A stretch of DNA of 51,787 nucleotides from assembly GCA_913042205.1 (NCBI GenBank), contig CAJWIY010000008.1, positions 1-51,787 on the forward strand. The letters are read 5' to 3'. The notes under the pieces are model-generated. The model ran no database searches. It had not been told where the DNA came from and saw only the letters and a list, made by a program, of their open reading frames with translations. A program made the translations under genes and the position numbers. Numbering within the stretch: position 1 is the first letter of the stretch; the number at the start of each line of letters is the position of its first letter. Of the stretch, positions 1 to 51,787 are shown in pieces. This stretch comes from an uncultured Gammaproteobacteria bacterium. GTDB lineage: Bacteria; Pseudomonadota; Gammaproteobacteria; Pseudomonadales; Litorivicinaceae.

Positions 1-700
1 CGTATAGCCCACGTCCATCGAATCGCTCGACCAGCGCTGGATAATCATCACCGAACAAAGAGTCCTCCAACACGCGTACGTTTTGGCCAATAAAGTCGCC
101 CTTGAACAGAGCGACATTGGTTAGTACCTCATCTTCGCGATAGGTGAATTCCCAGTGCCCGACCATAACGTCAATGCCGAGAATATTTGAGGCTTCAACC
201 ATATCGACACCCCGAGTCCACAGTGATGTTGCGGAGCCCTGCCAAAGGTCGCCACCATCAACGGTGAGTGTGTTTGACCGCCCTCCCGCCTGTTGGCGTA
301 ACTGGTCCAGAAGGGTTTTAACATGCGCAAAACCACCGGTACGACCAAGTTGCTCTGCGTGTTTTGAAAAGTTTAGATATGTGAAAGCGTATTCTTCTGG
401 AGTGCCTGACTCGAACCCGTTCGCGTCGAGGAACTTTTTGCCAACGATATGTGGGAATCGACCATAGGCATCGCCTACCCCCAGGTTAACATTGGGCTCT
501 CGGAAGTAGACCGGAAGTAGTTGGCCATGTACATCCGTTACATGGAGGATACGTGCGTCGCCATCCATCGGTTTGTCATAAAACCCAGGAGGGGGGGACT
601 TGTTTGCGAGGGCGCGTGAGCTTGAGATAGCTGGAATAGATCCAGCGGCTGCCGCGGCAGCCATGAGTTTTATAAATTGACGGCGATTGAGAGTGTCCAT
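1..700 (-). CDS. soxB: SoxB thiosulfohydrolase, C-terminus beyond window
   Basis: SoxB is the periplasmic dimanganese hydrolase of the Sox thiosulfate-oxidation complex. It releases sulfate from the sulfur chain carried on SoxYZ. The gene reads leftward and is open to the window edge, so about 233 N-terminal residues are present of roughly 560-580 usual for the family. The start at 700 follows an AGGGAT ribosome-binding site. The N-terminus is a twin-arginine signal (NRRQFIKLM, residues 5-13) ending near Ala32. Family motifs follow in order: ILHVTDVHGQ with metal ligands Asp56 and His58, LLPVYFREP, NLGVGDAYGR, DGGDLWQGS, SLWTRGVDMVEA and GHWEFTYRE. This set is specific to SoxB rather than to generic 5'-nucleotidases, although both belong to the same metallophosphatase superfamily. 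The other sox genes are not in the window and may lie to the left. The gene is divergent from the HupE-type gene, 96 bases away. Confidence 0.93.
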   Translation of the reverse strand, partial: MDTLNRRQFIKLMAAAAAAGSIPAISSSRALANKSPPPGFYDKPMDGDARILHVTDVHGQLLPVYFREPNVNLGVGDAYGRFPHIVGKKFLDANGFESGTPEEYAFTYLNFSKHAEQLGRTGGFAHVKTLLDQLRQQAGGRSNTLTVDGGDLWQGSATSLWTRGVDMVEASNILGIDVMVGHWEFTYREDEVLTNVALFKGDFIGQNVRVLEDSLFGDDYPALVERFDGRGLY

Positions 701-796
701 GCTGATCCCTGCTGTCGTTATGACGAATTACTTGAAGGGCTGGGTCGCTGTGCTAGCATCCGGCCAAGTTTCCTTTGACGCCCGAGTGTATGTCGT

Positions 797-1954
797 TTGC
801 AAAAGAGCCTTCAAAAACTCTTGTTATTCTTGACGGTTATATTTTTATGTCTACCAGCTAACGCAGACGTTGTGAAGCCTGCATTAGTTGAAGTGAGCGT
901 GTTTTCTGATCGGTCAACGATTGTACAGATCCGGACAAGTGTTGAGGCTCTGTTAACCGGGATTAATGGACGGTACCGGAACACACAAGATGCACCGAAC
1001 TCTGAAGAGTACGATCGGTACAGGGAGCTCGGATCGGCCGAACTGAAGACAGTATTCGAGGAGTTTCATTCAGAGCTACTGGACGGGATTTCCTTGACGG
1101 TCGACGGCACGAAAATACCGCTTTCAGTGGGCATGGTAGATGTACCACCACCGGGTTATACCAAGGTCACGAGGACCAGCATTATTGAACTGGTAGGAGA
1201 AATCCCGGACCGGGCCACTTCCTTACGGTGGTACTACCCGCTTCGTTTTGGAGATCAAGCCGTCCGAGTCCGGCAGGTAAATGAATCCAGCGGTGAGTAC
1301 CACTGGTCTGCATACCAGTGGATCAAAAAAGACGAACCGTCGAAACCATTTTCTCTGACCGAGGTCTACACAAAACCGACATTTTGGTCGGTCGCCTATA
1401 CCTATACAGAGGTTGGTTTTTTACACATCGTGCCTAAGGGGCTAGACCACATTCTGTTTGTTCTCGGAATATTTTTGATTTCGATGCGACTGAGGCACCT
1501 GATCCTGCAGGTCACAATGTTCACGGTGGCGCACTCGATAACCCTTGCTCTAGGTGCCTACGGTCTCATTTCATTACCTCCGAGGCTAGTTGAGCCTATG
1601 ATCGCTCTCTCGATTGTCTATGTAGCCGTCCAAAACTTGATCACTGATCAACTAAGTCGTCACCGGCTTCCGGTTATATTCGGGTTTGGGTTACTCCATG
1701 GGCTCGGGTTTGCGTCGATTTTGACCGAGTTTGGGCTACCGGAGGAGCTTTACTTGGCGGCACTGTTATGGTTCAACGTCGGCGTCGAGTTTGGGCAGCT
1801 GGCGCTCTTGGTTTGCGCCTATCTAGCGTTCACGGTTTGGTTCAATGATCCCTCGAGATATCGACGTGTTGTTAGCGTTCCCGGATCTCTCTTGATTGCG
1901 GCAGTGGGGGCGCTCTGGGTCCTAGAGCGTGTCGTCTACTTTTACGTCAGTTAG
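797..1954 (+). CDS. HupE/UreJ-type membrane protein with exported N-terminal domain
   Basis: This 385-residue protein has a signal peptide (residues 1-23, ending ANA|D), a periplasmic domain to about residue 200, then six or so membrane segments. The membrane half carries the HupE/UreJ_2 family marks: GLDHILFVLG, FTVAHSITLALG, FGLLHGLGFA and FNVGVEFGQ. Their buried His, Asp and Glu residues are thought to handle metal ions; HupE/UreJ relatives are linked to nickel or cobalt uptake, but no substrate can be assigned here. The start is a TTG at 797, because the signal peptide begins right there; the nearby ATG at 790 is in another frame and stops after 24 codons. A weak sigma-70-like pair (TTGAAG at 732, TAGCAT at 754) lies upstream. 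The 3' end overlaps the convergent thioredoxin-fold gene by 8 bases. Family assignment is good; function and the choice of start are uncertain. Confidence 0.8.
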   Translation: MQKSLQKLLLFLTVIFLCLPANADVVKPALVEVSVFSDRSTIVQIRTSVEALLTGINGRYRNTQDAPNSEEYDRYRELGSAELKTVFEEFHSELLDGISLTVDGTKIPLSVGMVDVPPPGYTKVTRTSIIELVGEIPDRATSLRWYYPLRFGDQAVRVRQVNESSGEYHWSAYQWIKKDEPSKPFSLTEVYTKPTFWSVAYTYTEVGFLHIVPKGLDHILFVLGIFLISMRLRHLILQVTMFTVAHSITLALGAYGLISLPPRLVEPMIALSIVYVAVQNLITDQLSRHRLPVIFGFGLLHGLGFASILTEFGLPEELYLAALLWFNVGVEFGQLALLVCAYLAFTVWFNDPSRYRRVVSVPGSLLIAAVGALWVLERVVYFYVS

Positions 1955-2387
1955 TGGGCCGCAGGTTTCTGATCGTTTCTTCGATTTCGTACGCATAAAA
2001 GTCAACAATATCGGGCACGCCATATTTAGGCGGCGCCAACGATTCACCGCTGGGGCTTAAGAAGAGTAAGGTAGGTGTTCCAAACCCTTCGTAACGGCTC
2101 GCGAACTCTACGGTCGTCGTTTTCGTACCATCAAAGTCGATCATCGGCGTAGCGATACCGATATCAACGGTTGTGAACCGGATCTTTCCCTCAAACTCCC
2201 CAGAGGCACGCAGCGGTTGCAGGACCTCTTCTTCAAGTCTGACGCAAAATGAGCAGTCCGGCTGTGTCACCATGACAACCCACGAGCGGGAATCAGATTG
2301 AGAAAATACGGGTTCCTCCAGTATTGAGCTGGCGCTTGCAGAGACACTCAAAGCGATCAATCCAATCACCGTCATTACTCGAGACAT
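1947..2387 (-). CDS. Exported thioredoxin-fold protein (SoxW-like)
   Basis: A 146-residue protein with a signal peptide (about residues 1-19, SASAS) and one thioredoxin-like domain. The active-site motif is CSFC in the context TQPDCSFCVRLEEEV, followed by a cis-proline loop (GFGTPTLLFLSPSGE). The pattern of a CxxC close to the N-terminus, then VDI, a DFDG element and a FYAYEIEETI tail resembles the thioredoxin-related proteins (COG2143) often encoded with sox genes as SoxW. Those are thought to keep periplasmic thiols such as the SoxY carrier cysteine reduced. Its start codon overlaps the stop of the upstream hydrolase gene by one base (TAATG), so the two are translationally coupled. The SoxW role is inferred from fold plus neighbourhood; a general periplasmic disulfide reductase is the alternative. 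Confidence 0.75.
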   Translation of the reverse strand: MSRVMTVIGLIALSVSASASSILEEPVFSQSDSRSWVVMVTQPDCSFCVRLEEEVLQPLRASGEFEGKIRFTTVDIGIATPMIDFDGTKTTTVEFASRYEGFGTPTLLFLSPSGESLAPPKYGVPDIVDFYAYEIEETIRNLRPTN

Positions 2388-3301
2388 TATATTTTCTCGA
2401 TGAGATCAACGATCATCATGGCCGCGTCGTCCGCGTAGAGATCACGGAAGAAGTGATCCGCTCCTTCGATGATTTCAATTCTGAGGTTTCTCTGAGTAGA
2501 AATGGTCTCAAAATCAGTTCCAATATTTGGTACCACTGTATCTTCTGATCCACCAATTACCAGGATCGGTATATTCTGTATTTTTGCTACGTTATAGGGG
2601 GCACTGTGTGAGGGATCCTCAGTGTATTCCGAAATGAACGCGCCGGCGGTTACGCGTGGCTTTTCGCAATAGATAAACTTGGGAACATCAACATACTCAG
2701 TGTCTGGTAGTTTGGAAAATTCTCTCAGAAGTTTCCTTAAATCTAACCCAGTATCTTTCTTATAATTTTCGATGTTTCTCTCATTGCGCGACAAGCCTGA
2801 CGCGATTAAGACTCCCCCGACTATCGCCGGATCTGAAAAATTTTTTGCCAGAAATGCAGAGGCCTGTCTGCCACCGCGGGAGTGCCCCGCCACGATAATC
2901 TTTTTAAAACCCTGTTGCTTTAGATACTCAACCCACACCCCTAGCTCAGCCAACGCGTCCTCGTATTTGTGGGTATGGTCTATATCGCACGCCGTCAAAG
3001 TGGCATAGCTTTTGGTTGACGTTTGGATGCTGTCGCCCATTCGATTCTTGTTATTCAACGAGAGGTTCGGAGCCAGGACTGGGTATCCATAGTCTTCGGA
3101 AATCAGGGTCGCTAGTGTCTTTATAATTTCCATACGATTGTGGGCCAGAGTGCCGTGCAACAGGACAACAGCTACGTCGCCGTCAGCGTTATAGAAGTCT
3201 CCGGCCAATCCCTCAGAGTTAACCACGGTCTGGGCTTTGGCGCTCCCGATACCGAGAAGCACCGCTAAGCAGACAAAAGGAACGAGTTTAAAAATTTTCA
3301 T
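2387..3301 (-). CDS. Exported alpha/beta hydrolase
   Basis: A serine hydrolase of about 304 residues with the alpha/beta-hydrolase fold. Visible elements are a signal peptide (MKIFKLVPFV..., cleaved near AKA|Q, residue 23), an oxyanion-side motif VVLLHGTLAH, the nucleophile elbow GHSRGG, a late Asp region (IGGSEDTVVP) and a terminal catalytic His in EGADHFFRD. The start is placed at 3301 because the signal peptide begins there and an AGGGAG ribosome-binding site precedes it; a longer in-frame extension to 3457 has neither. The final gene of this two-gene transcript is the thioredoxin-fold protein, coupled by a TAATG overlap. The substrate cannot be told from sequence. The gene is divergent from the cytochrome c gene, with 179 bases between the two starts. 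Confidence 0.8.
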   Translation of the reverse strand: MKIFKLVPFVCLAVLLGIGSAKAQTVVNSEGLAGDFYNADGDVAVVLLHGTLAHNRMEIIKTLATLISEDYGYPVLAPNLSLNNKNRMGDSIQTSTKSYATLTACDIDHTHKYEDALAELGVWVEYLKQQGFKKIIVAGHSRGGRQASAFLAKNFSDPAIVGGVLIASGLSRNERNIENYKKDTGLDLRKLLREFSKLPDTEYVDVPKFIYCEKPRVTAGAFISEYTEDPSHSAPYNVAKIQNIPILVIGGSEDTVVPNIGTDFETISTQRNLRIEIIEGADHFFRDLYADDAAMMIVDLIEKI

Positions 3302-3480
3302 AGTGATCTCCCTGAGGCCACAATCCATGATTACTTTTACGCATCTTAATTTACCTGTTAAAGCGAATTGTGGATTTTTTGAAATCAAAAATGAAGTAAT
3401 ATCATGGCTAAGGTATGGATGTTTGTTGGTGGTGTGTACCTCAAGCGTCCCCAACAAATTTCGTGATTGAGGAGAGATGC

Positions 3481-3789
3481 ATGAAAAAGTTCATAGTGGG
3501 GGCCATTGCGGCCTCTTTGAGTGCTGGCGTGATGGCTGCGGGCGACGCCGCTGCCGGTAAAGCTAAGGCAGTTACGTGTGCCGGGTGTCACGGACAGAAC
3601 GGTATAGCGATGGTTCCAAACTACCCGAGTCTCGCGGGGCAAAACGCTGCCTACTTAGAGGGTGCCCTCAAAGCCTACAAAACACAGGAGCGTAAAGGCT
3701 ACCAGGCCGCGATTATGTACGGTATGGCGGCGGCCTTGAGTGATCAAGACATAGCTAACCTGGCTGCGTTTTATTCTGAGATCAAATAA
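3481..3789 (+). CDS. Small periplasmic c-type cytochrome (c553/c4-like)
   Basis: A 102-residue class I cytochrome c that would carry electrons in the periplasm. The signal peptide ends near residue 20 (VMAAGDAA), a single haem-attachment site CAGCH lies in [10 protein letters not shown], and the likely axial methionine is in [13 protein letters not shown] near the C-terminus, followed by the usual terminal helix [12 protein letters not shown]. Mature length of about 80 residues fits cytochrome c553 or one half of a c4. The start at 3481 has a GGAGAG site seven bases upstream; the longer upstream reading (to 3415) is noncoding. The next gene starts within the stop codon (TAATG), so the pair is coupled. 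Given soxB nearby it may accept electrons from Sox proteins, or from a PQQ enzyme as the partner gene hints; both are inferences. Confidence 0.88.
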
Positions 3790-4361
3790 TGTTTGTGTCG
3801 CAAAAGATGGCCACATTCGTGGCCATTTTTTTCTGTACTTCGTTTCTGATTGCTCGCGCAGGCGAGGGTGATTTTGATCCAGAAAATGGCCTGAGAATCC
3901 ACCACTATACCGACCCAGTTCCCGATACCGTTCCCGGAGGTACCGTTCTCGATACAGAGAGCGTTAAGAGATTGATCGATGAAACAGACGTTGTCTTAAT
4001 CGACGTGTTATCAATATCAGGCGTCCGGTATGATGAGTTAGACGGCTCGTGGCCAGATCATGAGCCGCGACATAACATCCCGGGAAGTATATGGCTACCC
4101 AACGTGGGTTACGGACGACCGTCTGCCGATATGCGTAAGTATTTTTTAGACACGGTTGCAGAGGCAACTGACGGTGTTAAAAGTCGACCAGTGCTTATTT
4201 ATTGTGTAAGTGATTGCTGGATGGGCTGGAACGCTGTTCAGCATCTAGCACGTGCCGGGTATACTCGGGTTTACTGGTCTCCGACGGGAACAGACGGATG
4301 GTCTGAGGTCGGCTACGAGCTCCAACTAACTGAACCCACGCCCGTAAACGTAGATTCATAG
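3789..4361 (+). CDS. PQQ-dependent catabolism-associated CXXCW-motif protein (rhodanese-like)
   Basis: A 190-residue exported protein with a signal peptide (residues 1-24) and a rhodanese-like domain. Its hallmark is YCVSDCWMGWNAVQHL, the CxxCW motif that defines the family found beside PQQ-dependent alcohol and methanol dehydrogenases, followed by the family-typical GYTRVYWSPTGTDGW. The upstream region has the DVLSISGVRY and HNIPGSIWLPNVGYG segments matching a rhodanese fold. Members are thought to help mature or serve quinoprotein/cytochrome systems, but the biochemical role is not settled. The gene overlaps the cytochrome c stop by one base, so the two are probably made together. No quinoprotein dehydrogenase is in the window, which makes a function in this redox/sulfur neighbourhood worth attention. 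Confidence 0.85.
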   Translation: MFVSQKMATFVAIFFCTSFLIARAGEGDFDPENGLRIHHYTDPVPDTVPGGTVLDTESVKRLIDETDVVLIDVLSISGVRYDELDGSWPDHEPRHNIPGSIWLPNVGYGRPSADMRKYFLDTVAEATDGVKSRPVLIYCVSDCWMGWNAVQHLARAGYTRVYWSPTGTDGWSEVGYELQLTEPTPVNVDS

Positions 4362-4372
4362 CGAGAGGTTTT

Positions 4373-5623
4373 ATGCGGCAGTTTGTTTCCATGGAGGAGG
4401 CCTTTGAGGCCATCGAGAAATACGCTTCTCAGCATCCGATAAAAACATCAACCGTTCCCCTTCCTGACGCTGTGGGGCAGGTCCTTGCGGAACCGGCGGT
4501 GGCACAGCTGTCGATTCCGCCCTTTAATAATTCAGCTCGTGACGGTGTTGTTTTGTCGTCGACGGGCGTCGATGCAGCAAAGCGTGGGGAAATAATCACT
4601 CTTGCCGGCGAGCTAAGGGCCGGGGACTCCATTGAGACCGCTAACGGCTTAAGTGGGACGGCGGCCCGAATCATGACCGGGGCACCGGTACCTGATTGGG
4701 GTGCAGCCGTCGTCATGATTGAGGATATCGAATTTTCAGATGACACATCTTTTATAGTCAAAGCAATACCGGATAAAGGTGCATGGATCCGATCCGAGGG
4801 CTCGGATATCACGTCGGGGTCGGTGATCCTGAAGCCAGGATGCCGGATCGTCTCAGAACATGTGCAGGCATTGGCATCGAGTGGGGTCGTTGAGGTAACG
4901 GTTCATGTACGGCCAAGAGTTGGTGTCTGTTCAACCGGTGAAGAGCTGGTCGACATTAGCTCAGGACGCCCGGGGTCTGGTCAGATTTATGACTCAAATC
5001 GGCCATTTATGAATGCTGTGATGCAATCGTTCGGGTGCGATGTTGCTGTCAACGAGCATGTCGGGGATACGCTAGATGAGATGGTCAACTTTCTCAAAAA
5101 TGCGATGGAAGCCTCTCTTGATCTAGTGGTCTCATCCGGTGCCGTGTCTATGGGGAGTTATGACTTTGTGAAGCCCGCACTCGAAGCCTTAGGGGCTCAG
5201 ATAGTTTTTCACAAGGTGAAACAGAAGCCAGGGAGACCGCTACTTTTCGCAATACTTCCGAATGGTAGCCTTTACTTTGGGTTGCCCGGTAACCCGGTAT
5301 CGACAGTAGTGAACTGCCGTTTTTACGTACACTATGCGCTGTCAGTTATGCAGCAGCAGAAACAAGAAGGGTCCATCAAGCTACCCCTCGAGGCGGGCAT
5401 CGATAAACCTGAAGAGATTGCTGTGTTTTTGAAAGCCCGCTGCGCTCGCGCTCATCATGGAGCATCGGTCTGCGCTCTCGAGGGTCAAGAATCCTTCCAA
5501 ACTCGACCATTGCTTGAGATGAATGGCTGGGTCGTCATGGGCGAACGTGAGGGCTCTGCGCAAACTGGAGACATGGTTAATTTTTATCCCTTGAACCCTA
5601 ACGGACTACCCGATATATTTTGA
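4373..5623 (+). CDS. moeA: Molybdopterin molybdotransferase MoeA
   Basis: MoeA inserts molybdate into adenylylated molybdopterin, the last step of molybdenum cofactor assembly, in the cytoplasm. The 416-residue length is normal. Visible family marks are PPFNNSARDGV near the N-terminus (keeping the conserved Asp), GAPVPDWGAAVVMIED, the CSTGEELV segment, IYDSNRPFM, SSGAVSMGSYDFVKPAL and FGLPGNPVST; the C-terminal beta domain ends with a GSAQTGDMVNFYPL segment. NSARDG where most relatives have NSAMDG is a small deviation. A GAGAGG ribosome-binding site precedes the start. It opens a cofactor operon that continues with moaA, moaC-mog, moaD and moaE. Confidence 0.93.
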   Translation: MRQFVSMEEAFEAIEKYASQHPIKTSTVPLPDAVGQVLAEPAVAQLSIPPFNNSARDGVVLSSTGVDAAKRGEIITLAGELRAGDSIETANGLSGTAARIMTGAPVPDWGAAVVMIEDIEFSDDTSFIVKAIPDKGAWIRSEGSDITSGSVILKPGCRIVSEHVQALASSGVVEVTVHVRPRVGVCSTGEELVDISSGRPGSGQIYDSNRPFMNAVMQSFGCDVAVNEHVGDTLDEMVNFLKNAMEASLDLVVSSGAVSMGSYDFVKPALEALGAQIVFHKVKQKPGRPLLFAILPNGSLYFGLPGNPVSTVVNCRFYVHYALSVMQQQKQEGSIKLPLEAGIDKPEEIAVFLKARCARAHHGASVCALEGQESFQTRPLLEMNGWVVMGEREGSAQTGDMVNFYPLNPNGLPDIF

Positions 5624-5690
5624 CGGATATAACGGTCTGTGACATCCTATAGGCCAAATAATATTAGTCGTTGTTCAAGGCGGGAGAACG

Positions 5691-6668
5691 GTGGATAAAT
5701 TCTTGATAGATCGTTTTGGGCGGAGTTTTCCATACCTGCGCCTTTCTGTAACTGACGTGTGTAACTTCAAATGTTCGTACTGTCTGCCCGACGGGTATAA
5801 GGGTGATGCGGATGGCTTTTTGGGGGTGGACGAGATCCGTCGACTGATCGCTGGTTTCGCCGAGTTAGGCACGCGGAAAGTGCGGCTCACAGGCGGAGAG
5901 CCGACGCTCCGGAAGGACTTCCTTGATATAGCAAGGGTAGTTTCTCAGACCCCTGGAATCGAGACTGTGGCGATGACAACAAATGGATATAAATTGCCTC
6001 AGAGGGCGCAAAGCTTTTTCGATGCAGGTGTGAATGCCATTAACGTCTCCATCGATGGATTGACACCAGAACGCTTTGAATTGATTACAGGGAAAAATCG
6101 ATTTGAAGAGGTGATGGATGGATTAAATTTGTGTCGAGAGATTGGCTTTTCTCCCGTTAAGGTTAACGCTGTTCTCCTAAAGGATCTTAATCATTCGGAG
6201 CTTGACGCGTTTATCCAGTGGGCGTCAGGAGGCGTGAACCTGCGATTTATCGAACTCATGGAGACGGGTGAGAACCGGGCGTATTTTGATAAGCACCACC
6301 TGTCAGGTGACGTGCTTGTAACCAAGCTTATTGACAGCGGCTGGGTCGAGGCAGCCCGTGACGCGCTTGGGGGCCCTGCCAGAGTCTGGAAGCATCCCAA
6401 CGAGCGAGGGAGCGTTGGCTTGATAGCACCGTATTCGAAAGACTTCTGCACGACCTGTAATCGGTTACGCGTGTCCGCGAAAGGAGGTTTACATCTTTGT
6501 CTGTTCGGTGACGGTGGGCACGACCTCCGACCCCTCTTGCAAAACGATGCGGACAAAGAAAACCTAAAAGAGACAGTTTGCGAGTTACTGGATCTTAAGG
6601 TTGCCGGTCACGGCCTACATGATCACGATACCGGGGCGACACCTCACTTCGCGTCTATAGGGGGCTAG
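5691..6668 (+). CDS. moaA: GTP 3',8-cyclase MoaA
   Basis: A radical-SAM enzyme that converts GTP to 3',8-cyclo-GTP, the first step of molybdopterin synthesis, together with MoaC. The N-terminal radical-SAM cluster motif is CNFKCSYC (near residues 24-31) and the second, substrate-binding [4Fe-4S] site is CX2CX13C (starting CTTCNRLR). RLTGGEPTLRKD and the terminal double glycine (ASIGG), needed for activity in this family, are both present. Length 325 is typical. The start is a GTG at 5691 with GGGAG a few bases upstream. The TTG start of the moaC-mog gene follows after a single base, so co-translation is likely. Confidence 0.95.
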   Translation: MDKFLIDRFGRSFPYLRLSVTDVCNFKCSYCLPDGYKGDADGFLGVDEIRRLIAGFAELGTRKVRLTGGEPTLRKDFLDIARVVSQTPGIETVAMTTNGYKLPQRAQSFFDAGVNAINVSIDGLTPERFELITGKNRFEEVMDGLNLCREIGFSPVKVNAVLLKDLNHSELDAFIQWASGGVNLRFIELMETGENRAYFDKHHLSGDVLVTKLIDSGWVEAARDALGGPARVWKHPNERGSVGLIAPYSKDFCTTCNRLRVSAKGGLHLCLFGDGGHDLRPLLQNDADKENLKETVCELLDLKVAGHGLHDHDTGATPHFASIGG

Positions 6669-6669
6669 C

Positions 6670-7680
6670 TTGCCTACAACTGAGCTCGTCTCAAATTTTA
6701 CGATGATCGATGTGGGTGGCAAACGCCACACCACACGCAGGGCGGTCGCGGCAGGCACAATTTTTTTAGGCCCGAACGCTTTCGAAAAAGTACGCGACAA
6801 AACGTTGCCGAAGGGTGACTGTTTTCCGATGGCCGAGATCGCGGGGGTAGGGGGTGCGAAGCAGTGCGCTAATCTACTACCAATGTGCCACCCGCTGCCA
6901 CTGGACCAGGTTTTAGTATCTTTCGAGCTAGATCACGAGGCTAAGTCGGTTCGTGTTTTCTGTGAGGCGGCTGCGCATGCTAAGACCGGTGTCGAAATGG
7001 AAGCGCTGGCTGGGGCGAACGCCGCACTTCTCTGCATATGGGATTTGTGCAAGGGCACCGATCCAGTGCTTAAAATAAGTGAGCTGGAGCTGCTCACCAA
7101 GACTGGGGGCAAGTCAGGGGTATGGATCAATCCGGATGCGACGATTCCTCGGTGGATCCTCGATCGGCTACCCTCCCAGACGCCACTGGTGGATAGAAAA
7201 ATCGCAGTTTTAGTTATGAGCGACCGCGCATCTGACGGTACTTATGAAGATGAATCTGGGCAGTATCTGGTTGATGCATTGTCTACCGAAGGGGCCGACG
7301 TTTGTGCCTATCAGGTAATCCCAGACGACTATGAATTGATCCAAAAGACAGTAATGGATGTATCAGAAACCCATGATCCTCACGTCATTCTCTGCACCGG
7401 TGGGACAGGTCCCGGACCACGTGACGTAACACCCTTAGCCTTGGCTAAACACTTTAATCCCGAACTACCGGGTTTGGGTGAGTGGTTGCGGTCAGAAAGT
7501 GCCATCTATACAAAGACAGCGTGGTTATCGCGGATGGGTGGAGGGCTTATCGGTCGTGCGCTAGTGATCACACTTCCGGGCAGTTTACAGGCCGTTAAAG
7601 AATGTTTCGGTATCTTCATCGAAGGCCTTCCGAAAGCGATCATGATGATAGAAAAACAGGGTCGGAAAGGGCGCCTGTGA
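6670..7680 (+). CDS. moaCB: MoaC-MogA/MoaB fusion protein
   Basis: One 336-residue chain carries two cofactor-synthesis enzymes. Residues 1 to about 157 are MoaC (cyclic pyranopterin monophosphate synthase), with MIDVGGKRHTTR, the active-site MCHPLPL histidine, KTGVEMEAL and DLCKGTDP. After a short linker, residues from about 175 are a MogA/MoaB-type molybdopterin adenylyltransferase, with VLVMSDRASDGTYEDESG, LCTGGTGPGPRDVTP and a VITLPGSLQAVKECF segment. The two domains act at early and late steps, so fusion mainly ensures co-production. The start is TTG at 6670, one base after the moaA stop. The 3' end overlaps the GTG of moaD by three bases (GTGA). Both halves look complete, so this is a true fusion and not a missed stop. 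MoaC/MoaB fusions are known elsewhere. Confidence 0.92.
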   Translation: MPTTELVSNFTMIDVGGKRHTTRRAVAAGTIFLGPNAFEKVRDKTLPKGDCFPMAEIAGVGGAKQCANLLPMCHPLPLDQVLVSFELDHEAKSVRVFCEAAAHAKTGVEMEALAGANAALLCIWDLCKGTDPVLKISELELLTKTGGKSGVWINPDATIPRWILDRLPSQTPLVDRKIAVLVMSDRASDGTYEDESGQYLVDALSTEGADVCAYQVIPDDYELIQKTVMDVSETHDPHVILCTGGTGPGPRDVTPLALAKHFNPELPGLGEWLRSESAIYTKTAWLSRMGGGLIGRALVITLPGSLQAVKECFGIFIEGLPKAIMMIEKQGRKGRL

Positions 7681-7928
7681 TTACGGTCAGCGTACAATGC
7701 CTCGGTGTTTTTCGTGAGCTAGGGGATGACTTCGACGTTGATGTTGAGTCTAGGTCAGTTCTAGCGATTCGTAATGCAGTCTCCGCGCACCTGATAAAGT
7801 TAAACCGTCCAGACTTGGATCGAGTCCTACGGCGATCTATATTTGCTGAGGGTGATGAACTGCTGAAGGATCACATCGCGATCGAAGGCTCAACGGTGAG
7901 CCTACTACCCCCAGTCGCCGGTGGTTGA
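7677..7928 (+). CDS. moaD: Molybdopterin synthase small subunit MoaD
   Basis: An 83-residue ubiquitin-fold sulfur carrier. It ends in Gly-Gly (PPVAGG), the tail that is thiocarboxylated and delivers sulfur to the dithiolene group of molybdopterin in complex with MoaE. The start is GTG at 7677, overlapping the stop of the preceding fusion gene; starting there gives ITVSVQCLGVFRELG, the expected first beta strand. Any longer upstream reading runs inside the mog domain. A GDELLKDHIAIEG segment near the end matches the part of the beta-grasp fold before the tail. moaE starts at or within the stop, so small and large subunits are made together. Confidence 0.88.
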   Translation: MITVSVQCLGVFRELGDDFDVDVESRSVLAIRNAVSAHLIKLNRPDLDRVLRRSIFAEGDELLKDHIAIEGSTVSLLPPVAGG

Positions 7929-8388
7929 GATGGACCTATTCTCTGAGATTACAGAAGACCGTTGGAAATGTGGGTTGACGGATGGTCCGTGTCAGACAAC
8001 GGGGCTTGATTTACTTGTGACAGACCCGGCACATGGAGCAGTGGCTCAGTTCTTCGGGGTCGTGAGGAACCACAACGACGGCCTGGCCGCCGCTGCTGTG
8101 GATTATGATGTGCATCCTGAGCTTGCATCAAAAGCTCTCGCTGAATTGTGTCGTGATATCTGTGCAGAGTACCCTGTCAGGCTTGTTATCTTTCATTCCA
8201 GAGGGTTCGTTCGAGTGGGTGAGGCGAGTGTCGTGATCGCTGCGAGCAGTGCGCACAGAAGGGACGCCCTGGGTGCGGTCTCAGACGCGATTGATCAACT
8301 GAAGGTACGGGTTCCAATTTGGAAAAAAGAGATAGGCCTAGATGACGAGCAACGTTGGCTTGATGGGCACTCTTTGAGGGAGGAATAA
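7921..8388 (+). CDS. moaE: Molybdopterin synthase catalytic subunit MoaE
   Basis: MoaE is the large subunit that converts cyclic pyranopterin monophosphate to molybdopterin with sulfur from MoaD. The roughly 152-155 residue chain shows GAVAQFFGVVRNHNDG, the DYDVHPELASKAL helix, the VGEASVVIAASSAHRRDAL signature and the catalytic lysine region LKVRVPIWKKE. The start may be GTG at 7921 (overlapping moaD) or ATG at 7930, one base after the moaD stop; the ATG is at least as likely. It is the last moa gene of the operon; the HIT-family gene follows within a few bases and may be cotranscribed. Confidence 0.92.
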   Translation: MVEMDLFSEITEDRWKCGLTDGPCQTTGLDLLVTDPAHGAVAQFFGVVRNHNDGLAAAAVDYDVHPELASKALAELCRDICAEYPVRLVIFHSRGFVRVGEASVVIAASSAHRRDALGAVSDAIDQLKVRVPIWKKEIGLDDEQRWLDGHSLREE

Positions 8389-8394
8389 TAGTGA

Positions 8395-8820
8395 GTGAGC
8401 TGTCAAATGGATGCCGTGACATTTGAGATAGACGCCCAACTAAAGCAGACCAGTTATCCGATAGTTTCACTATCGGTCTGTGACCTACGGCTCGTTGATG
8501 ACCAACGCTGGCCGTGGCTGTTAATAATCCCGAGGGTACCGCATACCGTTGAACTTATCGACTTAAGTCCTGAACTTCGGTCCGGGGTCTGGCTAGAAAT
8601 TGATCACGTGGCGAGAGTCATGCGCGATCAATTCTCACCGTACAAACTTAACATCGCAGCGCTTGGAAACCAGGTAAGGCAGCTGCACATCCACAGTATC
8701 GCTCGGTTCCCAGAGGATGCAGCATGGCCAAAACCTGTCTGGGGCGTTGGTGATCCAGAGCCATATGATTCGACCTTACTAAACACTCGCCTCGGTTCTC
8801 TAAGGGATGGGTTTGCTTAG
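8395..8820 (+). CDS. HIT-domain protein
   Basis: A roughly 141-residue member of the histidine-triad nucleotide hydrolase/transferase superfamily. The diagnostic stretch is RQLHIHSIARFPEDAAWPKP, where the first two histidines of the HxHxH triad are present and the third is Ile, as I recall for this PVWG-ending subgroup. The N-terminal half has the WPWLLIIPRVPHTVELIDL strand region usual for the fold. The start is GTG at 8395 or ATG at 8407; a strong GGGAGGAAT site sits just upstream. Substrate is unknown; dinucleoside polyphosphates or nucleotide adducts are typical for HIT proteins. It follows moaE by only six bases, so it is probably in the same transcript, and converges with gltA. Confidence 0.8.
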   Translation: MSCQMDAVTFEIDAQLKQTSYPIVSLSVCDLRLVDDQRWPWLLIIPRVPHTVELIDLSPELRSGVWLEIDHVARVMRDQFSPYKLNIAALGNQVRQLHIHSIARFPEDAAWPKPVWGVGDPEPYDSTLLNTRLGSLRDGFA

Positions 8821-8891
8821 CCCACCAACTGACTCTTCTCCGTTGCTCGCATTCGAGGTAAGGAGTGACCACAGCACTCGCCGGAATTTAA

Positions 8892-10163
8892 TTAAACCTT
8901 ATAAGGCCGAGGAGGCTCTCCGGTGTATAGTTGTCGCGGCCGCCCGATTTTATATGACTCTGAGCTCATCTCGTCCCAGTGAGACATCCATCCGACGGTT
9001 CGCGCGACAGCAAAGATCACGGTAAACATGCTCGTAGGTATACCTATAGCGCTCAAGATAATGCCCGAATAAAAATCAACATTTGGGAATAACTTGCGAT
9101 CTACGAAGTAGGGATCAGATAATGCAATCCGCTCTAATTCCACCGCGACAGCGAGACGAGGATCGGTGACCCCTAGCTCGGCTAAAACCGCGTCACACGA
9201 CGCTTTCATTACTTTGGCACGTGGATCGAAATTTTTATAAACACGGTGCCCGAAACCCATTAGCTTGAATGGATCGTCTGGATCTTTTGCTTTGTCGATG
9301 AACCTTGGAATGTTCTCCACCGAGCCAATTTCTTCGAGCATTACTAGGACAGCTTCGTTAGCTCCTCCGTGTGCGGGCCCCCATAGCGCCGCAATACCAC
9401 TTGAAATGCATGCAAAAGGATTGGCCCCGGTTGAGCCGGCTAATCGCACCGTAGATGTTGACGCGTTTTGTTCATGATCGGCGTGAAGAAGCAAAATCCT
9501 ATCCATCGCACTCTCTACGGCCTTACTGATAAGGTATTCCTCGCACGGTGTTCCGAACATCATGTATAAAAAGTTTGCCGCGTATGATAGGTCGTTTCGC
9601 GGGTACATAAATGGTTGACCAAGGGAGTGCTTGTAGCACATCGCGGCGAGCGTTGGCATCTTGGCTACCAGCCGGTGAGCTGCTATTTCACGATCACGCT
9701 CTGATCGAATGTCCATGACATCGTGATAAAACGCTGATAACGCACCGACGGCACCGCACATCATAGCCATTGGATGAGCGTTGTGGTGGAACCCATCAAA
9801 GAAATGGGCGAGGGATTCGTGGACCATCGTGTGTCGGGTGATGTTGTTCACAAATTCTTTTTTTTGTTCACTGTTGGGTAGGTGGCCGTACCACAGAAGG
9901 AAGCAAGTCTCTAAAAAATCGGATTGTTCTGCCAGTTCTTCGATTGAATATCCACGGTGTAGCAGCACCCCCTGATCGCCATCGATGAAAGTAATTTTTG
10001 ATTCGGTTGCGGCCGTAGACATAAAACCGGGATCGTAGGTAAAGTAACCGGCTTTTAGTAGACCAGAAACATCGACGACATCCGGTCCGTATGATCCCTT
10101 GAGGACTGGGAGGTCAATAACTTCACCGGTTGGGAGAGTCAGTGTGGCATTCTTTTCAGCCAT
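8892..10163 (-). CDS. gltA: Citrate synthase
   Basis: Condenses oxaloacetate and acetyl-CoA into citrate, opening the TCA cycle. The 423-residue protein is of the hexameric type-II bacterial class. The catalytic residues are visible as His in [11 protein letters not shown], His in [16 protein letters not shown] and Asp in [10 protein letters not shown]. The N-terminal [18 protein letters not shown], the YDPGFMSTA element and the ending PRQLYTGE are typical. A GGAGCT ribosome-binding site lies six bases upstream of the ATG at 10163. It is transcribed away from sdhCDAB from its own promoter (10254-10281), as in many gammaproteobacteria. Confidence 0.97.
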
Positions 10164-10253
10164 TTTTTTCAGCTCCTTTGGTTGTAAATCCGCTAGTTAG
10201 ACCCAACTCCTTAAGTCATTGTGCGCTGCACATGTTGCGCGGAGGCGTGGCCC

Positions 10254-10281
10254 ACTATAATGAGGGCGATTCAGGTGTCAA
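10254..10281 (-). promoter_or_regulatory. Sigma-70 promoter for gltA
   Basis: On the minus strand a perfect TTGACA (-35, 10281-10276) and a TATAGT (-10, 10259-10254) are separated by 16 bases. Transcription would start near 10247 and leave a leader of about 85 bases before the citrate synthase start at 10163. Confidence 0.65.
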
Positions 10282-10325
10282 ATAGTGGAAGTGGATTTAG
10301 TCGTTAATGGAGTACACGTTACCCT

Positions 10326-10354
10326 TTGTAACGGTATCATTACGCGACTATACT
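10326..10354 (+). promoter_or_regulatory. Sigma-70 promoter for the sdh operon
   Basis: TTGTAA (10326-10331) and TATACT (10349-10354) are spaced by the ideal 17 bases. Transcription would begin near 10361, about 36 bases before sdhC. Together with the minus-strand gltA promoter it forms a compact divergent control region of 233 bases. Confidence 0.65.
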
Positions 10355-10396
10355 TTGCCAAGCGTGTAGCACCGGTGTGAAAAGGATTCCAAGGGT

Positions 10397-10777
10397 ATGG
10401 CTATGTCGAGTGAGCGTCCGGTTAATCTTGACCTGACAACATTTCATTTTCCTGTGACTGCTATCGCGTCCATTCTTCATAGGGTGTGCGGCGTTATTCT
10501 TTTTTTTGGAAGTTTCGTCTTGATGGCGCTTCTGGGCCTTTCTCTTGAAAATGAAGCAGGATTCGCCGATGCAATTGCGCTCCTCGATAATGGACTTGTT
10601 ACCTTTGTTGTGTGGGGCGTTTTGGCATCTTTGTCCTATCATTTCGTGGCCGGTGTGAAGCATCTGTTTATGGATATGGGTTACGGTGAGACGTTAGAGA
10701 GTGGTCCGCTATTTGCAAAAGTCTCGATTACAGCTTCTCTCGTGCTGATGGTGCTCGCAGGGGTTTGGGTTTGGTAA
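10397..10777 (+). CDS. sdhC: Succinate dehydrogenase cytochrome b556 subunit SdhC
   Basis: One of two membrane anchors of succinate:quinone oxidoreductase (respiratory complex II). The 126-residue protein shows the family start RPVNLDL and SILHRVCGV, which contributes to the quinone site, and the haem-ligand region SYHFVAGVKHLFMDMG. Three transmembrane helices are evident (about residues 28-50, 66-86, 104-126). The ATG at 10397 follows an AAGG-rich stretch; a second ATG two codons on (10403) is possible. The gene overlaps the start of sdhD. Confidence 0.93.
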   Translation: MAMSSERPVNLDLTTFHFPVTAIASILHRVCGVILFFGSFVLMALLGLSLENEAGFADAIALLDNGLVTFVVWGVLASLSYHFVAGVKHLFMDMGYGETLESGPLFAKVSITASLVLMVLAGVWVW

Positions 10778-11121
10778 CAAATTTATTGAGTTACCGCCGT
10801 AGTGGCGTGGCGGATTGGATTGTTCAACGCTTCAGCGCCCTAATACTCGCGGCCTATACAATAGTGATGGTGGTGTGGCTTGTCGTAAACGGCATGGAGC
10901 TTACGTTCGCGCAGTGGCAGGGATTTATCGGTCAGACATGGATGAGGATATTTACGCTTTTAACGATCCTCGCGTTGGCGAGCCATGCTTGGATTGGTCT
11001 TTGGACAGTCGCGACTGACTATTTAAAAAAAAGGGTTATCCGGGTCGCGTTTCTTGGATTTGTGGGGGTCTCTCTGTTCGGCTATGTGGTCTGGGGAATC
11101 ATTATCCTTTGGGGGTTTTAA
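10771..11121 (+). CDS. sdhD: Succinate dehydrogenase membrane anchor SdhD
   Basis: The second membrane anchor of complex II, about 116 residues with three helices. It carries the conserved SGVADWIVQRFSAL stretch and SHAWIGLWTVATDYLKK, where the His helps hold the b-type haem and the Asp-Tyr pair lines the quinone site. I chose the TTG at 10771 because it yields MVTNLLSYRRSGVADW, which aligns without gaps to the start of E. coli SdhD as I remember it; a TTG at 10765 adds two residues. Either start overlaps the end of sdhC. The sdhA start follows after three bases. Confidence 0.92.
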   Translation: MVTNLLSYRRSGVADWIVQRFSALILAAYTIVMVVWLVVNGMELTFAQWQGFIGQTWMRIFTLLTILALASHAWIGLWTVATDYLKKRVIRVAFLGFVGVSLFGYVVWGIIILWGF

Positions 11122-11124
11122 TTA

Positions 11125-12894
11125 ATGACGAAGCTTCGCAAACTATCGTTTGATGCAATCGTTATCGGTGGAGGCGGTGCGGGTATGCGTGCATCGCTGC
11201 AGATGGCGCAGTCTGGGTTTAAGACAGCCTGTATTAGCAAGGTTTTCCCTACACGCTCTCATACTGTGTCGGCGCAAGGTGGGATCACATGTGCGATAGC
11301 GAGCGCTGATCCAGACGATGACTGGCGTTGGCACATGTATGATACGGTTAAAGGGTCTGATTATATCGGTGACCAAGACGCTATCGAATACATGTGTTCG
11401 GTGGGCCCTGAGGCAGTATTTGAGTTGGAACACATGGGTCTTCCATTTTCGCGTTTCGAGAATGGAAGGATCTATCAGCGCCCGTTTGGCGGACAATCGA
11501 AAGACTACGGAAAAGGTGGCCAGGCCGCGCGGACTTGTGCCGCTGCTGATAGGACTGGTCACGCCTTATTGCACACGCTGTACCAAGCAAATCTTAAGAA
11601 TGAAACGACGTTCCTGAACGAGTGGTTCGCTGTTGACTTGGTCCGTAATAAAGAGGGGCAAGTGGTTGGCGTGGTTGCGATTGAGATCGAGACTGGTGAA
11701 GTTGTTTTTATTGAATCAAAAGCGACTGTTTTAGCCACAGGTGGCGCTGGTCGTATTTACGCATCGACCACAAACGCGCACATCAATACAGGTGATGGGA
11801 TTGGTATGGCCTTGCGTGCCGGATATGCCATGCAAGATATGGAGATGTGGCAGTTCCATCCGACTGGAATTTACGGTGCGGGCACCTTGGTGACAGAGGG
11901 TTGCCGCGGCGAGGGTGGATATCTGATCAATAAGGATGGTGAGCGGTTCATGGAACGTTACGCCCCGAACGCGAAAGATCTCGCGGGTCGCGACGTTGTC
12001 GCACGCTCAATGATGACAGAAATATTGGAAGGCAGAGGCTGCGGCGAGAATGGCGATCATGTTCACTTGAAGCTGGATCACCTGGGAAAGGAAATCGTGC
12101 ATAGCCGATTGCCGGGGATAACCGAGTTGTCGAAAACTTTCGCGCATGTGGATCCGGCAGTGACACCGATCCCTGTCGTCCCAACTTGCCATTATATGAT
12201 GGGAGGTATCCCGACAAACGTTAACGGTCAGGCAATTACTCAGACTGATGGCAAAGACACTATTATTCCGGGCTTGTATGCTTGTGGGGAGGCCGCCTGT
12301 GTTTCGGTCCACGGAGCCAATCGTCTGGGAGGTAACTCTTTGCTCGATCTGGTTGTTTTCGGTCGAGCCGCAGGTATTTTCATCGAAGAACAACTCCAGC
12401 AGGGTATCGAGTATGCGATAGCTTCATCAGACGATATCGATCTTGCGGTAGGGCGCCTAAGAGCGTTGGACGCCAATGATAAGGGGGAAAATACCGCCAC
12501 CCTCAAGAGAGAGCTCCAGAGCTGTATGCAGAATTATTTCGGTGTGTTTCGAGATGGCGAATACATGAAGAAAGGCCGCGAAGAGTTGAATGCGTTGCGG
12601 GAACGTATCGCGGGTATAGTGATTGGCGATAAATCAAAAGCATTTAACACGGCCCGATTGGAGGCGCTTGAGCTACAGAATCTATTCGAGGTGGCTGAAG
12701 CTACAGCCATCGCGGCCGATGAGCGGACGGAAAGTCGTGGAGCACATTCGCGGCGTGATTATCCTGAACGTGATGATAAGAACTGGTTATGTCACTCGTT
12801 GTATCATCCAGAACTAAAGAATTTAACCAAGCGCGAGGTAAACTTCAGTCCGAAGACTGTGGAGACCTTCGAACCAAAAGTGCGTACGTACTAG
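11125..12894 (+). CDS. sdhA: Succinate dehydrogenase flavoprotein subunit SdhA
   Basis: The FAD-bearing catalytic subunit that oxidises succinate to fumarate on the inner face of the membrane. It has 589 residues, the usual length. The Rossmann motif [11 protein letters not shown] is at the N-terminus, followed by [11 protein letters not shown], whose His carries the covalent FAD, the substrate-site [21 protein letters not shown], the [15 protein letters not shown] segment and [18 protein letters not shown]. The C-terminus ends in the expected [15 protein letters not shown]. It sits between sdhD (3 bases) and sdhB (10 bases) in one operon. Confidence 0.98.
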
Positions 12895-12904
12895 GAGGTA
12901 AAAG

Positions 12905-13609
12905 ATGTTAGTAAGCGTGTATCGCTATAACCCTGAAACGGACCGTGAGCCATACATGCAGGACGTCGAGGTCGCTATCTCAGAGGGAAAAGACTTGATG
13001 GTTTTGGATGTACTCAATCTGATGAAGGAGAAAGATCAGTCGTTGTCATACAGGCGCTCTTGCCGCGAGGGTGTTTGTGGATCTGATGGCGTGAACATGA
13101 ATGGCAAGAACGGGCTAGCGTGTATCACACCACTATCTGAAGTCGTAACGAATGGGAAGTTGGTAGTTCGTCCGTTGCCTGGTCTTCCGGTAATTCGTGA
13201 TCTGGTCGTTGATATGGGAGTTTTTTATAAGCAATACCAGCGCATAAAACCATATCTGCAGAATTCGTCCCCTGCGGCGAGCCAAGAGCGGTTGCAGTCT
13301 CCAGAGGATCGGGCAAAGCTTGACGGCCTTTATGAATGCATCTTGTGTGCCTGTTGCTCAACAAGCTGCCCATCGTTTTGGTGGAACCCTAACAAATTTG
13401 TTGGCCCATCTGGATTACTTCAGGCGTACCGATTTCTTGCCGATAGTCGCGATGATGCCACGGAGGAGCGCTTGGCAGACTTAGATGATCCATTCAGCGT
13501 GTTCAGGTGCCGTGGAATTATGAACTGTGTTTCCGTTTGTCCCAAAGGTCTGAACCCGACTAAGGCGATCGGTCACATTCGCGATATGTTGTTATCGCGG
13601 GCAACCTGA
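12905..13609 (+). CDS. sdhB: Succinate dehydrogenase iron-sulfur subunit SdhB
   Basis: Passes electrons from the SdhA flavin to quinone through three iron-sulfur clusters. The 234-residue protein has the [2Fe-2S] site SCREGVCGSDG plus a later Cys in GLAC, and the [4Fe-4S]/[3Fe-4S] sites CILCACCSTSCPSFWWNP and CRGIMNCVSVCPKGLNP. The AGGAGG-type ribosome-binding site (actaggaggtaaaag) is just upstream of the ATG. It ends the sdh block; the next gene, sucA, is 209 bases away. Confidence 0.97.
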   Translation: MLVSVYRYNPETDREPYMQDVEVAISEGKDLMVLDVLNLMKEKDQSLSYRRSCREGVCGSDGVNMNGKNGLACITPLSEVVTNGKLVVRPLPGLPVIRDLVVDMGVFYKQYQRIKPYLQNSSPAASQERLQSPEDRAKLDGLYECILCACCSTSCPSFWWNPNKFVGPSGLLQAYRFLADSRDDATEERLADLDDPFSVFRCRGIMNCVSVCPKGLNPTKAIGHIRDMLLSRAT

Positions 13610-13672
13610 GGCTACAGAACGTTTGCCGCAAAGGAAATATACAGCGGTGAGCGTCTTCTGGAGGTAAGCATT

Positions 13673-13701
13673 TTGACAGGCTCAGGAAGAGATTATTGAA
13701 T
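13673..13701 (+). promoter_or_regulatory. Candidate promoter for sucAB-lpd
   Basis: Within the 209-base sdhB-sucA gap a perfect -35 hexamer TTGACA (13673-13678) is followed after 17 bases by TTGAAT (13696-13701). A second -10-like TATAAA is at 13721-13726. The suc genes may thus have their own promoter besides readthrough from sdh. I see no clear terminator hairpin in the gap. Confidence 0.35.
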
Positions 13702-13818
13702 GCGTTAGTTTTACGTGCGTTATAAATACGGCTTTGATGGTTACCTCTATAGAACAGCAGAGCCTGAACGGTCGCACCCAAGGATATAAAGAAGAATTCG
13801 GGCGCAAGGGAGAGAATA

Positions 13819-16650
13819 ATGTCTGATGGCTCTATGGAGCAAAGCTTGAAATCCTCGCACCTCGCGGGTAGCAATCTTGATTATCTGGACGAGCTTTATG
13901 AGTGTTACCTAGCGGATTCCAACAGTGTTCCAAATGAATGGCGGCAGTACTTCGACTCGCTGCCACGGGTTGAGGGGGTGATCGCGGGCGACGTGCCTCA
14001 CTCGACTGTACAAGAACAATTTCTCCTCCTAGGCAAAGACCGTGGTCGTGCAGTGTCTGCCGGTTCCGGTTCGGTGTCCTCTGATTTTGATCGCAAGCAG
14101 GTTCAGGTTCAGCGCCTAATAACGGCTTATCGTATCCGTGGCCATCAGCGCGCGGCACTCGATCCACTCGGATTAATGCAGCGCCAGCGAGTGCCAGACC
14201 TAGAGCTTGGATTTCATGACTTGTCAGCCGCTGACTTCGACACGGTGTTCCAGATGGGCATCCAAAACCTTGGCATGCCAGAAGCAAAACTCAAAGACAT
14301 CATTGTTGCGCTTGATAAGACCTATTGTGGATCGATAGGGGCTGAGTACATGCACATTGTTGATACCGAAGAGCGGCTGTGGCTTCAGAGCCGCCTGGAA
14401 GGAGTGATGGGACGACCAGACTACCCGGATGACGTCAAAATACACCTTCTTGAACGATTGACCGCGGCAGAGGGTCTAGAGAGATATTTGCAATCGCGGT
14501 ATCCAGGAACGAAGCGTTTTGGTCTAGAAGGTGGTGAGTCTTTGGTCCCCTGCGTCGATGAACTGATTCAGCGAGCAGGCTCACATGGGGCGAAAGAGGT
14601 CGTGATCGGCATGGCCCACCGCGGGCGATTGAATCTTCTTGTCAACACGCTTGGTAAAAATCCACAAGATTTGTTCGATGAATTCGATGGCAAAACAACT
14701 TTCGATAATCACGGTGATGTCAAATATCACCAGGGATTCAGCTCGAATGTCTCTACGCCTGGAGGCGAGGTACACCTTGCTATGACGTTCAATCCATCGC
14801 ATCTGGAAATTGCGTCGCCGGTGGTAGAGGGGAGTGTCCGTGCTCGGCAAGATCGCCGCAGCGACCCGTCAGGTGACCGCGTAGTCCCAATCTCAATACA
14901 CGGTGATGCAGCCTTTGCTGGTCAGGGCGTGGTGATGGAAACATTCCAGATGTCTCAGACCCGCGCCTACAAGACTGGTGGCACGGTTCACGTGATCGTC
15001 AATAATCAGGTCGGCTTTACAACCTCGCTTCGCGAGGACTCACGGTCAACCGAATATTGCACCGACGTGGCAAAAATGGTTCAGGCGCCAATCTTTCACG
15101 TGAATGCGGATGATATCGAGGCAGTTAATTTTGTGACGCAGCTCGCGATGGACTATCGCTATGAATTTAAGAAAGACATTGTGATCGACTTAATTTGCTA
15201 TCGTCGTCGCGGACATAACGAGGCAGATGAGCCAAGCACAACGCAACCGTTGATGTACTCGCAAATTAAGGTACAGAAGACAACACGAGTTTTGTACGCA
15301 GAACATTTAGTAGCGGCTGGCTTGCTGGATGAGACCGATACGAAAGCAATGGAGGAGACATACCGGGCAGCCCTAGAGGCAGGACAGCCGGTGCTGAAGA
15401 GTCTTGTGCGAGAGCCTGACAGGAAGCTATTTGTCGATTGGACACCCTATCTGGGACACGAATGGACTGCCGATCATGACACTAGTTTTCCTATGAAGCG
15501 TCTTCAAGAGCTCGGCCAACAGATCAACACATTGCCCAAAGGCTTTATCATGCAGAGGCAGGTAGCCAAAACTTACGAGGACCGCCGTAAGATGGCTGCG
15601 GGCACGTTGCCATGCAACTGGGGGTTCGCCGAGACGCTCGCCTATGCAACCCTACTGGATCAAAACATTGGGGTTCGATTTACCGGTCAGGACGTTGGTC
15701 GCGGAACCTTTTCGCATCGGCAGGCGACCCTGCACGACCAGAAGACCGGCGAGTCCTACACGCCTCTGCAACATATCTCGCCAGAGCAGCCCCGCATCGA
15801 CTTGTATGATTCGCTCTTGTCCGAGGAGGCAGTTCTGGCGTTTGAGTATGGTTATGCAACGACAGAACCTCGTCGTCTGACGATCTGGGAGGCACAGTTT
15901 GGCGACTTTGCAAATGGGGCGCAGGTTGTGATTGATCAATTCATCACGTCAGGCGAGGTGAAGTGGAGTCGTCTGTGTGGCCTGACTCTATTGTTGCCGC
16001 ATGGTTATGAGGGCCAGGGGCCAGAGCATAGCTCCGCTCGACTGGAACGATTTCTCCAGTTGTGTGCTGAACATAACGTGCAGGTATGTGTTCCCTCGAC
16101 ACCCGCCCAGGTATTCCATATGCTCCGGCGCCAAGCGATTCGACCTCTGCGTAAGCCGCTAATCGTTATGAGCCCGAAATCGCTTTTGCGTAAGAAAGAA
16201 GCGGTCTCAACGCTGGACGAGTTGGCCAGTGGAAAGTTTCAAACGGTGATTCAAGACACCTCCGGCCTTGACCCAAAAAAAATTAAAAAAGTTATCCTCT
16301 GCTCTGGGAAGGTTTACTATGACCTCGACGCGCATCGGGTGGAGAGTGGTATCAACGACCGCGCTATATTGCGAGTCGAACAACTTTATCCGTTCCCGGA
16401 GGACGATCTTGTGGAGGCATTGGCGTCATACGTAAATATGGAAGAGATGGTATGGTGCCAAGAAGAGCCAATGAACCAGGGTGCCTGGTTCCAGAGCCAG
16501 CATCATATGCTGAACGCGATGTGGCGCCACTCGCCAAATAAATTCCTACGCTACGCGGGCCGAGCAGCCGCTGCGACGCCAGCGGCCGGCTACATGGCTT
16601 TGCATGTGGCTCAACAAAAAATATTGATACAAGAGGCACTCGAAGGGTAA
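13819..16650 (+). CDS. sucA: 2-oxoglutarate dehydrogenase E1 component
   Basis: The thiamine-diphosphate subunit that decarboxylates 2-oxoglutarate and passes the succinyl group to the lipoyl arm of E2. At 943 residues it matches the family. The N-terminal SYL-type start ([20 protein letters not shown]) binds the complex core. Cofactor and active-site segments include [50 protein letters not shown], the [15 protein letters not shown] loop, the [13 protein letters not shown] glutamate and [26 protein letters not shown] site precedes the ATG. The order sucA-sucB-lpd gives the full complex in one transcript. Confidence 0.97.
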
Positions 16651-16681
16651 TCGTCACCACAAAGACCCGTTAAGGAAAATT

Positions 16682-17893
16682 ATGGCAATCGAAATAAAAG
16701 TTCCGCAATTCCCAGAATCAGTCGAAGAGGGCTCTATCGCAACGTGGCACAAGCAGGTAGGCGAGGCAGTCACTCGGGATGAACTGGTCGTCGATATCGA
16801 GACCGATAAGACTGTTTTGGAGGTTGTCGCCACCGAAGACGGTATACTGACCGATATTCTAAAACAGGACGGTGACACCGTCCTTTCGCAAGAACTGATC
16901 GGCAAGATAGAATCAGGAGCTACAGCCAGCGGCTCAGTTAAACCCGATAAAATGTCGCCAACGGCCGTCGCTTCGGTTGAGGCGGAGACCGAGGCACAGG
17001 CACAATTGGCCGCTAACCCGGCTGCCAAAAAGTTAGCCGAAGAAAATAATATTGATTTGGCGACACTCAAAGGTACAGGTAAGGGCGGCCGTATTCTGAA
17101 AGAAGACGTACAGAACGTGTTAGCGGTCCCCAAAGTTCCGGACACTGTCCCCCCCGCCGCCAAGGTTTCAGCGCCCGCGGTTACAAGCGAGCGTGTTGAG
17201 AAACGTGTTCCAATGACGCGACTGCGAGTGACCATTGCGAAACGTTTGCTAGATGCACAGCACAACGCTGCGATGTTGACCACCTTCAATGAGGTCAACA
17301 TGGGCCCCCTGATGGATCTTCGTAAACAATATAAAGAATTATTTGAAAAGACGCACAATGGCACACGCCTGGGTTTCATGGGCTTTTTCGTAAAAGCCGC
17401 TGCCGAAGCGTTGAAGCGCTTCCCGGCCGTGAACGCATCGATTGACGGTAACGACATCGTGTACCACGGGTTCTACGACATTGGTGTCGCTGTGTCGACC
17501 GAGCGGGGCTTGGTAGTACCAGTTTTGCGAGATTGCGACAGGATGTCTATTGCTGAGGTTGAGGGCGGAATTCGGGATTATGCGGTTGCCGCGAAAGATG
17601 GCAAGCTCGCAATTGAAGACATGACTGGTGGCACCTTTACTATCACGAACGGTGGCGTATTTGGTTCATTGCTGTCTACGCCGATTCTGAACCCACCACA
17701 GACCGCGATACTTGGCATGCATAAGATCCAGGAGCGTCCGATGGCGGTTAATGGAGAAGTGGTCGTGCAACCCATGATGTATCTCGCACTGTCATACGAT
17801 CATCGAATGATCGACGGTAAAGACGCCGTTCAGTTTTTGATCGCGATCAAAGATATGCTGGAAGATCCAGCGCGCATGCTGCTAGACGTGTAA
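16682..17893 (+). CDS. sucB: Dihydrolipoyl succinyltransferase (E2)
   Basis: The core of the 2-oxoglutarate dehydrogenase complex, which transfers the succinyl group to CoA. The 403 residues comprise a single lipoyl domain (residues 1-80) with the lipoylated Lys43 in [10 protein letters not shown], a flexible linker, a peripheral-subunit-binding domain (around 120-152, [20 protein letters not shown]), a second linker rich in Ala/Pro/Val, and a catalytic domain with the [27 protein letters not shown] and [13 protein letters not shown] motifs, the last holding the catalytic His. Usual length and single lipoyl domain fit a gammaproteobacterial SucB. Spacing to its neighbours is 31 and 12 bases. 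Confidence 0.97.
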
Positions 17894-19345
<1,452 letters not shown>

Positions 19346-19443
19346 TGAAACTTGAAGCACCATTCACCATCTGGTGTGAAGCGATAAATTGCCGACTACC
19401 AATCGGTATTCTTTTGAACTGATAAATAAGCGACGTAAAGAAT

Positions 19444-20613
19444 ATGAATCTTCATGAATATCAAGGCAAGGCTTTGTTCCGCGAGTACGGGCTCCCGGTG
19501 TCGACTGGCGTAGCATGCGACACTAAGGAAGAAGTACTCGCCGCAGCGAAGAAAATTGGTGGTGACGCTTGGGTTATAAAGGCCCAGGTGCACGCGGGTG
19601 GTCGAGGTAAGGCGGGCGGCGTCAAGTTGGTAAAAACTGAGACCGAGATCAGAGAGTTCTGTGACCGTCACATAGGTACCCGGCTCGTGACCTATCAAAC
19701 GGACGCAAATGGACAGCCTGTTTCGAAAATTTTGATTGAAGCCTGTGTGGGTATCGCCAGCGAGCTGTATCTCGGTGCGGTTATTGACCGCTCGACACGC
19801 CGCATTGTCTTCATGGCCTCGACCGAGGGTGGTGTCGAGATCGAGAAAGTTGCCCAAGAAACACCCGAGAAAATTTTGAAAGCTGCCATCGATCCGTTGG
19901 TCGGTCCCCAGCCAAATCAGGGGAGGCAGTTGGCTTTCAAGCTGGGTCTAGACCCAGTCCAAATAAAGCAGTTCACCCAAGTTTTTTTGGGATTAGCTAA
20001 CCTTTTTGAGGACAAGGATGTGTCGTTGATCGAGGTCAACCCGTTGGTGATCACTGAAGACGGGGACCTGCTATGCCTTGACGCAAAGGTTGTGATTGAT
20101 TCGAACGCTATTTACCGCCACGCTGATTTACTGGCCATGCGTGATCCTTCTCAAGAGGATGAACGTGAGGCGATAGCCGCCAAGTGGGATCTAAACTATG
20201 TCGCACTGGACGGTAACATCGGGTGTATGGTGAACGGAGCCGGGCTGGCAATGGGCACGATGGACACTGTCAAGCTCTACGGTGGCGCGCCCGCAAACTT
20301 TTTAGACGTTGGCGGCGGAGCTACCAAGGAACGGGTCGCCGAGGCCTTCAAGCTGATCCTCTCCGACTCCAACGTCAACGCAGTATTGGTGAATATCTTC
20401 GGTGGAATTGTCCGGTGTGACATGATCGCTGAGGGAATTATCGGCGCTGTCGAGGAGGTGGGTGTCGAGGTACCGGTAGTCGTCCGTCTCGAGGGAACGA
20501 ACGCGGACAAGGGAGCCGAAATCCTGGATCAGTCTGACCTAAATATCATCGCCGGATCGAGTCTGGGGGACGCTGCTAAGAAAGTTGTCGCTGCAGCGGG
20601 AGGGGGCTCATGA
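19444..20613 (+). CDS. sucC: Succinyl-CoA synthetase beta subunit
   Basis: The ATP-grasp subunit of succinyl-CoA synthetase, which binds nucleotide and succinate in the only substrate-level phosphorylation step of the TCA cycle. It is 389 residues, matching E. coli SucC. Visible marks are [59 protein letters not shown] and [17 protein letters not shown] ... [16 protein letters not shown]. The gene begins 98 bases after lpd and overlaps sucD by four bases (ATGA). Confidence 0.97.
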
Positions 20614-21482
20614 GTATCCTTATCGACAAACATACCAGGGTTATATGCCAAGGATTCACGGGGAAGAATGGCACGTTCCATTCGGAACAAGCTATAGCAT
20701 ACGGCACCCAGATGGTAGGCGGGGTCACGCCCGGTAAAGGTGGGACCGAACACCTAGGTTTGCCTGTGTTCGACACGGTCGCAGATGCAGTTACAGCGAC
20801 CGGCGCCGACGCATCAGTGATTTATGTACCGGCCCCGTTCGTTATGGACTCCATTATGGAGGCCGTCGGCGCAGGTATCCGGATTATCGTCTGTGTCACA
20901 GAGGGCGTTCCCACACTCGATATGCTGAAGTGTAAGATTGCGTGCGATAACGCGGGGGTCGTTCTGATTGGACCTAATTGTCCGGGTGTGATCACGCCTG
21001 ACGAGTGCAAGATCGGTATCATGCCCGGCCATATACACAAGAAAGGCCGTGTCGGGATCGTTTCGCGATCGGGAACGTTGACCTATGAGGCGGTAAAGCA
21101 GACAACAGACACAGGATTCGGGCAGAGCACCTGCGTCGGTATCGGTGGCGACCCAATCCCCGGCTCAAATTTCATCGATATTCTGGCCCTATTCGAAGAG
21201 GATCCTGAGACAGAAGCGATCGTGATGATTGGTGAGATAGGTGGAACCGCGGAAGAAGAAGCCGCTGAGTTCATAAAGAAACACGTGACAAAGCCGGTCG
21301 TTAGCTACATTGCTGGCGCGACCGCTCCCCCGGGGAAGCGGATGGGCCACGCTGGCGCGATCATCTCGGGCGGAAAGGGAACAGCGGACGAAAAATTTAA
21401 GGCATTGGAGGCTGCGGGCGTGAAAGTGACCCGTAACCTTGCCGAAATTGGCGAGACATTGAAGGAAGCGACCGGCTGGTAG
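20610..21482 (+). CDS. sucD: Succinyl-CoA synthetase alpha subunit
   Basis: Binds CoA and carries the phosphohistidine intermediate. The 290-residue protein begins [20 protein letters not shown] (CoA-binding fold) and contains [25 protein letters not shown] in two pieces around the CoA site, then [17 protein letters not shown] with the phosphorylated His. Its ATG overlaps the sucC stop. A strong hairpin terminator follows 32 bases after the stop codon, closing the TCA cluster. Confidence 0.97.
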
Positions 21483-21514
21483 CTCAGGGACTGGCCCCCT
21501 AGTTCAGTCAAACT

Positions 21515-21548
21515 AAAAACCCCGGAGGACCTCTCCGACGGGGTTTTT
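21515..21548 (+). terminator. Rho-independent terminator after sucD
   Basis: A-run plus CCCCG (21515-21524) pairs with CGGGG plus T-run (21539-21548) around a 14-base loop, giving a GC-rich stem flanked by A5 and T5. The symmetric A/T flanks mean it could work in both directions. It separates the TCA block from htpG. Confidence 0.9.
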
Positions 21549-21551
21549 ATG

Positions 21552-21580
21552 CTTGGAATTTTGGATTTAATCCCAACTTA
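21552..21580 (+). promoter_or_regulatory. Sigma-32 (heat-shock) type promoter for htpG
   Basis: CTTGGAA (21552-21558) followed after 13 bases by CCCAACTTA (21572-21580) resembles the RpoH pattern CTTGAA - N13-15 - CCCATNT. No good sigma-70 -10 box is visible at the right place. The gene downstream, htpG, is a classic RpoH target, which raises the odds. Confidence 0.45.
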
Positions 21581-21607
21581 TCGAGTCATTCCATCAACAC
21601 ACTAACA

Positions 21608-23518
21608 ATGATTAGGACGATGACTGCAAACGAAGAAACCTTAGGATTCCAAACGGAAGTCAAACAACTGCTGCACCTGATGGTGCATTCCTTATACTCA
21701 AACCGCGAAATTTTTCTCAGGGAACTGATCTCTAACGCTAACGACGCCTGTGACAAGCTACGATTCTTGGCGTTGGACACCCCCGATCTCATGGAGTCAG
21801 AGTCTGATATGACCGTTCGCATATCAGTTGATCCCGAGACGAAGGAACTGGTGATTTCGGATAATGGGATCGGTATGTCCCGGGACGACGTAGTACAAAA
21901 CCTTGGAACGATCGCTAAATCGGGAACGGCAGAGTTTTTAAAGAACTTATCTGGTGACTCGAAACAGGACGCAAACCTGATCGGGCAATTTGGCGTGGGC
22001 TTCTATTCAGCGTTCATTGTCGCGGACCGTGTCATCGTCCGCACCCGCCGAGCTGGCAAAAATGAAGCGGATGCGGTTGAGTGGTCTTCAGACGGCGACG
22101 GTCAGTACACCATAAAATCCACCGAAAAATCAGGCCGCGGGACCGAGATACGGCTGACGCTGAAAGAGGACGCGAAAGAATTCGGTGAGACCTATCGGAT
22201 CCGCCACTTGGTGACAAAATACTCTGACCATGTATCGATTCCCGTGTATCTAAAAAATGAGATCCAGAAAGATGAAGATGACGATTCCGAGGTGAAGCCT
22301 GAGTGGGATCAGGTCAATCAGGCAACAGCCCTCTGGACACGAGCTCGAACAGACATCACGGACGACGAGTACAACGAGTTCTACAAGCACGTCGCCCACG
22401 ACTTTGAAGACCCCATGACATGGAGCCACCATAAGGTGGAAGGCAAGAGTGAGTACACGGGCCTTCTCTATGTGCCGACGCGGGCGCCGTTTGATCTCTG
22501 GAATCGAGAGAGTCCACGGGGTTTGAAGCTGTATGTGCAACGCGTCTTTATCATGGATCGTGCAGAAGAGTTCTTACCACTTTATTTGCGCTTCATTCGT
22601 GGCGTTGTAGATTCATCGGATCTGAGCTTGAACGTGTCGCGAGAAATATTGCAGAAAGACGCACGTGTTGAAGCTATGAAGTCGGCTGTTACCAGACGCG
22701 CGTTGGATATGCTAGCGAAGCTAGCTAAAGATGATGCCGAGAAGTACCAGAAGTTCTGGGATACCTTCGGTGAGTGCCTCAAAGAGGGTCCGGCAGAGGA
22801 TTACCAAAACAAAGAGCGGATCACCAAGTTATTGCGATTCGCGTCTACGCAAACGAGCACAACCACACAGGAGGTTGGGGTCGAGGGTTACGTTGCCCGA
22901 ATGGTTGAGGGGCAGAAGGATATCTATTATCTGGTGTCTGAATCACACACGAATGCGCTCGGATCTCCATATCTAGAGACGTTTAAGAAGCGTGGAATCG
23001 AGGTACTCTTACTGTCTGACCGGATTGACGAATGGTTGATGGGCCACCTGCAGGAATACGGGGATCACAAGTTCATCGATGTAACCCGTGATGGGCTCGA
23101 GCTACCGGGTGAAGATAAAGACGAGAAAAAAGGGAAGAAGAAAGAGACCAAGAAGCAGAAAGAACTCATTAAGCGGATGAAAGAATCGCTTTCAGAAGAA
23201 GTTGAGGATATTAAACCATCTGTACGATTGACTGATTCGGCAGCTGTCTTGATTCTGGCGGAGCATGATATGGGGCCGCAGATGCGCCAAATAATGGAGG
23301 CGGCTGGTCAGGCTATGCCCGTGGTTAAGCCAATCCTCGAGGTAAATACAGACCACGGACTCTTAAAGCGGTTAGAATCAGAGAAGGATGAGAGTCGCTT
23401 CACGGAGCTGGCTCGGTTGGTCTTTGATCACGCGCAACTCGGAGCTGAGGGAAAGCTTGACGATGCGCCTGGTTACCTCAAACGGGTGAACACCTTATTA
23501 ACAGAGCTATCTGTATAG
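21608..23518 (+). CDS. htpG: Chaperone HtpG (Hsp90)
   Basis: The cytoplasmic Hsp90 ATPase, which remodels client proteins with DnaK under heat or oxidative stress. At 636 residues it has the full three-domain layout. The GHKL ATPase domain shows LRELISNANDACDKLRF, SDNGIGMSRDDVVQNLGTIAKSG (in two parts) and GQFGVGFYSAFIVAD. The middle domain has RGVVDSSDLSLNVSREILQ, followed by a charged Lys/Glu segment (KDEKKGKKKETKKQKE) and the dimerisation domain. The ATG at 21608 gives MIRT before MTANEETLGFQTEVK; the ATG at 21620, closer to the family start, is equally possible. A heat-shock-type promoter is just upstream. Confidence 0.96.
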   Translation: MIRTMTANEETLGFQTEVKQLLHLMVHSLYSNREIFLRELISNANDACDKLRFLALDTPDLMESESDMTVRISVDPETKELVISDNGIGMSRDDVVQNLGTIAKSGTAEFLKNLSGDSKQDANLIGQFGVGFYSAFIVADRVIVRTRRAGKNEADAVEWSSDGDGQYTIKSTEKSGRGTEIRLTLKEDAKEFGETYRIRHLVTKYSDHVSIPVYLKNEIQKDEDDDSEVKPEWDQVNQATALWTRARTDITDDEYNEFYKHVAHDFEDPMTWSHHKVEGKSEYTGLLYVPTRAPFDLWNRESPRGLKLYVQRVFIMDRAEEFLPLYLRFIRGVVDSSDLSLNVSREILQKDARVEAMKSAVTRRALDMLAKLAKDDAEKYQKFWDTFGECLKEGPAEDYQNKERITKLLRFASTQTSTTTQEVGVEGYVARMVEGQKDIYYLVSESHTNALGSPYLETFKKRGIEVLLLSDRIDEWLMGHLQEYGDHKFIDVTRDGLELPGEDKDEKKGKKKETKKQKELIKRMKESLSEEVEDIKPSVRLTDSAAVLILAEHDMGPQMRQIMEAAGQAMPVVKPILEVNTDHGLLKRLESEKDESRFTELARLVFDHAQLGAEGKLDDAPGYLKRVNTLLTELSV

Positions 23519-23553
23519 TAATACGATCGATTGGCATAATCGCCGGGCTATTA

Positions 23554-24195
23554 ATGCTCGGCTGCACATTGCCAATAAAGGCGCCGCCAGAGGTAAAAGA
23601 TTTGGTGAAGAGTGATACGGCCTTTTTCGTGGAGGCCGTGCGTTCCGAGCTTGATCAGAGCCTTGGCCACTTGCTTGTAAAGCTCTATCGCCGTAACCCA
23701 ATTCAATTGCCGGCCACATCGAGCATAGAGACCCGCGTCGCGCAATTGAAAGCACCTAAGCTGGACCTGCAGGAGTTTGGTGGTCCAAAGCCCGATGACT
23801 TAGTGCGGATGGCATTCCATGAGGATTTTACAGGAGACCGCGCGTACGCGTTCGTAGCAGGCCTCCAATCGATGGTGAACCACGTGTTTGATCATCGCCG
23901 GGAATATCTACTCCTTGATGATCTACCGCTGGCTCAGTTTGTTTACAATTCAGCCCGAAACATCGAGACCGCAGCGTACTTACTCAGGACCCAGCGCAAT
24001 AGTTCCGGAGAGCCATACCTATACGCGGATGGTATCCAGGACGGTGTTCTCAATGCATCGTATTCACAACTAATGGGTGAAATGATCGGGCTGCAGGATG
24101 CGCTCTCTAAAGCGCTGGCCAAGAAGGACCAAAGAGCGCTCAATGCGGTGGCGCGGGGTGCCGCCTCTTTTGTGTTCTTGCCAGTCGGTTTCTAG
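23554..24195 (+). CDS. Putative lipoprotein, unknown function
   Basis: I do not recognise a named family. The first ATG at 23554 gives MLGCTLP..., but the reading frame upstream continues without a stop and encodes IRSIGIIAGLLMLGC, a well-formed lipoprotein signal with a lipobox (MLG|C). No ATG, GTG or TTG begins that segment; only ATA (23515, 23521), ATT (23530) or ATC (23509) codons are available, so the true start is probably a rare initiator near 23530 or the bases contain an error. The mature part is about 210 residues, helical and charged, with a DRAYAFVAGLQSMVNHVF stretch and LYNSARN-like VYNSARNIETAAYLL motif seen in conserved proteobacterial hypotheticals. It begins at the end of htpG and may be cotranscribed with it. 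Confidence 0.7.
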   Translation: MLGCTLPIKAPPEVKDLVKSDTAFFVEAVRSELDQSLGHLLVKLYRRNPIQLPATSSIETRVAQLKAPKLDLQEFGGPKPDDLVRMAFHEDFTGDRAYAFVAGLQSMVNHVFDHRREYLLLDDLPLAQFVYNSARNIETAAYLLRTQRNSSGEPYLYADGIQDGVLNASYSQLMGEMIGLQDALSKALAKKDQRALNAVARGAASFVFLPVGF

Positions 24196-24200
24196 ACTTA

Positions 24201-24992
24201 TTATCTATTGAGTAAATGAACATCGCGAGTCTCCGGCCACAACTGTAGCACCTCCCGATAAATCTCGGGCCCCGAGGCAAAAGTGATTTGTGGCTGGCTT
24301 CGCCATTCCCGGTTCGCTAAGTAGTCACTGGCAACTGCTCCTGCCTCGTGTGCAATCAACAGGCCGGCTATCGAATCCCATGGCTTAAGATGCTCATCAA
24401 ATAGGACATCGAGGCGTCCGTTCGCGAGATCGCAGAGCATCAGGGCAGCGGCCCCCGGTTGTCTTAAAATTGCGCCGCGCTCTAGGGCGCCAGTGATTCG
24501 GCTGGAGAGCTCGTCGGTGGTTAGTCTAGAACTGTGACAAATGCCAACCAGTCCGGTGGCAAGGCTAGTACTCCACCGGGGGTCTAGTTTGCTACCGTTA
24601 CAGTACGCACCACCATCCAGGGTTGCCTCATACATCTCATCCCGGGTTGGGTCGTATATCCAGCCCCCAACGACTTTCTCATTCTCAACCAAGGCAAGGG
24701 TTGTGCAAAAATAAGGCAGGCCGCGAATAAAATTCGTCGTGCCGTCGATCGGGTCGATCACCCACTGACGGACGTTATGGACCTCACCAGACTCTTCCCC
24801 CAAGAATCCATCATCTGGGAAAAATGCTTTCAGATGGGAGATGATCATTTTCTCGACCAAACGATCCGCCTCACTGACATAGTCCTGAGGACCTTTGAGA
24901 TCGACGGTAAGTTGCTCTCTATTTTCGAAGAATTGAAGCGCCTTTTTGCCACCAATACGGCACGCCTCACTCGCGATCTCGGACGTATTCAT
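24201..24992 (-). CDS. suhB: Inositol monophosphatase family protein (SuhB-like)
   Basis: A Mg2+/Li+-sensitive phosphatase of about 263 residues. The metal and substrate motifs are LGEESG, WVIDPIDGTTNFIRGLPYF and the C-terminal KPWDSIAGLLIAHEAGA. SuhB of E. coli also binds the NusG/rRNA antitermination machinery, but that role cannot be read from sequence, and 3'-nucleotidase or histidinol-phosphatase members share the same motifs. It is divergent from dinG with only 43 bases between the starts, and converges with the lipoprotein gene at five bases. The symbol is tentative. Confidence 0.88.
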   Translation of the reverse strand: MNTSEIASEACRIGGKKALQFFENREQLTVDLKGPQDYVSEADRLVEKMIISHLKAFFPDDGFLGEESGEVHNVRQWVIDPIDGTTNFIRGLPYFCTTLALVENEKVVGGWIYDPTRDEMYEATLDGGAYCNGSKLDPRWSTSLATGLVGICHSSRLTTDELSSRITGALERGAILRQPGAAALMLCDLANGRLDVLFDEHLKPWDSIAGLLIAHEAGAVASDYLANREWRSQPQITFASGPEIYREVLQLWPETRDVHLLNR

Positions 24993-25035
24993 TAAAATCC
25001 CCTAAACTCAGACTTTCGATCAATAAAGTAATCCA

Positions 25036-27156
25036 GTGACAGAAATCCCAGATCCCCTCAAGCATAGTATCCAGACGCTCTATCGTGACTTCCTCGAATC
25101 GAAAAACTTGAGGCCTCGACTTGGCCAGAAACAAATGATTGCAGAGGTAGCACGTATCCTAGCAGGAATCGGTAATGCGGACGGCCCTCCGATCGGTTTT
25201 ATCGAAGCCGGCACGGGTACAGGTAAAACGTTAGCCTATCTGGTTGGTGCACTCCCACATGCAATGGAGCGGGAAATGCCGTTGGTAATTTCAACGGCGA
25301 CGGTCTCGTTACAGTCGCAGCTGATCGAGAAGGATATCCCAGAACTGATCGAATCCACGGGCCTTATGGTCAGCTTCGCGCTGGCCAAAGGTAGACGTCG
25401 CTATCTGTGCCCGATCCGCTTGGAGGCGTCCCTTGAGACTATTACCCAAGGCCAGGTAATTTACCCTGATGAGTTGAGTCTTGTACTGGAGTCTGATGAC
25501 CGGGACGTGGTCTCCGATTTGTCCAAAGCTTGGGCAGAAGGAGAGTGGGGTGGTGATATGGATCGGATCCCTCAGGCTATCTCGGACCCTGTTAAAAATG
25601 CGATCACCACGGACCATAGAAGATGTCAGGGCCGAAGTTGTCGGCATTTTAAAGTCTGCCCTTACTTCAGTGAGCGTGACTCTTGGATGGATGCAGATAT
25701 TTTGGTGATAAATCACGACCTCTTGATGTCGGACCTAAAGCTTGGCGGTGGTGTGATCTTGCCGCCCCTCGAGCGGATAGTCTTAGTGATAGATGAGGCA
25801 CACCAGCTAGCCCGTGTAGCATCAGATCAATTTACGGTGCAGTGCCGAATAGCTCAGAGTCTTGGGTCGATCAAGACAATCGAGCGCGTAACGACCACAT
25901 TGAAGGGATTGCTGCCTCCAGACCATCGTCTATTGAATGACCTAGAGCGTCTAGGTGAACCGCTTGAGGGGTTCGGGCACATCTTGGCGGACTGGGGTAA
26001 CACCTGCCTTGAGAGGCTGGCTGAGTTGCCAGACAGCGGGTTTACCTATCAACAGGGTGGATCCCGATTTAGACTGTCACTGTCAGATAAGTTTCCACCA
26101 AATATGGAAGGATTTGAATTACTTACGGTCACATTGTCACGAGTTAAAAAGATTCATGACTGGCTGAAATCACTAGTATCTAAAGGTGATCAGGAGCTGA
26201 TTCCAGAGACGGATGCCGAGCTGTTATCTGAACAGATATCGATCGCTCTCGGGCGATTGGAGTCAATTCCCGATCTGATCCAGTCTTACTCAGTTGATGC
26301 GTTACAGACCGGTGATGCGCGGTGGCTGAGGATCGGGCAGGATGTACGTTACGCGACCCCTGATGATCCGACTGATCTGGAGTTTTGGGTTAGCCCCATG
26401 GAGCCGGCCAAGGCGCTATCAAATGCGTTATGGGGTCGGATAGGTGCCTGCATTCTGACCTCGGCCACTTTGGCGAATCAGGGTAAATTCGATATTCCCG
26501 CCCGGACACTTGGTCTTCCAGTCTCTTCGGGGCTAATCGTGGATGGGGCGTTTCACTACCCGTCTCAGGGACGGCTAGTGGTTCCTAGTTTGGCGGGAGA
26601 TCCCCGAGATGACAGGGCGCACGCTGAGCGGATAGCTGAGTACCTAATGGCACGGGTAAATCAGGGCACCGGAATCTTGGTCCTGTTTACGAGTTGGCGT
26701 TTATGTTTTCAGGTCGAAGAACTGCTTGATCAATCGGTTCGTGATGTGACCTTGGTACAGGGCCAGAAGCCACTTTCTACAACGCTAGCAGATCACGAGG
26801 CTCGTAGAGCGGACGGGCAAACTTCAATTATTTTTGGGCTCCAGAGTATGGCCGAGGGAATCGATTTACCGGGCGACTTGGCTAACGAGGTTGTAATTAC
26901 GAGGCTCCCGTTTCACCCACCTGACGACCCACGTGAGGCGACATTTGCTGAGTATCTAAAGAACCACGGCCGGGATGCTTTTACAGAACTATCGCTCCCG
27001 GTCGCCGCAATTCGGCTACGGCAAGCGGTTGGTCGCTTGATTCGCTCGGAAACAGACACGGGCCAAGTTACAATACTCGACCGCCGTTTGGTGCATACCC
27101 GCTGGGGCCAGAGTCTATTAAGAGAGCTCCCCGCCTTTGAATTCATTGAGGAATAA
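25036..27156 (+). CDS. dinG: ATP-dependent DNA helicase DinG family
   Basis: A 5'-3' superfamily-2 helicase of the XPD/DinG type, 706 residues. The Walker A motif is IEAGTGTGKT, motif II is VIDEAHQLARV, and four cysteines of the iron-sulfur cluster domain are placed as in DinG (LCPIRLE, then CQGRSC and CPYFSERD). C-terminal motifs include GLQSMAEGIDLPGD, EVVITRLPFHPPDDP and RLRQAVGRLIRSETDTG. It likely resolves R-loops or DNA structures during replication or repair. The start is GTG at 25036 with only a weak ribosome-binding site. The thiolase gene follows after five bases. Confidence 0.93.
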   Translation: MTEIPDPLKHSIQTLYRDFLESKNLRPRLGQKQMIAEVARILAGIGNADGPPIGFIEAGTGTGKTLAYLVGALPHAMEREMPLVISTATVSLQSQLIEKDIPELIESTGLMVSFALAKGRRRYLCPIRLEASLETITQGQVIYPDELSLVLESDDRDVVSDLSKAWAEGEWGGDMDRIPQAISDPVKNAITTDHRRCQGRSCRHFKVCPYFSERDSWMDADILVINHDLLMSDLKLGGGVILPPLERIVLVIDEAHQLARVASDQFTVQCRIAQSLGSIKTIERVTTTLKGLLPPDHRLLNDLERLGEPLEGFGHILADWGNTCLERLAELPDSGFTYQQGGSRFRLSLSDKFPPNMEGFELLTVTLSRVKKIHDWLKSLVSKGDQELIPETDAELLSEQISIALGRLESIPDLIQSYSVDALQTGDARWLRIGQDVRYATPDDPTDLEFWVSPMEPAKALSNALWGRIGACILTSATLANQGKFDIPARTLGLPVSSGLIVDGAFHYPSQGRLVVPSLAGDPRDDRAHAERIAEYLMARVNQGTGILVLFTSWRLCFQVEELLDQSVRDVTLVQGQKPLSTTLADHEARRADGQTSIIFGLQSMAEGIDLPGDLANEVVITRLPFHPPDDPREATFAEYLKNHGRDAFTELSLPVAAIRLRQAVGRLIRSETDTGQVTILDRRLVHTRWGQSLLRELPAFEFIEE

Positions 27157-27161
27157 GTCAC

Positions 27162-28340
27162 ATGTTAGAAGTCGCTATTGTCGCAGCCAAACGAACAGCT
27201 GTCGGAAATTTTGCAGGAACGCTGGCATCAGTCTCGGCTGACGAGCTCGGTGCTACAGTAATCCGCCAGCTACTTCTGGATACTGGCGTCACTGGGGATC
27301 AAATCTCTGAGGTCATACTAGGTCAAGTATTGACAGGTGGCCAGGGACAGAATCCTGCACGCAAGGCGACAATCAACGCCGGGTTACCCGATACATGCCC
27401 GGCGTTTACGATCAACAAGGTCTGCGGGTCGGGTCTTAAGGCGGTGAGTCTCGGTGTTCAGGCTATCACGTGTGGTGACGCGGAGATCGTGATCGCCGGT
27501 GGGCAGGAGAATATGAGCCAATCGGGGCACATTCTCTTGGGCTCACGTGACGGGTGTAGGATGGGTAATGCCTCGCTGGTCGATACCATGTTAAGAGATG
27601 GCTTGACGGATACCTTCGGGGGTTACCATATGGGTATCACCGCGGAAAATGTGGCCAGAAAATATGACATTTCTCGAGAGGAGCAGGACGAATTTGCAGC
27701 GGCCTCGCAGCAAAAGGCCTCAAAAGCCCGAGCGGAGGGGCGCTTTGATGATGAAATTGTTCCCGTCATGGTGCCTCAACGTAAGAAGGACCCGGTTGAG
27801 TTTAAGACCGATGAATTTATTCGTGACGGCGTGACCGCCGAGGCGCTCAGTAAGCTGCGTCCCGCGTTTGACAGGGAAGGTACAGTGACTGCGGGGAACG
27901 CGTCAGGGATCAACGACGGCGCGGCGGCGGTGATGCTCATGGGCGTGGATAAGGCTAAAAAGCTCGGGATCCCGATTCTTGCAACAGTGAGAGCGTATGC
28001 ATCGGCTGGTGTAGATCCTGAGATCATGGGTACCGGACCGATACCCGCGACCGCGCTCTGTTTAAAGAAGGCGGGCTGGACGCACGCGGATCTTGACCTC
28101 GTTGAGGCGAATGAGGCGTTCGCGGCGCAGGCGATTGGTGTAAACAAGGGCCTTGGCTGGGACCCGACAAAGGTTAATGTCAACGGCGGCGCGATAGCAA
28201 TAGGTCACCCAATCGGCGCATCTGGTTGCCGGGTGCTTGTAAGTTTGATACACGAACTAATCAAACGTGACGGTAGGAAGGGCCTCGCCACGCTCTGTAT
28301 TGGTGGTGGTCAAGGTGTGGCCCTGGCCATTGAACGTTAA
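27162..28340 (+). CDS. Acetyl-CoA C-acetyltransferase (thiolase)
   Basis: A biosynthetic/degradative thiolase of 392 residues that interconverts two acetyl-CoA with acetoacetyl-CoA. The nucleophile Cys is in NKVCGSGLKAVSLG (near residue 89), followed by AGGQENMSQ, NEAFAAQAIG, GGAIAIGHPIGASGCR and the second active-site cysteine in CIGGGQG. This set is characteristic of AtoB/PhaA-type enzymes. No other polyhydroxybutyrate or beta-oxidation gene is nearby, so the pathway is open. It lies five bases behind dinG. Confidence 0.95.
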   Translation: MLEVAIVAAKRTAVGNFAGTLASVSADELGATVIRQLLLDTGVTGDQISEVILGQVLTGGQGQNPARKATINAGLPDTCPAFTINKVCGSGLKAVSLGVQAITCGDAEIVIAGGQENMSQSGHILLGSRDGCRMGNASLVDTMLRDGLTDTFGGYHMGITAENVARKYDISREEQDEFAAASQQKASKARAEGRFDDEIVPVMVPQRKKDPVEFKTDEFIRDGVTAEALSKLRPAFDREGTVTAGNASGINDGAAAVMLMGVDKAKKLGIPILATVRAYASAGVDPEIMGTGPIPATALCLKKAGWTHADLDLVEANEAFAAQAIGVNKGLGWDPTKVNVNGGAIAIGHPIGASGCRVLVSLIHELIKRDGRKGLATLCIGGGQGVALAIER

Positions 28341-28401
28341 TATACACGGAGCCTGATCCCTCGTGTAAACTCGTGGGTCAGATAAAGAGATCCGAGGGAC
28401 C

Positions 28402-29643
28402 ATGACCGACACGAGCACCGACGCCTGGAATGTAGAGTCCTTTGCTGTTGAGCCAGAGGACGGCAAGGTCCGTTTCCATGATTTTGGTTTGCCCAAGGCT
28501 CTCATGCACGCGATCGCCGATCTCGGTTTTCGATACGCGAGCCCCATACAAAGCGAGGCGTTGCCGGTCGTTCTTAATGGCGAGGACATCGTCGCGAAGG
28601 CTCAAACAGGAACCGGGAAGACGGCCGCCTTCCTGATCTCAATTATTGATACCTTCCTGCGGGAACCAATTGAGGGAAAGCGTCGCACGGGTACTCCTCG
28701 CGCACTGATCCTCGCACCGACAAGAGAGTTGGTTGTCCAGATCGCAGAGGACGCAGTAAGTTTGTGCAAGTACACCAGGTTATCAGTGGTATCTATCGTT
28801 GGTGGCATGGACTATCAAAAGCAGCGTGACGACCTTCGGCAGTCACCGTGCGACATCATGGTCGCGACGCCAGGTAGACTCATTGATTTTCTCGGCCAAA
28901 ACGAAATCAATCTGAGGAAAATCGAGGTACTGGTCCTCGATGAAGCCGACCGGATGCTTGATATGGGCTTCATGCCTGACGTACGAAGAATAGTCCGCGC
29001 CTGTCCACGAAAGGAGCTCCGTCAAACCCTGCTGTTCTCAGCAACCTTTACTAATCAAATTATCGAATTATCCGAGCGTTGGACTTTTGAACCGGTTCGC
29101 ATTGAGATTGAACCAGAAAACGTAGCAACCGAGACGGTGGAGCAGATCGTATATATTACAACGGCCGATACCAAATATAGACTCCTCAAAAATGTCATAA
29201 ATACACGCGACCTGCATAAGGTGATGGTCTTTGCAAACCGTCGCGATTTGTGTAGAGATCTCGTCGATCGCCTTGTTAAGGATGGAATCGACACGGCCTT
29301 GTTGAGCGGCGAGGTCCCGCAACGGAAGCGGATACAGACACTCGACCGTTTCAAGGAGGGTAGGACCCGAATTCTGGTGGCGACCGATGTCGCGGGACGA
29401 GGTATCCATATCGATGGTGTCGGCCACGTGATCAACTACACGCTCCCAGAAGATCCTGAGGATTATGTGCACCGGATTGGTCGGACAGGGCGGGCCGGCG
29501 CTGAAGGAACTTCAATCAGTTTCGCTTGTGAAGATGATTCCTTCTTGCTTCCGGAAATTGAAGAGTTCATCGGTCGCGAATTACCCTGTGAGCAGGCACC
29601 GGAGTCTCTCCTCGAGAGCGCGAATGACGAATCGGCTGCCTGA
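28402..29643 (+). CDS. rhlB: DEAD-box RNA helicase (RhlB-like)
   Basis: An ATP-dependent RNA helicase of 413 residues. The motifs run FHDFGLP (Q-motif region with SPIQSEALP), [64 protein letters not shown] and [12 protein letters not shown]. The C-terminal [19 protein letters not shown] closely resembles the end of the RhlB core, which in E. coli works in the RNA degradosome, although the long basic tail of E. coli RhlB is absent. Its last 20 bases overlap the start of selO, which begins in another frame. The symbol rests on the C-terminal similarity. Confidence 0.85.
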
Positions 29644-31039
29644 CTGGTCAGCTCCTTACTGCGAACTACCTGAAGACATCTTCTATAAGAAGGTGTCCCC
29701 ATCACCCTTGATTAATCCGTGTTGGGTGGATATCAATCATGCACTGGCCAACGAGGTTAACGGTCCGATTGATTCAACTGACCAAAAAATTTTAAGGGCA
29801 TTTTCTGGTAGTGAGTCTCTCCCCGAGTGGAGTCCAGTGGCGCAGGTATACAGTGGGCATCAGTTCGGGCAATGGGCTGGTCAGCTTGGAGACGGCCGCG
29901 GCCTCTATCTTGGCGTGTCAGGTGGCTATGAGTGGCATCTAAAGGGCAGTGGCCGGACCCCATACTCACGCTCAGGCGACGGGCGTTCTGTGTTACGTAG
30001 TGCGATTCGTGAATACCTCGGCTCTGAGTACATTCACGCACTGGGGATTCCTACTACGCGCGCGCTGGCGTTGGTCACCTCTGACACTCCCGTCCAGCGA
30101 GAGACGCTGGAGCGGGGTGCGACCCTAATGCGTTTAGCCAAGAGTCACCTCCGTATTGGACACCTCGAGCACTTTTACCATCGTAATGATCATGAGCATC
30201 TGCGTGGGATGATCGAGTTTGCAATTAATCAACTTGATCCAGACCTCATTGACTTACCCGATCGGGTCGAGCAGGCCTTCCAGCGATATATCGAGCGTTC
30301 TGCTCAATTGATGGGGCATTGGATGGCGGTAGGCTTCGTTCATGGGGTCATGAACACGGATAACACGGCACTGTCTGGGGAAACTCTGGACTATGGCCCC
30401 TATGGGTTTCTGACGTCGTATCGAGATGATTATGTGATCAACCATACTGACCACACGGGCCGTTACGCCTACGGGCAGCAACCTCGCGTGATGCACTGGA
30501 ATATGTCGTGCCTAGCCGAGACGTTGACCCCGTTTGTGCGTGTTGACAGGTTAAGAGCCTCACTGGATCGGTTTCCAGACTTGTACCAGACGGCATATAG
30601 GACTCAGATGGCAAATCGACTCGCGTTAGAGAGCGACAATGACAAGCTCCCGGGAATTATTCAAGCCGTAACGAATATTTGTGAGACGCCCGGTGTTTAT
30701 TACCCCGAGATATTCAATTACCTGTTAAGAGAGGACTGGATGGGATTATCTCAAGGCCTGAGGGGGCTTGACGCATATGAGCAATTGCTGAGTCAATGGT
30801 CACCCGAGGTAAGTAAAGACCTGGTACCAGACGCTCGGGCTGTTTCTCCATCCTGGATGTTGAGTCACTGGTTGCTTGATAGGGTCATTCGTGCCGCCGA
30901 GGGTGATGATTTTACTGCGGTCAAATCACTCCGGGAGTCGTTAGAACGTGGAATTTCTGAGGAATGCCAGTCGGCCAAGGATCTTGGTGGGTCACCACCT
31001 GCGGACGATTCGGCGTATCATTTGAGTTGTAGTTCCTGA
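29624..31039 (+). CDS. selO: Protein adenylyltransferase SelO
   Basis: A pseudokinase-fold enzyme that transfers AMP to Ser, Thr or Tyr of other proteins, linked to redox stress. The 471-residue protein has the [51 protein letters not shown] and [16 protein letters not shown] motifs in order. It ends in Cys-Ser-Ser (residues 469-471), the spot where animal SelO carries selenocysteine. The start is the ATG at 29624, inside the end of the helicase gene, because the family N-terminus ([13 protein letters not shown]) begins there; the longer open frame upstream is helicase sequence in another frame. gpsA follows after nine bases. Confidence 0.93.
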
Positions 31040-31048
31040 GGGTCAGAT

Positions 31049-32071
31049 ATGCGGGTGGCGGTGATTGGTGCTGGGAGTTTCGGGACAGTTTTGGCGGATA
31101 TTGCCGCCCACAACCAGTGTGATGTGAAGATCTATGCACGCCGCACGGAATTGGTGGCGGAGATTAACCTACATCGTCGGAACTCACGATATCACCCCGA
31201 GCTGGAGTTGCATGACTCTATTCGCGCGGTGAGTGATTTGCGGGAGGCGGTGCATGAAGCTGATATTGTACTGCTTTCGGTACCGTCTAAATCGATGGAT
31301 CACGTTTGCTCGGAATTGGCACGAGTGATAGCCGAAGAGACAGCGTTGTTATCAACCACCAAGGGGATCCATTCGGATGGATTTAAGCTGATGAGTCAGG
31401 TGATTTCTGAAAGACTGCCGGATCATCCCGTTGGTGTTTTGTCGGGACCTAATCTCGCGCAAGAGGTCGCGGAGCGACACCTAACGGCCTCCGTTGTGGC
31501 GAGCCAGTCGCCAATAGTTCGAAAACTTACCCGTAACGCCTTTGCGACCAAATACTTCAGGCTCTATAGCTCGGAAGACTTAATCAGCGTTGAGCTTGGC
31601 GGTGCGTTGAAGAATATTTATGCGATCGCCGCCGGCCTCGCTGATGGCCTGGGGGTCGGTCAGAACACGAGGGCGTTGCTGATTACTCGCTCACTTGCTG
31701 AGATGTCACGCTTGTCTGCGCACATGGGCGGTAACCCCCTGAGCTTCCTTGGCCTCGCGGGGGTTGGAGATCTCTATGTGACCTCAGTTTCCCCGCTGTC
31801 CCGCAATTTCAGGGTCGGGAAGGCACTGGCTGAGGGGCAGACGCTTCAGACGGCCGAGGCGGATCTTGGTCAGGTAGCGGAGGGGGTCAACACACTGCGG
31901 CTGGTTTATGAAAAATGTCGCGAGGATGTGGTCGCGATGCCAATTCTCAGCGCACTCTATGACGTCATATTCGGGGGCAAGCCCGTCCGCCAGACTGCAC
32001 TCCGAATGATGCAAGCCGTCCACACCTCGGACGTGGAGTTCCTAATGCCGGGTGCTAAGCCCTCGCTGTGA
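31049..32071 (+). CDS. gpsA: Glycerol-3-phosphate dehydrogenase [NAD(P)+]
   Basis: Makes sn-glycerol 3-phosphate for phospholipid synthesis from dihydroxyacetone phosphate. The 340-residue protein opens with the dinucleotide motif VIGAGSFGTVLA. The substrate segments are LSVPSKSM, TTKGIH, GPNLAQEVAE and ELGGALKNIYAIAAGLADGLG with the catalytic Lys, then NTRALLITRSLAEMSRL. GAGGGTCAG sits before the ATG. It converges with the DAHP synthase gene; the two stop codons are directly adjacent (TGA/TCA at 32069-32074). Confidence 0.95.
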   Translation: MRVAVIGAGSFGTVLADIAAHNQCDVKIYARRTELVAEINLHRRNSRYHPELELHDSIRAVSDLREAVHEADIVLLSVPSKSMDHVCSELARVIAEETALLSTTKGIHSDGFKLMSQVISERLPDHPVGVLSGPNLAQEVAERHLTASVVASQSPIVRKLTRNAFATKYFRLYSSEDLISVELGGALKNIYAIAAGLADGLGVGQNTRALLITRSLAEMSRLSAHMGGNPLSFLGLAGVGDLYVTSVSPLSRNFRVGKALAEGQTLQTAEADLGQVAEGVNTLRLVYEKCREDVVAMPILSALYDVIFGGKPVRQTALRMMQAVHTSDVEFLMPGAKPSL

Positions 32072-33136
32072 TCAACTCCTGCGGCCGGTGAGGTATTCGG
32101 TTAGATTGGCGGCCATTTTCGTGAGAGACCTCTCTGTTGACTCCCAACTTATACAGGCGTCGGTGACAGAGACGCCATACTTCAACTGCGATAAATCTTC
32201 CGGAATGCTCTGGTTGCCCTCGTTGATATTGGACTCAATCATCACCCCACAGATCGAGCGGTTACCGTCCTTGATCTGGTGTGTGATGTCGTCCAGCACC
32301 AGCGGTTGGACGTTGTGGTCCTTGTTCGAGTTGGCGTGCGAGCAGTCAACAACGATGTTGGTTGGAAGCCCCGCCTTCTCAAGGGCCTGCTCGCACAGCG
32401 CGATGTTGACGGAGTCGTAGTTCGGTTTTCCACCACCACCACGTAGTACGACATGGCCGTACTGGTTTCCCTTGGTTTTGGTGATAGCTACCTGGCCTTG
32501 GGGATTTATTCCCAGGAAAGCGTGCCCGCTGACCGCTGACCTCATCGCATTAACAGCGACATCGAGCGAGCCATCAGTCCCATTCTTGAATCCCACCGGC
32601 GATGAGAGCCCCGAGCTCATTTCACGGTGGGTCTGTGATTCGGTGGTCCGTGCCCCAATCGCGGTCCAGGTAATCGTATCCTGGAGGTACTGGGGTGAGA
32701 TGGGATCGAGCGCCTCCGTGGCAAGAGGTAGACCTAGTTCTGATAGTTCTATCAATAGCTTACGCGCCTTTCGTAAACCCGTTTCGATATCGAAGCTATC
32801 GTTCAGGTGCGGGTCGTTGATGAGCCCCTTCCAACCCACTGTGGTCCGTGGTTTCTCAAAGTAGACACGCATGATCACGAAGATATCATCGGCTACCTTG
32901 TCTGCTAGGGCCTTCAGGCGCTTGCCGTACTCGAGCGCGAGTTCGGTGTCGTGGATAGAGCAGGGACCGACCACGGCGAACAGACGCGGGTCCCTACCAT
33001 CGAGGATTTCCTTCACGACCTGACGGGATTGAGTGACCAGCTCCCGCGCTGATTCGGGTAGTGGCAGCTCCTCCTTCAGTTCGGTTGGGGTGATGACCAC
33101 CTGGTAATCCTCGATGTTCAGATCCGATAAGCGCAT
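32072..33136 (-). CDS. aroG: 3-deoxy-7-phosphoheptulonate synthase (class I)
   Basis: Condenses phosphoenolpyruvate with erythrose 4-phosphate to open the shikimate pathway. The 354-residue length and motifs fit the AroF/G/H group: VVGPCSIHDTELALEY, MRVYFEKPRTTVGWKGLINDP in two pieces, ATEALDPISPQYL, IGARTTESQTHREM, SPVGFKNGTDGS, RGGGGKPNY and VVDCSHANSNKD. The N-terminal extension (first ~45 residues) marks the feedback-regulated subtype, but which amino acid controls it cannot be told, so the symbol is a convenience. The gene runs away from tRNA-Val. Confidence 0.93.
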   Translation of the reverse strand: MRLSDLNIEDYQVVITPTELKEELPLPESARELVTQSRQVVKEILDGRDPRLFAVVGPCSIHDTELALEYGKRLKALADKVADDIFVIMRVYFEKPRTTVGWKGLINDPHLNDSFDIETGLRKARKLLIELSELGLPLATEALDPISPQYLQDTITWTAIGARTTESQTHREMSSGLSSPVGFKNGTDGSLDVAVNAMRSAVSGHAFLGINPQGQVAITKTKGNQYGHVVLRGGGGKPNYDSVNIALCEQALEKAGLPTNIVVDCSHANSNKDHNVQPLVLDDITHQIKDGNRSICGVMIESNINEGNQSIPEDLSQLKYGVSVTDACISWESTERSLTKMAANLTEYLTGRRS

Positions 33137-33207
33137 GACGTTTTTTCAACAGTTGTGGGTTAGGGCGGTTATTTTAGAGGTGATCGGGCGAGAAGCAAGA
33201 AAATCTG

Positions 33208-33235
33208 TTGACACCAAGGCTATAGGAAGTATCAT
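33208..33235 (+). promoter_or_regulatory. Promoter of the tRNA-Val/tRNA-Asp transcript
   Basis: Perfect -35 TTGACA (33208-33213), a 16-base spacer and -10 TATCAT (33230-33235). The bases after the -10 are GC-rich (CCGGC), a discriminator typical of stable-RNA promoters under stringent control. Transcription would start near 33242, 14 bases before the tRNA. Confidence 0.7.
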
Positions 33236-33255
33236 CCGGCTCCATCGTTGCTCTT

Positions 33256-33331
33256 GGGTGGATAGCTCAGTTGGAAGAGCATCGCCCTTACAAGGCGAGG
33301 GTCGGGGGTTCGAGCCCCTCTCCACCCACCA
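33256..33331 (+). tRNA. tRNA-Val (anticodon UAC)
   Basis: A 76-base gene that folds fully: 7-base acceptor stem GGGTGGA/TCCACCC, D-arm GCTC...GAGC, anticodon stem TCGCC/GGCGA with loop CTTACAA (anticodon TAC), a GGGTC variable region, T-arm with TTCGAGC, and an encoded CCA end. Confidence 0.97.
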
Positions 33332-33354
33332 AAATGTTTTGCAATGGTCCGCAC

Positions 33355-33431
33355 GGAGCGGTAGTTCAGTTGGTTAGAATACCGGCCTGTCACGCCGGGG
33401 GTCGCGGGTTCGAGTCCCGTCCGCTCCGCCA
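33355..33431 (+). tRNA. tRNA-Asp (anticodon GUC)
   Basis: A 77-base gene with acceptor stem GGAGCGG/CCGCTCC, anticodon stem CCGGC/GCCGG and loop CTGTCAC (anticodon GTC), a TTCGAGT T-loop, discriminator G and encoded CCA. It lies 23 bases behind tRNA-Val and is surely cotranscribed. Confidence 0.97.
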
Positions 33432-33490
33432 ATTAGGTCCCTCGAGATTCGTAGTTATTTAACGCCAAGCCCAGTCAAACGTGCAGACCG

Positions 33491-35293
33491 TTGTCAGGAC
33501 ACCAGCCAGTGTTTCGATTTGAATTCATTCACATCCCTCCAGTACGTTTGAAGCGTTTTTTCTCGGGCTGCTCTGTGGCGGCCGTCATGCTATTTTTTTC
33601 GACTGGTAGCATCGCGCAGAACGAAATACAGCCCGAAAATACGGTTGAGATCAACACCAAAGCCGTGATCAGAACTGAGAGAGAAATGGTCGTCGCTGCT
33701 CACCCGCTTGCAGCGGAAGCCGGCGCTGATATTCTCAAAAAAGGTGGGACGGCCATCGATGCCATGGTCGTTGTTCAAATGGTCTTGAATTTAGTTGAAC
33801 CACAAAGCTCCGGGATCGGTGGAGGTGCGTTCCTGCTGTTCCACGATGCTCAATCGAATTCACTCATTTCATTGGATGGCCGAGAGGTAGCACCAGTGGC
33901 AGCTGATGAATCCATGTTTCTGAATCCGGACGGCCAGCCCAATCGTTGGTTTGAAATGGTTCCAGGTGGTCTTTCAGTTGGTGTCCCGGGTACGCTTGCG
34001 CTGATGGATGATGCGCATGCACGCTACGGAAAGCTACCTTGGAAAACATTGTTTGAGTACGCGATAAAGCTTTCGAAGAATGGATTTTTTGTCTCCCGGA
34101 GGCTTGCAAAATCTCTCAAAGGGTATGGCGGCCAACGATTGCAGCAATTTGCCACCGCAGCTGATTATTTCTTTCCGAACGGCGAACCTCTTGCTATTGG
34201 TGATGTGCTCACAAATCCTAAGTTTGCAGAGACGCTGACAGCGATTCAACGTGACCGAGGAAAGACGTTCTATAACGGATCAATCGCCGAGAAAATCGTG
34301 AGCACGGTGAAAGACTCGCCCGTGAATCCGGGGTTACTTGAACGCGTTGATCTTGAGGCCTACCGCATTATTGAGCGACCGCCGATATGCACGCAGTATC
34401 GAGACCACTCTGTGTGCGGCATGGGACCACCATCATCTGGTGGCGTCACCGTAGCGCAGATTCTTGGGATACTTGAGGCTTTCAACTTAAAAATGCTCGG
34501 GCCTAACGATCCGCTGACATGGCACTTATTTATCGAAGCTGGCAAGTTAGCTTTCGCGGATCGAAATCTGTTTCTTGCTGATCCCGATTTCATTGATATA
34601 CCCGTCGAAGCCCTACTTTCCAACGATTATTTGAGGAGTCGAGCAAACTTAATCGATCTAAATACAGCACTGGAGGTCCCTGTCGCCGCAGGAAAGACTC
34701 TTGAGGTTGTCAATTTATTTCCGGACACAAGGGATGAACTGCCCGGCACAAGCCATGTGTCTATTGTCGATCGCTACGGCAATGCCGCGTCACTAACGAC
34801 CACGATCGAGAGTGGTTTTGGATCGGGCTTACTAACCTCGGGATTCCTCCTTAATAACGAGTTAACTGATTTTTCATTTCGTCCGCAAAAGCAAGGAAAG
34901 TTAATTGCTAATCGGGTAGAGCCTAGGAAACGTCCACGAAGTTCGATGGCGCCAACGATCGTTTACGGACCTGATGGTCTCGTAAAGTATGTACTTGGAT
35001 CGCCAGGCGGTAGTCGAATCATCAATTATGTTGCACAGACAATTATCGCCCTGATTGATTTTGAGATGTCGCCTCAAGACGCGGTTAATCAAGGCCGTTT
35101 GAGTAGTCGAAATGGCATCGTCGATATTGAAATATCCACCGATTTAACGCAATTCGAGTCCGTTTTGAGAAATAAAGGAAACCAAGTCAAGGTACGGGAC
35201 CTGAACAGCGGTATCCACGTCATTAAAGTCTCATCCGATCAGTTGCTTAGCGGAGTGGATCCCCGACGAGAGGGCATGGCCGCAGGCCGTTAG
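33491..35293 (+). CDS. ggt: Gamma-glutamyltransferase (glutathione hydrolase)
   Basis: An exported N-terminal-nucleophile enzyme that splits glutathione and transfers gamma-glutamyl groups. It is made as one chain of up to 600 residues and cuts itself before a Thr in LPGTSHVSIVD to give large and small subunits. Other marks are GGTAIDAMVVVQMVLNLVEP in two pieces, SSGIGGGAFLLF, DGREVAP, PPSSGGVTVAQILG, FLLNNELTDFS, RPRSSMAPTIV and LGSPGGSRIINYV. The signal peptide (RFFSGCSVAAVMLFFSTGSIAQ) lies well inside the TTG start at 33491; a TTG at 33548 would begin it directly and may be the real start. No good ribosome-binding site precedes either. It stands alone behind the tRNA pair. Confidence 0.93.
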   Translation: MSGHQPVFRFEFIHIPPVRLKRFFSGCSVAAVMLFFSTGSIAQNEIQPENTVEINTKAVIRTEREMVVAAHPLAAEAGADILKKGGTAIDAMVVVQMVLNLVEPQSSGIGGGAFLLFHDAQSNSLISLDGREVAPVAADESMFLNPDGQPNRWFEMVPGGLSVGVPGTLALMDDAHARYGKLPWKTLFEYAIKLSKNGFFVSRRLAKSLKGYGGQRLQQFATAADYFFPNGEPLAIGDVLTNPKFAETLTAIQRDRGKTFYNGSIAEKIVSTVKDSPVNPGLLERVDLEAYRIIERPPICTQYRDHSVCGMGPPSSGGVTVAQILGILEAFNLKMLGPNDPLTWHLFIEAGKLAFADRNLFLADPDFIDIPVEALLSNDYLRSRANLIDLNTALEVPVAAGKTLEVVNLFPDTRDELPGTSHVSIVDRYGNAASLTTTIESGFGSGLLTSGFLLNNELTDFSFRPQKQGKLIANRVEPRKRPRSSMAPTIVYGPDGLVKYVLGSPGGSRIINYVAQTIIALIDFEMSPQDAVNQGRLSSRNGIVDIEISTDLTQFESVLRNKGNQVKVRDLNSGIHVIKVSSDQLLSGVDPRREGMAAGR

Positions 35294-35648
35294 GAAAAAA
35301 TATCGATAGGGTTCATCACAGTCGCATTGAGGCAATAAGTTATTCCTGTGTCGATCATCGAATCGATTTGTTTCAGGTTTGAGCCGTATCAAAACCCAAT
35401 TTCTGACGCAACAATAACATGGCTGGTTACTCTGAACGCATCCAAAATTCATGCAGAGCTCCGAGAACCCTCGCAAAATTTTTCTTTTAATGCGTGGGTC
35501 GGCACATAAGTTCATTCGGATGTGAAAATAAGTATTGTTTTCTTGGGGCTTTGTGCGTTGCCCTTTTTCATATTGGAATTTGGTTAGATGACTTGATTTA
35601 CGTCTTCGGAATCCTCACATAATGCAGTGCACAAATCGGGAGATTGAC
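35294..35648 (+). other. Noncoding stretch between ggt and the alternative oxidase
   Basis: These 355 bases hold no convincing gene. They are more AT-rich than the flanking genes and have no clear hairpin. A weak promoter-like pair (TTGATT at 35593, CATAAT at 35618, spacer 19) lies just before the oxidase start and would give a very short leader. Confidence 0.5.
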
Positions 35649-36314
35649 ATGCAACACCGAAAGCCAAAAGATTTTTCAGACCGGATCGCTTTGGGAATTA
35701 CTCTTGCTCTCAGATTCATAGCCGATACTTTTTTTGCGAAGAGATATGGCCATCGCGCAGTAGTACTTGAAACGGTTGCGGGCGTACCGGGAATGGTTGC
35801 CGGCATGTGGCAGCATCTTAGAAGTCTGAGAGGAATGAAGCATGACTCACGTGGTTGGATTAAGACGCTCCTTGACGAAGCCGAAAATGAACGCATGCAC
35901 CTCATGATCTTCATCGAAATCGCTAAACCGAGTGCGTTTGAGCGGTATGTCATATTGCTCACGCAGGCAGTTTTTTGGAACTTTTATTTTTTGCTGTATG
36001 TGTTTTTCCCGAAAATTGCACATAGGATGGTCGGTTATTTTGAAGAGCAAGCCGTCATAAGCTACACCCAATATCTCGAAGAGATAGAGGCGGGGACGAT
36101 TGAAAACGTGCAGGCTCCGTCGTTGGCTATTGATTATTACGGGTTGGGGGCTGATGCCACGTTGAAGGACGTCGTCCTTAGGGTAAGGGCCGACGAAGAG
36201 GGGCACAGAGACGAAAACCACTGCATGGCGGATCTACTAATCAAAACCGCAGGGGAGCCTCTAGGAAATCGTTTTGAGAATATCGAAGCGAAAAGAGCTA
36301 CCGACGCGGGATAG
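35649..36314 (+). CDS. aox: Alternative oxidase (ubiquinol oxidase, non-electrogenic)
   Basis: A di-iron membrane-bound quinol oxidase that reduces oxygen to water without pumping protons. In the 221-residue protein all iron-ligand boxes are present: [30 protein letters not shown] (a variant of LEEEA) and [12 protein letters not shown]. The hydrophobic stretch [20 protein letters not shown] is the membrane-surface helix region, and [15 protein letters not shown] matches the family. The start is the ATG at 35649, which has GGGAG six bases upstream; the ATG at 35622 does not. Such oxidases occur in plants, fungi and scattered marine and other proteobacteria. It lies between ggt and tRNA-Gly, in a more AT-rich stretch, so lateral acquisition is possible. 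Confidence 0.93.
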
Positions 36315-36333
36315 ACCAAGTCCCTAGTGCGCA

Positions 36334-36362
36334 TTGTGATATTTTTGCTTACTATTTAAAAT
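36334..36362 (+). promoter_or_regulatory. Promoter of tRNA-Gly
   Basis: TTGTGA (36334-36339), a 17-base spacer and TAAAAT (36357-36362). Transcription would begin about six bases before the mature tRNA at 36375. Confidence 0.6.
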
Positions 36363-36374
36363 GAGGGCCTGCGT

Positions 36375-36450
36375 GCGGGAATAGCTCAGTTGGTAGAGCA
36401 CAAGCTTCCCAAGCTTGGGGTCGCGAGTTCGATTCTCGTTTCCCGCTCCA
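36375..36450 (+). tRNA. tRNA-Gly (anticodon CCC)
   Basis: A 76-base gene with acceptor stem GCGGGAA/TTCCCGC, D-arm GCTC...GAGC, anticodon stem CAAGC/GCTTG with loop TTCCCAA (anticodon CCC, reading GGG), T-arm GCGAG-TTCGATT-CTCGT, discriminator T and encoded CCA. Confidence 0.96.
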
Positions 36451-36486
36451 GTCCGCTCTTATTTCGTATGACTTTTCTTAGCTCGA

Positions 36487-37428
36487 CTATTTGTCGTTTC
36501 CGTTGCCAAGTGCTTTATTTAGCTCAAGATGCGCGGTTTTGGTGAAGGTATCTTGCATGATAAAAAGTCTCAGCTTCTCTTCACCTGCACTCTGTTTGGG
36601 TTGTAATGCGTAGCAATCTGCTTGGACCGGTGGATCGATTGTCCTCGGTACCTGCCGTAGTCGCGCGTTCCCGAAATGGGGAGCGATCCATTGATCTCTT
36701 TCGATTAGAGTCCAACCGTATTCAGTAGAATAAGGCCGACTCAAATGTCTCATGGCGGCTAACGCTTCAGAGTGGGTCGTCCAAAATGCTCGGCGAACCT
36801 GCTTTGTTTGTTGTGGAATCTCGTTTTTTTGTTGCCAGGGTTGGATCAGGTAGCCATAAATCAATCCGAGAGACGACTGGGGAAGAGGTAGATTGGACCG
36901 GTTCAGAGCTCTCTGTCCGAATTCGGTATAGCAGAGTTTGAGCTGGTGATTCAGTAGATGATTTATTTTTAGATCCAAGCGATCTCTGCAACTTGGGCCA
37001 ATCCACGATATGGTACTAGCTGGATCGCCCGGATGACCCACCCCAGCGTAAAATTTAATCGCGACCTCAAGATGTAAGATTGTGGTAGGAAGTTCTATAA
37101 GGTAATCGATTTCACCGACGGTTTGCTTATTATCCCTGACAACGAGCCCGTGCTTTAAGAGTTTACAAGCGTCACTCTGCTCTAACATTGCCGTCAAGAG
37201 ACTCTCGAACCGTCGACCTAATCGTTTTGGCGCCCCATACCAGGCCCATTCATTGGAAAGATTCTTGGCGATTTCCTCTACTGAACCTTTGCAAATTTTC
37301 TTCAGTGGCACACAATCGTGGTTTGTAGCAGACGACCATAAAGGATCAGCGGTCAATAGCCAGTTCAATTCCCTAGCTATTGCATCCTCATGGTTCGTCT
37401 TTGAGAACATTGTGTGAGAAATTGCCAT
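36487..37428 (-). CDS. DUF1853 family protein
   Basis: A 313-residue cytoplasmic protein of a conserved but uncharacterised family. Recognisable segments are RLGRRFESLL, VVRDNKQTVGEIDYLIEL, LHLEVAIKFYAG, SWIGPSCRDRLDLKINHLLNHQL and GLIYGYLIQPW. The Glu-Ile-Asp and Glu-Val-Ala-Ile-Lys spacing looks like a PD-(D/E)XK nuclease core, but that is my reading of the pattern and no activity is established. It is divergent from nadK with 20 bases between the starts, so the promoters must lie inside the neighbouring coding regions. Confidence 0.85.
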   Translation of the reverse strand: MAISHTMFSKTNHEDAIARELNWLLTADPLWSSATNHDCVPLKKICKGSVEEIAKNLSNEWAWYGAPKRLGRRFESLLTAMLEQSDACKLLKHGLVVRDNKQTVGEIDYLIELPTTILHLEVAIKFYAGVGHPGDPASTISWIGPSCRDRLDLKINHLLNHQLKLCYTEFGQRALNRSNLPLPQSSLGLIYGYLIQPWQQKNEIPQQTKQVRRAFWTTHSEALAAMRHLSRPYSTEYGWTLIERDQWIAPHFGNARLRQVPRTIDPPVQADCYALQPKQSAGEEKLRLFIMQDTFTKTAHLELNKALGNGNDK

Positions 37429-37448
37429 TAAGCTTCCAAGGAAAATCG

Positions 37449-38345
37449 GTGAGTAAATTTAACCGCATTGCATTGATCGGGCGGTCAGGCCATCAGCAAG
37501 TATCAGAAACAATAGCACGATTGATCGAGTATCTGAGAGACACAGACCTTGAGGTGTGGATTGAGGACCAGTTAGTTGAGTTAGGAGGGTTCTCGGAGTT
37601 TCGACACTGTGCGCTGGAGCACATCGGTCAAAACGTAGATCTTGCCGTTGTAGTGGGCGGCGACGGAAGCCTCCTCGGCGCAAGTCGGGCCTTGGCCCGG
37701 TTTGATACACCCGTTTTGGGGATTAATCGCGGATCATTGGGGTTCCTCACAGATATCCGTCCATCAGAAGCGCTGGAAAAAGTTAGACAAGCACTTCATG
37801 GAGAATTCACTGAAGAAACGCGGAGTTTAAACTTCGTAGAAGTTATTCGTGAGGACCAAGTCATCGCCTCCGCGACAGCGCTGAATGACGTTGTTTTACA
37901 TAAGGCTCAAAGCGCTCGAATGCTCGGGTTTGACCTGTGCATCGATGACCAATTTGTCTACTCAAGCCGATCAGATGGTCTTATAGTATCGACTCCAACA
38001 GGTTCGACGGCCTACGCGTTATCTGCTGGCGGTCCAATTATGCATCCAAGGCTTGAGGCTTTGGTAATTGTCCCCATGTTCCCCCATACGCTCAACGCAA
38101 GACCTATTGTTGTGCCGGCAGACTGCGTCGTGTCAGTTACGGTGACTGAAAAGCATCAGGCACTGCCACAGGTAAGTTGCGATGGTCAGACACACATCTC
38201 TTTGCTGTTGAGGGATCAGATTGTTATTCGGCAGTCGGATGAAAGACTCACGTTATTGCATCCGCCGGGATATTCCTATTACGAGGTGTGCCGGTCAAAA
38301 TTGCAGTGGGGTGGACGTATCGAACCTCAACAGGACAATGAATGA
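37449..38345 (+). CDS. nadK: NAD kinase
   Basis: Phosphorylates NAD+ to NADP+. The 298-residue protein has the GGDGSLLGASR nucleotide motif, GINRGSLGFLTDI, the substrate segment ALNDVVLHKAQSARML and SRSDGLIVSTPTGSTAYALSAGGPI in two pieces. I place the start at GTG 37449, preceded by AAGGAAAA, because the family N-terminus (NRIALIGRSG) begins there; the longer frame runs antisense through DUF1853. The stop overlaps the DUF1315 gene by four bases (ATGA). Confidence 0.95.
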   Translation: MSKFNRIALIGRSGHQQVSETIARLIEYLRDTDLEVWIEDQLVELGGFSEFRHCALEHIGQNVDLAVVVGGDGSLLGASRALARFDTPVLGINRGSLGFLTDIRPSEALEKVRQALHGEFTEETRSLNFVEVIREDQVIASATALNDVVLHKAQSARMLGFDLCIDDQFVYSSRSDGLIVSTPTGSTAYALSAGGPIMHPRLEALVIVPMFPHTLNARPIVVPADCVVSVTVTEKHQALPQVSCDGQTHISLLLRDQIVIRQSDERLTLLHPPGYSYYEVCRSKLQWGGRIEPQQDNE

Positions 38346-38608
38346 ACTCAATCGACGATCTGGTTATCTCGCTAACACCCGAGATGGCGGACAATTTGAA
38401 GCGAGCGATCGAGCTCGGTAAGTTTCCTGATGGTCGCATTGTGTCTGGTCACCAGAGAGAGCTAATGCTTGAGGCAACGATTATCTATGATTCACTGAAG
38501 TTACCTGAACAGGAGCGTACTGGGTTCATTCATCGAAAAAAAACAGCGTCAGGCATATTGGATTCAAGCCCTGATGTTATTCCATTTAAGGATATGAACC
38601 ATGACTGA
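38342..38608 (+). CDS. DUF1315 family protein (YeaC-like)
   Basis: A small 88-residue soluble protein matching the YeaC family: IDDLVISLTPEMADNLKRAIELGKFPDGR at the start (given here only as a region, residues 4-32), then an REL...LEATIIYDSL helix. Function is unknown. It overlaps nadK by four bases and pepN by eight, so the three are translated from one message. Confidence 0.82.
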   Translation: MNSIDDLVISLTPEMADNLKRAIELGKFPDGRIVSGHQRELMLEATIIYDSLKLPEQERTGFIHRKKTASGILDSSPDVIPFKDMNHD

Positions 38609-41198
38609 TTCGCGTGCGATGAACGCCGCACCCAACACTACTAGACTTGCGGAATACGAAACGTTTCCTTATGCCGTTGAGTCGGTTGACCTCACCTTTG
38701 ATTTACAACCAGCAGAGACTCACGTTAGGCAGATCTCGAAATGGAGAAAAATAATTCCGGGTGTCACATCACTGGAATTGAATGGAAAGGATTTGAAGCG
38801 GATATCCATCAAGATTGATGGTGAATTGGTGGACGAGAGTCGTCTGGTTGAGATCGACGAGAGCTTGCTGATCCGGCAAGTACCGGATGCGTTTACACTG
38901 GAAGTCGTTACACAAATCAATCCTGAGGCGAATACAGCGCTCGAGGGTCTGTATCTCTCCAATGGGATGTTTTGTACGCAATGCGAGGCTGAGGGTTTCC
39001 GGAGGATCACCTACTACCCAGATCGTCCTGACGTGATGAGTATTTTTACAACACGGATCATCGCCGGTCCTGGCTATCCAGTGCTTCTGTCGAATGGAAA
39101 CTTAATCTCAAATAATCAAATGGAAAATGGACGGTGGGAAGCGGTTTGGCAGGATCCCTTTCTGAAACCATGCTACCTATTTGCGCTCGTTGGCGGGGAC
39201 TTAGCAGTCGAGTGCGACAAATTTGTTACGATGTCTGGCCGAGAAATCGACCTGCGGATTTATGTTGAAAAGAGAGACTTGAACCGTGTTCGCTACGCAC
39301 TTGAGAGCCTGAAGCGAGCGATGAAGTGGGATGAGAACGTTTATGGCCGTGAGTACGATCTCGATATTTTTATGATCGTTGCGGTGAGCCACTTCAACAT
39401 GGGTGCAATGGAAAACAAAGGGCTCAATATTTTTAACTCGAGCTGTGTTTTGGCAAGCCCTGAAGCCGCCACAGATCAAGCCTTTCAAAGGATTGAGGCG
39501 ATCGTTGCTCATGAATACTTCCATAACTGGTCAGGGAACCGTGTGACTTGCCGGGATTGGTTTCAGCTGAGTTTGAAAGAGGGTTTTACCGTCTTTCGGG
39601 ACAGCGAGTTCAGTGCTGATATTAATTCACGAGCAGTTAAGCGTATCCAAGATGTTAACTTCCTCAGGGCTGCACAATTTACAGAGGATGCCGGGCCAAC
39701 AGCGCATCCGGTTCAGCCTCTTGAATATCAAGAGATTTCAAACTTCTATACCTTGACTATCTACGAAAAGGGTGCGGAGGTCGTGAGGATGGTACGCACA
39801 CTCCTCGGGCCCGAATTATTCAGACAAGGGAGCGACCTGTATTTTGACCGTCACGACGGTCAGGCCGTCACCATTCAGGAATTTGTGGGTGCAATGGCCG
39901 ACGTATCAGGCCGGGATTTCAGTCAATTCATGCGTTGGTACGAACAACCCGGGACACCAAGGCTTCGGGTTTATATGTCTCACGACTCTGGCACGGGGAC
40001 GTTGACAATTCAATTCGATCAACAGGCACCTGTCATTGCGGAAACCGATTCTCATAAACCATACCTGATCCCTATTTCGTATCAGCTGATCGATCGTGAA
40101 TCGGGCCAGATATTGATTCCCGAATCTTTGTTCGAGCTATCAGAGGTGAGCACCACGGTGACGCATGAGAATGTAACGGGCGTTCCAGTCATATCTGTTC
40201 TCCGGGGGCTATCAGCGCCCGTTAAGTTGGAGATGACCCGGCCGGTCGCCGACTTGATTGCCTTGGCTAGGTTTGATGATGATGGGGTTTCTCGTTGGGA
40301 CGCGATTCAAGATCTTTACATTCAGTCCATCGGGCAAATACTCAAAGATCCAACCTCACCTGTTGATCAAGACCTGATCGGTCTTGTTCGTGAACTCATT
40401 CGCGATCCTCAGACGGTGCAAGATCCCGCTTGTCTTGCTGAAATGCTCGCACTGCCTCAGGACAATATACTCTGGGATGTGTTTCAACCAGCGGACCCTC
40501 AAGCGATCCTCAGAGCAAGAAAGAATCTTCGGCAGGCCCTAGCTGACGGTGCATCGAAGTATTGGAAAATTTTGTTTGAAACGATGATTCCCGAGGGACC
40601 ATACCAGCCGGAAGCATCGGCGATTGGTCGGCGGTCACTTGCGGTTACGGCGTTGACATATCTGGCGAAAATAGAGCAGGTAGATACGATCCTCGAAGAC
40701 CTCTTTAACAATGCCTTGAACCTGACAGAGCGTTTTGCTGCGTACCGAATAGCGCGCAGCGACGCCGCGCCCGAACTATCTAACGTACTCAGCCAAAAAT
40801 TCTTGGACGGCGCCGATACCGACGAGGTGCTTGATCTGTGGTTATCGACAGAGGCCACAAATGAATGCACGGCGACCGTTGAGAGGGTTAGGGAATTAAC
40901 AGAACACGAAAGGTTCGCGTGGACTAACCCAAACCGCGTGCGTGCAGTGCTTGGTGCGTTTGCAAACAGGAATGTAAAGGCGTTTTATTCCACGGAGGGA
41001 TATCGGACGCTTACTGATTCGGTTTTAAAGCTTGATGCAATGAATCCCCAAATCGCAGCTCGTTTGGTCATGCCGCTGTGTCAATGGGCCCGGTTTGAAC
41101 CGGTTTACCAGGATAAGATGAAGTCAGAGCTTCGTCGGATAATCAGTAAAAATCTATCAAAAGATCTTTTCGAAATAGTCAGTAAATCAATTGATTAA
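38601..41198 (+). CDS. pepN: Aminopeptidase N
   Basis: A broad-specificity M1 zinc aminopeptidase of 865 residues, acting in the cytoplasm on peptides from protein turnover. The exopeptidase motif is GAMENKGLNIFN, the zinc site is VAHEYFHNWSGNRVTC followed by the third ligand Glu in LKEGFTVFRDSEF, and the catalytic Tyr lies in NFYTLTIYEKGAEVV. A long C-terminal helical domain matches gammaproteobacterial PepN. An AAGGAT site precedes the ATG, which overlaps the upstream DUF1315 gene by eight bases. Confidence 0.96.
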   Translation: MTDSRAMNAAPNTTRLAEYETFPYAVESVDLTFDLQPAETHVRQISKWRKIIPGVTSLELNGKDLKRISIKIDGELVDESRLVEIDESLLIRQVPDAFTLEVVTQINPEANTALEGLYLSNGMFCTQCEAEGFRRITYYPDRPDVMSIFTTRIIAGPGYPVLLSNGNLISNNQMENGRWEAVWQDPFLKPCYLFALVGGDLAVECDKFVTMSGREIDLRIYVEKRDLNRVRYALESLKRAMKWDENVYGREYDLDIFMIVAVSHFNMGAMENKGLNIFNSSCVLASPEAATDQAFQRIEAIVAHEYFHNWSGNRVTCRDWFQLSLKEGFTVFRDSEFSADINSRAVKRIQDVNFLRAAQFTEDAGPTAHPVQPLEYQEISNFYTLTIYEKGAEVVRMVRTLLGPELFRQGSDLYFDRHDGQAVTIQEFVGAMADVSGRDFSQFMRWYEQPGTPRLRVYMSHDSGTGTLTIQFDQQAPVIAETDSHKPYLIPISYQLIDRESGQILIPESLFELSEVSTTVTHENVTGVPVISVLRGLSAPVKLEMTRPVADLIALARFDDDGVSRWDAIQDLYIQSIGQILKDPTSPVDQDLIGLVRELIRDPQTVQDPACLAEMLALPQDNILWDVFQPADPQAILRARKNLRQALADGASKYWKILFETMIPEGPYQPEASAIGRRSLAVTALTYLAKIEQVDTILEDLFNNALNLTERFAAYRIARSDAAPELSNVLSQKFLDGADTDEVLDLWLSTEATNECTATVERVRELTEHERFAWTNPNRVRAVLGAFANRNVKAFYSTEGYRTLTDSVLKLDAMNPQIAARLVMPLCQWARFEPVYQDKMKSELRRIISKNLSKDLFEIVSKSID

Positions 41199-41288
41199 TC
41201 ACTAAACTTGATTTTAGATTTTAAAGAAGCACTACATGAAACCAGTTGGTTATGTGCTAGCAGTTACTTGTGTAAAACCGACGAGTTT

Positions 41289-41317
41289 TTGAGTCGCAGC
41301 ATCTTGGTGGTTATGCA
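41289..41317 (+). promoter_or_regulatory. Candidate promoter for pyrD
   Basis: TTGAGT (41289-41294) and TATGCA (41312-41317) with a 17-base spacer in the 175-base gap behind pepN. Transcription would start about 50 bases before the pyrD GTG. Both boxes match only four of six consensus bases. Confidence 0.35.
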
Positions 41318-41373
41318 TAGCCGTCAGTTCAGAGGTTCGATACACTGCGCCTCTGTCCGATTAGGGAGACGTC

Positions 41374-42375
41374 GTGTACTCGTTATTTAGGTCAGCGCTT
41401 TTTCGAATTAATCCAGAAGCCGCGCATGATCTCACCATAAATTCGCTTCAAGTTTTGGGTCATTGCCTGGGAGCTCTGAGGCCGATGCAAGGCCGGGCTT
41501 GTGAGGTCGCGGGATTACGTTTCGCAAACCCAATCGGGCTCGCAGCAGGTCTTGATAAAGATGCGCAGGCTGTCTCAGGATTGTCACGTCTCGGATTTGG
41601 CCATCTGGAAGTCGGAACAGTTACCCCGAGAGCACAATCTGGGAACCCAAAACCACGCGTGTTTCGTCTGGAGCAAGATACCGCGCTAATTAATCGCTTG
41701 GGGTTCAACAATGCAGGAATAGATGCACTGGTGGCTCGACTGTCAAAGCAAAACTATCAGGGCGTAATCGGTGTCAACATTGGAAAGAATAAAGAGACAC
41801 CAAATGACGCAGCGTATCGAGACTATGTCACCTGTATTAAGAAGGCGGCACCTGTGGCTGACTACATCTCCGTTAATATTTCAAGCCCGAATACTCCGGG
41901 CCTACGTGACTTGGCCGGGGCCAATACAATTCTGGATGTTATTAAGCCGGTGCTCGAAGCCAGATCTGACCTAAAAAATCGAAAGGGTGAATATTTGCCC
42001 GTGTTTGTGAAATTAGCTCCTGATTTTAGGGACGCTAATTTGAGGCAAGTTCTTGAGGTCCTAAAGGAAGCGAGTATCGACGCTGTAATCCTTACGAACA
42101 CTACCGTATCTCGTGACGGACTTCTCAGCGCCCATTGCGAAGAGGTGGGTGGTTTATCTGGTGCGCCATTGGCTATGCGGGCAGAGCATTGTCTAAAAGT
42201 CGCTACGGAAACGCTTGAGGGATCGTTGCCAATCATTTCTGTGGGAGGAGTGATGTCCGGTGAGGACGCAAGTCGACGGCTCGAGCTTGGAGCATCTCTG
42301 GTACAACTCTACACGGGACTTATTTACCGGGGCCCGGGCCTCGTTAAAGATGCAATTCGACAAACGCGATGTTAA
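41374..42375 (+). CDS. pyrD: Dihydroorotate dehydrogenase (quinone), class 2
   Basis: A membrane-associated FMN enzyme that oxidises dihydroorotate to orotate with quinone, the fourth pyrimidine step. The 333-residue protein has the class-2 N-terminal amphipathic helix (YSLFRSALFRINPEAAHDLT), GLAAGLDKDAQ, EVGTVTPRAQSGNPKPR, INRLGFNNAG, YISVNISSPNTPGLRDL with the catalytic Ser, LTNTT and ISVGGVMSGEDA. The start is GTG at 41374 with GGGAGA upstream. rmf lies downstream, antisense. Confidence 0.96.
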   Translation: MYSLFRSALFRINPEAAHDLTINSLQVLGHCLGALRPMQGRACEVAGLRFANPIGLAAGLDKDAQAVSGLSRLGFGHLEVGTVTPRAQSGNPKPRVFRLEQDTALINRLGFNNAGIDALVARLSKQNYQGVIGVNIGKNKETPNDAAYRDYVTCIKKAAPVADYISVNISSPNTPGLRDLAGANTILDVIKPVLEARSDLKNRKGEYLPVFVKLAPDFRDANLRQVLEVLKEASIDAVILTNTTVSRDGLLSAHCEEVGGLSGAPLAMRAEHCLKVATETLEGSLPIISVGGVMSGEDASRRLELGASLVQLYTGLIYRGPGLVKDAIRQTRC

Positions 42376-42423
42376 TTATGAACCTCAACCACACCCCTCG
42401 TGAGGGGGTGGCGCATTTGATCT

Positions 42424-42633
42424 CTATGAAGCGATTTGAGGGTCACAATGAATGCCTGATACGCCGGTTAGACCATCCCAGGATGCGGCTCGACCGTCAC
42501 GCCAGCCGGAGAGCCAGGCGTCGCGGCCAAGACCTGAAACAGCGGGGCACATTTCCTTTGACTTCCCCCCTATCCCAGCACGGTAGCCGCGATTATAGAA
42601 ACGATCATTCAAGCTGCGTTTTATCGATTTCAT
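42424..42633 (-). CDS. rmf: Ribosome modulation factor
   Basis: A small basic protein (69 residues) that pairs ribosomes into inactive 100S dimers in stationary phase. The core RGYRAGIGGKSKEMCP followed by WLSGWRDGR is the family signature (E. coli: RGYQAGIAGRSKEMCP ... WLGGWREA). The ATG at 42633 gives the family N-terminus (MKSIKRSLNDRFYNRGY) and an AAGGAG box lies upstream; the open frame continues to 42759 but only as antisense to rlmKL. The C-terminal tail is about 14 residues longer than in E. coli. It sits between pyrD and rlmKL, as rmf lies in the same broader region in E. coli. Confidence 0.92.
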   Translation of the reverse strand: MKSIKRSLNDRFYNRGYRAGIGGKSKEMCPAVSGLGRDAWLSGWRDGRAASWDGLTGVSGIHCDPQIAS

Positions 42634-42695
42634 CGTATGAGATCTCCTTGGAGCCGGCGTCTCCGACCGACCCCTTATCCGTGATTTCCCCGTGA

Positions 42696-44843
42696 TTGCA
42701 AATGAACCACAACACAGAACATAGCACAGGTATTTTCGCCATAGGAACACTTCTCGCAACGGATGACCTAGTTGCTGATGAAATTGTTTCTCAGGGCCTC
42801 GAGGTAAAGGGTCGTCGGCTGGGCTGGGTTACCGCTGAGGGCACGTTAATTGACGCTTATCGGATGCTATTAACTACTCGCGTTGGTGATCGAGTGGTGT
42901 GGTTATTAGCTAGAGGAGAAGCACTTTCTGTCGACAAATTTCGTCACCTATTGCGGACAGTGGACTGGAACAACGCGCTCTATGCAGGCGGCGATGTTCG
43001 GGTGGACGTGACCGGAAAAATTGGTTGGATGAAAGATACCCGCTTCGCGGGTCAGTTGGTCATGGACGCTATTCGTGATCAAGCATCGCTGGCAAAACGC
43101 CCACGGCCGGAGTACGAGACCGATCGACCCGCAGTTCGTATCGCGGTCCGATTTGGCCGGGGTCAAGTCGATATCGGAGTCAATTTGAACCGTACGCCTC
43201 TGAATCAACGTGGCTACCGTGCCGAGGGTGGTGAGGCACCGCTCCGTGAGACTTTGGCCCAGGTGATGCTAGCCCGTTTGAAGGTCGACAAAACGGTGCC
43301 AGCAATAATAATCGACCCATGTTGTGGTTCCGGCACAATCCTTATAGAGGCCTGTATGAGGCTCCACCAAATCGCGCCGCAACGTCACCGGTCATCTGAT
43401 CAACTGTCCAAGTGGACTGGGCTAGAACGGGTCTCATGGACGGCCATTATTGCCGAGGAGCGTACCAAGGAGAGACAGCACAAAACTCGTTTCGCGGGCT
43501 TTGATATTGATCCTGACGCAGTGACCAGAGCTCGTGCGAATATCGAGCGCGCTGGTCTTTCTGATCATATTTCGGTCGAGGTTGGTGAGATTAAAGATTT
43601 CTCCCCAGAGCAGATGAATATCTCTGAAACTGACCAGACTTGGATCCTGGCAAATCCTCCCTACGGAAACCGATTAGGGCGTGGTGATGATTTAGTCAAT
43701 CTATATCGACTATTAGGGGACCGCTGTAAGGCATTTCGTAACGCAAGCCTTGGCATTGTTACATCGGAGCGAGAGCTGGTTCAGGCCCTCGGTTTACGCT
43801 CCAATAAAAAATGGGAAATGCAGGCAGGGGGGCTAAAATTAAATATCGCTCGTTTTGAGCTAGGATTGAAGTCTGAACAGATTAACAACAAAGATAATAC
43901 GATCCCCCCTGAAGAGGTATTGCCACTATTAAATAGACTATCAAAAAATTTAAAAAATAGATCAAAACTATTGAAATATAACAATATTGATTGCTACAGA
44001 GTCTACGATTCCGAGCTCCCCGAATATAACGTTGTCATTGATCGGTTTGCAGACTACTTACATATTCAGGAATACCGGCCGCCCAAAACGGTGGACCCAA
44101 AGAGTGCTAATCACCGCCGTCAATTAATCCGTCAGTGGGTACCCAAGCATCTTGGGATACCTGTGAAACAGGCCATCTATAAAGAACGATTCCGGCAATC
44201 AGGAAAGTCTCAATATGAAAAGCGTGCAGAGCCCCTGTGTGTACATGTCCATGAGAACGGAATGCGTTTTGAAGTTAACTTAACGACCTACACCGATGTG
44301 GGATTATTCCTTGATCATCGACCGTTACGCCGTTTACTGCTCGAGTCCTGTCGTGGAAAGGTTGTTCTGAATTTGTTCTGTTACACCGGTGCCCTGAGTG
44401 TCGCCGCTGCTAAGGGTTTGGCTCGCTCGGTAACAAGTATCGATATGTCAAAAACATATCTCACATGGGCGCACCGAAATTTTGAGAACAATGACCTAAA
44501 TCCGAAGCATTATCAGTTTATTCGGGCAAATATTCTGGAATGGCTGGAATCGGATTCCAGGGCCGAGTTCGATATAATATTGCTTGATCCACCGACCTTT
44601 TCGAACACTAAAAGTACGGAGCAAACGCTTGATATCCAGAGGGATCATTGTGCCTTAATAGACGCATGCGCTCGGTGGTTGGCACCCCATGGATTTATTT
44701 ACTTCTCAAACAACCTTCGGGGGTTCTCGCTTAGTGATTCGGTTAAAGAGCGCTACTTGGTAGAGGATCTAACCCGCACCAGTATCGATGCTGATTTTGA
44801 TCGTAAGCCCCCTCACGTGCTGTTTAAGCTCTCGCGGAAGTGA
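42696..44843 (+). CDS. rlmL: Bifunctional 23S rRNA methyltransferase RlmKL
   Basis: Makes m2G2445 (RlmL half) and m7G2069 (RlmK half) in 23S rRNA. The 715 residues contain an N-terminal THUMP/RNA-binding part, the RlmL methyltransferase (IDPCCGSGTILIEACM, catalytic ANPPYGNRLG) and, from about residue 400, the RlmK methyltransferase (VGLFLDHRPLRRLL, VLNLFCYTGALSVAA, catalytic LLDPPTFSNTKS). The TTG at 42696 adds two residues before an ATG at 42702, which is the likelier start. The last 20 bases overlap the end of the convergent DUF2878 gene. Confidence 0.96.
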   Translation: MQMNHNTEHSTGIFAIGTLLATDDLVADEIVSQGLEVKGRRLGWVTAEGTLIDAYRMLLTTRVGDRVVWLLARGEALSVDKFRHLLRTVDWNNALYAGGDVRVDVTGKIGWMKDTRFAGQLVMDAIRDQASLAKRPRPEYETDRPAVRIAVRFGRGQVDIGVNLNRTPLNQRGYRAEGGEAPLRETLAQVMLARLKVDKTVPAIIIDPCCGSGTILIEACMRLHQIAPQRHRSSDQLSKWTGLERVSWTAIIAEERTKERQHKTRFAGFDIDPDAVTRARANIERAGLSDHISVEVGEIKDFSPEQMNISETDQTWILANPPYGNRLGRGDDLVNLYRLLGDRCKAFRNASLGIVTSERELVQALGLRSNKKWEMQAGGLKLNIARFELGLKSEQINNKDNTIPPEEVLPLLNRLSKNLKNRSKLLKYNNIDCYRVYDSELPEYNVVIDRFADYLHIQEYRPPKTVDPKSANHRRQLIRQWVPKHLGIPVKQAIYKERFRQSGKSQYEKRAEPLCVHVHENGMRFEVNLTTYTDVGLFLDHRPLRRLLLESCRGKVVLNLFCYTGALSVAAAKGLARSVTSIDMSKTYLTWAHRNFENNDLNPKHYQFIRANILEWLESDSRAEFDIILLDPPTFSNTKSTEQTLDIQRDHCALIDACARWLAPHGFIYFSNNLRGFSLSDSVKERYLVEDLTRTSIDADFDRKPPHVLFKLSRK

Positions 44844-45300
44844 TGAGGCGCACGAATGCGAAGTAACCGATCCAACACAGGGTAAGGATCAGAACCGTGG
44901 GCACAATGCCTAGCGGAAGAGTTAGGTCGGCCAGCCGCGCGCCGCCAACGTAGGTCGCAGCAGCCCCAGCGGCACTCAGCGGAATTAGCCACAGATGAGA
45001 CCCCCAACACCAGCGAAGTCCGTGATGTAACGTGGTGGGAAAAATGCCCCACAACGCGACAAGCCAAAGCGGCATGAAGGTTGTTGAAAACTGGAGGACC
45101 CCCGAGGCGGTCAGCAAACCGTCCATTATGAGTCCTAACGCGGCATAGATCGGCAGATAGAACCGCTCATGACTTGAGGCAAACCTCATCAAATGAAACA
45201 AAACCCAAGCTATTGCGATAACGACATAAGTGTCACCACCTAGCACTAAGAGGAACCAAAGCGCCTGAAATACGCCTAGGTTTCGAATGGTAGGCCACAT
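44824..45300 (-). CDS. DUF2878 membrane protein
   Basis: A 158-residue protein with about five membrane helices (for instance LGVFQALWFLLVLGG, YVVIAIAWVLFHLMRF, LWLVALWGIFPTTLHHGL, VPTVLILTLCWIGYFAFVRL). It matches DUF2878, an uncharacterised family that I know mainly from operons with a cyclopropane-fatty-acid synthase and DUF1365. The start at 45300 overlaps the upstream synthase stop by one base (TGATG), so it is translationally coupled; a longer frame to 45426 is antifunctional extension inside the synthase gene. It is the last gene of the operon, and its 3' end overlaps rlmKL by 20 bases. Confidence 0.82.
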   Translation of the reverse strand: MWPTIRNLGVFQALWFLLVLGGDTYVVIAIAWVLFHLMRFASSHERFYLPIYAALGLIMDGLLTASGVLQFSTTFMPLWLVALWGIFPTTLHHGLRWCWGSHLWLIPLSAAGAAATYVGGARLADLTLPLGIVPTVLILTLCWIGYFAFVRLITSARA

Positions 45301-46589
45301 CAGGAAAGACGCAATTCTAGGACAGGTGGTTCTTGCCGCGCCTTTGGTTTCGCCAGAATTAATTGCGCGAGGCCCAGTTGTCGCTCGTGGAATCCACCCT
45401 CGCAGTAGGCCAAGTAAAACTCCCACATCCTACAAAAACGCTCGTCATAGCCTAGCTTCAGGATCCGTTGTTTCTCGTCATTGAACCGCTTCCTCCACTC
45501 GGCGAGTGTTCTCGCGTAGTGGCTTGCGAAATCCTCGAAATGAAGCAGTCGGAGGTCAGATGCGCGACCTATCGAGCGCGTGATACTCCCGACGGAGGGA
45601 ATAAACCCGCCGGGGAAAATATAGCGCTTAATAAAGTCGACGCTCTTAACTGCCAACAGATAGCGCTGCTCGACAATCGTGATCGCTTGAATCAGAGCCA
45701 GCCCTTCGGGCTTAAGCCGGTTAGATAACGTGTTGATATAGGTATCGAGGTAATGATGACCAACGGCCTCGATCATTTCGATCGATACGAGTTTGTCATA
45801 CTGCCCAGTCAGATCGCGGTAATCCTTTTTCAATACAGTCACACGATCGCTAAGTTTGTTCCTCTGGACCAATTCGACCACATGATCATACTGTTCTTCA
45901 GATATCGTTGTCGTCGTCACTTGGCATCCATAATTCTTTGCAGCGTGAACTGCGAACCCTCCCCAGCCCGTGCCAATCTCAAGTACATGGTCGGTTGGTT
46001 TGAGGTGTAGTTTTCGACAGATATGGTCGAGCTTCTCTAGTGAGGCCTCATGGAGGTCTTTATCGTCATGAGAGAACAGCGCCGAGGAATACATTAATGT
46101 TGGATCGAGGAAGGTCTCGAAGAGCTGATTTCCAAGATCGTAATGCGCTTCGATATTACGCTTAGAGCCTCGTACGGTATTTTTATTAAGCCAATGCACG
46201 GCTTGCAATACGATATAGAAAAACCGTGTGAGACCGCTTTCCAACTGGTCGGTCAGGTGGCTGTTAGCGACAAAGAACCGGGTCACTTGGTCTAGTGAGC
46301 TTGTTGTCCAATATCCAGCCATATAGGCCTCTCCGGACCCGACCGATCCACGAAATGCAACATCAGACCAGGCCTGTGGGTCAAGTATACTAACGTGCGC
46401 ATCGGGCCCGGCTTCTGCCCCCTCAAATGAGAAGGTATCTTCACCATCAGCAACCGTAATACGACCGTAACGAACGCATGCAAATGCTCGCAGAAGACCA
46501 CGTCGGGCAAGTTTTTGAACGATCGTCAGATTCTTTGACTCTCGGATCGGTAAAGACTTTATTCCTGTTGTTGTTTGGGTCATGTCCAT
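45300..46589 (-). CDS. cfa: Cyclopropane-fatty-acyl-phospholipid synthase family methyltransferase
   Basis: A SAM-dependent enzyme of about 429 residues that modifies unsaturated acyl chains of membrane phospholipids. Motifs are EAHYDLGNQLFETFLDPTLMYSS in two pieces, LEIGTGWGGFAVHAAK (SAM binding), SIEMIEAVGHHYLDTY and FIKRYIFPGGFIPS, with the N-terminal lipid-binding region (FRGSVGSGEAYMAGYW). The ATG at 46589 is two bases after the DUF1365 stop; the ATG at 46583 is better placed relative to AAGGA and may be used. Paralogues in such operons can make other methylated fatty acids, so simple cyclopropane formation is likely but not certain. Confidence 0.9.
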   Translation of the reverse strand: MDMTQTTTGIKSLPIRESKNLTIVQKLARRGLLRAFACVRYGRITVADGEDTFSFEGAEAGPDAHVSILDPQAWSDVAFRGSVGSGEAYMAGYWTTSSLDQVTRFFVANSHLTDQLESGLTRFFYIVLQAVHWLNKNTVRGSKRNIEAHYDLGNQLFETFLDPTLMYSSALFSHDDKDLHEASLEKLDHICRKLHLKPTDHVLEIGTGWGGFAVHAAKNYGCQVTTTTISEEQYDHVVELVQRNKLSDRVTVLKKDYRDLTGQYDKLVSIEMIEAVGHHYLDTYINTLSNRLKPEGLALIQAITIVEQRYLLAVKSVDFIKRYIFPGGFIPSVGSITRSIGRASDLRLLHFEDFASHYARTLAEWRKRFNDEKQRILKLGYDERFCRMWEFYLAYCEGGFHERQLGLAQLILAKPKARQEPPVLELRLS

Positions 46590-46591
46590 CC

Positions 46592-47344
46592 TTAAGGGTG
46601 GGGGTGATAACGAAGCCCCTTACGCCACAACGCGAAGGCCTCACGGTAAATGCCACCAATCACAAGTATTGACTGTGGCCAAATTCCAGTAAATAAAGGT
46701 TTAATTGAGTGACCATCGAACGGAGTTAATCTCAACGAGAGACCAGCTTCAAACATTAGTTCATCTGCCCCGTCATTCTGTAACCCAAGATAAATCGAGA
46801 CATCAGACTCCCTAGGCCACCGAGCTCTCGTTACATAGCGCTGACCCATCGGATTAAAAGGAGACACGTGAAACTCTTTATCAAACCAATAGGTATTGTT
46901 TTGGGCGATCTTTCTATATGGAATCACGTAACGATGGATCTCATTCCACGGCGTGTTAGACACCTCGTAAATAGCCGCCGCTGGTTCGCCAACCTTTGAA
47001 TGCAGAAAATAAACAGACAATGGATTAAATCCGATTCCCAAAAAATGCGGATTCGTAAGCAATTTGACGGGACCTGATACGTCGGTGTCGATTACGCCCG
47101 CCACAAACTCCCTCGCTTGATTACCACTCGGCATAACGTTATCGCAGAGATGACGGTGGGTTTTGAAGCTAAGAACACTGAGTCGATTGACAGCAAGCAT
47201 GCTGCCTTGAAAATCAGACAACCTGTCAAGGTCAAGTAAGACCATTGCGGTGCGATACTGAAAACGATGCTCTTTTGGAGATAGTCTGGCGTGCCATGTC
47301 GATCCATGACCGACAGCGTGAACAAACCCCGGAACCTCAGACAT
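46592..47344 (-). CDS. DUF1365 family protein
   Basis: A 250-residue protein of a family almost always encoded between a COG2907-type FAD oxidoreductase and a cyclopropane-synthase-like enzyme. Visible segments are VGHGSTWHARLSPKEHRFQYRT in two pieces, LLTNPHFLGIGFNPLSVYFLH, EVSNTPWNEIHRYVIP, FHVSPFNPMGQRY and a LRLTPFDGHS stretch. Its biochemical role is unknown; a part in fatty-acid modification is inferred from context. The start is the ATG at 47344, which overlaps the FAD oxidoreductase stop by eight bases; the open frame up to 47503 is inside that gene. Confidence 0.87.
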   Translation of the reverse strand: MSEVPGFVHAVGHGSTWHARLSPKEHRFQYRTAMVLLDLDRLSDFQGSMLAVNRLSVLSFKTHRHLCDNVMPSGNQAREFVAGVIDTDVSGPVKLLTNPHFLGIGFNPLSVYFLHSKVGEPAAAIYEVSNTPWNEIHRYVIPYRKIAQNNTYWFDKEFHVSPFNPMGQRYVTRARWPRESDVSIYLGLQNDGADELMFEAGLSLRLTPFDGHSIKPLFTGIWPQSILVIGGIYREAFALWRKGLRYHPHP

Positions 47345-48617
47345 AGATACCCAGTGTTTTTTGCACAGCTGCTGCGGCTCGTTCACCCGAGACCACACCG
47401 TCCTCGTGGAATCCGTTGCAACACCAGGCACCTGCAACAACAATCCTTGAACCCGAATTGATCCCCTCGATCCGAGATTGGACCTGCAGTGAATTCGGAC
47501 CAAACTGTGGGTGTGCGTAGGTCCATTGGCCTAGGATCGTGTCGGGATCAATTTGACTGGTATTGTTGAGGGTCACAAAAAATTGATGTGGTCCAGCGAG
47601 ATTTTGAAGCCGATTCATGTCGTAGGTGACGACTGCGCCAATGCCCTCGGGCTGTTTTTGGATTTTATAGTTCCAACTTGCCCATGCCCGCCTATTTTTG
47701 GGCATTTGGGTTTGGTCAGTGTGTAACGCAACGTCATTATTCGCATACGGAATCCCTGCTAGAAGCTGCCTCAATTCTAGCTCCCGATTATCGAGCATTG
47801 CCAGTGACTGATCGGTGTGTGAAGCAAGGACTACCGCATCGTAGAACTCGGTCCCGAGCTCAGAGGTTACAGCAATTCCTCTGTCAGTTTGTTTGACAGA
47901 CCAGACCCGAGTTTTAAGACGGATACGGTCTCGAAACTCGCGCGTGAGTGGCTCGATGTAGGTACTTGACCCGCCCGGAAGCGTATACCACCGTGGGCGG
48001 TCAGTTACCGAGAGGAGTCCGTGGTTCTTAAAGAAGCGAAGGAAAAACAGCGCCGGCATCTCATTCACATCAGTCAGCTCGGTAGACCAGATAGCGGCCG
48101 CCATTGGAAACAGGTAATGTGAAAAAAATAAATCAGTTAGGTTAAGTTTTGAAAGATATTGTCCGAGCGTTTGGGAGGGCTCAATCTGGCCTGTCTCAAG
48201 GTCCAAAATCGCAGTTTTATTAAAACGCATAATGTCTAGGAGGAAACGGTGATACCTGATTGAGAACAGTCTGTGTCGCTGCGCGAAGAGGGTCGAGAGG
48301 TTTGTCCCAGCGTACTCAATACCTGTCGTTTCAGACATCACACTGAAACTCATATCTGTGTCTTGATGTGACAACCCAATTTCAGACAATAGTTTTAAAA
48401 ATCGTGGATAGGTCCACTCGTTGAAGACGATAAAACCGGTATCTACTGCGTAGGAGGTTCCATCGACCGAGATGTCTACTGTGTGGGTGTGCCCACCGAT
48501 CCAGTTGTTTTGTTCAAAAACGTCAATCTCAACCTGTGGGTGTAACCGATACGCCGCCGTAAGGCCAGAGATTCCAGAACCGACGATCGCGACTCGGGGC
48601 CGAGTTTGGCTATTCAT
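47337..48617 (-). CDS. NAD/FAD-binding amine-oxidase-like protein (COG2907)
   Basis: A flavoprotein of 426 residues with the N-terminal FAD motif IVGSGISGLTAAYRL, then DVFEQNNWIGGHTHTV and the distinctive VDTGFIVFNEWTYPRFLKLL. A late segment IVVAGAWCCNGFHEDGVVSG contacts the flavin. The family (predicted NAD/FAD-binding protein) accompanies cfa and DUF1365 genes and may desaturate or oxidise the acyl chain; the substrate is not established. The ATG overlaps the photolyase stop by four bases (ATGA), so it is coupled to phrB. Confidence 0.9.
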   Translation of the reverse strand: MNSQTRPRVAIVGSGISGLTAAYRLHPQVEIDVFEQNNWIGGHTHTVDISVDGTSYAVDTGFIVFNEWTYPRFLKLLSEIGLSHQDTDMSFSVMSETTGIEYAGTNLSTLFAQRHRLFSIRYHRFLLDIMRFNKTAILDLETGQIEPSQTLGQYLSKLNLTDLFFSHYLFPMAAAIWSTELTDVNEMPALFFLRFFKNHGLLSVTDRPRWYTLPGGSSTYIEPLTREFRDRIRLKTRVWSVKQTDRGIAVTSELGTEFYDAVVLASHTDQSLAMLDNRELELRQLLAGIPYANNDVALHTDQTQMPKNRRAWASWNYKIQKQPEGIGAVVTYDMNRLQNLAGPHQFFVTLNNTSQIDPDTILGQWTYAHPQFGPNSLQVQSRIEGINSGSRIVVAGAWCCNGFHEDGVVSGERAAAAVQKTLGIYV

Positions 48618-50017
48618 GACTTGAGTTCCTTGAACGCGTCGATGGCCCGCTGTCTCGATGACTTGAGATCAACAATAGGCGCCGGATATCGATCTGGAAG
48701 CGTAGCCGTCCAGGGCGAATGGCGCCGCTTGACTGGGACCGAGGCGAGCTCGGGTATAAATTGAGTCACGTAATCCGCGTTTGGATCGTGTGTCTCTCCC
48801 TGGCTCACAGGATTAAATACCCGGAAGTAGGGAGCCGCGTCCGTCCCCGTTGAGGCACTCCACTGCCAGCCGCCATTGTTCGACCCTAAGTCTGAATCCA
48901 CAAGATATTCCATGAAATGAGTTTCGCCGATCCGCCAGTCGCAAAGTAAGTTCTTGGTCAGGAACTGTGCCACGACCATGCGAACACGATTATGCATCCA
49001 ACCCGTTGCCACAAGTTCTCGCATACCGGCGTCAACGATCGGTATACCAGTTCTCCCTTTCTTCCAGGCATCAATATCCGAAGGATCGTTGCGCCAACGT
49101 AAACACTCAGTCTCTGATCGAAATGCCTTATTTTTTGAAAGCTTCGGAAAGCCAACTAACAAGTGTTGATAGAAGTCACGCCATATTAATTCGTTAATCC
49201 AAGAAAACGCGTGATTAGGGAATTCCCATATCGGCAGGTTAAGCGCATGTTCCGCAGCCCGCACGCACTGTCGAGGCGACAACAATCCCCGAGCAAGGGC
49301 ACCCGACAAACGACTGGTTCCAAGTACCGAGGGGTTGTTCCGGTTCATTTCGTAGTCTTTAAGCCGCTTGGCGACGAATTCATCAAGTGACGCATGAGCA
49401 TCGGCCTCGGTTTTTGGAAAAAGAGAGAGGTCTGAGTCTGGGCGATTACAGATCGGGTCCCATGTGTTCGGCTTTACCGATTCTCGACTACGACCGTCGA
49501 CGTCAAATGGTCGTGTAGCACGCTCCTGATAAATCGACAGCCACCGTCTCTTGAACGGACTGAAAACTGAGTAGTATCGATTGTCTCCGGTCAGGACTGT
49601 GCCCGGTTGCAGTAGGACGCGATCAACATAGGTATGTACAGCGACGTCGGGGAGACGCTCAAGGATCTGATGATCCCTGATACGCTCATTCCACTGATAT
49701 TCCTGGTTTAGGTAAAGATCTGTGACAGATCGAGACTCACAATAGTCTGCGACCCAGGCAACTTGCGCTCGGTAGCTATCAAGCCGAACCACCTCGAGGT
49801 TGATTCCAAGGGCCGCAAGCTGAACAGACAGGCTCCGCAACAGCTGTTCGGTGTAATAGAGACGGTTTCGACCGTAGTGAAAGTCTTTCCAATCCAAGTC
49901 AGCGGTGAGAAATATCGCAGAGATGACCACGTCTGACTGGCAATCCAGGGCAGCCGACAATGCGGCGTTATCGTTTACGCGGAGGTCATCCCGAAACCAA
50001 ACCAGACGATGTTGCAT
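48614..50017 (-). CDS. phrB: Deoxyribodipyrimidine photolyase (class I CPD photolyase)
   Basis: Repairs UV-made pyrimidine dimers with blue light. The 467-residue protein has the antenna-domain start LVWFRDDLRVNDNAAL, the flavin-domain segments PNHAFSWINELIWRDFYQHL (two pieces), GIPIVDAGMRELVATGWMHNRVRMVVAQFL (seen in parts), DWRIGETHFMEYLVDSDLGSNNGGWQW (seen in parts) and the ending YFRVFNPVSQGETHDPN. I choose the ATG at 50017, which has a GAGGAG site four bases upstream, over a GTG at 50029. It heads an operon of five genes running to 44824. Cryptochromes share the fold, but the intact motifs favour a repair enzyme. Confidence 0.95.
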   Translation of the reverse strand: MQHRLVWFRDDLRVNDNAALSAALDCQSDVVISAIFLTADLDWKDFHYGRNRLYYTEQLLRSLSVQLAALGINLEVVRLDSYRAQVAWVADYCESRSVTDLYLNQEYQWNERIRDHQILERLPDVAVHTYVDRVLLQPGTVLTGDNRYYSVFSPFKRRWLSIYQERATRPFDVDGRSRESVKPNTWDPICNRPDSDLSLFPKTEADAHASLDEFVAKRLKDYEMNRNNPSVLGTSRLSGALARGLLSPRQCVRAAEHALNLPIWEFPNHAFSWINELIWRDFYQHLLVGFPKLSKNKAFRSETECLRWRNDPSDIDAWKKGRTGIPIVDAGMRELVATGWMHNRVRMVVAQFLTKNLLCDWRIGETHFMEYLVDSDLGSNNGGWQWSASTGTDAAPYFRVFNPVSQGETHDPNADYVTQFIPELASVPVKRRHSPWTATLPDRYPAPIVDLKSSRQRAIDAFKELKS

Positions 50018-50151
50018 GTTTCTCCTCACTTGCTTCTTGCAAAAAACAGTTGTGCCATCGTCCGAGCAGGCCGTATCCCTTAAGTTTCTCCTAGCCTGTT
50101 GGCAAACGCAACGGACTCTGACACCCTGTCGCTCTGGTAGAGGATAAGCGT

Positions 50152-50574
50152 ATGTTCTTCGGGCGTTTTTTAATTATGCTGAATTGCGGTTTATATGCCG
50201 CGCTGGCGGTTTGGGCGCTAGTTTTACCAATAACACTGTTCGAGGCGCTATCTATCGCGGCATCTACAAGGGCAGCCGTAATTGAGTTACAGGTATTAAT
50301 AGCTGGTTCTTTTTTAGGGTTTTGTTTCCTCGTAGGTGCCGGGATTATAGATAAACGGAAGACAAAGCGCAGTTTGGTTGGTCTGTTTATCATCAACGCG
50401 GCTTGGTTTTTTACTCGCTGTATCACTCTGCTCGAGGGGCTACCGGAACAGAATTCAACTTTTATATACATGGGCTTTGAGTTCACGATGCTGTTGCTAC
50501 TGCTAATCGCTTTGAGGCTTGTGACCGGACCAAAGGGACGTACATTGTTTCGTCAGGAGGATGCGACCTTTTAG
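50152..50574 (+). CDS. Small four-helix membrane protein, unknown function
   Basis: A 140-residue hydrophobic protein with four likely membrane helices (about residues 8-30, 45-66, 75-93, 103-123) and a short basic tail. The layout resembles the DUF4345-type small membrane proteins, but I cannot assign a family with confidence. It is divergent from phrB with about 134 bases between the starts, and its stop codon overlaps the stop of the convergent FAD oxidoreductase by four bases. Confidence 0.65.
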   Translation: MFFGRFLIMLNCGLYAALAVWALVLPITLFEALSIAASTRAAVIELQVLIAGSFLGFCFLVGAGIIDKRKTKRSLVGLFIINAAWFFTRCITLLEGLPEQNSTFIYMGFEFTMLLLLLIALRLVTGPKGRTLFRQEDATF

Positions 50575-51467
50575 CGATTTAATCGCTCTGCTGCCTCAAT
50601 ACCGCTGAGATAGGCGCCCTCGACGCGCCCGCCTGCGAGGTAGTCCCCAGCAACCCACAACCCCTCGTCGATCTCAAAAACACCTTTTTGGGTGGTCAAT
50701 GTAGGGTCAGTAGGGCGCGCAAAGCGCCACCGATGCGCAATAATCGGCTTTACTGATACCCCGAAGATCGTCTCCAATGCTGTGTCGATTTGGTTTTGCA
50801 CACTTGCGGGCTCATCCTCGATATGGATGGCAGACCAATCAGGTTTGGCATGAGTGACAACATAGCTTGATTCACGACCGGGCTTACTTCTCTCTGTAGA
50901 GATGAAATCAAACACGTTATGGTCGCCGCCGAATAGGGCGTCAAGAGGGTTATCGTGTCGATCTCTCAAACTAGTCTCAAGATCTGAAACCACCGTCCAT
51001 GTTGGTTCCATAGTGAAACGGGACGCAATGTCTCCCATATCATAAGACGGGAGTAGGCTGGTCATCTGATCAACTGGCACGGTGACCAATACCTGGCTGG
51101 CGGTATACACATCGCCATCCGTCGACGTGAGGTGAAATTGGTTATCATGATGGGAGATTGTGGCGACCTGTAATTGCGTTGTAATGGTCAACGATTGCGC
51201 CAGATAGCGCCCCATCGCGTTCATATAGGGGGTCCCCACAAAGCGCTCTTGAAAGTCTGGTGATGCCATCGCGTGACCATTAATAAAGGTACCCATGCGA
51301 GGCCTCCAACGCTTTACGAACCCCGCGTCGACAGCATGACTCACGACTTCCTGAAAGCGCGGTTCACGGGCCGTAAAAAACTGCGCGCCGATATCGACCC
51401 GTAAACCGTCGATACGTTTCGACGCCAGCCGGCCACCAGGCCCACGACTTTTTTCAAAAATCTCCAT
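50571..51467 (-). pseudogene. FAD-dependent oxidoreductase (renalase-like, COG3380), 5'-truncated by a sequence junction
   Basis: The body matches predicted NAD/FAD-dependent oxidoreductases of the renalase/amine-oxidase group: FEKSRGPGGRLASKR near the start, DIGAQFFTAREPRF, a VLVTVPVDQM segment, HRWRFARPTD and the flavin-contact ending WVAGDYLAGGRVEGAYLSGIEAAE. The family should begin some 30 residues earlier with a beta strand and the GxGxxG FAD-binding loop, but here the first ATG (51467) gives only MEIFEKSRG. The missing N-terminus is replaced by unrelated sequence beyond a T/A-rich stretch at about 51448-51460. So the gene is intact at its 3' side and cut at the 5' side, most likely by an assembly join rather than a mutation in the living cell. 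Confidence 0.8.
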
Positions 51468-51787
51468 CTAGCTGCAGATGGGCCCTTGTTGATGACTTGA
51501 ATACTAGATGACGTCTCGATTTCGTATCGTACTGAGGGAAAATCAATAAATTTCTCGACAACCTCAACTTTTGGTGCATTATCATTCTCCCACTTATCGA
51601 CAAGTCTTACAATCTCAATATAAACATTTTTCTCATCTTGCAGGTTTACCTTGTTACAACTACTTGAAAAAAAAGCGATCACAGGTTTATGATCCGAAGG
51701 AAGTAATTCAGCTCTATCATAATACTTTAGACATATTTGACTACCTTTTCGACTTGAAAACATTATTCGATCGCACCAGGCGGGTTC
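51449..51787 (-). CDS. Fragment of eukaryotic-type inositol polyphosphate 5-phosphatase (OCRL/INPP5B-like)
   Basis: Read from the window edge leftward, the frame is open and starts with EPAWCDRIMF, the substrate-site motif of inositol polyphosphate 5-phosphatases (P-A-W-C-D-R-I). A second catalytic motif, LPSDHKPVIAFF, follows at about residue 34. After that come EIVRLVDKWENDNAP and IQVINKGPSAARWRF, resembling the linker and beginning of the ASH domain that follows the phosphatase in OCRL and INPP5B. The stretch is visibly AT-richer than the rest of the window. The reading then runs into the oxidoreductase gene in a different frame, so only this end of the protein is present. Such proteins are eukaryotic and I know of no bacterial OCRL-like enzyme. 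Confidence 0.75.

Follow-up and report, generated by a model that had tools for sequence, protein, structure and literature searches.

An OCRL/INPP5B-type 5-phosphatase fragment at the right end of a gammaproteobacterial contig is most likely the product of a chimeric join

The right end of contig C8, from the genome assembly of an uncultured gammaproteobacterium, combines sequences of two different origins that meet at a sharp break. It is almost certainly a chimera, in which a piece of a eukaryotic 5-phosphatase gene was joined inside a bacterial amine oxidase gene by a sequencing or assembly error, so the join would exist in no cell. The window analyzed here is the whole contig (51,787 bases). 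The assembly to which it belongs totals 2,022,764 bases, spread over 93 contigs, and is rated at 98.36% completeness and 0.84% contamination. The contig ends 325 bases past the break, and the features on either side are collected in Table 1. The opposite, left end of the contig (window 1–3000) was also inspected and bears no sign of a join, because it is colinear with two related genomes from its first bases, starting at base 1 with G017 (92% identity) and at base 3 with G011 (81%).

Table 1. Features around the break at the right end of contig C8 (window coordinates).
Feature	Position	Strand	Basis and remarks
Bacterial FAD/NAD-binding amine oxidase gene, 5'-truncated by the join	50571–51462	-	Pfam PF01593, E 1.3e-21; orthologues G017, G011, L003
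Junction 14-mer, minus strand GATTTTTGAAAAAA	51449–51462	-	Bacterial by alignment with L003 and L004; also fits the tail frame
Foreign (eukaryotic) tail, predicted end of an OCRL/INPP5B-type 5-phosphatase catalytic domain, linker and start of the ASH domain	51463–51787	-	Pfam; OCRL-1 (4cmn_A); no homology to relatives; GC; open at the contig end

The 325-base tail codes for the C-terminal part of a lipid and inositol phosphatase of the OCRL/INPP5B type. Read on the minus strand from the last base of the contig (EPAWCDRIMFSSRKGSQICLKYYDRAELLPSDHKPVIAFF...), it is open through 51463, and its translation from base 51787, EPAWCDRIMF...LLPSDHKPVIAFF...SSIQVINKGPSAARW, is free of stops. The inositol polyphosphate 5-phosphatase family of the OCRL/INPP5B type is eukaryotic and is defined by the motifs P(A/S)WCDR(I/V) and SDH(K/S)PV at the C-terminal end of the catalytic domain. 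Both motifs are present in the tail: a first-pass annotation, made from the letters of the contig, had reported PAWCDRI and SDHKPV on the minus strand, and they are read as such in the translation and in the alignments. The same annotation had described their spacing as normal; the distance is OCRL-like, with two extra residues in the alignment to OCRL-1. In Pfam searches, PF22669 (Exo_endo_phos2) matches the tail at profile positions 248–287 of 288 with an E-value of 1.8e-7 (31.4 bits, over the cut-off of 27), and the best solved structure is that of OCRL-1 (4cmn_A, E 2.2e-8). These two matches uphold the earlier assignment of the right edge to a eukaryotic OCRL-like 5-phosphatase on the minus strand. 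The further proposal that the phosphatase leads into the start of an ASH domain agrees in position with PF21310 (OCRL-like_ASH) at profile positions 3–38 of 109 (E 0.0031) and with the OCRL-1 chains 3qbt_B (E 0.0098) and 3qis_A (E 0.031) that match the second half of the tail, but not in score, as PF21310 reaches 18.1 bits, under its cut-off of 27. The match covers 36 of the 109 profile positions and is cut off by the join.

The solved-structure search (E up to 1) returned 18 distinct sequences that match the tail. After OCRL-1 come the type II inositol-1,4,5-trisphosphate 5-phosphatase and the PtdIns-3,4,5-trisphosphate 5-phosphatases 1 and 2 (INPP5B, SHIP1 and SHIP2), so that the best of these relatives are eukaryotic 5-phosphatases; two unrelated proteins were also found, at E 0.073 and 0.3. 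The PF22669, PF21310 and OCRL-1 matches confirm the observation made on the tail, which by its sequence, and as far as 108 codons can show, is the C-terminal part of an OCRL/INPP5B-type 5-phosphatase. A bibliographic search on OCRL in bacteria and on OCRL evolution gave nothing bearing on the tail in the portions of the literature it reached.

One alternative is that a bacterial gene of the endonuclease/exonuclease/phosphatase superfamily has been taken for that of a eukaryotic enzyme; this is extremely unlikely. Among 398 genomes of the phylum, PF22669 gave matches in 7, and none of 14 controls had one; the weak matches in 6 of the 397 genomes other than that of C8 speak for this reading. However, all six fall under the cut-off and lie at profile positions 21–217, away from the PAWCDR–SDHKPV end, whereas the C8 window is the only one over the cut-off, and at the C-terminal edge of the profile. 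The tail also goes on to a linker and the putative start of an ASH domain, and its best solved relatives are eukaryotic 5-phosphatases. For PF21310, neither the 398 genomes of the phylum nor the 14 controls gave a match, in a search that had no positive control; this zero carries little weight and is no proof of absence, because the assembly of C8 itself, which holds a piece of the domain, gave no match either. The tail carries the signature of a eukaryotic family, whose eukaryotic character is supported by the PF22669 and PF21310 surveys of the phylum.

On the bacterial side, the break falls inside the amine oxidase gene. Of the 38 genomes searched (own assembly included), 25 contain this gene; among the other genus members in that set it is present in 15 of 21. 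The G017 protein is 91% identical to that of C8, with an open frame of 333 codons, and the G011 protein is 80% identical, with 324 codons; the L003 reading frame, of 324 amino acids, has a complete nucleotide-binding N-terminus. The C8 amine oxidase lacks the GxGxxG N-terminus that is present in all seven of those orthologues whose N-termini were inspected, a subset of the amine oxidase loci. The gene is broken in C8 because the tail takes the place of its N-terminus, and the ATG of the listed open reading frame, at 51467, falls inside the tail. Starting at window base 50001, DNA alignments with the two nearest relatives give 92.8% identity over 1,462 bases with G017, the nearest, and 83.2% over 1,463 columns with G011, the next. 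Both alignments end at the same base, 51462, so that homology stops abruptly at a single position in both relatives; in ungapped side-by-side comparison, the bases past 51462 have no similarity to G017 or G011. In G017 the amine oxidase extends about 28 codons beyond the point of the break, with the nucleotide-binding motif GAGIAG. Past its N-terminus lies a divergent NfuA-like gene with PF01106 (NifU, E 4.9e-19) and PF01521 (Fe-S_biosyn, E 2.9e-9).

One side of the join is foreign in composition as well as in its best relatives. The GC content of the tail is 37.8% as against 51.1%, and among 2,046 windows of 325 bases, taken at 25-base intervals along the rest of the contig, none is as poor in GC (mean 51.0%, sd 3.5%, minimum 38.5%). 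At third codon positions the GC fraction is 0.306 in the tail, compared with 0.478–0.578 in nine large open reading frames of C8. The tail DNA occurs at a single place in its own assembly. A search for the protein it encodes in 38 genomes (own assembly and relatives) found it in one, as did a search in 390 genomes of the order; the two sets overlap, and the one positive is each time the assembly of C8 itself. A search with six exact peptide stretches and then with tblastn, which finds close relatives only, returned nothing in a collection of 84,980 species.

These data bear on a recent horizontal transfer, by which a eukaryotic OCRL-like gene would have been inserted in the amine oxidase gene of the bacterium. 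In favor of a transfer, the 325 bases of the tail form a single unbroken open frame and share a contig with bacterial DNA. Against this, its composition is not adapted to the host, it is present in 0 of 37 related genomes and 0 of the 389 other genomes of the order (overlapping sets), and it sits at a contig end, where it breaks a gene carried by most of the other genus genomes searched; in addition, another contig of the same bin, C63, shows the bacterial continuation of the locus, though from another allele. We consider a transfer very improbable. The eukaryotic DNA could also have come from a giant virus of eukaryotes rather than from a eukaryotic nucleus, which would leave the join artefactual. 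Giant viruses carry eukaryotic genes, but nothing specific to the tail points to such a donor. The search with six exact peptide stretches and then with tblastn (close relatives only) returned nothing in viral contigs; a degenerate WCDRI/DHKPV pattern (exact matches only) also had no match in viral contigs, and nothing was found in a phage collection. A viral donor is given hardly any credence. All three candidates, namely the horizontal transfer, the bacterial EEP-superfamily gene and the giant-virus donor, were rejected on the evidence set out for each.

The exact position of the join is blurred by a short stretch of sequence. The first-pass annotation had begun the foreign segment at 51449, but the DNA alignments carry bacterial homology through 51462, which moves its start 14 bases to the right. 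The intervening 14 bases are A/T-rich and suit either gene. In the frame of the tail they encode FLKK, preceded by an Arg codon straddling the join, and they still agree with the ASH match; the PF21310 and 3qbt_B matches pass the junction to residue 113 of the translated tail (114 for 3qbt_B with a longer query). A hybrid frame of 148 codons on the minus strand runs from the tail into the bacterial side across 51463 without a stop. The boundary is best placed at 51462/51463, with 51449–51462 regarded as ambiguous, and the 14-mer is a possible candidate for microhomology at the join. An A/T-rich stretch of roughly this length, if common to both genes, could act as the bridge in a chimeric molecule. 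For multiple displacement amplification (MDA) of human DNA, one study reports overlaps of 12–13 bases as the most favored (PMC5372508).

A bacterial continuation of the locus, though in another allele, is found elsewhere in the same assembly. The G017 stretch beyond the break matches the very end of contig C63 (8505–10033 of 10,033 bases, 87% identity). Its last 3,029 bases (C63:7005–10033, L032), the part examined, are colinear with G017, G011, G001 and G009 along almost all of the stretch. The end of C63 carries the amine oxidase N-terminus (MTHTPIAIIGAGVAGLAAARQLPPTSYVVFEKSRGPG), which runs out with the contig, and adjoining it, as in the relatives, is the NfuA-like gene (L032:2251–2880, minus strand). 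C63 thus agrees with the expected locus in its genes, their order and its end point, but its last ~210 bases belong to another allele, and it is evidence that the bacterial locus continues normally in the population. It is not the exact continuation of C8, because it represents a different allele or strain: the two contigs overlap by 30 homologous bases, of which 7 differ, and the end of C63 is G012-like. Over the last 113 bases C63 shares 95% identity with G012 and 60% with G017; in 30-base steps, the last ~210 bases are 93–100% identical to G012 and 40–80% to G017, and from ~210 to 600 bases 12 of 13 steps place the contig closer to G017. In contrast, the end of C8 stays G017-like as far as the break, with 94% identity over its final 113 bacterial bases. 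The bin therefore holds two alleles of the locus, whether strain mixture, recombination or a further misjoin brought them together.

L032 itself is a mosaic, in which the last ~210 bases, comprising the 5' end of the amine oxidase gene and the sequence upstream, are G012-like and the 3-kb piece as a whole is 89% identical to G017; it may be a recombined allele, or the bin may contain a second join. In the region of window 51433–51462, no more than 30 bases separate the C8 join from the end of C63; the two lie in different alleles of the same gene, and both fall in the conserved motif FEKSRGPGGR. Their near-coincidence perhaps reflects a strain-driven break in the assembly.

The chimeric reading of C8 is favored because of the break at 51462, the truncated gene, the contig end 325 bases further on, the foreign composition, the absence of the tail in relatives and the continuation on C63. 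The earlier judgment that foreign sequence joined by assembly is far likelier than a transfer holds up on these grounds, with the qualification that C63 carries another allele. The GUNC paper lists misassembly as a source of chimeric contigs; counting against a chimera, it calls misassembly relatively rare in MAGs (PMC8201837). Under the chimeric reading, a 325-base piece of an OCRL/INPP5B-type gene would stem from a eukaryote that was present in the sample or the library and would have become joined to the bacterial contig within the amine oxidase gene, most likely at the shared A/T-rich stretch of about 14 bases, if microhomology played the part we infer. Two routes are equally plausible: a chimeric molecule could have formed in the library or during amplification, or the assembler could have extended the contig wrongly where the assembly graph has a strain-dependent break. 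The tail would then be without function in the bacterium, and the chimera matters as quality control only: an assembly rated 98.36% complete and 0.84% contaminated still carries a 325-base eukaryotic scrap, and the 148-codon hybrid frame could be mistaken for gene transfer. Trimming C8 at 51462 removes the tail; trimming at 51448 drops the ambiguous 14-mer too.

Compared with the OCRL/INPP5B enzymes, the C8 tail shares PAWCDRI and SDHKPV at nearly the OCRL spacing, followed by an OCRL-like linker and then the putative start of an ASH domain. Unlike them, it has 108 codons, and the catalytic core and the rest of the ASH domain are absent from the contig. The domain order of OCRL and INPP5B also includes a RhoGAP-like domain, which is likewise absent from the contig. 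As for the join, C8 resembles the chimeric contigs of metagenome and single-cell assemblies (misassembly as in PMC8201837, MDA chimeras as in PMC5372508) in displaying an abrupt join of two unrelated sources near its end, at a short, possibly shared stretch.
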